Of a DNA stretch of 64,000 nucleotides, positions 1-64,000 are shown one piece after another. The stretch is from Hamadaea tsunoensis DSM 44101 (GTDB lineage: Bacteria > Actinomycetota > Actinomycetes > Mycobacteriales > Micromonosporaceae), in assembly GCF_000428945.1 (NCBI RefSeq), contig NZ_AUAX01000006.1, positions 310,001 to 374,000 of the forward strand, written 5' to 3'. Every line of letters begins with the position of its first letter. Position 1 is the first letter of the stretch. A model generated the notes under the pieces. That model made no database searches and had not been told where the DNA came from. It saw nothing but the letters and a program-made list of their open reading frames with translations. The position numbers were made by a program, and so were the translations under genes.

Positions 1-7
1 GAGCAGA

Positions 8-1537
8 TTATCGGAGAGCGTCGACAGGCTCACGGTCCGAGTCTCCTATCCGGTCCATCAGGGCACGGAACTCGTCGTCGAATCCGGGGTAGTCGGATCG
101 CGCGAGCCCGCCCGCTTCCAGCAAGCTACTCCCCGTGCCGTCGGGGGTCAGACGCACCCACACCCGGCGGCGCTTCCCGGCCAGCGACAACATCAGTCCG
201 ATGAGGACGAACGCGACGCCGCCGAGCACCACCGGCTCGCCCGGATCGTGCCGCAGGGACAGGGCCACCCAGGGGCGCGTACCGAGGAATTCCAGCTTGG
301 AGCCGTCGTCGAGGGTCCAGCTGTCGCCGACCTTGAGCACCTTGCCCTCGCCGACCTGCTTGAGGTCGCCGCGGGCGATGTTCACCTGGTTCAGCTTGTA
401 CACCGAGCTCGGTGTGCCCTCGTCGATGCCCAGATCGCCGCGGTAGAAGGTGAGCATCAGCCGCGGGTTGCGCTCGGCCGGGAAGATCGACTGGGCGATC
501 ATGCCGGTCTCCGGCGCGGTCGGGATGTACAGGCCCGAGAACGCCACCTGCTTCTTCCGGTCGCCGTTGGCGTCCGGGAAGGTCGCGACACCCTCGCTGG
601 TCAGCGTCGAGTTGTCGGTCGGCAGGAACGGCGCCACCGTCGTCTGCTGCTTGCCCTGGGCGTTGGTGTAGCGCAGGATCGGCGCGTACCCGTGGCCGAG
701 CAGGTAGACGTTGGCGTCCTTGAGCCGCAACGGGTGGTTCACCGAGAAGCTGCCGGTCCGGGTCTCCGAGCCGGTGACCGAGAGGTAGCCCGCGAAGGCG
801 GACGGCTCGCCGGTCTCCAGGTACTTCGAGTCGAAGCCGGTCAGCTCCAGGCAGAAGGGCGGCAGGTCGCCCGCGCCCACCGCGGTCCCCAGCGAGTAGT
901 CGTCGAACTGCTGCACCGTGTCGCAGAACGCCTGCTCCTCGCCCTGCACGAGGATGCGGTTCGCGTGCCAGCCGCCCATCGAGCCCAGCGCCACACCGAT
1001 CAGCACCACGATCAGCGAGGTGTGGAACACCAGGTTGCCGGACTCCTTGAGGAACCCGCGCTCCGCCGCGACGGTCACGCTGCCGTCGGCCTGCTCGCGG
1101 GTCACCGTCCGCCAGCCGCGCAGCCGCGCGGTCACCTCCGCGGCACCGAGCGTGGTGCGGCCCCGGTGATGTGCGGGCAGTCGTTCCAACCGCTTCGGAG
1201 CATCGGGTACGCGCCGCAGCAGCGCCCGCGCGTGGTCGCGTGACCGCGGCAGGATGCAGCCGACCAGCGAGGTGAACAGCAGCAGGTAGATCGCGGCGAA
1301 CCACGGCGAGGAGAACACCTCGAAGCCGTAGAGCCGGGCGACGACCGGGCCGAGCTTCGGGTGGTCGGTGAGGTACCGGGTGACCGCCTCGGGCTTGATG
1401 TTCTGCTGGGGGAAGACCGATCCGGGGATCGCGGCCAGGGCCAGCAGGAACAGCAGCACCAGCGCCGTACGCATGCTCGTCAGCTGCCGCCAGCCGTTGC
1501 GCAGCTTGACGGAGGCGAAGGTCAGGAGGGGTTTCAT
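8..1537 (-). CDS. resB: cytochrome c biogenesis protein ResB
   Basis: A 509-residue ResB-family membrane protein, thought to hold apocytochrome c and haem together with ResC/CcsA outside the membrane (system II). It opens with a hydrophobic segment after MKPLLTFASVKLRNG, followed by the ResB-typical SVFPQQ region, further hydrophobic segments, a long extracytoplasmic domain and a final membrane segment near the C-terminus. The ATG overlaps the ccdA stop in an ATGA junction, which fixes the start. It is the last gene of the hemL-phosphatase-tlpA-ccdA-resB series; the partner resC/ccsA would be expected just beyond the left edge but is not visible. The family call is secure. Confidence 0.93.
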   Translation of the reverse strand: MKPLLTFASVKLRNGWRQLTSMRTALVLLFLLALAAIPGSVFPQQNIKPEAVTRYLTDHPKLGPVVARLYGFEVFSSPWFAAIYLLLFTSLVGCILPRSRDHARALLRRVPDAPKRLERLPAHHRGRTTLGAAEVTARLRGWRTVTREQADGSVTVAAERGFLKESGNLVFHTSLIVVLIGVALGSMGGWHANRILVQGEEQAFCDTVQQFDDYSLGTAVGAGDLPPFCLELTGFDSKYLETGEPSAFAGYLSVTGSETRTGSFSVNHPLRLKDANVYLLGHGYAPILRYTNAQGKQQTTVAPFLPTDNSTLTSEGVATFPDANGDRKKQVAFSGLYIPTAPETGMIAQSIFPAERNPRLMLTFYRGDLGIDEGTPSSVYKLNQVNIARGDLKQVGEGKVLKVGDSWTLDDGSKLEFLGTRPWVALSLRHDPGEPVVLGGVAFVLIGLMLSLAGKRRRVWVRLTPDGTGSSLLEAGGLARSDYPGFDDEFRALMDRIGDSDREPVDALR

Positions 1538-2304
1538 ACGCTCACCGATCCGGGGCCGACGGTCGCCCGCAGCCAGGTGACGAAGTCCCCCCAGACGCCG
1601 GTCAGCAGGGCGACGCCGACGAGGAGGAGCAGGATCCCGCCGACGACGGTGACCCAGCGGGAGTTGCGCCGGATGACGGCGACCACCCCGGCGAGGCGCC
1701 GCATGCCCAGGCCCAGGGCCAGGAACGGCGCCCCGATCCCCAGGCAGTACGCGACCGCGAGGGCCGCCGCGCGGGTGGGCTGGCCGGAAACCGTGGCCAG
1801 GCCGATGACCGCCCCGAGCGTGGGGCCGATGCACGGGATCCAGCTCAACGCGAAGACCGCGCCGAAGACGGGCGCGCCCCACAGGCCGGCCGCGGGCAGG
1901 CGGTGCAGGCGTACCTCGCGTTGCAGGCCCGGCACCCAGCCGAGCATGGCCAGGCCGAACAGGATGATCAGCCCGCCGATCACCATCTCCAGCGCGCGGG
2001 CGTGGACGAGCAGGCTGCGTCCGAGGCTGGCGGCCAGCACCGTCGTCGTGATGAACACCACGGCGAAACCAGCCGTGAACAGGGCGGTCCCGGCGAGGAC
2101 CCGGCCGCGGCGGCGCGGTCCCTCGCGTTCGCCGAGGGCGGCCGACAGATCGGCCCCGACCAGGCCGGTGACATAGGACAGATAGCCCGGCACCAACGGC
2201 AGTACGCACGGCGACAGGAAGCTGATCAGACCGGCGAGCGCCGCGACGGCCAGGGCGAAGACGAGCGGGCCGCCGGTGACGGTGGCGGCGAAGGAGTCAC
2301 CCAT
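1534..2304 (-). CDS. ccdA: cytochrome c biogenesis protein CcdA (thiol electron carrier)
   Basis: A 256-residue polytopic membrane protein of the CcdA/DsbD-beta family, which carries electrons from cytoplasmic thioredoxin across the membrane to extracytoplasmic thiol proteins. The N-terminal FLSPCVLPLVPGYLSYVTG motif holds one of the paired redox cysteines, and a second Cys-Pro-type segment (WIPCIGPTLG) lies in the second half, as expected for the family. It overlaps the upstream TlpA-like gene by 8 bp and the downstream resB by 4 bp, so translation is probably coupled. The partner reductant is likely the adjacent TlpA-like lipoprotein. Confidence 0.95.
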   Translation of the reverse strand: MGDSFAATVTGGPLVFALAVAALAGLISFLSPCVLPLVPGYLSYVTGLVGADLSAALGEREGPRRRGRVLAGTALFTAGFAVVFITTTVLAASLGRSLLVHARALEMVIGGLIILFGLAMLGWVPGLQREVRLHRLPAAGLWGAPVFGAVFALSWIPCIGPTLGAVIGLATVSGQPTRAAALAVAYCLGIGAPFLALGLGMRRLAGVVAVIRRNSRWVTVVGGILLLLVGVALLTGVWGDFVTWLRATVGPGSVSV

Positions 2305-2833
2305 TCTCGGCCGCCACCTGCTCGACGAGCGGCTGGAAGGTGTCGGCGCGGATGTCCCGGCGGGTGATCGAGGCGATCCGGCCCTGCCGGTCGATGATCA
2401 GCGTCGACGGGATCGCCGACGGGGGGACGTCGGTGAAGCCGAGCGAGATCTTCCCGGACGGGTCGAAGATGCTCGGGTACGCCGCCCGGCCCTCGTGGAA
2501 CGCGAGCGCCTTGTCCTTCTCGTCCCGGATGTTGATCCCGACGAACTCGACGCCCGACGCCTTCGTGGCCTGGTATACCCGCTCCAGATCGGCGGCCTCG
2601 GCGCGGCAGGGCGAGCACCAGCTGGCCCAGAAATTGATCACGACGACCTTGCCGGCGCGGCCGCTCAGGTCATAGGTCCCGCCGCCGAGGAGGTCGCCCC
2701 GCACGTCCGGTGCCTTCTTCCGGTCGCCGGCACCGATCACGCCGGTCGGCGTACTCGCGGAAGGTGAGGAACAGGCGGCCAGGGTGACCGAACCGAGCAG
2801 GCCGAGCAGCGCGGACCGGCGGGTGATGCTCAT
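2297..2833 (-). CDS. TlpA-family thiol:disulfide lipoprotein
   Basis: A 178-residue secreted thioredoxin-fold protein. The signal peptide ends in a lipobox (VTLAAC, Cys21), so it should be anchored to the outer face of the membrane. The active site WCSPC lies at about residues 72-76 after the strand VVVINFWAS, and a cis-Pro region (PSAIPSTLIID) follows. By position it should keep apocytochrome c haem-binding cysteines reduced, receiving electrons from CcdA, whose gene overlaps its 3' end. It is a ResA/CcsX-type protein by context; the precise ortholog is not assigned. Confidence 0.92.
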   Translation of the reverse strand: MSITRRSALLGLLGSVTLAACSSPSASTPTGVIGAGDRKKAPDVRGDLLGGGTYDLSGRAGKVVVINFWASWCSPCRAEAADLERVYQATKASGVEFVGINIRDEKDKALAFHEGRAAYPSIFDPSGKISLGFTDVPPSAIPSTLIIDRQGRIASITRRDIRADTFQPLVEQVAAENG

Positions 2834-2834
2834 C

Positions 2835-3452
2835 TCAGGCTCCCAGCCCGACGCCCGGGCCGAGGTGGGCCGCGGGCTCGGTGTAGTCGATGCCGATGAG
2901 GGCGTCGTCCTCGAAACGGAAGGAGGTGAGGCTGGCCAGGTTGCACTGGCGCTTGCGCGGATCGCCCCACAGTCGCTGCCCGGACAGCGCGAGCCGCAGG
3001 GTCCAGATCGGCAGCTGGTGCGAGACGCAGAGTGCCTCGTGCCCGCGCGCGGCGTCGCGGGCCGCGTGCAGCGCCAGCTCCATCCGCGCGGCGATCTCCC
3101 GGTAGGGCTCGCCCCAGCTCGGCCGGAACGGATTGAGTACGCGCGGCCAGGCGCGCGGGTCGCTCAGCTTGACCGACCGGCCCTCGAACCAGTTCGCGCT
3201 CTCGATGAGCCGCTCGTCGACGGCGATCGGCAGGCCGAACTCGGCCGCGCTCGGCGTGGCGGTCTGGACCGCCCGTTCGAGCGGGCTGGAGACCAGGTAG
3301 GTGATGTCCCGGCCGGCCAGCGACTTCGCGACCGTCTCGGCCATCCGCTCGCCGAGGGTGGACAGGCGGAACCCGGGCAGGCGGCCATAAAGGATCTTGG
3401 TCGGGTTGTGCACCTCTCCGTGGCGCAGCAGGTGGACGACGGTCAGCGTCAT
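2835..3452 (-). CDS. histidine phosphatase family protein
   Basis: A 205-residue protein with the phosphohistidine motif LLRHGE at residues 8-13 and a second conserved histidine in CVSHQLP in the C-terminal half, the hallmarks of the histidine phosphatase (phosphoglycerate mutase-like) superfamily. The ATG is preferred because it overlaps the end of hemL by 4 bp. The same arrangement between hemL and the thioredoxin-like gene is common in actinobacteria, but the substrate is not known from sequence. Longer upstream reading through hemL is a frame shadow. Confidence 0.9.
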
Positions 3453-4765
3453 CTGGCTGCCGCTGCCGCCGCGGCCCGGGGGAGGGCCCGCTCGATGATC
3501 TCCATCGCCTCGTCGTCGATCGCGGTCGAGACGAACCACGCCTCGAACGCGCTCGGCGGCAGGTAGACGCCGTTGTCGAGCATGGCGTGGAAGAACGCCT
3601 TGAACGCCTCGACGTCCTGCCCACGGGCCTGGTCGTAGTTCACGACAGGATTGTCGGTGAAGAAGACTGAGAACATGCTGCCAGCCGTCGCCACCCGGTG
3701 CGGTACGCCGGCCTTCGCCAACTCCTCGCCCGCCCGCTCGCGGATGTGCCGGGCGGTCGCGTCGAGCGTCGCGTAGGTCTCGTCGGTCGCGAGGCGCAGG
3801 CTGGCGAGACCGGCCGCGCAGGCCAGCGGATTGCCCGAGAGCGTACCGGCCTGGTAGACGGGGCCGGACGGGGACAGCCGGGACATGATCTCCCGGCGGC
3901 CGCCGAACGCCGCCGCGGGCAGTCCACCGCCCATGACCTTGCCGAACGTCCACAGGTCGGCGTCCACCGGATCGACGCCCTGCCAGCCGCCACGTGAGAC
4001 GCGGAAGCCGGTCATGACCTCGTCCATGATCAGCAGGGCGCCGTCGGCGTGCGCGACCTCGGCCAGGCCCGCGTTGAACCCGGGCAGCGGTGCGACCACG
4101 CCCATGTTCCCGGCCGCGGCCTCGGTGATGATCGCGGCGATCTCGCCCGGGTGGGCGGCGAACGCGGCGCGTACGGCGTCGAGGTCGTTGTAGGGCAGCA
4201 CGATCGTCTCGGCCGCCGACGCACCGGTCACGCCGGGCGAATCGGGCACGGCCGCGTCGTCACCCTGCTGGGCACTGGCCAGCGTGGCGACGCCCGAGCC
4301 GGCCGCGGCCAGCAGCGCGTCGACGTGCCCGTGATAGCAGCCGGCGAACTTGACGATCTTGGTGCGCCCGGTGAAGCCGCGGGCCAGCCGGATCGCCGAC
4401 ATGGTCGCCTCGGTACCGGAGTTGACCAGGCGTACCTGCTCCACGGCGGTACGCGCGACGATCTCCTCGGCCAGGTCGACCTCGCCCGCTGTCGGGGTGC
4501 CGAAGCTGGTCCCCTTGACGGCGGCGGACTGGATGGCCGCGATCACCTCAGGATGCGCGTGACCGTGGATGAGCGGTCCCCACGAGCAGACGAGGTCGAC
4601 GTAGCGGTTGCCGTCGACATCGGTCAGCCAGGGGCCGCGGCCCTCCCGCATGAACCGGGGCGTGCCGCCCACGGCGCGGAAGGCGCGTACGGGGGAGTTC
4701 ACGCCGCCCGGCACGATGGCGGCGGCGCGGTCGAAGAGGGCCTGAGAGGCCGGTACGTCTATCAC
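3449..4765 (-). CDS. hemL: glutamate-1-semialdehyde 2,1-aminomutase
   Basis: A 438-residue PLP enzyme converting glutamate-1-semialdehyde to 5-aminolevulinate, the last step of the C5 route into haem and corrin synthesis. Visible features: [12 protein letters not shown] near the N-terminus, [14 protein letters not shown], the Asp motif [12 protein letters not shown], and the PLP lysine in [11 protein letters not shown] at about residue 273. The length is normal. It heads a minus-strand operon with cytochrome c maturation genes, linking haem supply and haem attachment. A 141-bp gap separates it from the preceding minus-strand gene and probably holds its promoter. Confidence 0.97.
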
Positions 4766-4906
4766 AGCGGGCCTATTCTTGCACTCCGCGCTGGGCGGAC
4801 CGCCCCGGCCCCGAATCCGGCTCGCTTCGCGGGGTCTTCCCGGAACACGGTGTTCACGCAGCTCTTGTGCCGTGCCCGGACGATCGCCGGCACGGCGGGG
4901 CGTCCG

Positions 4907-6082
4907 TCAGCAGGCGAGGTACGCCGACAGCGGCCCGTGCAGCGCGGCCGGAGCTGTCAGCACCGTCACATGCCCGCCCCGGGCCATGAGGACGTCGCCG
5001 GCGGTCTCGATGACGGCTCGCATCGTGTCGACCGGCAGGTTCCCCGGCACGGCCACGTGACAGAAGCCGGCGCCGATGCCGCCCCGGACGGCGAGCGGGA
5101 TGTGCGCCGCGTCCCGGATCGCGTACGCGGCGGACGCGAGGGCCTCGCCGCCGCCTTCCATCCGCAGGCCGAGATCGCCCAGCCGCCACGGGTAGCGACC
5201 CCAGCCCTCGGGTGCCTCGTCGCTGAATCCGTCCGCGGTGTGCCCGAACGCGTCGGCGAGGGTGCCCGCGCGATCGGTCGCGCTCGTCACCGATCCTTCG
5301 ATGAGCACGGTCAGCCGGCCGAGGTGGCCGAACCGGGCCGGCGAGTGGGCCGGCAGATCGAGCTCGACGGCGGCCGGCGAGACGCCCTCGTCCGCCAGCG
5401 CCGCGAGCAGATCGAAGATCTCCAGCGGGGAGGCGACGTCGTGCGAGACCCAGCGGCGCGCGGCCGGCAGCCGGTGCACCGGCAGCGTCACGTCGACCAG
5501 GGCGCCGCCGGACAGCCAGCGCAGATCGGCCGGGTCCGGGTGGTGCTCGGCGGAGTCCGGGAACGCCGGCGCGCAGGCCAGGTCGGGTTCGCCCAATGCG
5601 ACCACGCGGCCGCCGCGGCGCACGCCCCAGGCGCCGCGCACCTGGTCGACGGGTTCGCCGTAGTGCAGCGCCAGCGGGCCGCGCTCGTTCGTGGCGAGGA
5701 CGCCGCCGATGGTGGCGCCCGGCGACGGCGGGTCGAACGGCAGGCGGACGCCCATCGCGGCCAGCCGGACCTGGGCGACCTGCACCGGTACGCCGGCCCC
5801 GACCGTGACGGTGGTGGCGCCGGGCTCGTAGCGCCAGGTGTCCAGGCCGCCCGTGCTCATCGTGATGTCCACGGTCGACGGTGCGGTGAACCACGACGAC
5901 TTGGTCCCGGCGCCGCGCGGTCGCACGCACCGGTTCTCCAGGGCGGCGCTACGCAGAACCTCGGCGACGCTCCGGAGACCGGCCGGCCGGGTGAACCACC
6001 GGCCGTCGCCCGCGGTGGCACGGATGGGCACGGTGCTCTCCTGGGCACGGACGGCCGCGAGCGTACGCGGGAGGGTGATCAT
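4907..6082 (-). CDS. FAD-binding oxidoreductase, GlcE-like
   Basis: A 391-residue protein of the FAD-linked oxidase type (VAO/PCMH fold) resembling glycolate oxidase subunit GlcE. Seen: the loop CVRPRGAGTKSSW, the FAD-binding segment PGATIGGVLATNERGP, and the C-terminal GGIGAGFCHVAVPG. No glcD or glcF neighbour is present, so the role as a glycolate oxidase subunit is not supported by context. The ATG at 6082 (MITLPRT) is chosen because upstream codons run into the intergenic region shared with the divergent peptidase. Moderately sure of family, unsure of substrate. Confidence 0.8.
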   Translation of the reverse strand: MITLPRTLAAVRAQESTVPIRATAGDGRWFTRPAGLRSVAEVLRSAALENRCVRPRGAGTKSSWFTAPSTVDITMSTGGLDTWRYEPGATTVTVGAGVPVQVAQVRLAAMGVRLPFDPPSPGATIGGVLATNERGPLALHYGEPVDQVRGAWGVRRGGRVVALGEPDLACAPAFPDSAEHHPDPADLRWLSGGALVDVTLPVHRLPAARRWVSHDVASPLEIFDLLAALADEGVSPAAVELDLPAHSPARFGHLGRLTVLIEGSVTSATDRAGTLADAFGHTADGFSDEAPEGWGRYPWRLGDLGLRMEGGGEALASAAYAIRDAAHIPLAVRGGIGAGFCHVAVPGNLPVDTMRAVIETAGDVLMARGGHVTVLTAPAALHGPLSAYLAC

Positions 6083-6220
6083 TCGAAGCCGCCTTCGCCT
6101 TCGCCGGGGGCCGGGATCTCGGGCGGATCGCCAGCGCGGGGCCTTCGTACAGACGTTCGATATTCTAGTCTCGGGCCGGAGACGGCGCAACACAGGTGGG
6201 GCGATAGGTAACCTCATCGC

Positions 6221-8344
6221 GTGACCGACGCTCCTACTCAACCCATTGCTCAGGGCGTACCGGACGGGCCCGCATCAGGGCATCCGCAGGCGCCTGTGGC
6301 ACCACGCAAGCCCGCGAACCGGGTACACCACGGCGACGAGGTGATCGACGAGTATGCCTGGCTCATCGACAAGGACGACCCCGACACCATCGCGTACCTG
6401 GAAGCGGAGAACGCGTACACCGAGTCCGTGACGGCGGGCCAGGCGGAGCTGCGGGAGACCGTCTTCGGCGAGATCAAGAGCCGGACCCTGGAGACCGACC
6501 TGTCCGTGCCCGTACGCCACGGCGCGTACTGGTACTACTCGCGCCAGGAGGAAGGCCGGCAGTACTCGATCCAGTGCCGCGTGCCGGTCGGCGACGGCGA
6601 CGGGATCACGCCGCCGCTCGGCGACGGTGGGCCGCTGCCCGGCGAGCACGTGCTCCTCGACGGCAACCGGTTGGCCGAGGGGCACGAGTTCTTCCAGCTC
6701 GGCGCCTTCGAGGTCAGCCCGTCCGGTGACCTGCTCGCGTACTCCACCGATTTCACCGGTGACGAGCGGTTCACGCTGCGGTTCAAGGATCTGCGTACCG
6801 GGGCGGACCTGCCGGACGTGCTCGAGGACGTGTTCTACGGCGGCTCCTGGTCGGCCGACGCGTCGACGCTGCACTACCTCACGGTCGACGAGGCCTGGCG
6901 GCCGTCGAAGATCTGGCGCCACACGCTCGGCACCGACCGCTCGGCCGACGTGCTCGTGCTGGAGGAGCCCGACGAGCGCTTCTGGCTCGGCGTCGACCTG
7001 TCGCGGTCCGAGGACTACCTGATCCTGGAGGCCAACAGCAAGGTCACCAGCGAGGTACGCCTCATCCCGGCCGCCGACCCGACCGCGGCCCCGGTCCTGG
7101 TACGCGAACGCGTGCAGGGCGTCGAGTACTCGGTCGAGCCCGACGGCGACCGGCTGCTGATCCTGCACAACGAGGGCGCGGAGGACTTCGAGCTGGCCAC
7201 GGCCCCGGTCGACCGGCCGGCCGAGTGGACGCCGCTGATCCCGCACACCCCCGGCGTACGCCTGGAGGGCGTCGATGCGTTCGCCACCCACCTCGTGGTG
7301 TCGCTGCGCGAGGACGGGCTGACGGGGCTGCGCGTACTGCCCAAGGACGGGACGCCGTTCGCGGTGGAGTTCCCGGAGCCGATCTACGCGGTCGGCCTCG
7401 CCGGCAACCCCGAGTACGCGACCCGCATGATCCGCCTCGGCTACGCCTCGATGGTCACGCCCGACTCGGTCTACGACTACCTGCTCGACTCGGGCGAACT
7501 CGTGCTGCGCAAGCAGAAGCCGGTCCTCGGCGACTTCGACGCCGGCGACTACGAGCAGTTCCGGGAGTGGGCGGTCGCCGAGGACGGGACACGCGTACCG
7601 ATCTCCGTGGTCTGCCGCAAGGGCACGCCGCGCGACGGCTCCGCGCCGTGCGTCCTCTACGGCTACGGCTCGTACGAGGCGAGCATGGACCCCTGGTTCA
7701 GCATCGCGCGACTCTCGCTTCTGGACAGAGGCGTCGTGTACGCGGTGGCGCACATCCGCGGCGGCGGCGAGATGGGCCGGCGCTGGTACGAGGACGGCAA
7801 GCTGCTGGCCAAGAAGAACACCTTCACCGACTTCCTGGCCTGTGCCCGCCACCTGCAGCAGGCCGGCTGGACGAGTGCGGACCGGACGGTCGCCCGCGGC
7901 GGCTCGGCCGGCGGCCTGCTGGTCGGCGCGGCCGCGAACCTCGGGCCGGAACTGTTCGCGGGGATCGTGGCCCAGGTGCCGTTCGTCGACGCGCTCAACA
8001 CGATCCTCGACCCCGAACTGCCGCTGACCGTGACCGAATGGGAGGAGTGGGGCAACCCCCTCGAATCCCCTGAGGTGTACGCCTACATGAAGAGCTATTC
8101 GCCCTACGAGAACGTCGAGCCCGTACGCTACCCGGCGATTCTCGCCATGGGCGGGCTCAACGACACCCGCGTGCTGTTCCACGAACCCGCGAAGTGGATC
8201 GCCCGGCTGCGCGTGGTCGCACCGGACGGGGCGTACCTGCTGAAGACGGAGATGGGCGCCGGACACGGCGGACCGTCGGGCCGCTACGACGCCTGGAAGG
8301 AAGAGGCGTTCGTGCTCGCCTGGACGCTGACGCTGGTCTCCTGA
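6221..8344 (+). CDS. S9 family peptidase, oligopeptidase B
   Basis: A 707-residue serine peptidase of the prolyl oligopeptidase family, most like oligopeptidase B, which cleaves short peptides after basic residues in the cytoplasm. The N-terminal half is the beta-propeller; the catalytic domain has the nucleophile in GGSAGG (Ser about 563), Asp in GGLNDTRV (about 648) and His in GAGHGGPSGR (about 682). No signal peptide. The start is GTG, divergent from the GlcE-like gene with about 140 bp between them. A strong hairpin follows the stop. Confidence 0.95.
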   Translation: MTDAPTQPIAQGVPDGPASGHPQAPVAPRKPANRVHHGDEVIDEYAWLIDKDDPDTIAYLEAENAYTESVTAGQAELRETVFGEIKSRTLETDLSVPVRHGAYWYYSRQEEGRQYSIQCRVPVGDGDGITPPLGDGGPLPGEHVLLDGNRLAEGHEFFQLGAFEVSPSGDLLAYSTDFTGDERFTLRFKDLRTGADLPDVLEDVFYGGSWSADASTLHYLTVDEAWRPSKIWRHTLGTDRSADVLVLEEPDERFWLGVDLSRSEDYLILEANSKVTSEVRLIPAADPTAAPVLVRERVQGVEYSVEPDGDRLLILHNEGAEDFELATAPVDRPAEWTPLIPHTPGVRLEGVDAFATHLVVSLREDGLTGLRVLPKDGTPFAVEFPEPIYAVGLAGNPEYATRMIRLGYASMVTPDSVYDYLLDSGELVLRKQKPVLGDFDAGDYEQFREWAVAEDGTRVPISVVCRKGTPRDGSAPCVLYGYGSYEASMDPWFSIARLSLLDRGVVYAVAHIRGGGEMGRRWYEDGKLLAKKNTFTDFLACARHLQQAGWTSADRTVARGGSAGGLLVGAAANLGPELFAGIVAQVPFVDALNTILDPELPLTVTEWEEWGNPLESPEVYAYMKSYSPYENVEPVRYPAILAMGGLNDTRVLFHEPAKWIARLRVVAPDGAYLLKTEMGAGHGGPSGRYDAWKEEAFVLAWTLTLVS

Positions 8345-8357
8345 CGGACCTCACAAC

Positions 8358-8389
8358 AAAGGCCCCGGTTCGCAGGAACCGGGGCCTTT
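8358..8389. terminator. bidirectional hairpin terminator
   Basis: Perfect 14-bp arms (AAAGGCCCCGGTTC and its complement) around the loop GCAG. It lies between the converging oligopeptidase B gene and the small membrane protein gene and ends in a short T run on the + side (A run at the other end), so it can serve both. Confidence 0.88.
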
Positions 8390-8401
8390 CGTCCGCTGTG
8401 G

Positions 8402-8965
8402 TCAGTCGTCGGCGTACTCGCGGCTGCGCCGGCGCGAGCGCGACCGGCTGCGCGTGCTGCCGCCGCCCCGCCGCCGGAACCGCGGCACGTACTCCAGCTC
8501 GTAGTCGCCGGTCCGCCGCCGGTACCGCCGGTACTCGCGGCGCGGCCCGAACTCGGAGTAGATGATCGCCGTGGCCACCCCGAAGACGACGTACGCGCCG
8601 AGCACCATCAGGCCGTTGTCGCCCATGTCGAGCAGCCGGCCACCGCGGATCTGCAGGATGAACAGGTGCAGTGCCGCGTACCAGACGGTGCCGAAGACGA
8701 GGCCCACGCCGGCCGCCGGGATCAGCTGCCCGCTCACGAAGTGGCCGAGGAAGATGCCGAACACCGCGCCCGCGAAGCCGCAGACGAACAGCGCGACCAC
8801 CCACGAGTTCTGCCACTTGTCCTGATTGACCAGCTTGCCGTACAGGTGCAGCTCGCCGAGGATCTGCAGGATCAGTGCGAGCACGACCCCACCGGCGACA
8901 CCGCCGATCACTCCGGCGCCGAGTCTGCTGATCACGTTGACCCGGGGGACGTAACGGTTACTCAT
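8402..8965 (-). CDS. small membrane protein with basic C-terminal tail
   Basis: A 187-residue protein with about four hydrophobic segments (VIGGVAGGVVLALILQIL, WVVALFVCGFAGAVFGIFLG, a PAAGVGLVFGTVWYAALHLF segment, and LGAYVVFGVATAIIYSEF), followed by a tail of about 45 residues rich in Arg, Tyr and Ser. The ATG at 8965 follows a GGGAGAAC ribosome site. No enzymatic motif is seen and no function is assigned. The basic tail would lie in the cytoplasm by the positive-inside rule and could bind nucleic acid or acidic lipid; that is a guess. Confidence 0.8.
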   Translation of the reverse strand: MSNRYVPRVNVISRLGAGVIGGVAGGVVLALILQILGELHLYGKLVNQDKWQNSWVVALFVCGFAGAVFGIFLGHFVSGQLIPAAGVGLVFGTVWYAALHLFILQIRGGRLLDMGDNGLMVLGAYVVFGVATAIIYSEFGPRREYRRYRRRTGDYELEYVPRFRRRGGGSTRSRSRSRRRSREYADD

Positions 8966-9158
8966 GGGGTGTTCTCCCAAGTGCTTCGAGGGGTAAGCGC
9001 TGCGCACCCTACGGTCCGCCGGCCGCAAATCCGGCGCGACACGCGGGCGTACGCGATTCTCTGTGCGAACGGATGATGTCACGCCCTTGATCACTCTTGC
9101 GCGGCGTGGATACCGTGCGGACGTTTCGCATCATTCGCGCGCTCATCATGGGGGATAC

Positions 9159-11606
9159 GTGCGCACTGTCCGAAGTGCCCTCGGCGGCATCGTGGCGGGG
9201 ACCCTCACCCTCACCGGTACGGTCTTCGTCCAACCACTCCCAGCGGCGGCGGCCGCGCCGGCCGCTCCCTACAACGTCCTGACCTACAACGGTTCCCAGC
9301 TCGACCGCAACAGTCGGCCGGAGATGCTGGGCAACCTCGTCCTCGAGGCTGCCGACGACCTGATCGGCGACGTCTCGGCCGGCGACCGCTTCACCTTCGG
9401 CGGTGCGGGTTCGGCGGGGTCGCTCAGCATCGAGATCGCGCCACCGACCGGGCAGTCCTGGGCGGTCGGCGAATACGACCTGTCGACCGTGCCGGGTGCC
9501 GTCGAAGCCACGGTCCAGATCACCAAGGACGGCTACACCTGCGATGCGACACAAGGTTCGCTGTACCTGCTCCAGGTGCTGCGCGACCAGTCCGGCACGA
9601 TCTCCGGGCTGGCCGCCCGGTACTCGCTGACCTGCGGCGGTGCCCTGGGCGTCTTCACCGGTGAGATCCGGGCCGAGTCGACCGTCGCGTACGCGGCCGA
9701 GACCGGGCCGGCGGGATGGCTCGATTTCGGCCGCCAGTTCGCCGGCTACACCGGTACGCCGAAGACCGTGACCTATACGGCCAAGGGCAGCCAGCCGTCC
9801 GTGTTCGGCAACGTCCAGCTCACCGAGTCCACCGTGGAGAAGACGTTCACGATCACCGGGGACACCTGCTCCGGCGCCACTCTCACGTATGGACAATCGT
9901 GCTCGGTGACCATCACGCCGAAGCCGGCCGAGATTCGGGGCTACAACGCCCTCATGCAGGTCTCGGTCGACGGGACCGCCCAGTGGGACATCCAGCTGCA
10001 GCAGAACGGTGTCGACCCCCGCGACGTGCGGATCGACCCCGCGGCCCATGACTACGGGACGCTGGAAGTCGACACGGACGCCACGCAGGTCTTCACCGTC
10101 AGCGCCGTCGGCGTCGAACCGGTCACCGTCACCGGCACCGCCATCACGAACGGGCGGGACTACTTCGAGATCGTCGCCGACACCTGTCACCTGAAGACGG
10201 TGGCGCCTAACGGCAGCTGCTCGATCTCGGTCAGGGCCCGCCCGATCGGGGACGGCCCGGCCGTCGGCCAGCTGGAGGTGACCGACGACTCCGCGACGCG
10301 TACGCACACCGTCGACCTGCGCGTCACCGGACACGTCAGCGCCGACGGCACGTACGTGAAGATGGGCCCGATCCGCCTGCTGGACACCAGATCCGGGCTG
10401 GGCGCGCCGAAGGCTCGGGTGGCGGCCGGCGGAGTCGTCCACCTGCAGGTCGCCGGCACGGCCGGCGTGCCGTCGACCGGCGTGTCGGCGGTCGTCCTCA
10501 ACGTCACGGTGACCGGCCCGACCGCGAGCGGCTTCGTGTCGCTCTACCCGACCGGTTCGGCCCGCCCGACGGTCTCGTCGCTCAACTTCACCGCCGGCTG
10601 GACCGGCGCCAACCTCGTCACCGTCGCCCTCGGCCGCGACGGCCAGGTCGACCTCTACAACAACACGGGCACGACCGACCTGATCGCCGATCTCGTCGGC
10701 TTCTACAACGGACCGGTCGCCGGCAAGCCCGTGTACATCGGCGGTGGGTACCAGCCGATGGACTCGCCCTTCCGGGCCCTCGACACGCGTACCAAGGTCG
10801 GCAAGGTGCCCGGCGGCGCGGCGATCCACGTCCCGGTGGACTTCGGCGACGTCGGCAACGCGGAGGTCACGTCTCTGGCGGTCAACGTCACCGTCGTGAG
10901 CCCCGACCGGAGCGGCTTCTTCACCACGTGGGACGGGACGGCCGCCCGGCCGACCGCGTCGACGTTGAACTACACCGCCGGCGCCACGGTCTCGAACGCC
11001 GCGATCGTGCCGGTGGCCGTCTGCGAGGTCTGCACCGGCACCGCGCACGACAAGCCCGCCATCGCGGTTTACACCAGCGCCACCGCCCACGTCATCGTGG
11101 ACGTCGTCGGGTTCTACGACGACAGCTCGTTCGGCGACGGCTTCCGCTTCCATCCCGTCAACCCCGTACGCATCGCGGACAGCCGTATCGGTCAGGGAAC
11201 CCCGCACGCGCTCGGCGCAGGCCAGACGGTGTCGATCAAACCGCCGGTCTCACTCGCCGGGCCGAAGACCCGCGGGCTCGTCATGAACGTCACGGCCATC
11301 GCACCGACCAAGCCCACCTTCCTCACGGTCTGGCGGCACGGCAACGCCCGACCCGGCGTCAGCAGCGTCAACGCGACCGCCGGAGCGATCGTCCCCAACG
11401 CGGTGATCACGGAGCTCGTCTCCGGCGGCTCCTTCGACGTCTACAACCTCAACGGCACCACCAACATCTGCGTCGACGTCGTCGGCACGTTCGCCTACTA
11501 CGGGTACGCGCTGAATCCGGGTCTCCTCGCGCCGGGTAAGACGGCGGCCACGGCGCCCGTGCCGCTGCCGCAGCAGCCGGCTCCGGTGATCCGTCCGGTC
11601 GCGTAG
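9159..11606 (+). CDS. secreted multi-repeat surface protein
   Basis: An 815-residue exported protein. The GTG at 9159 follows GGGGGA and gives a proper signal peptide ending near PLPAAAAAP. Residues about 200-390 contain two ASPM/SPD-2/Hydin-like (choice-of-anchor type) beta domains (LDFGRQFAG..., HDYGTLEVD...). From about 400, 533 and 664 come three copies of a repeat of about 110 residues that starts R-x-x-D-T/S-R, passes NVTV/NVTA and a LN/VN...AN/PNA segment and ends DxVGFY/F. This repeat is common in actinobacterial secreted hydrolases and adhesins. No catalytic domain and no LPxTG or membrane anchor is visible. Role unknown; carbohydrate or surface binding is plausible. Confidence 0.85.
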   Translation: MRTVRSALGGIVAGTLTLTGTVFVQPLPAAAAAPAAPYNVLTYNGSQLDRNSRPEMLGNLVLEAADDLIGDVSAGDRFTFGGAGSAGSLSIEIAPPTGQSWAVGEYDLSTVPGAVEATVQITKDGYTCDATQGSLYLLQVLRDQSGTISGLAARYSLTCGGALGVFTGEIRAESTVAYAAETGPAGWLDFGRQFAGYTGTPKTVTYTAKGSQPSVFGNVQLTESTVEKTFTITGDTCSGATLTYGQSCSVTITPKPAEIRGYNALMQVSVDGTAQWDIQLQQNGVDPRDVRIDPAAHDYGTLEVDTDATQVFTVSAVGVEPVTVTGTAITNGRDYFEIVADTCHLKTVAPNGSCSISVRARPIGDGPAVGQLEVTDDSATRTHTVDLRVTGHVSADGTYVKMGPIRLLDTRSGLGAPKARVAAGGVVHLQVAGTAGVPSTGVSAVVLNVTVTGPTASGFVSLYPTGSARPTVSSLNFTAGWTGANLVTVALGRDGQVDLYNNTGTTDLIADLVGFYNGPVAGKPVYIGGGYQPMDSPFRALDTRTKVGKVPGGAAIHVPVDFGDVGNAEVTSLAVNVTVVSPDRSGFFTTWDGTAARPTASTLNYTAGATVSNAAIVPVAVCEVCTGTAHDKPAIAVYTSATAHVIVDVVGFYDDSSFGDGFRFHPVNPVRIADSRIGQGTPHALGAGQTVSIKPPVSLAGPKTRGLVMNVTAIAPTKPTFLTVWRHGNARPGVSSVNATAGAIVPNAVITELVSGGSFDVYNLNGTTNICVDVVGTFAYYGYALNPGLLAPGKTAATAPVPLPQQPAPVIRPVA

Positions 11607-11641
11607 CGGGCGACTGGTATCCCTGTCCCCATCTGGGAATG

Positions 11642-11676
11642 CTTCAGGCCCTGGCCATCACGGCCGGGGCCTGAAG
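11642..11676 (+). terminator. hairpin terminator after the surface protein
   Basis: Fifteen paired positions (one G-T) with the outer arm CTTCAGGCCC and loop ATCAC, 36 bp after the stop of the surface protein. There is no T run, which is common for actinobacterial terminators. Confidence 0.75.
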
Positions 11677-11823
11677 TGTCTGGCGTTCTTCGGCCCGGCA
11701 TGATGGACATGTTCGATCACCACAAGACCATGTGACCTGGCACATCGACGACAGGCCGGTGCGCTCGCCGTGATCGATACCGTCGCGACCCGGGGGCACT
11801 GATCGGGTAGCCTGTCCAGGCAT

Positions 11824-11898
11824 GGGCCGCTAGCTCAATGGCAGAGCTGCGGACTTTTAATCCGTAGGTTCAGGGTTCGAGTCCCTGGCGGCCCACCA
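11824..11898 (+). tRNA. tRNA-Lys (UUU)
   Basis: A full cloverleaf: acceptor GGGCCGC pairs with GCGGCCC, D arm GCTC/GAGC, anticodon loop CTTTTAA giving UUU, T arm CAGGG/CCCTG with TTCGAGT, discriminator A and an encoded CCA. Its 3' part from the anticodon loop onward is the left attachment repeat of the integrated element, so the element's att sequence restores an intact tRNA. Confidence 0.97.
11859..11898. repeat. attL core (40-bp direct repeat)
   Basis: The 40 bases run from AATCCGTAGG in the tRNA anticodon arm through the CCA end and recur exactly at 20580-20619. The bases just outside differ, so the repeat ends are sharp. Confidence 0.95.
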
Positions 11899-11951
11899 AT
11901 ACCGCAGCTCACAGGCACCGCAAAGGCCGCCCGAGGGTGCCCCGAGCGGCC

Positions 11952-11973
11952 AGTACAGCAGCAAAGTACAGCA
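11952..11973. promoter_or_regulatory. left integrase arm-type site (inferred)
   Basis: Two GTACAGCA copies in direct repeat separated by GCAAA, located between the att core and the integrase stop. The same 22-base block with one change occurs at 20475-20496 near the other end, in the same orientation. Such paired end sites are what tyrosine integrases or their Xis partners bind; the assignment is inferred from position and symmetry. Confidence 0.65.
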
Positions 11974-11980
11974 GTTGCGC

Positions 11981-13183
11981 TCATTCGAGCAGGTCACCGA
12001 GCTTGCCGAGGGCATCGCGCGTGTCGTCGTCGATCACGTCCGTGTAGATCTCCATCGTGATCGAGACCTGAGCGTGTCTCAAGATCCGTTGAGCGATCCG
12101 GGGATGGACGTTCAACGCCTTGAGCAGCGTCGCGCACGTGGCCCGAGCCGCGCGGACCGTGATCCGTACCACGCCAGCACCCCACACGGCCCGGTCCCAG
12201 TACCGGTTGAAGTTGCGCGGCTCGACCGGCATGCCCGTTACCGTGGTGAACAGAAGATCATCAGGCTCCACTGGCTTCCCTGCCGCGACCAGCCCGTCAC
12301 GGTGGCGCCGCAGCGCCACCACGCAGATGCCCGGAAGCGGGAGCGGCTGCTCAGAGGTCTCCGTCTTCACCTCGCGGCGCAGGAGCTGCTTGCCCACCCG
12401 CTGGACCTGGAAGTTCGGAACCAGCTCGCCCGAGTCCAGGTCGATCTGATCCCAGGTCAGGCCCAGAATCTCCCCCTTGCGGAGGCCAAGGACGAGCAGC
12501 AGCACATAGGCGGCGTAGAAACGCTCGTCCTCCACCCGCACGTATTCGAGGAACTGGCGAGCCTGAGCGCTCGTCCAGGTCGTTCGCTTCGGCCGGCGCG
12601 CCTTCGGAAGCCGGGTCTTCTTCGCCACGTTCTGCGAGACCAAGCCCGCGTCGATGGCACACGTAATCATCGCCCGGATGATTCGTCGCAGGCCCCGAAC
12701 CGTCGTGTCCGATGGAAGGTCCTGGCAGCAGTTGCCGAGGGCACAGCACCGCTGCTTCACGGTCGGACGTCGGGCGTCCTTGCCCTGCGCGCAGCACTGG
12801 CACGTACGCCGGGTGTGGTTGAGCCACGTCTGCACGTCGGTGTTCGCCAGCCGATCGAGCCGCTTGCCGCCCAATCCCGGGACGATGTAGTTCCGGCATG
12901 CACCCTCGTAGGTCACGTACGTGCCCGGCGACAAGTTCGGCTCGACGATCTCCCGCAGCCAGTACACCACGAACTTGCCGACCGTCATCGCCGTGGTGGC
13001 AATCGGTCCCTGCTTGGCCTGCTGGTGCAGCTTCAACCACTTGTCGTGAACGGTCTCGCGGTCCTTGCCGTAGACGTACTTCCGGTCGCGCGTGCCGTCC
13101 GGCTTGGTGACCCACACGTAGGCGGCGTAACCGTTGCGGTACGGGAAGATCGAGCCTTCGCCGTTGTGCCGACGACTGGTCAC
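11981..13183 (-). CDS. int: tyrosine site-specific integrase
   Basis: A 400-residue phage-type integrase expected to recombine the tRNA-Lys att sites. The N-terminal region (RRHNGEGSIF...) is an AP2-like arm-binding domain, then a SAM-like core-binding domain with a Cys-rich insert (CQCCAQGKD ... RCCALGNCC) seen in actinobacterial element integrases. The catalytic domain has Arg in LGLRKGEI (about 236), the HAQVSI segment and the Tyr nucleophile in MEIYTDV (about 378). The usual H-x-x-R box reads R-A-A-R, so its histidine is replaced by Arg. The GTG start overlaps the xis stop by 4 bp. It lies next to attL, as expected. Confidence 0.94.
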   Translation of the reverse strand: MTSRRHNGEGSIFPYRNGYAAYVWVTKPDGTRDRKYVYGKDRETVHDKWLKLHQQAKQGPIATTAMTVGKFVVYWLREIVEPNLSPGTYVTYEGACRNYIVPGLGGKRLDRLANTDVQTWLNHTRRTCQCCAQGKDARRPTVKQRCCALGNCCQDLPSDTTVRGLRRIIRAMITCAIDAGLVSQNVAKKTRLPKARRPKRTTWTSAQARQFLEYVRVEDERFYAAYVLLLVLGLRKGEILGLTWDQIDLDSGELVPNFQVQRVGKQLLRREVKTETSEQPLPLPGICVVALRRHRDGLVAAGKPVEPDDLLFTTVTGMPVEPRNFNRYWDRAVWGAGVVRITVRAARATCATLLKALNVHPRIAQRILRHAQVSITMEIYTDVIDDDTRDALGKLGDLLE

Positions 13184-13395
13184 GAGGCCCACCCGGCGAG
13201 TTCGGCTGCCTCCCGAGCCTTGCGGGCGACGTACTCGTCGACCCACTCCGGCAGGATGCGACGGTTGCGGCCATCCTTGAGCGAGCGCAGTTGGCCAGTC
13301 GCCACGAGCATCTTGGTCTTCGAGAGCCCGTAGCCGAGCATCTCGGCCACCTCCGCAACGGTGTGCCACCGCTGCCGGAACACGGTCGTGGTCAC
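13180..13395 (-). CDS. xis: excisionase (helix-turn-helix, Xis-like)
   Basis: A 71-residue DNA-binding protein: HTVAEVAEMLGYGLSKTKMLVATGQLRSLKDGRNRRILPEW carries the winged helix-turn-helix of the MerR/excisionase-like family. Its ATG overlaps the rep stop by 4 bp and its stop overlaps int by 4 bp. It should favour excision by bending the att DNA together with integrase. Confidence 0.88.
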   Translation of the reverse strand: MTTTVFRQRWHTVAEVAEMLGYGLSKTKMLVATGQLRSLKDGRNRRILPEWVDEYVARKAREAAELAGWAS

Positions 13396-15236
13396 TTCTC
13401 CTCCCCTGAGGTCGTGGTGTTGATCTCGGTTGCCGGAACAGGTTCGGGTGGTCGTAGTGCCTGTTCAAGTTGGTCTTTCCAGGTGTGGCGGAGGTAGATG
13501 GATCGCATGATCCGGTTTTCGAGGGAGCCGACGTCGCGGTCGGTGGGTCGGGCGATCTCGAACAGGTAGCGGCCTGCCGCCGTGTCGGGTTGTTCGTCGT
13601 CGGCTAGGGCGCCGGCCAGGACTTCACGGACCCAGGCGCGGTTGTCGGCGCGGAGGTCGGCGAGGGTCTTGCCCGACCACCGTCGGGAGATCAGGACCCG
13701 TCGTCCGGTGAAGCCGAGGGTTTTGCGTTGGTGGACCTTGCCGGAACAGCGTCCGGGGACGAGTCCGGCTTTCGGGTCTTCGGGTTCGACGCCGTAGAGC
13801 AGCCAGTTCGCGCACTTGGGCGAGCACGGGATGAGGGCGAGCTCGGCGTGCAGCCGGTCGAAGTGATCCCGTTGCGGCTCTGAGCTCGGGGCGGCTTGCT
13901 CTGTCAGGTCCTTCGTCACGTACTTGGTCACGTAGCGGATGGCCTTCTCGGCGTCCTTGGTTCCGTGCTGGATGCCTCGGGCGTCGACGGTCCCGAGCCG
14001 CAGCACGTACGCCGGTTCCGCACCCTCGCCGTCGAGCGCGTCGACAGCGTCTGTCCAGCTGGTCAGCGGCTGGCGGGTGACGGGGTCGACGAACCGGCTG
14101 GTGTCGCCGTCCCAGACGGGGGGCTTGCGCAGGCTGTAGACGGCGGTGTCGAACTGCGGCCACCACACCTGGTGATAGGTCGCCGCCGCGACCTGCTTCA
14201 ACAACGCACGCGGGATGGTGCCGCGCATGGCGAAGTGCGCATGCGGGGTCAGACGCCGTTGCAGCTCGACCGCCCCGGCGTACTGGACGGCAAACCCGGC
14301 CGCCCGGCGCAGGTTCTGCCACAGCCGATCCAGCCCGGCCGCGAAGAACACCGCATCAGCGGCAGCCCGACGGTAGTCGTAGGAGTCAGGGTCGATCGGC
14401 GTACCCAGGAGCCCGTCCCAGTCGGCGTGCAGGATCCCGCACGAGCACGGGATGGTGTGGCCGCGTCGGGTCCGGGCACCGGTGTGCACCGGCCCGTACG
14501 ACCCGAGGGTGATCGTGAGCAGGGTGGACGGCTGGTAGGTGCGGCCGTCCTTGCCGGTGTACACCTTCCCGGTCGTGCGGGTCGACACCGGCAGCCGCGG
14601 TAGTTCGGGGGCGTCTTCGCGGCGGCGGGTGGAGCGGGCCTTGCGCGGCTTGCTCTCCTCGGCCGGCCGGGGCAGCTTTCCCCGGACTCGGTGGGTGGAG
14701 AGTTCTTCGTCGAGGTCGACGATTCCGGCGTCGAGGTCGGCGACCTGCTTCCAGTCCGAGATCCGCTCGGCCTCGTGGCGCTCGAACACCAGCGCGCACC
14801 GCAGTTCCAGCAGCGCCCGCACTTCCTCGGTCGGGGTCTCTACGGGCGGTTCGGGGTCGTCGGTGAGGTGCCAGCCTTCGCGGATCTGCCGCTGACGCAG
14901 TTTCCGGTTCTTCTCCGCGCACGGCTTGCACTTCGACGAAAGCCGCGCCCCGCAAGGGATATCCACGATCTCGGTAAGACCGGTGACCTTGTCGGTCCGC
15001 CGCAGGGCGAGGGGCCGGACGCAGACGCCGTAGTGCTCGGCGACGTCCTGGAGCGCCTTACGCGCCCGAGGCTGGCGCATCCGGTCGGCTCGTGATCCGG
15101 GCCGGGGCGCGTCGGTGGTGTCAAGGATTCCTTGACGCTGGCCGGGCGTGGTCGGGGTGGGGTCGGTGGGTGAGGTGGTGCCCCCGGCCGGGGTGACGAT
15201 GGCGGCCGGGGGTGTGAGGGTCGCGGTCAGAGTCAC
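13392..15236 (-). CDS. replication initiator protein, RepSA-like (HUH endonuclease)
   Basis: A 614-residue replication initiator of actinobacterial integrative elements. Cys pairs near the N-terminus (CGARLSSKCKPC) suggest a zinc ribbon. PHAHFAMRG at about residue 330 is the H-x-H metal motif of rolling-circle initiators, and the repeated YVTKYVTKD at about 437 supplies the tyrosine motif. More Cys pairs occur at CSCGILH and CSPKC. The GTG at 15236 overlaps the preceding gene by 4 bp; upstream codons belong to that gene's region. It should nick an origin and drive replication of the excised circle. A near-perfect palindrome lies inside its 5' coding region. Confidence 0.9.
   Translation of the reverse strand: MTLTATLTPPAAIVTPAGGTTSPTDPTPTTPGQRQGILDTTDAPRPGSRADRMRQPRARKALQDVAEHYGVCVRPLALRRTDKVTGLTEIVDIPCGARLSSKCKPCAEKNRKLRQRQIREGWHLTDDPEPPVETPTEEVRALLELRCALVFERHEAERISDWKQVADLDAGIVDLDEELSTHRVRGKLPRPAEESKPRKARSTRRREDAPELPRLPVSTRTTGKVYTGKDGRTYQPSTLLTITLGSYGPVHTGARTRRGHTIPCSCGILHADWDGLLGTPIDPDSYDYRRAAADAVFFAAGLDRLWQNLRRAAGFAVQYAGAVELQRRLTPHAHFAMRGTIPRALLKQVAAATYHQVWWPQFDTAVYSLRKPPVWDGDTSRFVDPVTRQPLTSWTDAVDALDGEGAEPAYVLRLGTVDARGIQHGTKDAEKAIRYVTKYVTKDLTEQAAPSSEPQRDHFDRLHAELALIPCSPKCANWLLYGVEPEDPKAGLVPGRCSGKVHQRKTLGFTGRRVLISRRWSGKTLADLRADNRAWVREVLAGALADDEQPDTAAGRYLFEIARPTDRDVGSLENRIMRSIYLRHTWKDQLEQALRPPEPVPATEINTTTSGEEK
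15120..15136. promoter_or_regulatory. 17-bp palindrome shared with 19653-19669
   Basis: GTCAAGGA-T-TCCTTGAC, perfect 8-bp arms with a one-base centre, inside the 5' part of rep. A 20-base block including it recurs at 19651-19670 with one change. Possible initiator or regulator binding site. Confidence 0.5.
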
Positions 15237-15490
15237 GCGACCACCCGAGGAGCGGGTCGGCGGTAGAGCTTGAACGTCGCGGTCAGCAGATCGTCGTAGA
15301 ACGCGGGCAGTTCGGTGCGCTGGTGTTCCCAGAGGAACAGCCACACCGCCAACAGCGTCACCGGCGGCACGACCGTCCCGTGCAGGGTCGCGACGAACTT
15401 CATCCGCAGCGCGAGGTGCTCCAGATCCCAGCCACGCGCGAGACGCGCTTGCCGGTAGGTGCAGGGGTTGGTCATGACCAGGCGGTTCAT
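15233..15490 (-). CDS. small XRE-like helix-turn-helix protein
   Basis: An 85-residue protein with the segment TYRQARLARGWDLEHLALRM followed by a proline turn, a Trp-Glu (WEHQ) motif and PAFYDDLL. This resembles the pattern of short XRE-type DNA-binding proteins of actinobacterial elements. It overlaps both neighbours by 4 bp in the rep operon. It may regulate rep or copy number; no specific function is claimed. A second in-frame ATG (MTNP) lies five codons later. Confidence 0.65.
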   Translation of the reverse strand: MNRLVMTNPCTYRQARLARGWDLEHLALRMKFVATLHGTVVPPVTLLAVWLFLWEHQRTELPAFYDDLLTATFKLYRRPAPRVVA

Positions 15491-15861
15491 GCGGGCACCG
15501 CCTTGGTGCGGCGCAGGGCGACCGCCGTGGAGATGCTCAGCCCGTAGACCAGGGCCTCCCGGCAGCGGTCGCGGACCGGGTTGGGGCCGGTCTGGCCGAA
15601 CCAGCGGCCACCGGCGAACGCCTCCCGGGCGTCAGCGGCGAGGTACGCCAAGGCTTCCGGGCTATGCCGTTCGAGGGTCCGCGCGACGACGACGATCAGT
15701 TCGTCGAGGGTCATCGTCGGCCAGTCGGCGTTGTCGGTGTCGGAGGCGTACAGGGCCGCCCACCACAGGTCGGGCATGCAGCCCGGCATGTCGTCGCCGT
15801 CCTCCAGGGCGTGGACGAGGTCTGCGATCGGAGCCACGGTCGGGGTCGGGGTGGTGGTCAT
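15487..15861 (-). CDS. element protein, paralogue of the next upstream gene
   Basis: A 124-residue acidic protein of unknown function. Its segment LWWAALYASDTDNADWPTM and the helical stretch after it match the C-terminal half of the 237-residue protein encoded immediately upstream, indicating duplication. The ATG at 15861 overlaps that gene's stop by 4 bp. No catalytic motif is seen. Confidence 0.7.
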   Translation of the reverse strand: MTTTPTPTVAPIADLVHALEDGDDMPGCMPDLWWAALYASDTDNADWPTMTLDELIVVVARTLERHSPEALAYLAADAREAFAGGRWFGQTGPNPVRDRCREALVYGLSISTAVALRRTKAVPA

Positions 15862-16571
15862 GCGGCCACCGCCTGAGCCCACGCGAGCGAGGCCCGACCC
15901 GAAGCGGTCGAGGTGCGGGCGATGTGCCGGACGATGGTGTCGGCGTCGCTGTCGGCGTAGTGCCGTCGCGGGAACACCGGCATCAGCGAGTCCCACACAC
16001 CCCACTGGCCCTGCGAGACCGCCGCCCGGACTTCGGTAGCGGTGTGGGCGATGACGTCGCGGCCGAGGCGGTGGATGGTCTGCACGGCCAGGTCGGTCAG
16101 CGCCTGCGGGGTCATGGACAGCCACTCGTCCGTCGAACTGTCCGACGCGTACAGGGCCGCCCACCACTCGTCATGCGACACCGACGCCAGATCCAGCGGG
16201 ACGGCGACCGGCTCGGGGCGGGTCGGCAGGGCGACGACCGGGGCGAGGTCACCCGCCTGCGGCTCGAACGCGCGGACCGCACCCGGGATACCGGCGTGCG
16301 CCTCGGTCACCCCCGCCAGGCAGAAGCACTGCCCGAACTCGTCGGAGAACCGGCCCTCACACTGATCGCAGGTGATCCAGTACGACTCGTTGTACTTCCC
16401 GACGCACTTGTCGGCCAGACACCACCGGCCACCGCAGTACATGCAGAACCCCGCGAAGTTCCACCGGGGCGGAGCCACGATGACGCCGGACACCCGGACC
16501 GCAACCGTCGGGTGACCGATCGACCGCTCGACAGTGCGACGGGCAGGCTTACGCGTACTCTGAACAGGCAT
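15858..16571 (-). CDS. element protein with Cys-rich N-terminus
   Basis: A 237-residue protein heading the minus-strand operon of the element. Residues about 42-85 contain CMYCGGRWC, CDQCEGRF and CFC groups, a probable zinc-binding module. The C-terminal half repeats the WWAALYASD domain of the 124-residue neighbour. The ATG follows GAGAGGA. Proteins of this layout occur beside rep genes of actinobacterial elements, but the function is unknown. Its promoter lies in the operator region shared with the divergent GntR gene. Confidence 0.7.
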   Translation of the reverse strand: MPVQSTRKPARRTVERSIGHPTVAVRVSGVIVAPPRWNFAGFCMYCGGRWCLADKCVGKYNESYWITCDQCEGRFSDEFGQCFCLAGVTEAHAGIPGAVRAFEPQAGDLAPVVALPTRPEPVAVPLDLASVSHDEWWAALYASDSSTDEWLSMTPQALTDLAVQTIHRLGRDVIAHTATEVRAAVSQGQWGVWDSLMPVFPRRHYADSDADTIVRHIARTSTASGRASLAWAQAVAA

Positions 16572-16637
16572 CGTCGTTTCCTCTCACAGGGATCAGATGC
16601 ACTGGCCTCGGCGGGATACCAGCCCGCCGGGGCCTTC

Positions 16638-16658
16638 TTGTTGGTGTTGTACCAACAA
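16638..16658. promoter_or_regulatory. GntR operator 1
   Basis: Inverted repeat TTGTTGGT-GTTGT-ACCAACAA. The core GGTGTTGTACC recurs as its exact complement at 16712-16722, and the two sit in the divergent promoter region between the rep operon and gntR. A binding site for the adjacent GntR protein is the simplest reading. Confidence 0.72.
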
Positions 16659-16711
16659 CTTCTATGTCTAGCAGGCTGAGCCATCGACGTCAAGGACTTG
16701 TTAGACTTGCT

Positions 16712-16722
16712 GGTACAACACC
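16712..16722. promoter_or_regulatory. GntR operator 2 (inverted copy)
   Basis: GGTACAACACC, the exact reverse complement of the core of operator 1, ending 15 bases before the gntR ATG. Its position would block gntR transcription and so gives autoregulation. Confidence 0.7.
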
Positions 16723-16737
16723 ACTCAAGGATGCGTG

Positions 16738-17511
16738 ATGACCAGCTTGAACCCGGCCGACTCCAGGCCGCTCTACCAACAGCTCGCAGCAGCGCTGCGT
16801 GACAGGATCACCAGCGGTGACCTTCAACCCGGGGCGCGTTTCCCCAGCGAAGCCGACCTCGCGTCGCAGTACGACACCAGCCGAAACACCGTCCGGCTCG
16901 CCCTTGACGCTCTGCGGAATGAGGGGCTGATTGTTTCTCAGCAAGGACGCGGGACTTTCGTGCGCTCCGCGCCACCCACGCGCTACTACGCCTCACTCAC
17001 CGGTTCGAGAGCCCAGCGATTGGAAGCGGAGCGCCAACGGGACACCTTCACCCAGCAGATCGAGCGGCAAGGCAGGACCGCTCGCCAGGTCAGCACCGTT
17101 GAGGTTGTGCCGGCAGATGCCGAGATCGCTCGTCATCTGAATATGTCGGCGGGCACGACGGTGGCGGTCCGCCGACGCGTCATGTACGCCGACAACGAGC
17201 CGCTACAGCTCGGCGACAGCTACTACCCGATAGACATCGTCCAGGACAGCAAGATCATGAATCCTGCGGATGTCGTCGAGGGCACCGACCAGGTTCTTGA
17301 GGATCTGGGCCACACGCCAACAAGGTATGAGGATGAGATTACGTGGCGCATGCCGACGGTCGACGAGGTCGCCAAGCTTCATCTTGGTCCCGGGATACCG
17401 CTTGGCAGGCTCCTTCGCACTTCGTTCGACCAGAATGATCTTCCTATCGAGGTGTACGTAGTCCTCCTTCCCGGAGATCGACACGTACTTCTGTACGAGG
17501 TGGAGGCATGA
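16738..17511 (+). CDS. GntR/HutC-family transcriptional regulator
   Basis: A 257-residue repressor. Residues 8-75 form the GntR winged helix (PLYQQLAAALRDRITSGDL, SEADLASQYDTSRNTVRLAL, GRGTFV); the rest is a UTRA ligand-binding domain ending in LLPGDRHVLLYEVEA. The ATG at 16738 is preferred over GTG at 16735 because AAGG is better spaced. It faces the rep operon across two mirror-image operators, like KorSA in pSAM2, and should keep replication and excision genes off. Its stop overlaps the acetyltransferase start by 4 bp. Confidence 0.93.
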   Translation: MTSLNPADSRPLYQQLAAALRDRITSGDLQPGARFPSEADLASQYDTSRNTVRLALDALRNEGLIVSQQGRGTFVRSAPPTRYYASLTGSRAQRLEAERQRDTFTQQIERQGRTARQVSTVEVVPADAEIARHLNMSAGTTVAVRRRVMYADNEPLQLGDSYYPIDIVQDSKIMNPADVVEGTDQVLEDLGHTPTRYEDEITWRMPTVDEVAKLHLGPGIPLGRLLRTSFDQNDLPIEVYVVLLPGDRHVLLYEVEA

Positions 17512-18122
17512 TGAATCTGACATTGCCGACCCTAGAAGGCAAGGCTTTCCGCCTCGAACCGCTCGACGCTTCACATGCGGGCGACCTGCTTCAGGCAGCA
17601 TCAGATGATCAAATCTGGACCTATTTAGACGAAGAAACGCCCCGCACGAGGCCCCAGATAGATCGTTTCATTCAGGACGCAATTGAAGAGCACAGTCGAG
17701 GCGCGCGGCTTCCTTTCGCGATTGTTGATCGTGAGACCGAAAAGGCCATTGGAAGTATCAGCCTCATCGACATCCAGCACGTCCATCGAGGTGTCGAAGT
17801 CGGGTGGGCATGGCTTTCGCCTGGATACTGGCGGTCTGGCGCATCGAGGGAAGCCGTCTATCTTCTCTTGAAGCACGCGTTCGAGGAGATGGGAGCCATT
17901 CGAGCGGCGTTCAAGACCGATAGCCGTAACATACGCTCACAAAATTCGATTCTCGGGATGGGCGCTACACGAGAAGGCGTGTTTCGCAATCATCGAATTC
18001 TAAGTGATGGTTACGTCCGCGATTCAATCTATTACAGCATCCTCGATCGCGAATGGCTGCACATACGCCAGACGATGGAAGCTGATCAAGCGGCATATCG
18101 CGACAATTCGAGGATGCCGTAG
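17508..18122 (+). CDS. GNAT family N-acetyltransferase (RimJ/RimL-like)
   Basis: A 204-residue acetyltransferase: N-terminal RLEPLDASHAGDLLQAA, central GSISLIDIQHVHRGVEVGWAW, acetyl-CoA loop region YWRSGASREAVYLLLKHAFEEMGAIR and NIRSQNSILGMGATREGVFRNH, the RimJ/RimL-type pattern. It is translationally coupled to gntR. Its codons use more A/T at third positions than neighbouring chromosomal genes, which suggests recent acquisition. The substrate (protein N-terminus, antibiotic or the regulator's ligand) cannot be told. ATG at 17511 is an alternative start. Confidence 0.88.
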   Translation: MMNLTLPTLEGKAFRLEPLDASHAGDLLQAASDDQIWTYLDEETPRTRPQIDRFIQDAIEEHSRGARLPFAIVDRETEKAIGSISLIDIQHVHRGVEVGWAWLSPGYWRSGASREAVYLLLKHAFEEMGAIRAAFKTDSRNIRSQNSILGMGATREGVFRNHRILSDGYVRDSIYYSILDREWLHIRQTMEADQAAYRDNSRMP

Positions 18123-18343
18123 AGGCTAGGAGCGCTGACGAAACGGCCGGACTCGTGGGCACCGAGCATCGGGGCCTTGTGCGAAATAACCGATGAAAAT
18201 ACATAGAAGGTTGCGCGGCCCGCTCGCCGCGTCCTGCGGCACCCGCATCCACCTGCACACCCTGCCAGCGCTGATACCGGAGGAACGGCGGTCTAGTCGA
18301 AGGGACATGACGACTGGACCGCCGTCCTGCGAATAGAGGTCCG

Positions 18344-19105
18344 TCACGATTGCACGTCGGGAATGCGCCCGATCCGATGAAGTTGCTGCGCACAATAGAA
18401 CCCCGTAGCCGACAGCGAAAGGCTGCCATTTGTCGAGGTGACATTGCCCTCAAGCAGCTCAAGACGTTTAAGCTTCAGCAGAATAGGAAGTGCCGCGTTT
18501 GCCAAGCCTGGATCGGCCTCAGAAACCTCGCGAATTGATCGACTCATCCTTCTGATATGAGTACGAGTTTGGCCATCCCCTTCCAGTATCCTGACACTGC
18601 AAAATATTGCCATCATTCGAGATTCCGGCGCCTCCACACCACTTAGCAGATCAATAAGGTAGATCATCTCGTCCACCCGCGCCGCATCCCGCGCTCCAGT
18701 CACAAAGATGCGGGCGAGCGTATCAATCCTCCACAGGCTTTCTGAATCGACTACGGATTCGACGGTCCTCCCTAGAAGTCTTCGACTGCTCCTACTCTCG
18801 GAGGCAAGGAGAGGAACCTCGTCGATGGGCACCTCTGTCTGATCCGCAACGGCGTTAAGGAAGTCTTGCACTCGCTCTGAACGATCGCGCCAAGCTCGAC
18901 TTAATAGGGTCACGCCTTCTTCTGTTAGCGACCCAGCGAACGCACCCGCAGGCGTTGCCCAATAGGCCAGGTCTATGTGACCGGTCGTTACTGCGGCAGT
19001 CTGCATAATTGCAGTTACTGCGGGGCTGACTACATTGCCTGCGGTCCTGGCCAGGACTCCACTCATGCGCTCGGCTATCTCCGTCACGGATCCAGTTTCC
19101 AGCAC
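18344..19105 (-). CDS. unknown cargo protein with C-terminal winged-helix-like segment
   Basis: A 253-residue protein that I do not recognise. The N-terminal part (AGNVVSPAVTAIMQTAAVTTGHIDLAYWATPAGAF) is small-residue rich and weakly hydrophobic; a long helical middle follows (LLGRTVESVVDSESLWRIDTL..., MIYLIDLLSG); the C-terminus (LKRLELLEGN ... SLSATGFYCAQQL) looks like a winged-helix terminal segment. Base composition is less GC-rich than the chromosome. It stands alone on the minus strand in the cargo part of the element. GTG at 19105 is used; GTG 19087 or ATG 19066 are alternatives. Confidence 0.6.
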   Translation of the reverse strand: MLETGSVTEIAERMSGVLARTAGNVVSPAVTAIMQTAAVTTGHIDLAYWATPAGAFAGSLTEEGVTLLSRAWRDRSERVQDFLNAVADQTEVPIDEVPLLASESRSSRRLLGRTVESVVDSESLWRIDTLARIFVTGARDAARVDEMIYLIDLLSGVEAPESRMMAIFCSVRILEGDGQTRTHIRRMSRSIREVSEADPGLANAALPILLKLKRLELLEGNVTSTNGSLSLSATGFYCAQQLHRIGRIPDVQS

Positions 19106-19522
19106 GCCTGCAACTGGACCCGATCACCGCACCCACGGACGAGCCCGTAACAGCACCCTCGGGGAATGGCTGTACATTGCCGATTTTGTCTCTTAGGGAT
19201 CAAGGCGCCGCGCAAGCGCGGCGCGCACGCCTGCTCGCTCGGGCACGGATCGCCACTCTGCCTTCGGCTCGTGGCGACCGGCCCGGCGGCTGGCGTGCAC
19301 GGTGCAGCTCGGCGACGATCCCAGAGACTTCGGCCTGATCCTCTGCACGACGACCGGTTGGCCGGCGGCGGCCACGTCCAGGACGACGGTGCCGACAGGC
19401 ACGCCTCCGGCGGGGGCCTCGGCAACAGGAGGATGGGGCCGCGGTTCGGTGGCGGTCTGGAGGGGTGGTCAAGCTCGATGGGACTGGTCCCGTCACTGGC
19501 GTCCCGAGCTGAGCTGAGCAGA

Positions 19523-19586
19523 CTTCTCTTTGGGCGCATAGGTCGTTCGTCCGGTGGGGCGCTCCACCTATGCGCCCAAAGAGAAG
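19523..19586. repeat. 21-bp perfect inverted repeat
   Basis: Left arm 19523-19543 begins CTTCTCTTTGGGCGCATA; right arm 19566-19586 is its exact complement, with a 22-base spacer. It is long and perfect enough to form a cruciform or hairpin and lies in non-coding DNA of the integrated element. No T run follows, so a simple terminator is less likely. Confidence 0.85.
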
Positions 19587-19652
19587 CCCGCTCCCCGGTG
19601 GGCGGGCCGACAGCGACGGGACAGCCGAGTGGTCTACCGGCGCGTGGCGGGT

Positions 19653-19669
19653 GTCAAGGATTGCTTGAC
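19653..19669. promoter_or_regulatory. 17-bp near-palindrome matching the rep site
   Basis: GTCAAGGATTGCTTGAC. With its flanks (19651-19670) it matches 15118-15137 at 19 of 20 positions, 4.5 kb away within the same element. GTCAAGGA also occurs at 16689 between the two GntR operators. Confidence 0.5.
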
Positions 19670-19726
19670 GGTCAACGCCGAAAGGGCGGACCACGTCGAG
19701 CCAGGCCCCATGCGATTATCCCGCGC

Positions 19727-20083
19727 ATGAGTTACGACTTGGCCGTCTGGGAGGGCGAGCGACCCGCCAGCGATGAGGCCGCAGGCGAGAAGTTTCTTGC
19801 CTTGTACGAGCGCTACGTCGAGACGAGCGAACTGGAGCCGCCCACCGAGCGCATTCGTGCCTACGCGATGGCGCTGCTCGATCGGTATCCGGATATCAGC
19901 GCTGATGAGGAGAACGACAGTCCCTGGTCGACCGCACCGCTGCTCGGGGAGGCTGTGGGACCGCTGATGTACTTCCCTATGGTGTGGAGCAGGTGCGTCG
20001 AGATCTCTGCATGGGCGGCAGACCTCGCCGCTGAGCACGGCTTGGTCTGTTGGGACCCGCAAGCCAGCAAGCTTCGGCCATGA
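19727..20083 (+). CDS. conserved small actinobacterial protein (unknown)
   Basis: A 118-residue protein beginning MSYDLAVWEGERPASDEAA, an opening I recognise from many small actinobacterial proteins of unknown function. It is acidic, helical and has no signal peptide; the C-terminus reads EHGLVCWDPQASKLRP. It lies on element cargo near the right end. No function is assigned. Confidence 0.72.
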   Translation: MSYDLAVWEGERPASDEAAGEKFLALYERYVETSELEPPTERIRAYAMALLDRYPDISADEENDSPWSTAPLLGEAVGPLMYFPMVWSRCVEISAWAADLAAEHGLVCWDPQASKLRP

Positions 20084-20232
20084 GGATCGACGTACGTGAC
20101 CTGGGCCAGATGCGGGCCGGTAGTCGGTTCCTCGGGCGGTCATTAGCCGTACTCCGCTGACACGCCCGGAACGATGTCAGCTGTGGAAACGCAGATGACG
20201 CGATGGTGATCCGACTTTTCCCAAGCTGACGG

Positions 20233-20436
20233 TCAGTGGTCCAGGCACCCGTCGTTGTCGTGGTGTAGGAAGCGGAGCGTCCGCGCTAGCTCATTGATTG
20301 ACATCTGAAGCGGCGTCTGGCCAACTTCACGCGCAGCGTCGAACGCCAGCCAACCTTCCGCGTGAGCCCGCTCGACCACGGCGTGAGCGAGCCGCTCAAC
20401 CTCTCGAAGGTACTGAGTGTCGTCGGGATCGGTCAC
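20233..20436 (-). CDS. small hypothetical protein
   Basis: A 67-residue acidic, helical protein (MTDPDDTQYLREVERLAHAVVERAHAEGW...) near the right end of the element. ANTAR- or zinc-type motifs are absent apart from the C-terminal HHDNDGCLDH. No homologue is recognised; codon use and acidic composition make it plausible but not certain as a gene. Confidence 0.5.
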   Translation of the reverse strand: MTDPDDTQYLREVERLAHAVVERAHAEGWLAFDAAREVGQTPLQMSINELARTLRFLHHDNDGCLDH

Positions 20437-20474
20437 AAACTAATCTCCTCGGGCTCGCCGACGTCAAGGGTCGA

Positions 20475-20496
20475 AGTACAGCAGCAAGGTACAGCA
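20475..20496. promoter_or_regulatory. right integrase arm-type site (inferred)
   Basis: Same two GTACAGCA units 13 bases apart as at 11952-11973, with one base different in the linker, same orientation, 83 bases inside the right att core. Confidence 0.65.
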
Positions 20497-20579
20497 ACGC
20501 CAGCAACCGGAGACGCCCGATAGAGATCGTCAGACGCCCGAATCCCTGATGAAGGACGATGATCGACCCTCCGGCCCGG

Positions 20580-20619
20580 AATCCGTAGGTTCAGGGTTCG
20601 AGTCCCTGGCGGCCCACCA
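20580..20619. repeat. attR core (40-bp direct repeat)
   Basis: Exact copy of 11859-11898, the 3' portion of tRNA-Lys including CCA but without the 5' half. It marks the chromosome junction, 8721 bp from the left copy. Confidence 0.95.
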
Positions 20620-20627
20620 CAACACCT

Positions 20628-21845
20628 TCATCCCGCGAGCTGGTCCCGGCGCCGGATCAGATATGCCGTCTCTCCGCTGTTCCCGGACAGCTCGATCGCC
20701 CGCGCGTACGCCTCGCGGGCTTCTGCGCTTCGCCCCATCCGTCGCAGCAACTCCGCCCGGGTGGCGTGGAAAGCGTGGTACGCCGACAGCGGCAGCCCTT
20801 CGACCTCCGCCAACGCGACCTGGGGCCCGTCCAGTTCGGCGACGGCGATGGCCCGGTTGAGCCGCACGATCGGCGATGGGTCGAGGCGTACCAGTTGGTC
20901 GTAGAGCGCGACGATCTGGGACCAGTCCGTGTCGCGGATGTCGCGGGTGTCGGTGTGGACGGCGTTGATCGCGGCGAGGATCTGGTAGCGCCCGGGGGCT
21001 TCGCCGGCGGCGAGGCGTTCGCGGACGAGGGCGTGGCCTTCGGCGATGAGGGTGCCGTCCCAGCCGCCGCGGTCCTGCTCGTCGAGGCTGACGAGTTCGC
21101 CGGTCGCCGAGACGCGGGCGGTCCGGCGGGCGTCGGTCAGGAGCATCAGAGCCAGGAGCCCGGTGACCTCGCCGTCCGCCGGGAGCAGGGCGTGGACGAG
21201 CCGGGTCAGCCGGACCGCTTCGGCGGTCAGGTCGCCGCGTACGGGATCTTTGCCGGGGGTGGAGGAAAGGTAGCCCTCGTTGAAGATCAGGTAGAGGACG
21301 GTGAGGACTCCCGTGACGCGGGCCGGGAGGTCGTCGCGGAACGGTACGCCGTACGGGATCCGCGCGGCCTTGATCTTTTCCTTCGCGCGGGTGATGCGCC
21401 TGCTCATGGCCGCTTCCTCGACGAGGAACGCGCGGGCGATCTCCGGCACGGTGAGGCCGCCGACCATGCGCAGGGTGAGGGCGATCCGGGCCTCCATGGC
21501 CAGGGCGGGGTGGCAGCAGGTGAAGACGAGGCGGAGCCGGTCGTCGTCGATGGCGCCGAGCGGTTGCGGGGTGTCGGCCAGCATGAGCGCCTCCCGGTGT
21601 TTGTCCTCGCGTTTGACCTCGCGGCGGAGTCGGTCGACGGCCTTGCGGTGGGCGGTGGTGGTGAGCCAGGCGCCGGGGTTCGGCGGTACGCCGTCGGCCG
21701 GCCAGCGTTCGACGGCGGTCGCGAACGCCTCGGCGGCCATCTCCTCGGCGATGTCGAGGTCGCCGAGGCGGCGGGCCAGGGTGGCGACCACCCGGGCCCA
21801 CTCCTCGCGGTGGACCTGGGTGATCACCTCGTCGAGGCCGGTCAT
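20628..21845 (-). CDS. ECF sigma factor with C-terminal extension (ECF42-like)
   Basis: A 405-residue RNA polymerase sigma factor. The N-terminal 170 residues carry sigma-70 regions 2 and 4 (DIAEEMAAEAFATAVERWPADG, AHRKAVDRLRRE, LTVPEIARAFLVEEAAMSRRITRAKEKI). The remainder is a long TPR-like helical extension (YHAFHATRAELLRRMGRSAEAREAYARAIEL). This layout plus the adjacent DGPF-domain gene is typical of the ECF42 group, in which the extension is needed for activity. It follows the right attachment site directly, so the element inserted just downstream of it. Start ATG 21845. Confidence 0.93.
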   Translation of the reverse strand: MTGLDEVITQVHREEWARVVATLARRLGDLDIAEEMAAEAFATAVERWPADGVPPNPGAWLTTTAHRKAVDRLRREVKREDKHREALMLADTPQPLGAIDDDRLRLVFTCCHPALAMEARIALTLRMVGGLTVPEIARAFLVEEAAMSRRITRAKEKIKAARIPYGVPFRDDLPARVTGVLTVLYLIFNEGYLSSTPGKDPVRGDLTAEAVRLTRLVHALLPADGEVTGLLALMLLTDARRTARVSATGELVSLDEQDRGGWDGTLIAEGHALVRERLAAGEAPGRYQILAAINAVHTDTRDIRDTDWSQIVALYDQLVRLDPSPIVRLNRAIAVAELDGPQVALAEVEGLPLSAYHAFHATRAELLRRMGRSAEAREAYARAIELSGNSGETAYLIRRRDQLAG

Positions 21846-21847
21846 GG

Positions 21848-22174
21848 CTACAGGAAGGGCCGGAGTTCGATCCGGCGGTTGCAGGCCTTCGAACCTTCGG
21901 CCGCGAGCCGCAGCGCCGCGTCCAGGTGCGGAGCCTCGACGATCCAGAGGCCGATGACGAACTCCTTCGTCTCCACGTAGGGGCCGTCGGTGAACACCGG
22001 CTGCGCGTCCCGGCTGTCGACGACCGTGGCGCTGCCGGGCGACGCGAGGCCGCCCGCGAACACCCAGTGCCCGTCGGCTCGCATCTTGTCGTTGAACACG
22101 TCGATCGCGGCCATCTCGTCGTCCGTCGCCAGGCCGGGATCTTCGGTGAGCACGGACATCAGGTACTGCGCCAT
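21848..22174 (-). CDS. YCII/DGPF domain protein, ECF42 partner
   Basis: A 108-residue protein with the DGPF signature as TDGPYVETKEFVIG. Such proteins accompany ECF42 sigma factors. The ATG at 22174 (MAQYLMSV) has GAGGAG eight bases upstream, whereas ATG 22183 abuts that site directly. Two bases separate it from the sigma gene, so they are one operon. Biochemical role unknown. Confidence 0.92.
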   Translation of the reverse strand: MAQYLMSVLTEDPGLATDDEMAAIDVFNDKMRADGHWVFAGGLASPGSATVVDSRDAQPVFTDGPYVETKEFVIGLWIVEAPHLDAALRLAAEGSKACNRRIELRPFL

Positions 22175-22296
22175 CGGGATCATCTCCTCGGATCGTGCGG
22201 CCGCCTTCGGGCCGCCTCACACTCTGCTACGAACAGGGGCGCCGCGATCCGACACGCTCTGCCAAGATTTTCCCGAGTCCACCGGAACGAGGTGTC

Positions 22297-22800
22297 GTGA
22301 AACGGGAGATGGTTCTCGCCGCCGTCCTGGGGAGTGCCGGCCTCCTGGGCGGGATCGCGTACGCGGCGTTTGTTCTGTTCACACCGGATCCGACGGAGAA
22401 GGGGCGGGCGGTCGCCGACCGGATCTCCACCACCGCCGGATTCGGGCAGGTGAGTCCGGGGGACGGCGCGAACCCGTCGTGCCATTGCGTACAGCGGTGG
22501 TTCGTGGGGCCGGGCACGGTCGAGCCGCTCTCCGTCTTCGTCGCCCCGGATCTGCGCTGGAAGCAGGTTCAGGGTGTGCAGGAGACGGACGGTTGGCTGC
22601 CGCTCGCGTCCGCGACGATGCCCGACGCCGATGGCGGCTCCTGCCATCTGAGCCTCGCCCGGGAGGAACCCGAGTACGCCCACGGCAGCCTCGCTGACGA
22701 GTTCGGCCTGTCGGACGATCTGGCGAGCGGCTGGCGCCGGGGGACGCTGGTGATGCTGGAAGTGAACGTTCACTGCGACGGGGACACCGGCGGCTTCTGA
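22297..22800 (+). CDS. membrane-anchored or secreted hypothetical protein
   Basis: A 167-residue protein whose GTG start follows ACGAGG. Residues 5-30 form one hydrophobic segment (MVLAAVLGSAGLLGGIAYAAFVLF) without a lipobox; the rest is polar, extracytoplasmic and contains CHC and three further cysteines that may form disulfides. No family recognised. It is divergent from the DGPF gene. Confidence 0.75.
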   Translation: MKREMVLAAVLGSAGLLGGIAYAAFVLFTPDPTEKGRAVADRISTTAGFGQVSPGDGANPSCHCVQRWFVGPGTVEPLSVFVAPDLRWKQVQGVQETDGWLPLASATMPDADGGSCHLSLAREEPEYAHGSLADEFGLSDDLASGWRRGTLVMLEVNVHCDGDTGGF

Positions 22801-22875
22801 CCTGATTGACCATATGACCGGCAGTCCGTAGGTTCGGAACCCGACTGATCCGGTACGCCGAGAGAGGCGGACATC

Positions 22876-23448
22876 ATGAGTGTCCTTGCCACCGTGCTGA
22901 CCCCGCTCGGCCGGCTGCTGCGCAACAAGCGTGCCGGTGACGAGCACAGTGTCCGCAACTCCACCGAGTTGGCCGGACCCGCCACGATCCAGGTCGTGAG
23001 TCCCTCGTTCGAGGAGGGCGGACCGATTCCGGACCGGCACTGCTCGATGGATCTCGGCCCGAACCTGTCACCGGAGCTGTCGTGGACCGGCGTGCCGTCG
23101 AGCACCCGCCAGCTGCTGCTGATCATCGAGGACATCGACGTGCCGATGAGCCGGCCGGGCGTACACACGGTGGCGCTGTTCGGGCCGGCGGTGGCGGGGT
23201 TCGCCGAGGGGAAGCTGGGCCCGGACAACCCGACCGTCCGCTATGTACCGACCCGCGGCGGGCGTACCGGGTACTTCGGGCCGCGGCCGTTCCCGGGGCA
23301 CGGCGTACACCGGTACGGGTTCCATCTGTACGCCCTGGACACCGCGATCCCCGCGGACCGTCCGGTCGAGTCGCTCGACGCACTGCTGCCCCTGGTCGAC
23401 GGCCACGTGATCGCCACCGGCGTCCTCAACGGCATCAAGGAAGGCTGA
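22876..23448 (+). CDS. YbhB/YbcL family Raf kinase inhibitor-like protein
   Basis: A 190-residue PEBP-fold protein: SPSFEEGGPIPDRHCSMDLGPNLSPELSW, IIEDIDVPMSRPGVHTVALF, and GPRPFPGHGVHRYGFHLYALD match the ligand-binding signature of the YbhB family, with DxDxP and the GHGxHRY loop. The bacterial role is not defined. Monocistronic by appearance. Confidence 0.93.
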   Translation: MSVLATVLTPLGRLLRNKRAGDEHSVRNSTELAGPATIQVVSPSFEEGGPIPDRHCSMDLGPNLSPELSWTGVPSSTRQLLLIIEDIDVPMSRPGVHTVALFGPAVAGFAEGKLGPDNPTVRYVPTRGGRTGYFGPRPFPGHGVHRYGFHLYALDTAIPADRPVESLDALLPLVDGHVIATGVLNGIKEG

Positions 23449-23521
23449 CCGGTTCAGGCCGGGCCCCGACCAGGTTGAGCGGCCCGGAAGCGCCTGAACA
23501 GCTCAACCGCGCCTGAACAGG

Positions 23522-24079
23522 TCAAACGCGGCTGAACGCGTACGCGCCGCCGGGCGGGTCCTCGCCGACCACGCCGTCGATCGACTCCCGGATGAGATCG
23601 GCGTGTCCCGTGTGCCGCGCGTACTCCTCGATCATGTCGATCAGCAGGCGGCGGAGGCTGGGCCGCCGCCCGGACGGAGTGGTGTACACCGTCGCGAACT
23701 CCAGGCCGCCGGCCGTGATCGCCTCGGTGATCTGGAGCCGGGAGCGGGCGACGCACGTCTCCCACAGCGCTACGAGGCCCTCGGGTGTGTCGTCGTCGGC
23801 GACCAGCCAGTCCCAGTCGGGGTGGGTCTTCCAGTCGGCGGAGGCGAACGGCTCGTGGTGGTCCCGGCCGTGCAGCATGTGGGTGAACTTGTGGTCCTCG
23901 CAGGCGGCGAGGTGTTTGAGCAGGCCGCCAGGGGTGATCGCGGACGGCCGCAGGCGGGTGCGGATTCCGGCCGCGTCGAGGCCGCCGCACTTCCAGGCGA
24001 GCGTGGCGCGCTGGCGTTCCAGGGAGCCGAGCAGGGTGTCGATCTCGTCGCCGGCCAGGGGCGGTTCCGGGTAGGTCAT
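23522..24079 (-). CDS. DinB/mini-circle-type four-helix protein (DUF664-like)
   Basis: A 185-residue protein of the DinB superfamily: LLKHLAACEDHKF and LLIDMIEEYARHTGHADLIRESIDG supply the spaced histidines (H in helix 2, two in helix 4) that bind a metal. Members are thiol-dependent S-transferases or unknown. The ATG at 24079 is chosen; the gene is divergent from a TetR regulator with a shared palindrome between them, so it may be its target. Confidence 0.88.
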   Translation of the reverse strand: MTYPEPPLAGDEIDTLLGSLERQRATLAWKCGGLDAAGIRTRLRPSAITPGGLLKHLAACEDHKFTHMLHGRDHHEPFASADWKTHPDWDWLVADDDTPEGLVALWETCVARSRLQITEAITAGGLEFATVYTTPSGRRPSLRRLLIDMIEEYARHTGHADLIRESIDGVVGEDPPGGAYAFSRV

Positions 24080-24125
24080 GGGCCGATCGTCACAGCGATT
24101 CCCGACATCCTGTGTCGCATAGCAT

Positions 24126-24140
24126 TTGAACATCGTTCAA
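24126..24140. promoter_or_regulatory. candidate TetR operator
   Basis: Perfect inverted repeat TTGAAC-ATC-GTTCAA in the 81-bp gap between the divergent DinB-like and TetR genes. Confidence 0.62.
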
Positions 24141-24160
24141 GTGCTGGTTATCGTGCGGGC

Positions 24161-24865
24161 ATGCCGCGTGACACGCTGAGCCGCGACCAGATCCTGCGGG
24201 CCGCCGTCGAACTGCTCGACGCCGAGGGCCTGGAAGGGCTCAACATGCGCGCGCTCGGGCAGCGGCTCGGTTCCGCCGCCACCGCCGTGTACTGGCACGT
24301 GGGCAGCAAGGACAACCTCGTCGCCTTGGCGGGCGACCTCGCCTGGAACGAGATCGACCTGCCGGAGGTCACGCCCGGCACCTGGCGCCCGGCCGCGACC
24401 GCGCTGGCGACCGGCCTCTACGGCATGCTGTGCCGGCATCCGTGGGTGCTGCAGGCCTTCGGGACGTTCCTCCTCGTCGGCCCGGGCAAGGCGCGCTACG
24501 ACGATCGCAGCCTCGCCGTCTACGAGGAGGCCGGATTCCCGGGTACGCAGGCCGACCAGGCGGCCGCCGCGGTCTTCACGTTCGTGCTCGGCAACGCGCT
24601 CGGTGCGTCGGCCGCGGCCGCCGTGCGGCGCCGCCTGGCCCGTGAGGGCGAGTCCGCCGAGGCGCAGCTGAAAGAGGCCATGGCCAAAGCCGTCGAGTAC
24701 GCGTCGGCGTACCCGAGGTTGCGGCCCCGGCTGGACACCGCGTCGTCCGGGTACGCGGCCTCGCCCGAGCAGACCTTCGAGCTGGGACTGGCAGCGGTCC
24801 TGGATGGGCTGGCCGGGCGACTGGGCGCTGACCAGCCGTCGAACGGCAGCCGAACACCGCTGTAA
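24161..24865 (+). CDS. TetR-family regulator with tetracycline-repressor-like C-terminus
   Basis: A 234-residue regulator. Helix-turn-helix LSRDQILRAAVELLDAEGLEGLNMRALGQRLGSAATAVYWHVGSKDNL occupies residues 5-52. The C-terminal domain (TWRPAATALATGLYGMLCRHPWVLQ..., VFTFVLGNALGASAAA) resembles the TetR_C ligand domain. Divergent from the DinB-like gene. Confidence 0.92.
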   Translation: MPRDTLSRDQILRAAVELLDAEGLEGLNMRALGQRLGSAATAVYWHVGSKDNLVALAGDLAWNEIDLPEVTPGTWRPAATALATGLYGMLCRHPWVLQAFGTFLLVGPGKARYDDRSLAVYEEAGFPGTQADQAAAAVFTFVLGNALGASAAAAVRRRLAREGESAEAQLKEAMAKAVEYASAYPRLRPRLDTASSGYAASPEQTFELGLAAVLDGLAGRLGADQPSNGSRTPL

Positions 24866-25029
24866 CGGGCACATCGGCAAGCGTCGCTGAGCTGCAATAG
24901 AACACGTGTTCCACAGGGTTATCCACAGGCTGTGGACGGGAATAGTTGAAGCGTCAAGTATCGTTGTGCGGGGCAGCTGTGGCGCAGAGAAGCGTGACGC
25001 AGCGAAGACGGACGACCGAGGAGCGGGCA

Positions 25030-26172
25030 ATGCAGTCGGGTAGGCAGGACGGAATGCAGTTCGGCATCTTCACCGTGGGCGACGTGACCCCGGATCCCAC
25101 GACGGGCCGGGAACCCACCGAGGCCGAGCGGATCAAGGCGATGGTCACGATCGCGCTGAAGGCCGAAGAGGTCGGGCTGGACGTGTTCGCGACCGGCGAG
25201 CACCACAACCCGCCGTTCGTGCCCTCGTCGCCGACGACGATGCTCGGCTACATCGCGGCGCGTACGCGCAACCTGCTGCTGTCCACGTCGACGACGCTGA
25301 TCACCACCAACGACCCGGTGAAGATCGCGGAGGACTACGCGATGCTCCAGCACCTGGCCGACGGCCGGGTGGACCTGATGATGGGCCGCGGCAACACCGG
25401 TCCGGTGTATCCGTGGTTCGGCCAGGACATCCGCAACGGCATCTCGCTGGCGCTGGAGAACTACGCGCTGCTGCGCCGGCTGTGGCGCGAGGACGTGGTG
25501 GACTGGAAGGGCCAGTTCCGTACCCCGCTGCAGTCCTTCACTTCTACCCCGCGGCCGCTGGACGGCGTACCGCCGTTCGTGTGGCACGGGTCGATCCGCA
25601 GCCCCGAGATCGCCGAGCAGGCCGCCTACTACGGTGACGGGTTCTTCGCCAACCACATCTTCTGGCCGAAGGAGCACACCCAGCGGATGATCGGGCTGTA
25701 CCGCCAGCGCTTCGAGCACTACGGCCACGGCTCCGCCGACCAGGCGATCGTCGGCCTCGGCGGGCAGGTCTTCATGCGCAAGAACTCCCAGGACGCGGTA
25801 CGCGAGTTCCGCCCCTACTTCGACAACGCCCCGGTCTACGGCCACGGGCCGTCGCTGGAGGACTTCACGCGCGAGACCCCGCTGACCGTCGGCAGCCCGC
25901 AGGAGGTCATCGACCGTACGCTGGGATTCCGGGACTACGTCGGCGACTACCAGCGGCAGTTGTTCCTCATGGACCACGCGGGGCTGCCGCTGAAGACGGT
26001 CCTGGAGCAGCTGGACCTGCTGGGTGAGGAAGTCGTGCCGGTGCTGCGCCGGGAATTCGCCGCCCTGCGGCCCGCGCACGTGCCGGCCGCGCCCACCCAC
26101 GCGAGCCTGAAGGCAGCCGCCGAGCAGGCCGGCAAGCCGGCCGCCGAGACCGAGGAGCAGGTGCCCGCATGA
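25030..26172 (+). CDS. LLM class flavin-dependent oxidoreductase (CE1758-like)
   Basis: A 380-residue bacterial-luciferase-like monooxygenase: MQFGIFTVGDVTPDP, VFATGEHHNPPF, TTLITTNDPVKIAEDYAMLQHLADGRVDLMMGRGNTGPVYPWFG. It should oxidise an unknown substrate using FMNH2 and O2. GAGGAG lies 6 bases before the ATG at 25030; MQFGIF at 25054 is an alternative. The stop overlaps the start of an FMN reductase by 4 bp, which supplies reduced flavin. Confidence 0.93.
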   Translation: MQSGRQDGMQFGIFTVGDVTPDPTTGREPTEAERIKAMVTIALKAEEVGLDVFATGEHHNPPFVPSSPTTMLGYIAARTRNLLLSTSTTLITTNDPVKIAEDYAMLQHLADGRVDLMMGRGNTGPVYPWFGQDIRNGISLALENYALLRRLWREDVVDWKGQFRTPLQSFTSTPRPLDGVPPFVWHGSIRSPEIAEQAAYYGDGFFANHIFWPKEHTQRMIGLYRQRFEHYGHGSADQAIVGLGGQVFMRKNSQDAVREFRPYFDNAPVYGHGPSLEDFTRETPLTVGSPQEVIDRTLGFRDYVGDYQRQLFLMDHAGLPLKTVLEQLDLLGEEVVPVLRREFAALRPAHVPAAPTHASLKAAAEQAGKPAAETEEQVPA

Positions 26173-26783
26173 CCAGCCGGAAGCTCGTGGTGATCTCCTC
26201 CGGTCTGAGCCAGCCGTCGTCCACGAGGCTGCTGGCCGACCGGCTGGCGGCGGCGACCGTCGAGGAGCTGAAGCTGCTCGGGATCGCGGCCGAGGTGCGC
26301 ACCGTCGAGGTACGCGACCACGCCCACGACATCGTGAACAACGTGCTGACGGGGTTCCCGAGCGGACAGTGGCGTACCGAGGTGGAGGCGATCGGAGCGG
26401 CCGACGGCGTGATCGCGGTGACCCCGGTCCTCAAAGCGTCGTACGCGGGCATCTTCAAGACCCTGCTCGACGTCCTGGACGAGGGCGCGCTGGCCGGCAA
26501 GCCGGTGGCGATCGCGGCGAGCGGCGGCACCGCCCGGCACTCGCTGATCCTGGAGCACGCGGTGCGGCCGGTGTTCGCGTACTTGCGGGCGGTCGTGGTG
26601 CCGACGGCCGTGTTCGCGGCGGCCGAGGACTGGTCGGGCGGGGCGTCGGCGGACTCGCTGCGGGAGCGGATCGGGCGGGCGGCCGCGGAGCTCGCCGAGC
26701 AGATCGCCCAGCGGGAGCCGGCCAAGCCGGCCGACCCGTTCGCCCTCACGGCCTCGTTCGAGGACCTGCTGCCGAAAGACTGA
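26169..26783 (+). CDS. FMN reductase (CE1759-like)
   Basis: A 204-residue NADPH-dependent FMN reductase of the flavodoxin-like fold: KLVVISSGLSQPSSTRLLAD (FMN phosphate loop), AADGVIAVTPVLKASYAGIFKTLLDVL and ASGGTARHSLILEHAVRPVFAYL. ATGA overlap with the preceding monooxygenase indicates a two-component system. Confidence 0.94.
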   Translation: MTSRKLVVISSGLSQPSSTRLLADRLAAATVEELKLLGIAAEVRTVEVRDHAHDIVNNVLTGFPSGQWRTEVEAIGAADGVIAVTPVLKASYAGIFKTLLDVLDEGALAGKPVAIAASGGTARHSLILEHAVRPVFAYLRAVVVPTAVFAAAEDWSGGASADSLRERIGRAAAELAEQIAQREPAKPADPFALTASFEDLLPKD

Positions 26784-26833
26784 CGCAGGCAGACGCGGAC
26801 CGACACAGGCGGCCCACGCGCGGACTAAACGAC

Positions 26834-26868
26834 ACGCGGACGCGGTAACAATATGACCGCGTCCGCGT
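26834..26868 (+). terminator. hairpin terminator
   Basis: 13-bp perfect arms (ACGCGGACGCGGT) with loop AACAATATG, 50 bp after the FMN reductase stop. Confidence 0.72.
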
Positions 26869-27029
26869 CGCGCATCCGACGCCTCTTGGCAAAAGCGCAG
26901 GTCAGCGGCCTATTAAATGACACGTGACCGGGCGCACAGTGTCGCGTACAGGACCGGGTATTCACTTTCGTAACTGCGACGGCCGTCCCTACCGTGAGTG
27001 CACACCGCCTCACCAAGGGAGATCCATCC

Positions 27030-28406
27030 ATGTCTGCCCAGCAACGCCACGGCCACGCGATCGTCCTCGGCGCCAGCATCGCCGGCCTCGCCGCGGCCCG
27101 TGTCCTCAGCGAGTCGTTCGCGAAGGTCACCGTCTTCGACCGCGACGAGCTGCCCGCCGGCCACCACGCCCGGCGCGGCGTACCCCAGGGCGAGCACACC
27201 CACGGCCTGCTCGCCCGCGGCCGCCAAGTGCTCGAGGAACTCTTCGAGGACTTCATACCGGAGGTGACCGCGCTCGGCGCGATCCCGATCGACGTCCAGC
27301 GCGACGTGCTGTGGATCAACGACGGCCACCAGCTCGCGAACGCCGAATCCGGGCTGCTCGGCCTGTGCATCAGCCGGCCGACGCTCGAAGGCTACGTGCG
27401 TACGCGGGTGGCCGGACTGTCCAACGTGGAGATCCGGGATCGCCACGAGGCGCTCGGCTACCTCACCTCCGCCGACCGGACCCGGGTCACCGGCGTACGC
27501 GTACTGCCGAAGAACGGCGACCCGGTCGAGCTCGCGGCCGACCTGGTGATCGACGCGACCGGGCGGGGCAACCGGGGCTCGACGTGGCTCACGGCGATCG
27601 GCTACGAGCCGGCGGCCGAGGAGCACGTCGACCCGCAGACGGTCTACATGACCCGCGAATTCCGGCGTGCGCCGGGAACGCTGCCGTACGCGGGGATCGT
27701 CGAGAGCCCGTGGCCGGACAACCCGGTGGGCGGCGTGGCGATCGCGGTGGACGGCGACCGGTGGATGGTCACGCTGCTCGGCTGCGGCCCCGGCCAGGCG
27801 CCGCCGGCCGACATCGACGCGTTCGTGGAGTTCACCAAGCGGCTGCCGCACCCCGCGATGTACGAACTGGTCAGCACCTGCGAGCCGGTCGGCCCGCCGC
27901 TGAAGCTGCGGCTGCCGACCAGCGTTCGGCGCCGGTACGAGCACCTGCGGCGGCTGCCGGAGGGCCTGGTTTCGATCGGCGACTCGGTCTGCGCGTTCAA
28001 CCCCGCCTACGGCCAGGGCATGACGTCGGCGATCGCGCAGGCCATGGCGCTGCGCGACTGCCTCGCCCGGGGCCGGTCCGGGCTGCCGAAGCGGTTCTAC
28101 GCGGCCGCCGCGAAGATCATCGACGTGCCGTGGAGCATCGCGGTCGGCGCCGATCTGCGCTTCGAGCACGTCGCCGGGGAACGCACGCGGCAGGTCGAGT
28201 TCCTCAACGGCTACGTCGGCCGGCTGCACGTCGCCGCGGCCGCGTACCCGGCGGTCGGCACGGCGTTCCTCAAGGTCGCGAACCTGATGGCGCCGCCGCC
28301 CGCGCTTTTCGCGCCCAACGTGCTCGCCCGCGTCCTGCTGCACGGCACGGCGCCGGCCCGCCCGGTGGTCACCCCCGCCGAGCGGGAAAAGGTGTCCGTC
28401 GCCTGA
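27030..28406 (+). CDS. FAD-dependent oxidoreductase (hydroxylase-like)
   Basis: A 458-residue flavoprotein. The FAD motif appears as IVLGASIAGLAAARVL with FDRDELP, a conserved ATGRGNRGSTWL segment, and the second FAD motif GLVSIGDSVCAFNPAYGQGMTSAIAQAM. This is the pattern of aromatic hydroxylase/halogenase-like monooxygenases. The substrate is unknown. ATG at 27030 follows AAGGGAG. Flanked by hairpins on both sides, so monocistronic. Confidence 0.9.
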   Translation: MSAQQRHGHAIVLGASIAGLAAARVLSESFAKVTVFDRDELPAGHHARRGVPQGEHTHGLLARGRQVLEELFEDFIPEVTALGAIPIDVQRDVLWINDGHQLANAESGLLGLCISRPTLEGYVRTRVAGLSNVEIRDRHEALGYLTSADRTRVTGVRVLPKNGDPVELAADLVIDATGRGNRGSTWLTAIGYEPAAEEHVDPQTVYMTREFRRAPGTLPYAGIVESPWPDNPVGGVAIAVDGDRWMVTLLGCGPGQAPPADIDAFVEFTKRLPHPAMYELVSTCEPVGPPLKLRLPTSVRRRYEHLRRLPEGLVSIGDSVCAFNPAYGQGMTSAIAQAMALRDCLARGRSGLPKRFYAAAAKIIDVPWSIAVGADLRFEHVAGERTRQVEFLNGYVGRLHVAAAAYPAVGTAFLKVANLMAPPPALFAPNVLARVLLHGTAPARPVVTPAEREKVSVA

Positions 28407-28415
28407 GGACACACC

Positions 28416-28449
28416 GCGCAGCGCCCGGGATGATCCCCGGGCGCTGCGC
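28416..28449 (+). terminator. hairpin terminator
   Basis: 14-bp arms (GCGCAGCGCCCGGG) immediately after the flavoprotein stop; no T run. Confidence 0.75.
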
Positions 28450-28462
28450 CATACTCGGCCCC

Positions 28463-29038
28463 ATGCGCGTACTGGCCTTCGCCGCGTCGACCCGCGCCGG
28501 GTCCGTGAATCTCACCCTTGCCAAGCTCGTGGTACGCGTCGCGGAGCGCTCGGGTTCGTCCGTCGACTTCGCGGACTACGCCGATTTCGCGGTGCCGGTC
28601 TACGGCGGGGACGTCGAGGCCGCCGACGGGATCCCGCCCGGCGCGTACGCCTTCGCGGACCGCGTACGCGCGGCCGACGCGTTCATGATCGTGTCGCCGG
28701 AGTACAACGCGAGCATGCCGGGCCACCTGAAGAACCTGATCGACTGGGTTTCCCGGATCAAGCCGCAGCCCCTCTGGGGTACGCATGCCCTGCTGGCCTC
28801 GGCGTCACCCCGGCTGACCGGCGGCAACCGCGGGCTGTGGGCGCTGCGCGTACCCCTGGAGCACCTCGGCACGCGGGTGTTCCCGGAGATGTTCTCGTTG
28901 TCCGCCGCGGACGAGGCGTTCACGGAATCCGGGGAATTGATCAGTGCCAAGTACGACAAACGCCTTACCAGCAGTGTCACGGATTTCCTCGATCTCGTAG
29001 CGGCCGTGCGGGGTCACGGTCGGCCGTCTGTCGGATAG
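28463..29038 (+). CDS. NADPH-dependent FMN reductase family protein
   Basis: A 191-residue flavodoxin-like protein: RVLAFAASTRAGSVNLTLAKL binds FMN phosphate, IVSPEYNASMPGHLKNLIDWVSR is the conserved family segment, then HALLASASPRLTGGNRG. It resembles azobenzene/quinone reductases of the NADPH_FMN_red family. Confidence 0.92.
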   Translation: MRVLAFAASTRAGSVNLTLAKLVVRVAERSGSSVDFADYADFAVPVYGGDVEAADGIPPGAYAFADRVRAADAFMIVSPEYNASMPGHLKNLIDWVSRIKPQPLWGTHALLASASPRLTGGNRGLWALRVPLEHLGTRVFPEMFSLSAADEAFTESGELISAKYDKRLTSSVTDFLDLVAAVRGHGRPSVG

Positions 29039-29102
29039 TCACCTCGACTTTCGGGTGGCGGGCTGCCATCCGGTCGGCCCCGGGCGTGGGACCATCAAAG
29101 GC

Positions 29103-30323
29103 GTGCGAACCGCGTCAGGTCAGGCAAATCGGGTCATAGTTGTAGGTGCCGGTATCGGCGGGCTCGCCTGTGCGCTGCACCTCAGCGGAGCCGGCCGCGA
29201 GGTCACCGTGATCGAGCGGGCGGCCGTACCGGGTGGCCGGGCCGGGCACATCGAGCTCGACGGGTACCGGTTCGACACCGGGCCGTCCACTCTCGGCGAT
29301 CCCGAGGCGCTCACGGCCGCGTTCACGGCGGTCGGCGAGGAGATGTCCAACTGGGTAGACCTGGTCAAGCTGACGCCGGCGTACCGGGCGCACTTCGCGG
29401 ACGGCTCGACGCTCGACGTCGACGAGGACCCCGACCGGATGGCCGCCGCGATCCGGGAGTTCTGCGGAACCCGGGACGCCGACGGCTACCTGCGGTTCAC
29501 CGCCGCCGGATCCCCGGCCGACCGGGCGAACCAGTTCTTCGCCGATCGGCGTACCCGGAGATTGTTCGGAAGATCCTTATTCGCGGGCCTGGCGCCGTCG
29601 CTGTACCACCCCCGCGGCGGCCTGTACGCGGTGCCGGGGGCGATGGCCGACGTGGCGGCCAAGCACGGTGTGACGATGCGCTACGACACGACGGTGACGG
29701 GGGTGGAGTCGCGCGGCGACCGGGTGACGGCGGTGCTCACCGCGGACGGTGAGCGGCTCGCGGCGGACGCGTTCGTCCTGCCCGTCCGCGAGGCCCCGCA
29801 GCCGCCGCCGAGCTGCGTGGTCATGCACCTCGGCGCCCGTGCCCGATTCACCCACGCCGCCCACCACAGCGTGTATTTCGGTCACGCGTGGGAACGAAGT
29901 TTCACCGAGATCGTCGACCGGGGCGAGTTGATGACGGATCCTTCCCTTCTGGTGACCAATCCGACTTCCACCGATAACACCGTGGCTCCACCCGGACGTG
30001 ACACTTATTACGTGCTCGCGCCCGTACCGAACCTGAAGACCGCACCGGTGAACTGGACGACCGCGATGGGCCGCAGGTACGCCGGCGAGCTGATGGCGGC
30101 CCTGGAAGCCCGTGGTTACCTGGATCTCGGCATCAACCTGGAGGTATCGCACGTGGTGACTCCCGCCGACTGGAACCGCGACGGACTGCCCGCCGGTTCG
30201 CCGTTCTGCGGCCCCGCCCCGACCGGCCACGCCAACGCGTACGCCGCCGGCGGCTGGACCGTCCGCGCGGCCGTCGTCTCCGGCCACACCGCCGCCCGCT
30301 CGGTCCTGGGCGGCCACCTGTGA
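29103..30323 (+). CDS. compact CrtI-like FAD desaturase/oxidase
   Basis: A 406-residue protein closely following carotenoid phytoene desaturases: VIVVGAGIGGLACALHL, VIERAAVPGGRAG, YRFDTGPSTL, FPRGG-like HPRGGLYAVPGAM, DPSLLVTNPT, PGRDTYYVLAPVPNL and a degenerate C-terminal FAD motif (NAYAAGGWTVRAAVVSG). Compared with the usual length of about 490 residues, blocks seem absent after YLRFTAAG, before YHPRGG, after AFVLPVRE, and before GHANAYAAG. The stop overlaps idi by 4 bp, which ties it to isoprenoids. The GTG start is uncertain (AAAGG very close). Activity is doubtful given the losses; it may be a repurposed or decaying enzyme. Confidence 0.82.
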   Translation: MRTASGQANRVIVVGAGIGGLACALHLSGAGREVTVIERAAVPGGRAGHIELDGYRFDTGPSTLGDPEALTAAFTAVGEEMSNWVDLVKLTPAYRAHFADGSTLDVDEDPDRMAAAIREFCGTRDADGYLRFTAAGSPADRANQFFADRRTRRLFGRSLFAGLAPSLYHPRGGLYAVPGAMADVAAKHGVTMRYDTTVTGVESRGDRVTAVLTADGERLAADAFVLPVREAPQPPPSCVVMHLGARARFTHAAHHSVYFGHAWERSFTEIVDRGELMTDPSLLVTNPTSTDNTVAPPGRDTYYVLAPVPNLKTAPVNWTTAMGRRYAGELMAALEARGYLDLGINLEVSHVVTPADWNRDGLPAGSPFCGPAPTGHANAYAAGGWTVRAAVVSGHTAARSVLGGHL

Positions 30324-30862
30324 TCCCGGCCGCCGTACGCGAGGACCTGCTCGTCGAGCTGGTCGACGACTTCGGCGCGCCGGTCGGCGAGGCCACCGTC
30401 CTCGAAGCGCACACCGCGCCGGGGCTGCTGCACCGGGCGTTCTCGGTGCACCTGCTGGACTCCGACGGCCGGCTCCTGCTCCAGCAGCGGGCGGCGGTCA
30501 AGACCCGGTTCCCGCTGCGCTGGGCGAACGCGTGCTGCGGGCATCCCGCCCCCGGCCAGTCCGTCGTGGACGCGGCCGGCGTACGCCTCGTCGAGGAGCT
30601 CGGCCTGTCCGGCATCGACCTCACCGAGGTGGGCGTGTACGCGTACCGCGCCGACGACCCGGCCACCGGCCGCGTCGAGTACGAGCACGATCACGTGCTG
30701 CTCGGCATCGTCGACTCCGACGAGCTCCGGCCGCGCCCGGACCCGGCCGAGGTCGCCGCGCTGCGCTGGGTCGCCTCGACGGAACTGTGGGCGGAGCTGG
30801 CGTCGTCACCCTCGGCGTACGCGCCGTGGCTGCCCGGAGTCACCCGGCTCGCCCTGCCCTGA
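30320..30862 (+). CDS. idi: isopentenyl-diphosphate delta-isomerase type I
   Basis: A 180-residue Nudix-fold isomerase interconverting IPP and DMAPP. Seen: LLHRAFSVHLLDSDGRLLLQQRA, the catalytic Cys in WANACCGHP, and the Glu pair in EYEHDHVLLG. Translationally coupled to the CrtI-like gene. An 8-bp-arm hairpin (30883-30911) follows the stop. Confidence 0.96.
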   Translation: MIPAAVREDLLVELVDDFGAPVGEATVLEAHTAPGLLHRAFSVHLLDSDGRLLLQQRAAVKTRFPLRWANACCGHPAPGQSVVDAAGVRLVEELGLSGIDLTEVGVYAYRADDPATGRVEYEHDHVLLGIVDSDELRPRPDPAEVAALRWVASTELWAELASSPSAYAPWLPGVTRLALP

Positions 30863-30984
30863 CCGGCACGCGCCGTTCCTGCCAGGGCATACGTCACTGG
30901 TGGATGCCCTGATCGCGTGTCCGTGCGAGGCTGTTCCCCGGTGCCCGCCGATCTCCCCCACCGGCGGCCCGGGGAGGAAACCCG

Positions 30985-31917
30985 ATGGCGCGTCTCCGTC
31001 TCCCTGCCGACCTCCGTGGCGGGCTCGGCGGCCTCCGGCGACTCGATGTCGTCCTGCGCGGCTGGCTGACACGCGGCGGCCCCGTCTCGTCCGGCGGGCA
31101 CGTGCTGCTGCGCGGACGCGTACCGGTGGTGCTTGCCGGGCTGGTCGTCGTCGTCCTGCTCGGCGTCATCGGAAGTTGCTCCGCCGGCGGCCGTCCCGCT
31201 GCCGACGCGTCGTCGCCGCCACCGCCGGCCTCCTCGGCCTCACCCTCGGCGTCGCCGTCACCGAGCACGTCGCCGAAGCCGTCCGCCAAACCCAAGCCGG
31301 CCTCGACGAAGCCCCCGGCCGGCAGCATCATGATCCACACCGGTACGGCGGCCACGGCGCTGACCTTCGACGACGGCCCCCAGCCGACCTGGACGCCCAA
31401 CGTCCTCAACCAGCTCAAGGCGGCCGGCGTCCACGCCACGTTCTGCCTCATCGGTCAGCAGGTGAAGGCCAACGCCGCCCTGGTACGCCGGATGGTCGCC
31501 GAAGGGCACACCCTCTGCAACCACTCCTGGGCCCACGACGAGCACCTCGGCAGCAAGTCCACCGCCCAGATCCGGGCCGACATCGTGCGTACCGACGCGG
31601 CGATCCACGCGGTCGTCCCCGGCGTACCGATCCTGTACTTCCGCCAGCCCGGCGGGATCTGGACGGCCAACGAGATCGCGGTCATCCGCTCGCTCGGCAA
31701 GAAGGCCCTCGGCTGGAGCGTCGACCCGTCCGACTGGGACCGGCCCGGCACCCAGGCCATCATCAGCCGTGTCCTGTCTCACACCCGCAAGGGTTCGATC
31801 GTCCTGATGCACGACGGCGGCGGTGACCGCTCCCAGACGGCGTCGGCGCTGCACACGATCCTGCCCGCGCTCAAGGCCAAGTACACGCTCATCGCCCTGC
31901 CCACCCCGACCGGCTGA
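30985..31917 (+). CDS. membrane-anchored polysaccharide deacetylase (NodB family)
   Basis: A 310-residue extracytoplasmic enzyme: cytoplasmic N-terminus, membrane segment VPVVLAGLVVVVLLGVI at about 48-64, a Ser/Pro/Lys-rich linker, then the NodB domain. Motif 1 TFDDGP (about 127-132), motif 2 HSWAH (metal ligands), motif 3 YFRQPGG, motif 4 DPSDW, motif 5 VLMHDGGGDR are all present, so it should be an active metal-dependent deacetylase of peptidoglycan or another N-acetyl glycan. ATG follows GGGAGGAAA. Confidence 0.94.
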   Translation: MARLRLPADLRGGLGGLRRLDVVLRGWLTRGGPVSSGGHVLLRGRVPVVLAGLVVVVLLGVIGSCSAGGRPAADASSPPPPASSASPSASPSPSTSPKPSAKPKPASTKPPAGSIMIHTGTAATALTFDDGPQPTWTPNVLNQLKAAGVHATFCLIGQQVKANAALVRRMVAEGHTLCNHSWAHDEHLGSKSTAQIRADIVRTDAAIHAVVPGVPILYFRQPGGIWTANEIAVIRSLGKKALGWSVDPSDWDRPGTQAIISRVLSHTRKGSIVLMHDGGGDRSQTASALHTILPALKAKYTLIALPTPTG

Positions 31918-32078
31918 GATTCTGATCTTCGTACCGCCAGGTCGGCCCTAGGCCGGGGTCGATTTGGCGGGCCGGGAGGGCATCGCATATGCTTTGCAAG
32001 CCTCCGGCGGGGCCGGATGGGAGCTGAAGCAAAACCAGCATCATGCAGCGCGAGAGCGTGTGCGATGATGGTTCGGCC

Positions 32079-32151
32079 GCCCTCATCGTCTAGCGGCCTA
32101 GGACGCCGCCCTTTCAAGGCGGTAGCACGGGTTCGAATCCCGTTGGGGGCA
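32079..32151 (+). tRNA. tRNA-Glu (UUC)
   Basis: Acceptor GCCCTCA pairs with TGGGGGC (one G-T), anticodon loop CTTTCAA gives UUC, T loop TTCGAAT. CCA is not encoded. Confidence 0.96.
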
Positions 32152-32189
32152 CGGAACGGAGACTGGTACAGTCTCCGGAGCAAGAGCAA

Positions 32190-32266
32190 GGTCCTGTGGA
32201 GCAGTTGGAGTGCTCGCCGCCCTGTCAAGGCGGAGGTCGCGGGTTCAAGTCCCGTCAGGACCGCCA
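32190..32266 (+). tRNA. tRNA-Asp (GUC)
   Basis: Acceptor GGTCCTG pairs with CAGGACC, anticodon loop CTGTCAA gives GUC, T loop TTCAAGT, discriminator G followed by an encoded CCA. Confidence 0.96.
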
Positions 32267-32307
32267 ACGCTGACGCCGCGCGAATCAGCGCGGCGTTCGT
32301 GTTGAAC

Positions 32308-32381
32308 GGCCAGGTAGCTCAGTTGGTACGAGCGTCCGACTGAAAATCGGAAGGTCGGCGGTTCGACCCCGCCCCTGGCCA
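32308..32381 (+). tRNA. tRNA-Phe (GAA)
   Basis: Acceptor GGCCAGG pairs with CCTGGCC, anticodon loop CTGAAAA gives GAA, T loop TTCGACC. CCA not encoded. Third tRNA of a short same-strand cluster. Confidence 0.96.
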
Positions 32382-32389
32382 CCTTTCAC

Positions 32390-32420
32390 AACGACCAGGG
32401 GAATTCCCCTGGTCGTTTTC
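32390..32420 (+). terminator. tRNA cluster terminator
   Basis: A perfect 28-base palindrome centred on GGGGAATTCCCC and followed by TTTT, directly after tRNA-Phe. Confidence 0.9.
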
Positions 32421-32544
32421 TGTTTCCGGGTGGCCCGTGACCGGATCCCGTTCGATGATGCGGTTGCGGTGATTCTCAGTGACCCGGACATCACTCGGCG
32501 CTGCAATTTGACCGATATAGCGTCTACAGTGCAAATTACTCCCT

Positions 32545-33078
32545 GTGGCTACGCTGAGCGAGTCCCTGGGGCGTGACGTCGCGGTGCTGACCCGGCCGGG
32601 TCTGCTGCACCGGGAGGTCGGTGCGGCCCTGTCCGACCGCGCTGTGCTGGTGCTTTACTTCGCCGGGCTGGACGACGCGTACAGAGTGGACGACGTCGGG
32701 GCCGCCCTGGTACGCGCCTTCGACCGCTGCATGGGCGACTACGGATTGTCGATGATCGTGGACGTGGACGTCGAGCCGCCCGCGTGCGAGTGGCTGCTGT
32801 CCGCCGATCAGAGCGGCGGGTACGCCTTGCACCGTCCCGATGACGTGACCGCCTCCGTCACCGGGTTTCCCGCCGGATGGTGGCATCGGGCGGCGGTGCA
32901 GGCGTGGCGGGTGCCGATGTTGGCGACGTGCGCACCCTATGGGCCGACGGATCGGTTGTGGACGGACGGGGACATCGTGCGCACCTGGCTCGACGGTGCC
33001 GCGCGGGCACGCCGGGTGTGGGGCGGCTCGGTCTCCGTACAGACGCCGCGGCCACCGGCGCCGCGGAACGCCCGCTAG
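32545..33078 (+). CDS. hypothetical protein upstream of DUF397 gene
   Basis: A 177-residue soluble protein from a GTG start. Segments include AVLVLYFAGLDDAYRVDDVGAALVRAF and GLSMIVDVDVEPPACEWLL. No family recognised. It is followed after 27 bp by a DUF397 gene on the same strand, a place usually taken by an XRE regulator, but no helix-turn-helix is seen here. Confidence 0.68.
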   Translation: MATLSESLGRDVAVLTRPGLLHREVGAALSDRAVLVLYFAGLDDAYRVDDVGAALVRAFDRCMGDYGLSMIVDVDVEPPACEWLLSADQSGGYALHRPDDVTASVTGFPAGWWHRAAVQAWRVPMLATCAPYGPTDRLWTDGDIVRTWLDGAARARRVWGGSVSVQTPRPPAPRNAR

Positions 33079-33105
33079 CGGGCCGGACCAGGAGAGGCAG
33101 GACAG

Positions 33106-33291
33106 ATGCTCGACGAGGTGTGGCGGAAGAGCACGCGGTCCACGGACACCAACTGCGTGGAGGTCGCCGCCCGCAGGGGTCTCGTCATCATGCGCGACAG
33201 CAAGGACCGCCGGCGGATGCTGGCGTTCTCCGAGGACGGCTGGGACGCCTTCGTCGCCGGCGTACGCGCGGGGGAGTTCGACCGCGCCTGA
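33106..33291 (+). CDS. DUF397 domain protein
   Basis: A 61-residue protein with the DUF397 pattern: W-RKSTRS, N-CVEVA, VIMRDSKD, and L-F---W-AFVAGVRAGEFD. Such proteins often pair with XRE-type regulators as their small antagonists or partners in actinobacterial development; here no such regulator adjoins. Confidence 0.93.
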   Translation: MLDEVWRKSTRSTDTNCVEVAARRGLVIMRDSKDRRRMLAFSEDGWDAFVAGVRAGEFDRA

Positions 33292-33406
33292 GAGCACGCA
33301 CCGGACGGGGACGTGGAGGGTCCCCTGAGCCGACGGCCGTGGGCCCGCCGCCCGCGGCCGTCTTGTGCGGCGGGACCAGCGAGACGAGGCACCGGTAGGG
33401 GAAGCC

Positions 33407-33709
33407 TCAGAGGGCCAGGAGCAGCCGCATGGCCTCGGCGATCCGGGCGAGGCTCGCGCCGGTGAGCATCCCCACCGGCCCGGAGAGGCGGTCGGGATTG
33501 ATCGTGCCGAGGGTGGTCAGGTCCACCGCCCCGCCGACCGGGTCGGGATCGGCCAGCGGCACCATGGTCGGCACCAGCGGGGTCGCCCGCCGGGTCAGGT
33601 ATGCGCACACCGGCCACGACACCGAATTGTGGACGTCGTTGGAGAGCACGACGATGCGTACGGAGGGGCCGGCGGAAGGGCTGTAGTCCCAGACGACGCC
33701 GCGGTTCAC
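33407..33709 (-). CDS. MazF/PemK-like toxin
   Basis: A 100-residue protein starting VNRGVVWDYSPSAGPSVRIVVLS, the opening of the PemK/MazF-like fold (RGxVW, RxVVLSND), with PVGGAVDLTTLGTINPDRL further on. MazF toxins are ribosome-independent mRNA endonucleases. The GTG overlaps the upstream small gene by 4 bp, giving the antitoxin-toxin order. Endonuclease activity is inferred from family only. Confidence 0.75.
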   Translation of the reverse strand: MNRGVVWDYSPSAGPSVRIVVLSNDVHNSVSWPVCAYLTRRATPLVPTMVPLADPDPVGGAVDLTTLGTINPDRLSGPVGMLTGASLARIAEAMRLLLAL

Positions 33710-33936
33710 TCGGACTCGGTCCTGAACCGGAGCAGCCGCTGGGCCTCCGTGTCGGCGATGAACCGGGTCCGTGCCGTGTCGCGGCGGACGGCGGGCTCGC
33801 GCATGCCGTCGCGCGTCGCCTTGTCGTAGATGGCCGCGAGCCACGCCCCGGGGTCCAGACCGTCATGGTCCGCGCGGCGGTGGAGGATTTCCAGCGCGTA
33901 CTCGGGCAGTGTGGTCGCGAAATTCACCTGCGCCAT
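33706..33936 (-). CDS. putative antitoxin partner of the MazF-like protein
   Basis: A 76-residue protein (MAQVNFATTLPEYALEILHRRADHDGLDPGAW...) with an N-terminal ribbon-helix-helix-like strand and a charged C-terminus, coupled to the toxin-like gene by a GTGA overlap. In-frame ATGs at 33945 and 33948 are alternatives. The antitoxin role follows from size and position. Confidence 0.65.
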   Translation of the reverse strand: MAQVNFATTLPEYALEILHRRADHDGLDPGAWLAAIYDKATRDGMREPAVRRDTARTRFIADTEAQRLLRFRTESE

Positions 33937-33999
33937 GCCTGCCATCATCGCAAGATCTGCGGTTGCGGCGCCATGCCGCACCGCCCGGCGGGCGCGGCG

Positions 34000-34392
34000 T
34001 CAGATGGCGGCGCGGTGGTTGAGCGTGGCGACGGTGGAGCCGGTCAGCGTGAGCAGGCAGTCGTGCAGCCGGCCGTCGGAGTGGGCCGCGCCGATCAGGG
34101 CGTGGGCCGTCTGCTCGTCCTCGTTGAGGTACGCGCTGATGAACCGGGCGACCCAGCGGGCGTCGTAGCGAGCCTGGTCGATGCCGGGGAAGTCGAGGGA
34201 CCAGGGGCCGGACGGCTGGGCGTCGCCGGCGATGGTGCCGGCGAGACACCAGGCGACGCCGAGGGCACCGGGGACGCCGGTGGCCCCCACGACGCTGTCG
34301 ACGGTCTCGGCGACCGCCGCCCGGTCGCCGGCGATGGCCTGATCGAGCAGCAACGCCGCGTCTTCGAAGACGCGATGGGGATCCCCGGTCAC
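34000..34392 (-). CDS. hypothetical helical protein
   Basis: A 130-residue protein starting at GTG 34392 (VTGDPHRVFEDAALLL). Mostly helical, Ala-rich, with WVARFISAYLNEDEQTAHALIGAA. No signal, no motif, no family recognised. It may follow the same promoter as the toxin pair or stand alone. Confidence 0.62.
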   Translation of the reverse strand: MTGDPHRVFEDAALLLDQAIAGDRAAVAETVDSVVGATGVPGALGVAWCLAGTIAGDAQPSGPWSLDFPGIDQARYDARWVARFISAYLNEDEQTAHALIGAAHSDGRLHDCLLTLTGSTVATLNHRAAI

Positions 34393-34517
34393 ATCGGTGA
34401 GCCTACGCCGGGCTGTCAACGCAACCCGGACAGGCGCATCCTTCCCGGCCACTTCCCGACAGATCGCGCGCACGCTAAGGTGCCGAACTAGATGATCGTT
34501 GGAGGTGTCATCCCCTC

Positions 34518-35894
34518 ATGCGCCCGTGGCCCATCGCCCGTTCGCACCGCGGGCCCATCGCCCGTTCGGTTGTGTCGGGCACGCTCGTTCTCGGTCTCCT
34601 CGCCGCCGGGCTTGCCGGCTGCGGCGGCGAACCGGCCGCGTCCGACGACAGCCGGCAGCAGCTGCGCCTCTACGGCGCCGACGGCAACATGAAGAACGCC
34701 ATCGGCGAGCCGGTCGGCAAGGCCCAGCCCGGCCTGATCTCGGGCATGAAGGGCACCACCCCGCTGACGCCGCTCACCGACGACTTCAAGGCGCGGCTGC
34801 GCGGCATCGACCCGGCCCTCAAGGACTACCCGTATGCGGGCGAGTCGTACGACGCGATCGTGATCATGGCGCTGGCGACCCAGCTGGCCCGCACGACCCG
34901 GCCCGAGATCGTCAAGCAGTACGTCGACGGCGTGACGACCGGCGGCAAGGTCTGCGCCGACGTGGCGGCCTGCCTGACCCTCGCCCGGGCGGGGCAGGAT
35001 CTCCAGTACCAGGGGATCACGGTCAAGACCGGGTTCAAGGACAGCGGCGAGCCGTCGACGACCTCGTACGGCACCCTGCACTTCTCGGCGGATAGCAAGA
35101 TCAATTCTCAGCTGACCGAGTTCGTCGGCGCGGGATCGGCCGACGCCGCCACGCACAGCGAGGGACCGGCCCCGGTGGCGGTCTCCGTCCCGGTCACCGG
35201 CGCCCCGCTGGTCATCGGCGGCCTGACCGCCATCACGGGTACCAACTCGGGCTCCAATCCGCCCAAGCGGGCCGGGGCGAAGCTGGCCCTGGCCGAGCTC
35301 AACGCGGCGGGCGGCGTACTGGGCAAGCCGATCAAGTTCCTCGACGGCGACGACGGCACCGACCCGGTCAAGGCGAAGGCCACCCTGGCGGCCGAGAAGG
35401 GCCAGGGCGCCACGATGTTCTTCGGGCCGAGCGGCTCGGGCGTCGCCAAGGAGCTCATCCCGGTCGCCGCCGCGGAGCATGTCATCCTGTTCGCGCCGTC
35501 GGCCACCTCGGCGGCGCTCAGCTCGATCAACGACGACGGCTACTTCTTCCGGGCCGCGCCGTCCGACGAGCTCCAGGCGCGCGCCCTCGCCGACGTGATC
35601 ATGCGGGACGGCCTGCGCAAACTGAGCATCCTGTACCGCAAGGACACCTACGGCGAGGGTCTCGCCCAGGGGGTCAAGGACGAGCTGATGAAGGCCGGCC
35701 TCCAGGACGCCGGGGTGCAGCTGGAGGCCTACGACGTCCCGAAGGACGCGGCCTCCCTGCAGATCCCGGACCAGGTGCACCGGATCCACGAGTTCGCGCC
35801 GGAAGGCGTACTGGTGGTGGGGCTGACGGAGTCCGCCTACGCGATCCTGGACCTAGCTGCGGGCGGGGTCGATCCGCGGGTCTCCCCCGCGTAG
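34518..35894 (+). CDS. ABC substrate-binding lipoprotein with permuted halves
   Basis: A 458-residue branched-chain amino acid type (Peripla_BP_6) binding protein. Signal peptide and lipobox LAGC (Cys35) are normal. Residues about 47-205 (QQLRLYGADGN..., GMKGTTPLTPLTDDFKARL, YAGESYDAIVIMALA, GGKVCADVAACLTL, YGTLHF) correspond to the C-terminal half of the family. A linker rich in Ala/Pro/Val follows, and residues about 230-458 (PLVIGGLTAITGTNSGSN..., RAGAKLALAELNAAGGVLGKPI, GPSGSGVAKELIPVAAAE, YFFRAAPSDELQ, EGVLVVGLTESAYAIL) are the usual N-terminal half. The order is swapped. No permease or ATPase gene adjoins. It ends by overlapping a convergent TetR gene by 42 bp. Confidence 0.85.
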   Translation: MRPWPIARSHRGPIARSVVSGTLVLGLLAAGLAGCGGEPAASDDSRQQLRLYGADGNMKNAIGEPVGKAQPGLISGMKGTTPLTPLTDDFKARLRGIDPALKDYPYAGESYDAIVIMALATQLARTTRPEIVKQYVDGVTTGGKVCADVAACLTLARAGQDLQYQGITVKTGFKDSGEPSTTSYGTLHFSADSKINSQLTEFVGAGSADAATHSEGPAPVAVSVPVTGAPLVIGGLTAITGTNSGSNPPKRAGAKLALAELNAAGGVLGKPIKFLDGDDGTDPVKAKATLAAEKGQGATMFFGPSGSGVAKELIPVAAAEHVILFAPSATSAALSSINDDGYFFRAAPSDELQARALADVIMRDGLRKLSILYRKDTYGEGLAQGVKDELMKAGLQDAGVQLEAYDVPKDAASLQIPDQVHRIHEFAPEGVLVVGLTESAYAILDLAAGGVDPRVSPA

Positions 35895-36491
35895 CCCCGC
35901 CGTCAGCGCCGCGAAGGCCGCCCGCCGCAGGTCGCCCAGGTCGTCCTGGCCGTCACTGGCCAGCCACGCCACCAGCGCCGTGTCCCAGGCCCCGCTCGTG
36001 GCCGCCGCGACCAGCTGCGGATACAGGTCGGTCACCACCATTCCCGGCGTACGCGCGGCCGCGAACTCGGCGACCACACCGGCCAGATCCCTGTTCAGCA
36101 GCAGGTACGTGCCGAGCAGGCCGGGCTGCGTCCGCAGGAGCCGCAGGCGTTCCAGGATCTGCCGGCGGTCCTCGGGATCGGCCAGGTCGAGCCCTTCCAG
36201 CACGGTGTCGATCGAGTCGAGGACCGGTTCGCCCTCGGGCCGCCCCCACAGCGCCGTACGCAGCGCGGCGATCCGGCCCTGGGCCACGTCGCCGAGCAGG
36301 ATGTGCTGTTTCGACGCGAAGTACCGGAAGAAGGTGCGCTCGGCGACCCCGGCGGCCTCGGCGATCTCCTCGACGGTGGTCCCCTCGTAGCCGCGCTCGG
36401 CGAACAGGCGCAGGGCGGCCTCCTCCAGCGCCTGGCGGGTCGCCAGCTTCTTGCGGATGCGCCGGTTGCCACCCCAGTCCGCGGAGGTCAT
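35853..36491 (-). CDS. TetR-family transcriptional regulator
   Basis: A 212-residue regulator: TRQALEEAALRLFAERGYEGTTVEEIAEAAGVAERTFFRYFASKQHIL is the helix-turn-helix at residues 18-65. The C-terminal ligand domain is of the actinobacterial type with LRTQPGLLGTYLLLNRDL. Convergent with, and overlapping by 42 bp, the substrate-binding protein. Confidence 0.93.
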   Translation of the reverse strand: MTSADWGGNRRIRKKLATRQALEEAALRLFAERGYEGTTVEEIAEAAGVAERTFFRYFASKQHILLGDVAQGRIAALRTALWGRPEGEPVLDSIDTVLEGLDLADPEDRRQILERLRLLRTQPGLLGTYLLLNRDLAGVVAEFAAARTPGMVVTDLYPQLVAAATSGAWDTALVAWLASDGQDDLGDLRRAAFAALTAGLRGGDPRIDPARS

Positions 36492-36624
36492 CGGTGCATC
36501 GTGTCACGATCGGCGGTAGTAGCGGTGCCGCGGGCGTACCGGTGGAGTTTCCGGCGATATTGGCATAGGTCGGTGACTGTCGATAAGTCGGGCAACGCCC
36601 GCGTCCGGCCGATAGCGTCATTCC

Positions 36625-37179
36625 ATGGCGACCCATGGGGTGCGGCTGCTGCGTAATGCGCTCAGCAGCGCGGCCGTGTTGGCGGTGATCCTTTTCGTCG
36701 CCTTCGGACTGCCCGCCATCAACCGGGCGGTTCCGGCTTCCAAGGACATCGTGGGCGGTCGCGCGTACACCGTGGGTGGCGGGGTCAGTGTCGTGCCGCC
36801 GCTCCGAGCGGAGATCGATCCCAGCAAGACCCGGCCCGCCGCCGACCGGGGGACGGTGCTGTTCCTGCTCGGCGCGGTGCGCTACGTGATCGTGGTCGCG
36901 CCCTTCTCCGGCGGGCTCGGCGACGCCGCCGCCCGCCTCCGCGAGAAGATCACCGCTACCCGCGGCTACCAGGTGACCGGTGACGAGGCCGCGGTACGCA
37001 CGTCGACGGGCCTGCCCGGCCTGGCCGGCTGCTACAGCGCGCCCGGCCGGCTGGGGCGGTACGCCGTCTTCGTCAGCGGCGGCAGCTCGATCGAGGTCAC
37101 CATCAGCGGGACCGAGGATCAGCTGGCCGGCCAGATGGCCGGGATCGAGGCCAGCGTCTCCTCGATCCAGCGGAAGTAG
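36625..37179 (+). CDS. single-pass membrane or secreted hypothetical protein
   Basis: A 184-residue protein with one N-terminal hydrophobic segment (SSAAVLAVILFVAFGLPAI) and a polar extracytoplasmic domain that includes a second hydrophobic stretch (GTVLFLLGAVRYVIVVAPF). Five bases separate it from the PrsW gene, so the two form an operon; a role with the protease is possible but unproven. Confidence 0.78.
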   Translation: MATHGVRLLRNALSSAAVLAVILFVAFGLPAINRAVPASKDIVGGRAYTVGGGVSVVPPLRAEIDPSKTRPAADRGTVLFLLGAVRYVIVVAPFSGGLGDAAARLREKITATRGYQVTGDEAAVRTSTGLPGLAGCYSAPGRLGRYAVFVSGGSSIEVTISGTEDQLAGQMAGIEASVSSIQRK

Positions 37180-37184
37180 GGCCC

Positions 37185-38486
37185 ATGACAGCGGAGTCCG
37201 TTCGCCCGACCCCACGGTCGGCGCGGGCCGTGCAATCCCTGCGCATGCCGGCGTTCTGGCTGCTCACCGGTCTGCTTCTGGTCTGCGGTGCCCGGTTGTT
37301 CACGATGCTTTCCACCGCGTACGCGAAGTACCCGGTCGCGACCGTCGCGGCGGTTGTCCTGTTCGGCCTGTACGCGGTGCCGTTCTGGCTGTTCATCGCC
37401 TCGATGGATTTCGTCGAGCGAGAGCCGCCCCTGCTGCTGGCGACGGCGTTCGCCTGGGGCGCCGCGGTCGCGACGACGGTCGCCATTCCGGGCAACCAGG
37501 CGATCCATGATCTGCTGGCGAAGCTGGTCTCACCGGAGTTCGCGGCCGCCTGGGGATCGGCGATCGCCGGGCCGACGATCGAGGAGCTGCTCAAGGGCCT
37601 CGGTGTGATCGTCATCGTGCTCATCGCCCGGGCGCAGATCAACAGCGTGCTCGACGGCATGGTCTACGGCGCGCTGGTCGGCTTGGGTTTCCAGGTCGTC
37701 GAGGACATCGTGTACGCGGTCAACGCGGTCGCCGTGGCCGGCCAGGGCGACGAGGTCGGCCCGGTCGTGTCGACGGTGTTCCTGCGCGGCTTCATCGCCG
37801 GCCTGTGGAGCCACACCATCTTCTCGGCGCTGGTCGGCGGCGGCATCGCGTACTTCCTGGTGCACCGGGAACGGTCGACGGTCAACCGGCTGGGCGGTGC
37901 CCTGCTCGGCTTCGCCGGGGCCTGGCTGCTGCACTTCCTCTGGAACTCGCCGCTGCTGGCCGACGGCATCGGGGGCGGCGCGGGCGGCGTACTCCTCGGA
38001 TTGCTCATCAAGGGCCTGCCCGCGCTGGTGCTGGTGCTGAGCCTGGCGTGGCTGGCCCGCAAGCGCGAGGCGACCTTCTACCTGGCGCAGCTCGGAGCGG
38101 TGCACGACCCGCAGGTGGCGACGGCGGAGGAGGTCGCGACCCTGGCGGACGGCCGGCTGCGCCACCGGGCGCGGGAGCACGCCAAGAAGCTCGTGGGGTC
38201 GAAGGGCGCCCGCGCGGTCCGGGCCCTGCAACGCGCCCAGTGCCGGTACGCCGTCGAGCTCAGCCGCGTACGCGACGCGGTGGGCCTGGCCGGAACCGGC
38301 CGCGATCCCGTCCTCGACCACCAGCGGGAGGCGGTTCTGACGGCGCGGGGCCGGCTGGCGGCGCTGGGCATCCAGGAGGCTCTGCCCGGTGCCCATCGCA
38401 AGCGGCGCTGGCTGTGGTGGCTGGCGCTGCTGCTGTTCGCGTCCCTGCTGCTGTTCTCGGCGGCCCGCGCGCTCGGCGGAAGCTAG
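37185..38486 (+). CDS. PrsW-family intramembrane metalloprotease
   Basis: A 433-residue polytopic membrane protein. PrsW/CPBP-type catalytic motifs: EELLK in AGPTIEELLKGLGVIV (about 131), FQVVEDIVYAVN and the His in GLWSHTIFSALVGGGIAYF. In Bacillus, PrsW starts anti-sigma factor cleavage; here the target is unknown. C-terminal about 130 residues are a cytoplasmic helical region ending in a last membrane segment (WLWWLALLLFASLLLFSAARAL). Confidence 0.92.
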   Translation: MTAESVRPTPRSARAVQSLRMPAFWLLTGLLLVCGARLFTMLSTAYAKYPVATVAAVVLFGLYAVPFWLFIASMDFVEREPPLLLATAFAWGAAVATTVAIPGNQAIHDLLAKLVSPEFAAAWGSAIAGPTIEELLKGLGVIVIVLIARAQINSVLDGMVYGALVGLGFQVVEDIVYAVNAVAVAGQGDEVGPVVSTVFLRGFIAGLWSHTIFSALVGGGIAYFLVHRERSTVNRLGGALLGFAGAWLLHFLWNSPLLADGIGGGAGGVLLGLLIKGLPALVLVLSLAWLARKREATFYLAQLGAVHDPQVATAEEVATLADGRLRHRAREHAKKLVGSKGARAVRALQRAQCRYAVELSRVRDAVGLAGTGRDPVLDHQREAVLTARGRLAALGIQEALPGAHRKRRWLWWLALLLFASLLLFSAARALGGS

Positions 38487-38535
38487 CCGGGCATGGCGAC
38501 GGCAGCCGAGGAGGGCGGCGCGATGGGCCCGAGGA

Positions 38536-38568
38536 AGGCGGTTCCGGTACGAGAAACCAGAACCGCCT
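38536..38568. terminator. hairpin between convergent genes
   Basis: AGGCGGTTC and its complement GAACCGCCT with an inner GGT/ACC pairing, between the prsW stop and the stop of the minus-strand Asp-repeat gene. Confidence 0.5.
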
Positions 38569-38596
38569 GCCTATGGACCACACCCGTCCGGGCGAA

Positions 38597-38809
38597 TCAG
38601 TCCGGTCGCCCGTCCTGATCGAGATCGACGAGCCGGACGTTGACCTCGCCGTCCCCGTCCGGATCGAGCTCGACCAGGTCGGAGACGCCGTCGCCATCGG
38701 TGTCCTTCACCCACACGTCGGGCTGGCCGTCGTGGTCGGTGTCGAAAGTGGCGAGCGTCGTCTCCTCGTCGCCGCGAGTCGCCTTGCCACCCGTCTCCGT
38801 GTCACTCAT
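38597..38809 (-). CDS. small acidic protein of four DxDxDG repeats
   Basis: A 70-residue protein without signal peptide. After a 22-residue lead come four loops starting at residues 23, 36, 49 and 62, each of the form D-x-D-x-D-G-x-x-D/N (DTDHDGQPD, DTDGDGVSD, DPDGDGEVN, DLDQDGRPD), an exact 13-residue spacing. Such loops bind calcium in thrombospondin type 3 and dockerin-like repeats, normally outside the cell. The protein is made almost only of them and ends within the last loop. Function unknown; a cytosolic metal buffer is one option. Confidence 0.72.
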   Translation of the reverse strand: MSDTETGGKATRGDEETTLATFDTDHDGQPDVWVKDTDGDGVSDLVELDPDGDGEVNVRLVDLDQDGRPD

Positions 38810-38949
38810 GGAGCACGAGGGTAGGCGTCTTCGCGAGCGGTCGCCAGCGGCACCCGGTAATGCGTGAACGCAGGAGATCCTGGTCCGCGCCGACAGCGGC
38901 GAGCAGCCGAGAGCTGCTCGCCGAGCGTGCGAAAGTGATCTTCTGCGCG

Positions 38950-39171
38950 TCAGGGACGACGTACGGCCCAGTTGGGGTCCGGGTCCGGGTCCTCGTCCTG
39001 GTCCTCCGGGTCGTCGACGTCGTACTCGTCGTACTCGTCGATGTCCTCGTCGGACTTGATGGCGGCGCCGCCGAGTTCTCGCTGCAGTGCCGCGAGGTCG
39101 GTGTTCGGGGAGTGGTACTTCAACTCCCTCGCCACCTTAGTCTGCTTGGCCTTAGCACGGCCGCGTCCCAT
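38950..39171 (-). CDS. DUF3073 domain protein
   Basis: A 73-residue protein: MGRGRAKAKQTKVARELKYHSPNTDLAALQREL is the DUF3073 signature of actinobacteria, followed by a strongly acidic tail (DEYDEYDVDDPEDQDEDPDPDP). ATG at 39171 is the family start. Function not known; basic head and acidic tail suggest nucleic acid or ribosome contact. Confidence 0.95.
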   Translation of the reverse strand: MGRGRAKAKQTKVARELKYHSPNTDLAALQRELGGAAIKSDEDIDEYDEYDVDDPEDQDEDPDPDPNWAVRRP

Positions 39172-39418
39172 GGACCGACCCCCTCGCACATGAATGTCGG
39201 GGCAGCCCGAAGGCGGGCCCCGATGACGTCAGGCATCTCTCGTGGCTCATACGGTACACAGGTGTTGGCGTCTTCGGCACCTCGGGCTCCACTCCATGTT
39301 GCGAGTGGCGCCGAAGAACTGTCCGAATTGCGACGGTAACGGGTCCTGTGCGGAACCGGTCGTGACCCACACGCCCGGTTCCGATGAACCGTTCAGACGA
39401 GCCGTTCGCGACCCGGGG

Positions 39419-40483
39419 TCAGACCCGGATCGTGCGCAGCCGCCCGACATCCGCCATCCGCCGCTCGGCGAGACGGTCCGCGGCGGTGGCCGGCGAAACC
39501 CCCTCGACGTCGGCGAGCTGGAGGATCTCCCGTGTCGTGTCATAGATCTTGGTCGCCCGCAGCTTGGCGCGGTCGAAGTTGAAGCCCTCGATCTCGTCGG
39601 CGACCTGGATCACGCCACCGGCGTTGACGACGTAATCGGGAGCGTAGAGGATTCCGCGCTCGGCGAGCAGCTTCTCCACGCCGGGATGTGCCAACTGGTT
39701 GTTGGCCGCGCCCGCGACGATCCGCGCCCGCAGAACCGGTACGGAGTCGTCGTTCAGGGCCCCGCCCAGCGCGCACGGCGCGTACACGTCGATGTCGCTG
39801 GCGATGAGCCCGAGGGTGTCGTCGACGAGCGTGATCTCCGGGTAGGTGGCGCGGGCCCAGGAGCGGGCCGCCTCGCTCGGGTCGGTCGCGACGATCGCCG
39901 CGCCGTCCTCGATCAGGTGACCGGCGAGGTACTTGCCGACCTTGCCCAGGCCGGCGATGCCGACCGTGCGGCCCTTGAGCGAGGGCGTGCCCCAGCGGTG
40001 CTCCGCCGCGGCGCGCATGCCCTGGAAGACGCCCCAGGCGGTGAGGATCGAGGAGTCGCCGGCGCCGCCGTTCTCGACGCTGCGGCCGGTCACGAACCGC
40101 GTCTCGCGGGCCACCACGTCCATGTCCTGCACATAGGTGCCGACGTCGCAGGCGGTCCAGTAGCGGCCGTTGAGGGACTGGATGAACCGGCCGTAGGCCC
40201 GCAGCAGCGCCTCGGACTTGTCCCGGACCGGGTCACCCCAGATGACGGCCTTGCCGCCGCCGAGGTCGAGCCCGGCGAGGGCGTTCTTGTACGCCATCCC
40301 CCGCGACAGTTCGAGCACGTCGTGCAGGGCCTCCTCCTCGGAGGCGTACGGGTAGAAGCGGGTGCCACCGAGCGCGGGGCCGAGCGCGGTCGAGTAGACG
40401 CCGATGATCGCTTTGAGGCCGCTCGCCCGATCCGAGCAGAAGACGACCTGTTCGTGGCCGGTGTCGGCGCTGAAGACGCCCAT
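39419..40483 (-). CDS. leucine/valine (branched-chain amino acid) dehydrogenase
   Basis: A 354-residue Glu/Leu/Phe/Val dehydrogenase: [31 protein letters not shown] with the catalytic Lys, [13 protein letters not shown] fold [20 protein letters not shown], and [11 protein letters not shown]. It deaminates branched-chain amino acids with NAD+, providing precursors for branched fatty acids or polyketides. GAGGAG precedes the ATG. Confidence 0.95.
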
Positions 40484-40635
40484 GGGAACTCCTCGTTGAG
40501 TCTGTGAGCCTTCGTGAGGCCTGGCGGTGGAGGCAGGCCGCTGTGGGTGGTGCGGATCCTCCCGCCTGAGCCTACCGAGAACCAGGCCTGCTCTTGTACA
40601 TGCGCCGGGCCCCCGATGCGTGGGAGGATCGCGAC

Positions 40636-41475
40636 GTGCCGTCACAGTTCGCCGCGTATCTGCGCGTCTATGAGCCGCTGGCCGCGTTCGATCGGGAACG
40701 CCAGCGTTACTGGCGCCGGTATCTGGACGAGGGTCGGGCGATCGGGTCGGCCGAAGGACCCGGCCGGCAGCGCGTGACGGTCCTCGAGGCCCTCGGCGCG
40801 GGCTGGTCCCGGCTGCCGGACCTGCCCGAGGAGGCGTACGTCCTGACGACCGAGAACGGCGCTCTCGTGTGCCCCTGGAACCTGCGCGTACGCGTCGCCG
40901 AGGCGGCCCTGACGGCCCGGGACGGCGTACCGGCGGTGCTCGCAGACGCCTTCGTGCCGCCCGCGCTGGCCGGGATCGCCCGCTCGGTCCTGTCGGACTT
41001 CCGGGGCGGCGCCCAGGTCCTCGACCACGGCCTGCCGCGGGTGCACGAACACGTCGCGACGTGGGGCGTACCGCTGCGCTGGTTCCTGTTCATCGACTTC
41101 GCCGAGCGCGAGGTGTCCGTCGGCCCGGGGCGGCGCCTGCTGCGCTACCGGACGCAGATCGGCCAGGCTCGCCGGCGGGCGCATCAGGGGCTGGGCATCC
41201 TGCGCCGGACGATGGGGCAGGTGGCGATCACCGATTCCGTCGCGGAGGGTACGCGCTGGCTCGAGGAGTTCCACCCCGGCTCGGTGGTCGAGTTGGACTA
41301 CGGCGGGCTTGTCCATCTGTTTAGCGACGAAGACCTGCTTGCCGACGATTCGCCCCGACTTGTAGCGGACGGTCTTACCGCACTTGCGGACGGTGACGGC
41401 GAACTCGCTACCGAGCGGTACGAGAAGCTCGTCGACCGCTGGCGTGCCATTCAGCTGATGGAACGTTGCAACTGA
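40636..41475 (+). CDS. conserved actinobacterial protein (unknown)
   Basis: A 279-residue soluble protein ([23 protein letters not shown]...; [61 protein letters not shown]). This is a familiar conserved hypothetical protein next to leucine dehydrogenase and bldC in actinobacteria. The GTG at 40636 is preferred since GGGAGG lies 8 bases upstream. No catalytic motif is identified. Confidence 0.82.
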
Positions 41476-41567
41476 CCATCGGCCGAGCGGGCTCCGGAAT
41501 CGAACTGAATTATCTAGATCAAGGAAGCCTGAAAGAGCCCACAATTGGGGCGCAATCCGTCATCCTT

Positions 41568-41591
41568 GCCGGGTATTTTGTCCGGCTTTTT
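41568..41591 (+). terminator. weak intrinsic terminator
   Basis: GCCGG and CCGGC around an AT-rich 9-base loop followed by TTTTT, 93 bp after the stop of the preceding gene. Short stem, so moderate support. Confidence 0.45.
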
Positions 41592-41741
41592 GCGCTTATA
41601 TCATTGATTCCTCATCCGTCCATCTACGGACCTTCACCCGTTCGGCCCATGTCGGACATCGTGGACGAGCCGGACTATGGGAGTCGCGTTGGCCGGCGGG
41701 ACCCCGGCCTTCGTTTGTAGGTACTTGTGGAGGAGTGACCC

Positions 41742-41951
41742 ATGGCGTCGCGTACGCACGAACCCGAGCCGCTGCTGACCCCCGCCGAAGTGGCGTCGAT
41801 GTTCCGTGTCGACCCCAAGACGGTGACCCGGTGGGCGAAGGCCGGCAAGCTCAGCGCCATCCGCACTCTGGGTGGCCACCGCCGTTACCGCGAGTCGGAG
41901 GTGCGCGCGCTTCTGCAGGGTCAGATCCCGCAGCAGCGCCAAGGCGACTGA
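41742..41951 (+). CDS. bldC: developmental regulator BldC (MerR-like)
   Basis: A 69-residue DNA-binding protein: LLTPAEVASMFRVDPKTVTRWAKAGKLSAIRTLGGHRRYRESEVRALL is the BldC winged helix-turn-helix, nearly all of the protein. BldC delays entry into sporulation in Streptomyces, binding direct repeats cooperatively. The gene sits after a 266-bp A/T-rich gap likely holding its promoter. Confidence 0.97.
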   Translation: MASRTHEPEPLLTPAEVASMFRVDPKTVTRWAKAGKLSAIRTLGGHRRYRESEVRALLQGQIPQQRQGD

Positions 41952-41994
41952 GCCTGGCTCAGTTCGGCGCTCCACCCCGGAGGCAGACAGTGAT

Positions 41995-42030
41995 GGAGGG
42001 AGCCGGTCCACCAAGGGACCTGCTCCCTCC
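41995..42030 (+). terminator. hairpin after bldC
   Basis: GGAGGGAGC and GCTCCCTCC plus inner GGTCC/GGACC with one mismatch, 44 bp after the bldC stop. Confidence 0.75.
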
Positions 42031-42083
42031 ACTGTGTACGGAACTGATAGGGAAGCCTGCCGCTCGCTGACGCGGCTTCGGGA

Positions 42084-42125
42084 CGGCTCTTACTTCTGGG
42101 GCCGCGGCTCTTACTTCTGGGGCCG
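42084..42125. repeat. tandem 21-bp duplication across the precursor stop
   Basis: Two identical 21-base units (42084-42104 and 42105-42125), each containing CTTACTTCTGGGGCCG. On the minus strand each unit encodes R-P-Q-K-stop-E-P, so the precursor's last codons and stop are duplicated in frame. On the plus strand they read GSYFWGR twice. Confidence 0.9.
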
Positions 42126-42311
42126 GTTGGAGAACTGGTAGAAGGTCGGGAACGCGTCCTCGAACGGCCTCGGCCCGGCGACCGGCCCGCCCGGCGTGGC
42201 GGCCCGCGTACGCCACGTCTGCTCGGCCTCGCCGACCAGTTCGGCTACGCCCTCGGCGCGTACGCGGTCGGCGAGATCACCGGCCGTCGCCGCGGTGCTG
42301 CGGTGCGGCAT
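42111..42311 (-). CDS. amcA: cyclophane RiPP precursor peptide (AmcA-like)
   Basis: A 66-residue peptide. Residues 1-48 look like a helical leader (DLADRVRAEGVAELVGEAEQTW); the end contains four aromatic-X-X triplets, F50-E-D, F54-P-T, F57-Y-Q and F60-S-N, then RPQK. Three-residue cyclophanes are made by radical SAM enzymes on such aromatic-x-Asn/Asp/Gln units. It starts inside the 3' end of the radical SAM gene (35-bp overlap), with GC-rich third positions on this strand. I recall actinobacterial AmcA precursors with a similar FYxWNN-type end; the symbol rests on that and on the neighbour. Confidence 0.75.
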   Translation of the reverse strand: MPHRSTAATAGDLADRVRAEGVAELVGEAEQTWRTRAATPGGPVAGPRPFEDAFPTFYQFSNRPQK

Positions 42312-50925: not shown

Positions 50926-52068
50926 ATGAGCAATCCGCTGCTCGGAGTACCCCTGAACGAACTACGCGAGCGTACCAGCGTGAAGTGGCGGGAGTATCCG
51001 CCCGACGTGTTGCCGATGTTCGTCGCCGAGATGGACGTACGCATCGCCGAACCTGTCCAGGACGCGATCGTGGCCGCCGTACGGAGCAGTGACACCGGTT
51101 ATCCGCACGGAACCGCGTACGCGGAGGCGCTGGCCGAGTTCGCCGGCCGGCGGTGGGACTGGGATCTCGCGCCGGATCAGCAGACGTCCGTCGCCGACGT
51201 CATGACCGGGATCACCGAGGCGTTGCGCCTGGTCACCGATCCGGGTGACGCCGTCGTCCTCAACCCGCCCGTCTACGCGCCGTTCTACGACTTCACCGAG
51301 CACGCCGGGCGGCACATCGTCCGGGCACCGCTCGGCCCGGACGGCCGCATCGACTTCGCGGTCCTGGAAGCGGCGTTCAAGCACGGCCGATCCGGGGGAC
51401 GGCGGTGCGCGTACCTGCTGTGCAATCCGCACAATCCCACGGGGACGGTGCCGACGCGTACGGAACTCGAGCAGGTCGCGGAACTGGCGCGGGGCTGGGG
51501 CGTACGCGTCGTGGCCGATGAGATCCACGCGCCGCTGGTGCTGCCCGGGGCGGTGTTCACGCCGTACGCGCAGGTCGACCCGCTCGGGCTCGTGCTGATG
51601 TCGGCGTCGAAGGCGTGGAACCTGGCCGGGTTCAAGGCGGCGCAGCTGATCGCGGGCCGGGACGCGGTCGCGGACCTGCGGCGCGTGCCGGAACTGGTGA
51701 GCCACGGGCCGAGCCACAGTGGAGTGATCGCGCACGTGGCGGCCCTGCGTGAAGGCGGGGCGTGGCTCGACGAGCTGCTCGCGGGCCTGGCCGAGAACCG
51801 TGCGCTGCTCCAGGCCCTGCTGGCCGAGCACCTGCCGGCCGTACGCCTCATCCCGCCCGAGGGCACCTATCTGTCCTGGCTGGACTGTCGGGATCTCGGC
51901 ATCGAAGGCGAGCCGGCCGACTTCTTCCTGGAGCACGGCCGGGTCGCGTTCGTCCGCGGCCCGGTCTTCGGCGGCGGCGGCGCGGGCCACGTACGCCTGA
52001 ACTACGCCACGTCCCCCGAACTGCTCACCGAGGGCGTACGCCGGATGGCGGCGGCCCTCAGGGGGTGA
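50926..52068 (+). CDS. MalY/PatB-type PLP lyase (cystathionine beta-lyase-like)
   Basis: A 380-residue fold type I PLP enzyme: VKWREYPPDVLPMFVAEMD is the PatB/MalY opening, LLCNPHNPTGTV, VVADEIHAPLV and the PLP lysine in LMSASKAWNLAGFK. It probably cleaves C-S bonds of cystathionine or similar. The stop overlaps the convergent NlpC/P60 gene by 11 bp. Confidence 0.92.
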   Translation: MSNPLLGVPLNELRERTSVKWREYPPDVLPMFVAEMDVRIAEPVQDAIVAAVRSSDTGYPHGTAYAEALAEFAGRRWDWDLAPDQQTSVADVMTGITEALRLVTDPGDAVVLNPPVYAPFYDFTEHAGRHIVRAPLGPDGRIDFAVLEAAFKHGRSGGRRCAYLLCNPHNPTGTVPTRTELEQVAELARGWGVRVVADEIHAPLVLPGAVFTPYAQVDPLGLVLMSASKAWNLAGFKAAQLIAGRDAVADLRRVPELVSHGPSHSGVIAHVAALREGGAWLDELLAGLAENRALLQALLAEHLPAVRLIPPEGTYLSWLDCRDLGIEGEPADFFLEHGRVAFVRGPVFGGGGAGHVRLNYATSPELLTEGVRRMAAALRG

Positions 52069-53509
52069 CCGTGACCTCCGGCTCGACGGCGTCCGGGGTG
52101 GTCGTCTGAGTAGCCGCGGCAGGGCTGGCGCTGCGGCTCTCGGCGGCCGCCGTGGCGCTCGCACCGGCCGTGGAACCCGCGTCGGGTGACGACGCCGCCG
52201 ACGGGCTCGACGAGTCGTCCGGCGACGGCGAGCCGGACGGGCTCGAGCTGCTGGACGGCCGCGTACTGCGGCTGGGGTCGGGCCGGGTCGACCCGGTCGG
52301 GTGCGGCGCGGGGCTGCCGGTCGAGGACGGCGTGGGCGTCGGAGTGGCGGTCGCCGTCGGGCTCGCCGACGAGGTGGGCACCTGGATGGCCGGGAACACC
52401 CGGGTCGCCGCGTAGAAGTGCGACCACCAGACGGTGGAGACCTTGACGACGTCGCCCGTCGTGGGCGAGTGCACCATCTTGCCGTCGCCGAGGTAGATGC
52501 CGACGTGGTGGATGGTGTCCTCGTCGTACGGGCTGGACGAGAAGAACAGCAGGTCGCCGGGGAGCAACGCGTACCGCGAGACGAGCGCCGACTTCGTGCC
52601 CTGGAACTGGTCGCGGCTGACCCGCGGCAGCGACTGGCCCACCGACCGGTACGCCGCCCAGACCAGGCCGGAGCAGTCGTAGTGGTCCGGCCCCTCGTCA
52701 CCCCACACATAGGACTTGCCGAGCTGGTTGAGGGCGAAGCGGACGGCCGAGATCGCGCGCGGGTCGGCCTTCATGCCCTGCAGGGCGTCCGTGTTGAGGT
52801 ACTGGCTGCCGATCTGCTGGTCGTGCTGCTCCTCCTGCTGGAGGATCAGGGCGACCTGGGTGGCGTTGCGCTTCTTCAGCTCGGTGAGGGCCGCGTCGCG
52901 CTGCTTGTAGATGACCTCGGTGTTGGCGAACTGCGTACGCTTGTCGTTCTGCGTCGCCACCGCCAGGTCGTACGCGTCGCGCTTGCGGTTGAAGTCGTCC
53001 TGCGCGATCGCGAGCGCGTGGGCCGCCCCGGCACTGTTGTGGACCGGGTCGGACGCGTTGGGGTGCAGGCCGCTCAGCCCGAAGTCGGGCAGGCCGGCCG
53101 ACTGTTCGTAGACGGAGGAGGCCGCGTCGGCGAGGGCCTGCTTGGCCTTGTCCAGCCGGGCCTGCGACTCGTAGTACGCGTACTGCGCGTAGACGACCTC
53201 GTTCTGCGCCGCGGTGACGTTCTGCCGCAACTCGTTCAACTGCTCGCCCAGCAGCATGACCTCGTTCTGGGCGGTGTTGAGCTGCGCGGTCAGCGCCTGC
53301 AGGCCGGTGCCGGTCGAACCGGCCGCCGGTACGCCGAGCGGCATGGCCAGGTTGCCGTCGGGGACGGGCCGGGCACCCGCATCGGGGACGGCCGCCGGCG
53401 CGGTCAGGGTGCTGGCCGGGTCGGCGTGGGCCGGTCCGGCGACCCCGCTCACGATCGCGGCCGTCAGCAGTGCCGACAGTCGCGCGGCGCCAACGCCACG
53501 TCGCGTCAT
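52058..53509 (-). CDS. secreted NlpC/P60 peptidoglycan endopeptidase
   Basis: A 483-residue exported protein: signal peptide (LLTAAIVSGVAGPAHA), coiled-coil region at about 75-245 (QALTAQLNTAQNEVMLLGEQLNEL...), NlpC/P60 domain with Cys in YDCSGLVWAA (about 280), His in IHHVGIYLG (about 335), and a C-terminal tail of about 100 residues rich in Ser/Thr/Pro. It resembles RipA-type cell-wall hydrolases whose coiled coil controls access. The tail is unusual for RipA-like enzymes. Confidence 0.93.
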   Translation of the reverse strand: MTRRGVGAARLSALLTAAIVSGVAGPAHADPASTLTAPAAVPDAGARPVPDGNLAMPLGVPAAGSTGTGLQALTAQLNTAQNEVMLLGEQLNELRQNVTAAQNEVVYAQYAYYESQARLDKAKQALADAASSVYEQSAGLPDFGLSGLHPNASDPVHNSAGAAHALAIAQDDFNRKRDAYDLAVATQNDKRTQFANTEVIYKQRDAALTELKKRNATQVALILQQEEQHDQQIGSQYLNTDALQGMKADPRAISAVRFALNQLGKSYVWGDEGPDHYDCSGLVWAAYRSVGQSLPRVSRDQFQGTKSALVSRYALLPGDLLFFSSSPYDEDTIHHVGIYLGDGKMVHSPTTGDVVKVSTVWWSHFYAATRVFPAIQVPTSSASPTATATPTPTPSSTGSPAPHPTGSTRPDPSRSTRPSSSSSPSGSPSPDDSSSPSAASSPDAGSTAGASATAAAESRSASPAAATQTTTPDAVEPEVTVTP

Positions 53510-53757
53510 GTTCCGTCTCCCCCGGTCCGCGCGCCGCCGTCCCGGTTGGACGGGCGCCGTATTCGTTCATATCGCACGCGCTGGCGAAAGTCGACAGGCG
53601 CGAGGTGGCGGATGGATGTCAAACAGCTCAACGTGATCTTGCGGTCGGCTCCGCTGCCGCGCAACCCCCACGGACGGCCCGGTGTACGCGATCGCCGGGC
53701 GCCGCGGCCCGGCGGGTACGCTCGCCAGGGATGCGCAGATGATCGGAGGCACGGCTG

Positions 53758-54927
53758 ATGGACGCGGGACTCAAGCGTGAGCTGGAAGAGAAGGTCTACG
53801 CCGGCGAGCGGCTGACCCGTGCCGACGGCGAGGCTCTCTACGCGACCGACGATCTGGCCTGGCTCGGCCGCCTCGCCCACCACGTGCGGACGGAGAAGAA
53901 CGGCGACCGGGTGATGTTCAACGTCAACCGGCACCTCAATCTCACCAACGTGTGCTCCGCGAGCTGCGCGTACTGCTCCTTCCAGCGCAAGCCGGGGGAG
54001 AAGGACGCCTACACGATGCGGGTCGAGCAGGCCGTCGAGAAGGCCCTGGAGATGAAGGACGAGCAGCTCACCGAGTTGCACATCGTCAACGGCCTGCACC
54101 CGACGCTGCCGTGGAAGTACTACCCGCGCGTCCTGCGGGCCCTCAAGGAGGCCCTGCCCGGCGTCTCGCTGAAGTGCTTCACCGCGACCGAGGTGCAGTG
54201 GTTCGAGAAGATCTCCGGACTGTCCGCCGACGAGATCCTCGACGAGCTGATCGACGCCGGCCTCGACTCGCTGACCGGCGGCGGCGCCGAGATCTTCGAC
54301 TGGGAGGTCCGGCAGAAGATCGTCGACCACGCCTGCCACTGGGAGGACTGGTCGCGCATCCACCGCCTCGCCCACAGCAAGGGCCTGCGTACGCCGTCGA
54401 CGATGCTCTACGGGCACATCGAGGAGCCGCGGCACCGCGTCGACCACGTCATGCGGCTGCGTGAGCTGCAGGACGAGACGGGCGGCTTCGCGGTCTTCAT
54501 TCCGCTGCGCTACCAGCACGACTTCCACGACAGCGCGGACGGCATCGTCCGCAACCGCATCCAGGCCCAGACGACGATGGCCTCGCCGGCCGAGTCGCTG
54601 AAGACGTTCGCCGTCTCCCGGCTGATGCTGGACAACTTCGAGCACGTCAAGTGCTTCTGGGTGATGCACGGCCTGTCGCTGGCCCAGCTGTCGCTCAACT
54701 TCGGCGCCGACGACCTGGACGGCTCGGTGGTCGAGTACAAGATCACGCACGACGCGGACGCGTACGGGACGCCGCACACCATGCACCGGGAGGACCTGCT
54801 CCAGCTCATCTGGGACGGCGGCTTCCGGCCGGTCGAGCGCAACACCCGCTACCAGGTCGTGCGCGAATACGACGCGCCCGTCACGGCCGCGGACCGCCGC
54901 CGCGAGCCGCAGCAGGTCTGGGCTTAA
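53758..54927 (+). CDS. mqnE: aminodeoxyfutalosine synthase
   Basis: A 389-residue radical SAM enzyme of the futalosine menaquinone route, joining 3-[(1-carboxyvinyl)oxy]benzoate with SAM. Cluster motif C-SAS-C-AY-C in the stretch HLNLTNVCSASCAYCSF (about 60-72); ELHIVNGLHPTLPW, TATEVQWFEK and GGGAEIFD are family hallmarks. Other mqn genes are not in the window. Confidence 0.96.
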   Translation: MDAGLKRELEEKVYAGERLTRADGEALYATDDLAWLGRLAHHVRTEKNGDRVMFNVNRHLNLTNVCSASCAYCSFQRKPGEKDAYTMRVEQAVEKALEMKDEQLTELHIVNGLHPTLPWKYYPRVLRALKEALPGVSLKCFTATEVQWFEKISGLSADEILDELIDAGLDSLTGGGAEIFDWEVRQKIVDHACHWEDWSRIHRLAHSKGLRTPSTMLYGHIEEPRHRVDHVMRLRELQDETGGFAVFIPLRYQHDFHDSADGIVRNRIQAQTTMASPAESLKTFAVSRLMLDNFEHVKCFWVMHGLSLAQLSLNFGADDLDGSVVEYKITHDADAYGTPHTMHREDLLQLIWDGGFRPVERNTRYQVVREYDAPVTAADRRREPQQVWA

Positions 54928-54936
54928 GGTGCTCGC

Positions 54937-55248
54937 GTGAGTCCCGCATTGAAATACACGCTCGGCCGCATCGGCCTGTTCGTCGCCGCGTTCCTGGTCA
55001 CGCTGCCGCTGCCGATCAGCCTGTTCCTCAAGCTCGTGATCGCGCTGATCGTCTCCATGGCCCTGAGCTGGTTCGTGCTGCGCGGCTGGCGCGAGCAGTA
55101 CTCGCTGCAACTGCAGAACGCCGTCGAGCGCCGCAAGACCGAGAAGAAGAAGCTGCGCTCGGCGCTGGCCGGCGAGGACGAGCCCGACGACGCGACGGAC
55201 TCGTCCCACGACACCGGGCAGTCCGGCGGCTCCAAGCCGGCCGCCTGA
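54937..55248 (+). CDS. DUF4229 domain membrane protein
   Basis: A 103-residue protein from GTG 54937: KYTLGRIGLFVAAFLV and LVIALIVSMALSWFVL are two membrane helices, then R-EQYS--LQ and a charged tail. This is the DUF4229 pattern, frequent beside mqn genes in actinobacteria. Nine bases after mqnE. Confidence 0.9.
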   Translation: MSPALKYTLGRIGLFVAAFLVTLPLPISLFLKLVIALIVSMALSWFVLRGWREQYSLQLQNAVERRKTEKKKLRSALAGEDEPDDATDSSHDTGQSGGSKPAA

Positions 55249-55258
55249 CCGGGCCGGG

Positions 55259-56218
55259 TCAGTCGGTAGCGCCGTCGCAGCCGGTGATGTTCGGGTACAC
55301 CTGGTTCACCGGAACCGCGTGGTGGCGCAGGAACGAGATCGACCGCTCCGCCTTCTGGATCTCGCCCGGCAGGTAGGAGAGGCGTTCGAGGCGGGCCGAC
55401 ATCAGGCCGCCCGACCGGCGCAGCTCCGGAATGGGGCGCATCAGCATCTTGCTGCCGTGCCGGTCGGTGATCACCCCCTGGTCGATGTCGTGTTCCCGCC
55501 GCTCGCCAGGGGTCAGCTCGTCGGTGCGTACCACCTTGACGGAGATGCCGGCGGCGCACTGCTCGGCGATGATCGCCTCGGCCTCGTCGATCTCCTCGTC
55601 CTCCAGCACGAAGATCCGTTCGACGATCAGCTCGCCGGCCGCGATGGCGTCGCGCTGGCGCCGCAGGTAGCGCTGACCGCGTACCTCCATCCAGTAGCCG
55701 AGGTCGTCGGAGTGGACCATCAGCATGACGGCGAACTCCGTCAGGCTGGCCGACCGGAAGCTGTAGGGCTTGGTCGCCTCGATCTCGATCGCTCCGGATC
55801 CGAGGCTGGTCACGTCGCCGAGGAATTCGCGTACGCGGTCCTGCAGGATCCGGTGCAGGAAGGGGCTGCGCTTGCCGTCGATCTTCTGCCAGTTCTCGCT
55901 GACCTGACCGGCGAAACTGCGGAAGTCGGGGCTCGCCTGCAACAGCGGCAGGGTGGCGGTGACGGTCGCCCGGATGTCGCGTACGGCGCGCTCGGTTCCG
56001 GAGACCATCTGGCGGCGCAGGGCGTTCAGCCGCAGTTGCTGATCGACCAGGATGGTCACCGCCAGGCCGCTGAGCCCGATGATGACGCCGAACTGGAAGT
56101 CGTCGCTGCTCTGATTGAGCGCGGGTACGAACGACAGGACCAGCGACAGCGCCACGCCCCAGGTGACCGGGCTACGCAGGAGGGCTGTCAGAAGTTTCGG
56201 ATCGTCCCCGTCGGCCAC
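55259..56218 (-). CDS. membrane-anchored hypothetical protein
   Basis: A 319-residue protein with two N-terminal membrane segments (VTWGVALSLVLSFVPAL, FGVIIGLSGLAVTILV) and a long cytoplasmic domain. The part VERIFVLEDEEIDEAEAIIAEQCAAGISVKVV resembles a phospholipase-D-like or sensor domain found in several bacterial regulators, but no HKD motif is present. It overlaps the upstream methyltransferase gene by 47 bp. Function not assigned. Confidence 0.78.
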   Translation of the reverse strand: MADGDDPKLLTALLRSPVTWGVALSLVLSFVPALNQSSDDFQFGVIIGLSGLAVTILVDQQLRLNALRRQMVSGTERAVRDIRATVTATLPLLQASPDFRSFAGQVSENWQKIDGKRSPFLHRILQDRVREFLGDVTSLGSGAIEIEATKPYSFRSASLTEFAVMLMVHSDDLGYWMEVRGQRYLRRQRDAIAAGELIVERIFVLEDEEIDEAEAIIAEQCAAGISVKVVRTDELTPGERREHDIDQGVITDRHGSKMLMRPIPELRRSGGLMSARLERLSYLPGEIQKAERSISFLRHHAVPVNQVYPNITGCDGATD

Positions 56219-57257
56219 GTTTCACACCCGTCGCATAGAGGAGCTGCCAGTCCACGATGGCGTGATCCGCATCACTCCGGATGGTGAGATTGCGGTCGAT
56301 TATCGCGGTGCCCGACTGGCCCGTCCTCCTCTCTTCGGGGTCGAGGTCCAGGCCGAAGAGTTCATTGATGAACCAATATGCGCCGAGCTTGTCGAGGAAA
56401 AGCCAGGGTGTGGGAAGGGTCGTCACCGTGACGTCGGAAAGGCCGGCGCGGGCCAATCCCGCGGCGAGGTCGCCGGCCGACCAGAAGTAGGCGTCGTGCC
56501 CCTCGATCGAGTGAGTCCGAACCGTCTCGTCGAAGTGCGTGATCGGACCGTTCGTGGTGAGCGGATAGCCGGCGTCGGCGTACGCGCGGGCGAGTCCGGC
56601 CAGGCTCAGATCGCCGTCCGGATGGCCGAGCACGTCCAGGGTGGCCCGGAGCCCGTAGTCGGGCAGTGCCTTGTCCAGCGCCTCGACGTCGGCGGCCGCC
56701 ATCGACGGCCCGTCGGCGGCGGACAGCCGCTCGGCCGCGCGGGTGAGGTACGCGCGGGTGTCGTCGAGATCGTCGCGGCGGCCGACGTCCACCAGGACGA
56801 ACCGGCCGCCCTCGGCCAGCCGGTCGACCCAGGCGGCGACCGAGTTCTCCTGCAGTACGCGGGACGCCTCGTCGTCGACCTTCCCCGTCTCGGCGTGCCG
56901 CTCCACGATGTGGTGGAACGTGGCCAGGGAGACGACGAGGTCGGGGCGTACGCCGGGCGGCAGTTCAGCCACCCCGGTCACCAGGCCGTCCACCTGCACG
57001 GCGACTGCCCCGTCCGGGAGCCGTTCGAGCATCTGGGCGGACTTCTCGACGGCGTAGACGGTCGCGTACATCTCCTGGAGGAGGCGGGTCAGGTAGCCGG
57101 AGCCGGAACCCAGCTCGACGGCCGTCCCCGCACCGAGCCGCGCCGGCCGGGCGGCGGCCAGGAGCGGCAGCAACTCGGTCGTGCGGGCCCGGGGGTACGC
57201 CTCCAGCGCGCGCTGGAAGCGGCGAGCCCGCTCGTGCCCGAAGTTCGGCGATGACAC
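56172..57257 (-). CDS. class I SAM-dependent methyltransferase
   Basis: A 361-residue protein with SAM motif I as AVELGSGSGYLTRLLQ, motif II AVEKSAQML, VVSLATFHHIV and VLVDVG, and a long C-terminal extension (SIEGHDAYFWSAGDLAAGLARAG...). The GTG at 57257 has GAGGAGGG just upstream. The substrate is unknown. Its 3' end overlaps the next membrane protein gene by 47 bp. Confidence 0.88.
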   Translation of the reverse strand: MSSPNFGHERARRFQRALEAYPRARTTELLPLLAAARPARLGAGTAVELGSGSGYLTRLLQEMYATVYAVEKSAQMLERLPDGAVAVQVDGLVTGVAELPPGVRPDLVVSLATFHHIVERHAETGKVDDEASRVLQENSVAAWVDRLAEGGRFVLVDVGRRDDLDDTRAYLTRAAERLSAADGPSMAAADVEALDKALPDYGLRATLDVLGHPDGDLSLAGLARAYADAGYPLTTNGPITHFDETVRTHSIEGHDAYFWSAGDLAAGLARAGLSDVTVTTLPTPWLFLDKLGAYWFINELFGLDLDPEERRTGQSGTAIIDRNLTIRSDADHAIVDWQLLYATGVKRGRRGRSETSDSPPA

Positions 57258-57404
57258 AAGGCCCTCCTCGACGAGGTGAAGGCACCAACGGCTGACGAGC
57301 TTACGCCCCGGACGCACCGACTCCGTGTCGTCGCGGGCAACGCCCGGTAAAACGCCGCGCGATCGGATGACGGTGTGGCCCGCGGCGCACGGATCGGTAT
57401 CACC

Positions 57405-57540
57405 GAACAGACGGTGGCCGGGTGCGATACCGTGTCGGCGACCGTGGCCAGCGAAGCCGGTGCGAATCCGGCGCTGTCCCGCAACTGTGATCCCCGTCCG
57501 CGTACTTCCGCGCCGGGGCGAGCCAGGTCGCCTGGACCGC
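57405..57540 (+). ncRNA. cobalamin riboswitch
   Basis: The conserved core is plain: GAAGCCGGTGCGAATCCGG at about 57453, then GCTGTCCCGCAACTGTGA, and the closing GAGCCAGGTCGCCTGG. It precedes a cobalamin-type ABC transporter by about 95 bp. It should shut off the operon when adenosylcobalamin is plentiful. End points approximate. Confidence 0.93.
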
Positions 57541-57593
57541 GGTCGCGAACGACGCTCTCGAGGAAGGGCGGCTCGCGGGCGGGCGTACCAGGG

Positions 57594-57627
57594 TCCTGTC
57601 GGCGGTCTCACCCCTCGACCGACAGGA
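57594..57627 (+). promoter_or_regulatory. hairpin covering the btuF ribosome site
   Basis: Arms TCCTGTCGG (57594-57602) and CCGACAGGA (57619-57627), perfect 9 bp. The right arm takes in the first four bases of the AGGAGG ribosome site (57624-57629) of the next gene, so it can act as the riboswitch's expression platform at the level of translation. Confidence 0.68.
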
Positions 57628-57634
57628 GGCTCCC

Positions 57635-58567
57635 ATGATCAGAAGACGTGCCCTCGGGCTGGTCGCCGCGGCGGCCATCGCCCTCGGCGTTGCGGCGTGC
57701 GGGTCGACCGCCACCCCGTCCCCCTCCGCCAGTGCGGGTTCCGCCGCGGCGGCGTACCCGGTGACGGTCGGGTCGCTCACCCTCGCCCAGCAGCCCACGA
57801 AGATCGTTTCGCTCGGGCCGACCGCGACCGAGATGCTGTTCGCCATCGGCGCGGGCAAGCAGGTCGTGGCCGTCGACGACCAGTCGAACTACCCGGCCGA
57901 CGCGCCGAAGACCGACCTGTCGGCGTTCAAGCCGAACGCCGAGGCGATCGCCGCGAAGAACCCCGACCTCGTGGTGCTGACCGACGACACGAACAAGATC
58001 GTCGACCAGCTGACCGCGCTGAAGATCCCGGTGTTCCGGACCGCGGCCGCCGCCACCCTCGACGACACGTACGCCGAGCTGCGTGATCTCGGCACGCTGA
58101 CCGGGCACGCCGACGAGGCCGGGAAGGCGGTCGTCGACATGCAGACCAAGCTGACCGCGATCGTGAAGAGCGTGACACCGCGTACGCAGCCGCTGAGCTA
58201 CTTCTACGAGCTGTCGCCCGACCTGTACTCGGCGACCTCGAAGACCTTCATCGGCTCGATCTTCACGATGCTCGGGCTGAAGAACGTGGCCGACGCCGCG
58301 GACGCCGACGGCAAGGCGGGCGGGTACCCGCAGCTGAACGCCGAGTCGGTGGTCAAGGCCAACCCCGACCTGGTCTTCCTGGCCGATGCGAAGTGCTGCC
58401 AGCAGTCCGCCGACACGGTGAAGGCGCGGGCCGGCTGGTCGAGCGTGACCGCCGTGACGAAGGGCCAGGTCGTGGCGCTGGACGACGACATCGCCTCCCG
58501 CTGGGGACCGCGCGTGGTCGACCTCGCCCAGACCATCGCCGACGCCGTGAACAAGATCCCGGCCTGA
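57635..58567 (+). CDS. btuF: cobalamin ABC transporter substrate-binding lipoprotein
   Basis: A 310-residue BtuF/FhuD-type binding protein. Lipobox LGVAAC (Cys22), then PTKIVSLGPTATEMLFAIGAGKQVVAVDD, TDLSAFKPNAEAIAAKNPDLVVL and a C-terminal SRWGPRVVDLAQTIADAV. The upstream cobalamin riboswitch argues for cobalamin or a corrinoid as the ligand. AGGAGG gives the ATG. Confidence 0.92.
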   Translation: MIRRRALGLVAAAAIALGVAACGSTATPSPSASAGSAAAAYPVTVGSLTLAQQPTKIVSLGPTATEMLFAIGAGKQVVAVDDQSNYPADAPKTDLSAFKPNAEAIAAKNPDLVVLTDDTNKIVDQLTALKIPVFRTAAAATLDDTYAELRDLGTLTGHADEAGKAVVDMQTKLTAIVKSVTPRTQPLSYFYELSPDLYSATSKTFIGSIFTMLGLKNVADAADADGKAGGYPQLNAESVVKANPDLVFLADAKCCQQSADTVKARAGWSSVTAVTKGQVVALDDDIASRWGPRVVDLAQTIADAVNKIPA

Positions 58568-58626
58568 TCATCGCCGCCGTGGCCGCCGCACCCGGGCGGC
58601 CACGGCCCTGCCGAATCGGTGACCGC

Positions 58627-59658
58627 ATGACCGACCTGCCCCGGCCCGCCGGGTTGCGCGCCCGCTGGCTGGCGGGCGGCTTCGCGGTGCTCTTCCTCGC
58701 GGTGATCGCCGGTATCGCGTTCGGCCCCGTCGGCCTGCCGCCGGCCGGGGTCGCCGCCGAACTGCTGAACCTGATTCCCGGCGTACACCTGCATTCGGGG
58801 TTGAACGAGCGCGAGATCGCGATCATCACCGAGCTGCGGCTGCCGCGGGTGGTGCTGGGTCTGCTGGTGGGTTCGATGCTGGCCCTCGCGGGCGGCTGCT
58901 ACCAGGGCGTCTTCCGCAACTCGCTGGCCGACCCCTACCTGCTCGGCGTCGCGGCGGGCGCGGGCCTCGGCGCGACCGTGGCGATCGCGCTGAACGCACG
59001 GGGCAGCGTGCCGCTCTTCGCCTTCGGCGGCGCGCTCGCCGCCGTGGCGCTCACCTACCTGCTCGGCGCGGCGGGCGGCCGCGACCGCTCCACGAGCACG
59101 CTCATCCTGGCCGGCATCGCGATCTCCAGCTTCCTCGCGGCCGTGCAGACCTACCTGCTGCAACGCCACTCGGACACCATCCGCGAGGTCTACTCGTGGC
59201 TGCTGGGCCAGCTCGCCACCGACGGGTGGGGCGACGTCACCCTCATCCTCCCGTACGCGTTCGGAAGCGCTCTGGTCGTGCTGCTGCTGCGCAGAGAGCT
59301 GGACGTGCTGAGCGTCGGCGACGCGGAGGCGGCCACCCTCGGCCTGCATCCGGCCCGGTCGCGGCTGATCCTGGTGATCGCGGCGAGCCTGGCGACCGCC
59401 GCCGCCGTGGCGGTCTCCGGCCTGATCGGATTCGTCGGGATCATCGTCCCGCACGTCGTACGCCTCATCGCCGGCCCGTCCTACCGGGCGATCCTGCCGC
59501 TGTCGATGCTCTACGGCGGTGCCTTCCTGATCCTGGCCGACCTGATCGCGCGTACCGCCGCGGCACCGTCGGAGCTGCCGATCGGGGTGGTCACCGCGTT
59601 CCTCGGCGCGCCGTTCTTCGTGCTGGTGCTGCGTACCACCCGGTCGACGAGGATGTGA
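58627..59658 (+). CDS. btuC: cobalamin ABC transporter permease (FecCD family)
   Basis: A 343-residue permease with about ten helices. ELRLPRVVLGLLVGSMLALAGGCYQGVFRNSLADPYLLG and GFVGIIVPHVVRLI are the family signatures, the latter the coupling helix region. ATG at 58627; 59 bp after btuF. Confidence 0.94.
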   Translation: MTDLPRPAGLRARWLAGGFAVLFLAVIAGIAFGPVGLPPAGVAAELLNLIPGVHLHSGLNEREIAIITELRLPRVVLGLLVGSMLALAGGCYQGVFRNSLADPYLLGVAAGAGLGATVAIALNARGSVPLFAFGGALAAVALTYLLGAAGGRDRSTSTLILAGIAISSFLAAVQTYLLQRHSDTIREVYSWLLGQLATDGWGDVTLILPYAFGSALVVLLLRRELDVLSVGDAEAATLGLHPARSRLILVIAASLATAAAVAVSGLIGFVGIIVPHVVRLIAGPSYRAILPLSMLYGGAFLILADLIARTAAAPSELPIGVVTAFLGAPFFVLVLRTTRSTRM

Positions 59659-59660
59659 CG

Positions 59661-60473
59661 ATGCTCCGGCTGGGACAGTTCACAGTGGACATCGACGGCC
59701 ACCGGATCGTGGACGGCGTCGACCTCGTCGTACCGGCCGGGGAATGGGTGACCGTCATCGGGCCCAACGGCGCCGGGAAATCCACCCTGCTCCGGGCGGT
59801 CGGCGGCGAGCTGCCGTTCACCGGGGTGCTGGAGCTGGACGGCGTACGCGCGCACGATCTCCGGCGTCGCGACCGGGCCCTGCGGGTGGCGAGCGTCGCC
59901 CAGAACCCGGTCGTGCCCGCCGGGATGGCCGTGTTCGACTACGTCCTGCTGGGGCGTACGCCGCACATGGGTTTCCTGGGCCGGGAATCGACCGCGGACC
60001 TGGCCGTGACCACGGAGGTCCTGACCCGGCTCGATCTGGAGCGGTTCGCGCGGCGCACGCTGGCGACGCTGTCCGGCGGCGAGCGGCAGCGGGTGTTCCT
60101 CGCCCGGGCGCTCGCGCAGGAGGCGCCGCTGCTGCTGCTCGACGAGCCGACGAGCGCCCTGGACATCGGCCACCAGCAGGAGGTGCTCGAACTCGTCGAC
60201 GAACTGCGCCGGGCGGACGGCCTGACGGTGCTCGCGACGATGCACGACCTCGCGGTCGCCGGCGAGTACGCCGACCGCCTGGTCCTCCTCGACGGCGGCC
60301 GCACGGTCGCCGCGGGTACGCCGGCCGAGGTGCTCACCGAGGAGATCATCGGCCGCCACTACCGCGCGACGGTACGCGTCTTCCCCGGCGCCCACGGCCC
60401 CCTGGTCGTCCCCGCCCGGCCCGGCCCAAGATCCGGTTTGGATCAGGGAAATCACCCGAATCTTGGGCCATGA
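59661..60473 (+). CDS. btuD: cobalamin ABC transporter ATP-binding protein
   Basis: A 270-residue ATPase: Walker A GPNGAGKST, Q loop VAQNP, signature LSGGERQRV, Walker B LLLLDEPTSALD and the switch His in MHDLAVAGEY. The last about 17 residues (RPGPRSGLDQGNHPNLGP) and the stop come from the palindromic-ended repeat at 60426-60508, which replaced the native 3' end. GTG at 59655 is an in-frame alternative start. Confidence 0.94.
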   Translation: MLRLGQFTVDIDGHRIVDGVDLVVPAGEWVTVIGPNGAGKSTLLRAVGGELPFTGVLELDGVRAHDLRRRDRALRVASVAQNPVVPAGMAVFDYVLLGRTPHMGFLGRESTADLAVTTEVLTRLDLERFARRTLATLSGGERQRVFLARALAQEAPLLLLDEPTSALDIGHQQEVLELVDELRRADGLTVLATMHDLAVAGEYADRLVLLDGGRTVAAGTPAEVLTEEIIGRHYRATVRVFPGAHGPLVVPARPGPRSGLDQGNHPNLGP

Positions 60474-60508
60474 TCACGTGCGAAAACCTGATCCAAACCG
60501 GATCTTGG
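60426..60508. repeat. palindromic-ended repeat, copy 1
   Basis: 22-bp perfect terminal inverted repeats (60426-60447, beginning CCAAGATCCGGTTTGG, and 60487-60508) around a 39-base asymmetric middle (60448-60486). An inverted copy with identical middle lies at 63401-63485. Overlaps the btuD 3' end. Confidence 0.92.
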
Positions 60509-60538
60509 AGCGGGCGGCGGGCGGCGACCCGGCGGGGG

Positions 60539-62551
60539 TCAGGCGAGGGCGGCGGGGAGGGGCTGGTCGTGCAGGACGGTCAGCGACGTGACCGCGCGGG
60601 TGAGCACCACGTAGAGGCGGTGCAGACCGCGTTCCTCGGACGCCACGATCTCGGCCGGCTCGACCACCACGACGTGGTCGTACTCCAGGCCCTTCGCCGC
60701 CGTCGCCGGGACCACGAGCAGCCGGGAGTCCGGGTCGTCGTCCTCCAGGGTGGTCGGTGTGAAGTCGGCGAGCGCCTTGGTGACCCGCTCGACCGCGGGC
60801 GCCGCGCAGATGACGCCGACCGAGCCGGGTTCGGCGAGAGCCGCCCGGACGGCCGCGATCAGATCGGTGTCGGCGGCTGAGGCCAGGATCGCCAGCGAGC
60901 CGTCCGGCCGCAGCGAGCGCGCCGGCGGCACGGCGACCTCCAGGGCGGGCAGCAGCCGGTTGGCCAGCTCCACCACCTGCTCCGGTACGCGGAACCCCGT
61001 GGTCAGCGGCGTCACCCGGGCGTCGGGCTTGCCCAGGTGCCCGAGGACGTCCCGCCAGTCCGCGGCCGCCCACGGCGCCGTCCCCTGGGCGAGGTCGCCG
61101 AGAAGCGTGACCGACCCGTGTACGCATCGCCGCGCGACCGCCCGCGCCTGCATCGGCGACAGGTCCTGGGCTTCGTCGATGACGATGTGCCCGAAGCCGG
61201 CCGGGCGTTCGAGCAGCCCGGCCGCCTCGTCGAGGAGGACCAGGTCGGCGGCGGTCCAGCGGGCGGACTTGGCGGTCTTGGGGGCCTTGCCGGGCCAGGC
61301 CAGCAGGGCGGCCTCCGCCTCGTCGAAGTACGCCGCCGGATCGGAGTAGAGCTCGAACAGCAACTCCTCGGGCGTCACGGCCGGCCAGACGCCGTCGATC
61401 AGCTCGGTCACCGGCTTGATCTTGGTCATCCTGCGCCGCCAGGCCTCGCCCGGCGAATCGCCCCGGCGCGCCTCCGACTGGCGCAGCAGCAGGTCGACCA
61501 CGCGGGCGCGGACGTGCTCGCGGCCGAGGGCGTACGGGGGTTCGGCGCGGCGTACGTCGTCGACGATCCGGGCCAGCACGCCGGCGTCGATCCGCCACCG
61601 GTAGGAGTCGTCCGGCACCACGAGCGACTCGGTCGGCCGGGTCACCCGCTGCCACAACAGCTTGTGCAGTACGCCGGCCAGCCGCGCGTCGTGCTTCAGG
61701 CGTTCGGCGGCGGGGCTGTCGGCGGCGCGTACGGGGGCGCGGGCGATCAGGTCGTCGACAGTGGACTGTGCCACCTCGACCTCGCCCAGCGCCGGGAGGA
61801 CGGCCGCGATGTAGCGCAGGAACGCCCGGTTCGGGCCGAGGATCAGCACGCCCGCCCGGCGTAGCCGCTCCCGGTGCAGATACAGCAGGTACGCCGCCCG
61901 GTGCAGGCCGACGGCCGTCTTACCGGTACCCGGCGCACCCTGTACGCAGATCGACTCCTCCAGCGCGGCGCGTACCAGTTCGTCCTGTTCGGGCTGGATG
62001 GTGGCGACGATGTCGCGCATCGGCCCGACGCGGGGGCGCTCGATCTCGGCGGTCAGGATGGCGCTCTTGGTACCCAGTTCCTCGCCCCGGGTCAGCCGCT
62101 CGTCCTCGAAACTGGTGATCTCCCCGCCGTGGAATCCGAAGCGGCGGCGTACGGCGATGTCCTGCGGGTCGGCCGCGCTGGCCCGGTAGAACGAGGTGGA
62201 GACCGGGGCTCGCCAGTCGAGCACGAGCGGCTCGCCGACGGCGTCGGTCACGTGCCGCCGTCCGATGTGGAACGCGTGTCCGGCGCTCTCGGAGTCGGCG
62301 GCGTCCCCGGCGAAGGTCAGCTTGCCGAAGAAGAGCGGTGTGTTCGGGTTGTCCGCGAGTTCCCGGACCCGCTGGGCGAGCGTACGCCCGAGGGTTTCGG
62401 CCGAGAAGGGGTCGCCGGCGACCTTGGCGCCGGTGGCGAACAGGTCCTGGACGTGTTCGCGCATGGCCTGGAGGGCGGCGCGGCTGGTGGTCAGGTGCCG
62501 GATCTCGGCGGACAGTTCATGGTCGAGGGTCGGTTCCGTAGCGTTCGGCAT
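60539..62551 (-). CDS. helR: HelD-family RNA polymerase motor ATPase (HelR-like)
   Basis: A 670-residue superfamily 1 helicase-like ATPase. Residues 1-70 are a helical coiled region, then the VLDWRAPVSTSFYRASAADP segment typical of HelD proteins; Walker A QGAPGTGKTAVGLHR (about 205), Walker B IVIDEAQDLSPMQ (about 462), and a C-terminal LYVVLTRAVTSL. HelR removes RNA polymerase from stalled complexes and displaces rifamycins in Streptomyces. ATG 62551. No rifamycin-associated promoter element is seen upstream. Confidence 0.85.
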   Translation of the reverse strand: MPNATEPTLDHELSAEIRHLTTSRAALQAMREHVQDLFATGAKVAGDPFSAETLGRTLAQRVRELADNPNTPLFFGKLTFAGDAADSESAGHAFHIGRRHVTDAVGEPLVLDWRAPVSTSFYRASAADPQDIAVRRRFGFHGGEITSFEDERLTRGEELGTKSAILTAEIERPRVGPMRDIVATIQPEQDELVRAALEESICVQGAPGTGKTAVGLHRAAYLLYLHRERLRRAGVLILGPNRAFLRYIAAVLPALGEVEVAQSTVDDLIARAPVRAADSPAAERLKHDARLAGVLHKLLWQRVTRPTESLVVPDDSYRWRIDAGVLARIVDDVRRAEPPYALGREHVRARVVDLLLRQSEARRGDSPGEAWRRRMTKIKPVTELIDGVWPAVTPEELLFELYSDPAAYFDEAEAALLAWPGKAPKTAKSARWTAADLVLLDEAAGLLERPAGFGHIVIDEAQDLSPMQARAVARRCVHGSVTLLGDLAQGTAPWAAADWRDVLGHLGKPDARVTPLTTGFRVPEQVVELANRLLPALEVAVPPARSLRPDGSLAILASAADTDLIAAVRAALAEPGSVGVICAAPAVERVTKALADFTPTTLEDDDPDSRLLVVPATAAKGLEYDHVVVVEPAEIVASEERGLHRLYVVLTRAVTSLTVLHDQPLPAALA

Positions 62552-62707
62552 GGCGTCGACGTCCTCCGCGGGACGGATCGGGCCGCCCGGCGCTCCGCCC
62601 GCCCCGGCGCGTACGCGCAGGCAGGCAGTGTCGGCAGTGCCATCAGCAGGGTGAGCGGACCATCCTACTGTGGGACGCGGGACTGATCCCAACCTATTAT
62701 TCGCAGC

Positions 62708-63343
62708 GTGACAGGTGTTTCCCCGCGGACTTCCGACCCGGCGACCAGCGCGGCGCCCGAGCCGCAGCCCCAGCCGCAGACGCGGATCACGGATCCGAGC
62801 GTGATGCGGGCGCTGGCCCATCCCGCCCGGTTGACGATCTTGGAGCACCTGACGAGTACGGGCAAGGCGATCACCGCGACGGAGGCGGCCGAGATCGTCG
62901 GGCTCAGCCCGAGCGCGACCAGCTATCACCTGCGCGCGCTGGCCAAGGCCGGGATCATCCAGGACGCGCCGAGCCGCGGCGACGGCCGGGAGCGGGTCTA
63001 CCAGACGCCGGTCGAACGCGTCCTCACGGTCTCCGCCGAGCGGGATGCCGGCCCCGAGGTGAAGGCGGCCGAGGCGCAGCTGATCACCGCCTTCCTCGCC
63101 CGGGCCGACGCACGGCTGCGCGCTTGGCGGGACAACGCGGACAACGACACCACGGAGTGGTTCGACGCGGCGGTCCTCAACGAGACGATGCTGGTGATGA
63201 CCGCGGAGGAGCTGCGCGGGCTGACCGATCAGATCTTCGAGCTGATGCGCCCCTACCGGCGCTACCGCCGCGAAGAGGCGGGCGACCTTCCCGAGGGCGC
63301 CCGCTCCGTGTCGATGCAGCTCCGCGCCATCCCCATCCCTTAG
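62708..63343 (+). CDS. ArsR-family winged-helix regulator
   Basis: A 211-residue regulator from GTG 62708. VMRALAHPARLTILEHLTSTGKAITATEAAEIVGLSPSATSYHLRALAKAGIIQ is the ArsR/HTH_20 DNA-binding domain; the C-terminal helical half has no metal cysteines, so it probably senses a small organic ligand. It is followed by an MFS exporter gene, its likely target. Confidence 0.93.
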   Translation: MTGVSPRTSDPATSAAPEPQPQPQTRITDPSVMRALAHPARLTILEHLTSTGKAITATEAAEIVGLSPSATSYHLRALAKAGIIQDAPSRGDGRERVYQTPVERVLTVSAERDAGPEVKAAEAQLITAFLARADARLRAWRDNADNDTTEWFDAAVLNETMLVMTAEELRGLTDQIFELMRPYRRYRREEAGDLPEGARSVSMQLRAIPIP

Positions 63344-63400
63344 CGCCCTCGATCCTCCCGCCCTCCGGCCCTCCGCCGCCGGGCTCTAGGCCCCCGTGTG

Positions 63401-63485
63401 CCCAAGATCCCGTTTGGATCAGGTTTTCGCACGTGATCATGGCCCAAGATTCGGGTGATTTCCCTGATCCAAACGGGATCTTGGG
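63401..63485. repeat. palindromic-ended repeat, copy 2 (inverted)
   Basis: 23-bp perfect terminal inverted repeats (63401-63423, beginning CCCAAGATCCCGTTTGG, and 63463-63485). The 39-base middle (63424-63462) is the exact reverse complement of copy 1. Arms differ from copy 1 at one position in each arm, keeping base pairing. Followed by a degenerate direct repeat of its end (ATCTTGG-GTGGG). Confidence 0.92.
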
Positions 63486-63531
63486 GTGGGCTCGCGGTTG
63501 GAATCTTGGAGTGGGGCTTGCGCTGACCAGA

Positions 63532-63552
63532 TGTGAAGCATTATTTTCACAA
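63532..63552. promoter_or_regulatory. candidate ArsR operator
   Basis: TGTGAA and TTCACA with 9 bases between, ending just before the MFS ATG, plus a third half-site TTCACA at 63561-63566 within the start of the coding region. Confidence 0.6.
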
Positions 63553-63554
63553 CA

Positions 63555-64000
63555 TGTCTTTCACATCTCCTGTCGCCAACCCCATGACGGTGTGGCGGGA
63601 CGTCTGGATCGCGGCGATGACCGGAGCGGTCACCGGGCTCGGCACCTTCCTGGTCATGACCACCCTGATCCTGACGATGCAGGAAGAGGGGCAGGGCGGC
63701 CTGGCCGTCTCCGGGCTGATCATCGCCGAATCGCTCCCGGTGGTGCTGCTCGCCGCGGTCACCGGCCGGATCGCCGACCGATTCGACTCCCGGCTGATCC
63801 TGCTGGTGGCCGGGGCGCTGCAGATCGGGGCCTGCCTCGCGCTGGCCGGCGTACACGGGCTGGGGCCGAGGATCCTCCTGCTGACCCTGTTGTGCTGCGG
63901 CACGGCCGTCGTCCAGCCCACCCGCCAGGCGCTGCTGCTGACGATGGTCACCCGCGAGGACCTGCCGAAGGCGAGCGGCCTGACGCAGACCGCCAGCCAG
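63555..64000 (+). CDS. MFS transporter, 5' part only
   Basis: The first about 148 codons of a major facilitator protein, cut by the window edge. Hydrophobic helices (WIAAMTGAVTGLGTFLVMTTLIL, VSGLIIAESLPVVLLAAVTGRIADRFDSRLILLVAGAL, ILLLTLLCCGTAVV) and the MFS loop motif in GRIADRFDSR between helices 2 and 3 are visible, then PTRQALLLTMVTREDLPKASGL. Follows an ArsR regulator and an apparent operator; drug or metabolite export is likely. A start at the second ATG (MTVWRDVW) is possible. Confidence 0.9.

Follow-up and report, generated by a model that had tools for sequence, protein, structure and literature searches.

A circularly permuted LIV-type substrate-binding lipoprotein of Hamadaea tsunoensis and the probable recurrence of its permutation in Actinomycetota

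An open reading frame (ORF) of Hamadaea tsunoensis DSM 44101 encodes what looks like a Leu/Ile/Val (LIV)-type substrate-binding protein (SBP) whose two halves stand in swapped order. Is this a genuine circular permutation, what could such a protein do, and how did it arise? The gene occupies 34518-35894 of the window, by which we mean the whole 64,000-nucleotide stretch that was analysed, and it encodes a lipoprotein of 458 residues whose layout was derived from the ORF, Pfam, tblastn and MAFFT. Its parts, all on the plus strand, follow one another as the original prediction had claimed: a signal peptide and lipobox, then the C-terminal half of the fold, then the N-terminal half. The signal peptide and its lipobox LAGC (34518-34622) end with C35. 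A short tether (34623-34658) leads from this cysteine, presumably lipid-modified, to the new N terminus. The C-terminal half (residues 48-206; 34659-35135), delimited by tblastn and MAFFT against normal-order relatives, comes first in the chain and starts at the strand LRLYG (DSSP strand 50-53). Close to its start is D55 (34680-34682) of the YGxDGN motif, which is invariant in clades A1 and A2 described below. With the alignment shifted by three residues by eye, we take D55 to be the probable counterpart of the ligand-binding Glu226 of the E. coli leucine/LIV-binding protein. A linker (residues 207-228; 35136-35201), placed by the alignments and an AF2 model, bridges the former C and N termini, and the N-terminal half (residues 229-454; 35202-35879), identified by Pfam and by PDB sequence and fold matches, comes second. 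The last four residues and the stop codon (35880-35894) put the new C terminus right after the helix SAYAILDLAA, in the sequence as in the model.

Family models recognize one half of this protein. Pfam PF13458 (Peripla_BP_6) matches with 100.1 bits against a cut-off of 31.7 (E = 2.6e-28) and covers residues 231-447 only, which correspond to positions 2-211 of the 343 in the profile. On its own, the first half yields only a sub-threshold match to ANF_receptor (E = 0.029, profile 234-339), so the C-terminal half could not be proved from family models, and the proof comes from homologues in normal order. In three such relatives found by tblastn (L034, L035 and L036), the C-terminal half starts 1-5 codons after the end of the N-terminal half. 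Aligned separately to these relatives, a check proposed at the outset, the halves of the window protein fall in reversed order, with identities of 32-33% for the N-terminal half and 36-37% for the C-terminal half (E = 4e-20 to 3e-26). In pairwise alignment, residues 226-454 and 46-207 tile L034, itself a one-piece Peripla_BP_6 match (profile 2-338), with just a loop between them, which bears out the claim that the halves are complementary and the protein complete. The best PDB sequence matches are Leu/Ile/Val-type binding proteins, and their best stretch lies in the second half. Both Peripla_BP_6 halves are present, the C-terminal one recognized through normal-order relatives and not through Pfam; the C-terminal half precedes the N-terminal half, against the canonical order of the family; and the N- and C-terminal parts show the reciprocal homology to normal-order relatives, over essentially the whole length, that defines a circular permutant. 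By sequence comparison, the ORF is confirmed as a true circular permutation of a LIV-type (Peripla_BP_6) SBP, with nearly nothing lost. Because the Pfam model matches only one half, the swapped order is easily missed, which leaves a gap in annotation.

Structure prediction, likewise foreseen as a check, locates the cut. The AF2 model, made with a 40-sequence alignment, is confident over the body (pLDDT 89.1, pTM 0.86), with values below 50 at residues 6-34 and 36-45. In the model, strand 50-53 (RLYG) opens the body and helix 439-448 comes just before its end, and the cut is the helix-to-strand loop between the two. It falls at 263-268 in L034 numbering and maps by eye to about residues 219-222 of the E. 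coli leucine-binding protein. Going by the usual lobe boundaries of such proteins, we take this to be an outer loop of the C-terminal lobe and not the hinge. The original prediction had placed the new termini in the hinge, which is not supported; judging from the model, it is the old termini, joined by the linker of about 22 residues, that would lie near the hinge. The best Foldseek match, 4n0q, aligns over 223 columns (TMt 0.57, rmsd 2.2). Foldseek respects chain order, and a partial alignment of this kind is what a misplaced half should produce. The model is consistent with a complete two-lobed clamp.

Outside the Micromonosporaceae, the permuted gene is mostly found next to livHMGF. Genes of the liv type adjoin it in 11 of 12 loci of family f16, in all three of f39, in all 13 of f41 and in six of seven of f49, where the exception (L311) is a locus cut off by its contig end; in G077, livG and livF adjoin it. 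All four liv genes accompany six of the seven genes of a second permuted form (type B, below), the seventh (L322) having livH and a weak livF-like match only. The permuted gene is mostly convergent with livF, which is the position of the normal gene in normal lineages; at the two loci of clade B2 (L235 and L322), livH is nearest instead. Since it holds the normal gene's place at livHMGF, the permuted gene most likely encodes the working binding protein of the operon. C35, the YGxDGN motif with D55, S307, T330 and E438 do not vary among 21 aligned homologues, and we take D55, S307 and T330 to be probable counterparts of ligand-binding residues in the E. coli LIV-type proteins. The ligand would accordingly be sought among amino acids or similar small molecules.

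The Micromonosporaceae, including the genome studied here, are different: their permuted gene is an orphan. No liv gene lies near it in any of 76 loci of the family, within flanks of up to about 8 kb. We looked for a close liv operon in the H. tsunoensis genome and found none; the window's contig has no LivH-like match, and other contigs of this genome hold 11 weak ones, at 34% identity or less. Divergent from the binding-protein gene, at 34003-34473 on the minus strand, is a gene for a conserved 157-residue protein with no Pfam match. Of 81 loci compared, 57 have a homologue of it; position was evaluated in 52, and in 51 of these the homologue is divergent and no more than 1 kb away. On the other side lies a gene for a TetR family regulator (TetR_N, TetR_C_14; 35853-36491, minus strand), which shares 42 bases with the binding-protein gene, 3' end on 3' end, and homologues of this regulator occur in 8 of the 81 compared loci only. 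Elsewhere, one f16 genome carries a second type A copy (L181, G148:C10) with no liv genes found nearby, perhaps a second case of departure from the operon.

The orphan protein may supply another LIV-type transporter, or it may be no transport SBP at all, but a receptor or scavenger lipoprotein that works with some other partner. The latter is a serious possibility, if not the one we favor. It would fit the lack of liv genes at all Micromonosporaceae loci and the conserved divergent gene; against it, the motif residues stay invariant, and LIV-type permeases exist elsewhere in the same genome.

How widely is the permuted order distributed? Collinear full-length matches occur in 18 of 41 genomes (H. 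tsunoensis and 40 relatives), at identities of 69-72% within the genus, 42-54% within the family and 41% in one genome of another family. Collinear homologues at 69-72% (three same-genus relatives), 54% (one same-family relative) and 41-48% (the remaining full-length matches) are far beyond chance. Across the order, 135 of 397 genomes have full-length collinear matches, 68 of them in the window's family (f1), 66 in f16 and one in f13. Ten further f1 genomes give weaker matches only (about 1e-57 to 1e-60), as normal-order genes do, and the one that was read (G007) is in normal order. The order was permuted in 110 of 110 loci (the best 80 of 232 relatives and the best 30 loci), which is not a frequency, as loci were picked by similarity to a permuted query. 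An unpermuted paralogue, which the original prediction suggested looking for, has no close representative in the H. tsunoensis genome, where three weak homologues share 24-30% identity; two relatives (G009 and G018) do carry both forms. Outside the order, permuted proteins occur in further families of the same class and also in different classes: in 13 of 197 genomes of f41, 9 of 148 in the order of G649 (G1477 being cut by a contig end), 5 of 198 in the class of G941 and 2 of 66 in the class of G857. Among plasmid records, 226 matched, and one place covered at least 80% of the query; in the two of these 226 in which order was read (Nonomuraea and Arthrobacter), it was normal. The homologue on the plasmid of Arthrobacter sp. 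StoSoilB13 (L332) has its N part and C half in different, overlapping frames, reflecting either a frameshifted gene or a sequence error.

We classified 239 proteins as 153 of type A, the form found in the window, 7 of type B and 79 normal; these are distinct by exact string, and a few represent one gene from two loci (e.g. L281/L307). The type B cut lies about 20 residues further on than that of type A, so that the DGN segment is at the C terminus and the body starts near LxGMKGT or GVRGT. Type B genes come from G857, G1515, G1037, G941, G999, G1162 and G1100. With both halves set in canonical order and the cut region excluded, 97 of the 239 proteins were placed on an IQ-TREE phylogeny; L229 and L280 were left out as too short, and near-duplicates were removed by identity. 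This tree requires five changes among normal, A and B, all five forced by its starred branches, and bootstrap trees require five to six. The counts are the same without two long branches (L281_1055 and L232_1368), and in a quick tree of 95 rows.

The permuted proteins fall into five clades. A1 joins Micromonosporaceae, f16 and G077 on one side of a branch whose support is only 67/7; A2 consists of f41 proteins, nested together with normal f41 genes in a clade of full support; and A3 contains f39 and f49. B1 holds G1037, G941, G999, G1162 and G1100, and B2 holds G857 and G1515, with the normal protein L210 as its sister. AU tests reject a single clade for all permuted proteins (p = 5e-45), for all of type A (8e-41) and for all of type B (2.7e-4). 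A2 and A3 as one clade are also rejected, with a p value (0.003) that is less clean because these clades were named after the tree was seen. Trees of the N-terminal or C-terminal half alone each require six switches, although the starred branches of the C-half tree force only two; A2 and A3 each appear in two places in the C-half tree, as does A1 in the N-half tree. Chimeric assembly of the halves from different sources is not supported by these trees, weak as the C-half tree is.

The tree alone cannot polarize the switches, and we take normal order as ancestral from the wider family. So read, the data make us fairly confident that in Actinomycetota a LIV-type SBP gene underwent at least five independent permutations (three at cut A, two at cut B), each event opening the same stretch of about 25 residues in the C-terminal lobe, and each in place at a working transporter operon. 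If true, this is parallel evolution of chain topology, which the original prediction had no means of seeing. It was perhaps selected, in that permutation places the membrane tether on the opposite lobe of the clamp.

Could one origin, or two (one for A and one for B), account for the same pattern, if permuted genes moved horizontally and each half then recombined with the normal genes already resident, so that they came to resemble local normal ones? A single origin of all permuted forms by descent is rejected by the AU test, and with transfer and recombination added it still seems unlikely to us. Signal peptides do give it some support. In eight of nine f49 permuted rows they match those of normal f49 genes at 19-22 of 23 positions and those of the f39 permuted genes at 9 of 23, though the bodies cluster with f39; in f81, the signal peptides of three type B genes agree with those of normal genes at 16-18 of 23 positions. 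Genes in f49 and f81 (L161, L206, L208, L209 and others) are thus mosaics at the lipobox, with a signal peptide like that of their family and a body that groups with permuted relatives elsewhere. These matches indicate that recombination probably happens at the SBP locus near the signal-peptide boundary, and transfer may have carried some permuted bodies between lineages. To explain the whole pattern, however, both halves would have had to be replaced separately in several lineages with the order kept intact. The six switches in each half tree also argue against it (for the C-terminal half with the qualification given above), and linkers differ between clades by eye.

As the route to permutation, the original prediction invoked tandem duplication followed by trimming at both ends. 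Unfused tandem copies make this plausible: two normal genes stand side by side in G700 (L189), and three in Nonomuraea, where L331 (N. gerenzanensis 4494932-4508095) holds three tandem copies in normal order. In A2, the linkers by eye still contain a C-terminal tail and an N-terminal lead that both resemble the normal ones. The fused stage of the route is what we failed to find, there being no N-C-N-C ORF and no duplicated half-domain among 331 ORFs carrying either half. In G1478 (L307:1055-3989), beside livFGMH, a fast-evolving permuted gene is followed directly by a normal-order gene, whose signal peptide equals that of the permuted genes of its genus at 22 of 23 letters.

Alternatively, the halves could once have been separate genes that fused in either order. 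Fission and fusion is named as the second main model in PMC3320104, and the Arthrobacter gene with its N part and C half in different frames would suit it. We consider this route improbable, as 35 loci contain no separate N-only or C-only ORF, 79 normal-order genes carry both halves in one ORF, and intact tandem copies (in G700, Nonomuraea and, as a permuted and a normal gene, G1478) are seen instead. Duplication and trimming is the more probable mechanism.

Selection on the gene is purifying. dN/dS is 0.061-0.105 among three same-genus relatives and 0.19-0.20 in two other pairs of Micromonosporaceae; between the window gene and its nearest compared relative, L005, it is 0.42, well above the other pairs. 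An artefact, be it a misassembly or a decaying pseudogene, has virtually no claim to belief: beyond the oddity itself, only the value of 0.42, which alone would not exclude relaxed constraint, speaks for it, whereas four same-genus assemblies (our own and three others, one a single contig) carry the identical order, 135 of the 397 genomes of the order share it, and the five other pairs give dN/dS of 0.06-0.20. These independent assemblies rule out the misassembly that the original prediction had named as a possible refutation, and purifying selection in related pairs, with conservation across genomes, rules out a pseudogene.

We therefore have good confidence that the locus encodes a functional, lipid-anchored, permuted LIV-type SBP, from a family that serves a conserved actinobacterial livHMGF operon and was permuted at least five times at two nearby cuts, probably by tandem duplication and trimming. 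In such a protein the linker would join the old N and C termini along the hinge side, and both chain ends would lie in a C-terminal-lobe loop. The fold would still be the usual two-lobed clamp, the ligand an amino acid or a small molecule of that sort, and the membrane tether would be attached to the C-terminal lobe, where normal proteins have it on the N-terminal lobe. In Micromonosporaceae, the orphan presumably has a different LIV-type transporter as its partner, or is a receptor.

Natural circular permutations tend to be regarded as rare, one-off events. In this family, permuted and normal proteins are interspersed on a single gene tree and hold the same place in the operon, two cuts are in use, and unfused tandems occur nearby. 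The interspersed pattern, the two cuts and the tandem copies make it directly testable how permutation arises, which loops tolerate it and whether it brings an advantage, for example through the lipid tether. Among the open-access papers listed on this subject, none describes a permuted LIV-type binding protein or recurrent permutation of binding proteins; those listed include work on DNA methyltransferases and general reviews.

Compared with canonical LIV/HAAT SBPs (the E. coli leucine- and LIV-binding proteins, 4n0q, 3ipc; PF13458), the window protein has homologous halves and, in sister lineages, the same role as lipoprotein SBP of livHMGF operons; it differs in the order of the halves and in the place of the membrane tether. 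The closest precedent comes from Treponema: TpMglB-2 (Tp0684), like its kin, is a type I binding protein that is circularly permuted in nature, a topology termed Type Ic / Cluster Bc (Brautigam et al., 2016; PMC4990184). According to that paper, TpMglB-2 is a lipoprotein that retains glucose binding and conformational change. Its cut lies in the N lobe, the first three strands having moved to the C terminus; the moved part shows poor similarity, so that an origin from another gene was raised, and the topology was discussed as perhaps an adaptation to anchoring. Both are permuted, bilobed type I lipoproteins, with a fourth crossing of the hinge that is described for TpMglB-2 and likely in the window protein. 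Unlike TpMglB-2, which belongs to a sugar-binding family, the window protein is of the Peripla_BP_6 family and is cut in the C lobe, going by the usual lobe boundaries. Compared by description, its cut does not match that of Type Ic / Cluster Bc, after the third N-lobe strand, and no MglB name occurs among the matches listed for it (60 by PDB sequence, 50 by fold). Furthermore, both of its halves align clearly to normal-order relatives, unlike the moved part of TpMglB-2 as reported there, and its permutation recurs. The permuted LIV-type SBP is thus new relative to TpMglB-2 in the kind of binding protein, in the cut and in recurrence.

Other permutants offer broader comparisons. DNA methyltransferases and saposin/swaposin are natural permutant families to which the model of duplication and trimming has been applied, and permutation intermediates are reported to be documented for the methyltransferases (PMC3320104). 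Unlike these, the permuted and normal LIV-type forms share one operon position and switch at least five times on one gene tree, with no fused intermediate found. Engineered permuted halves of the Thermotoga maritima ribose-binding protein show that single lobes of a type I periplasmic binding protein fold after permutation (PMC9815098); those are designed single lobes, whereas the window protein is natural and whole. Finally, a single origin has been argued for the permuted RAS-like domain (PMC2430557), which contrasts with the recurrent pattern of the LIV-type SBP.
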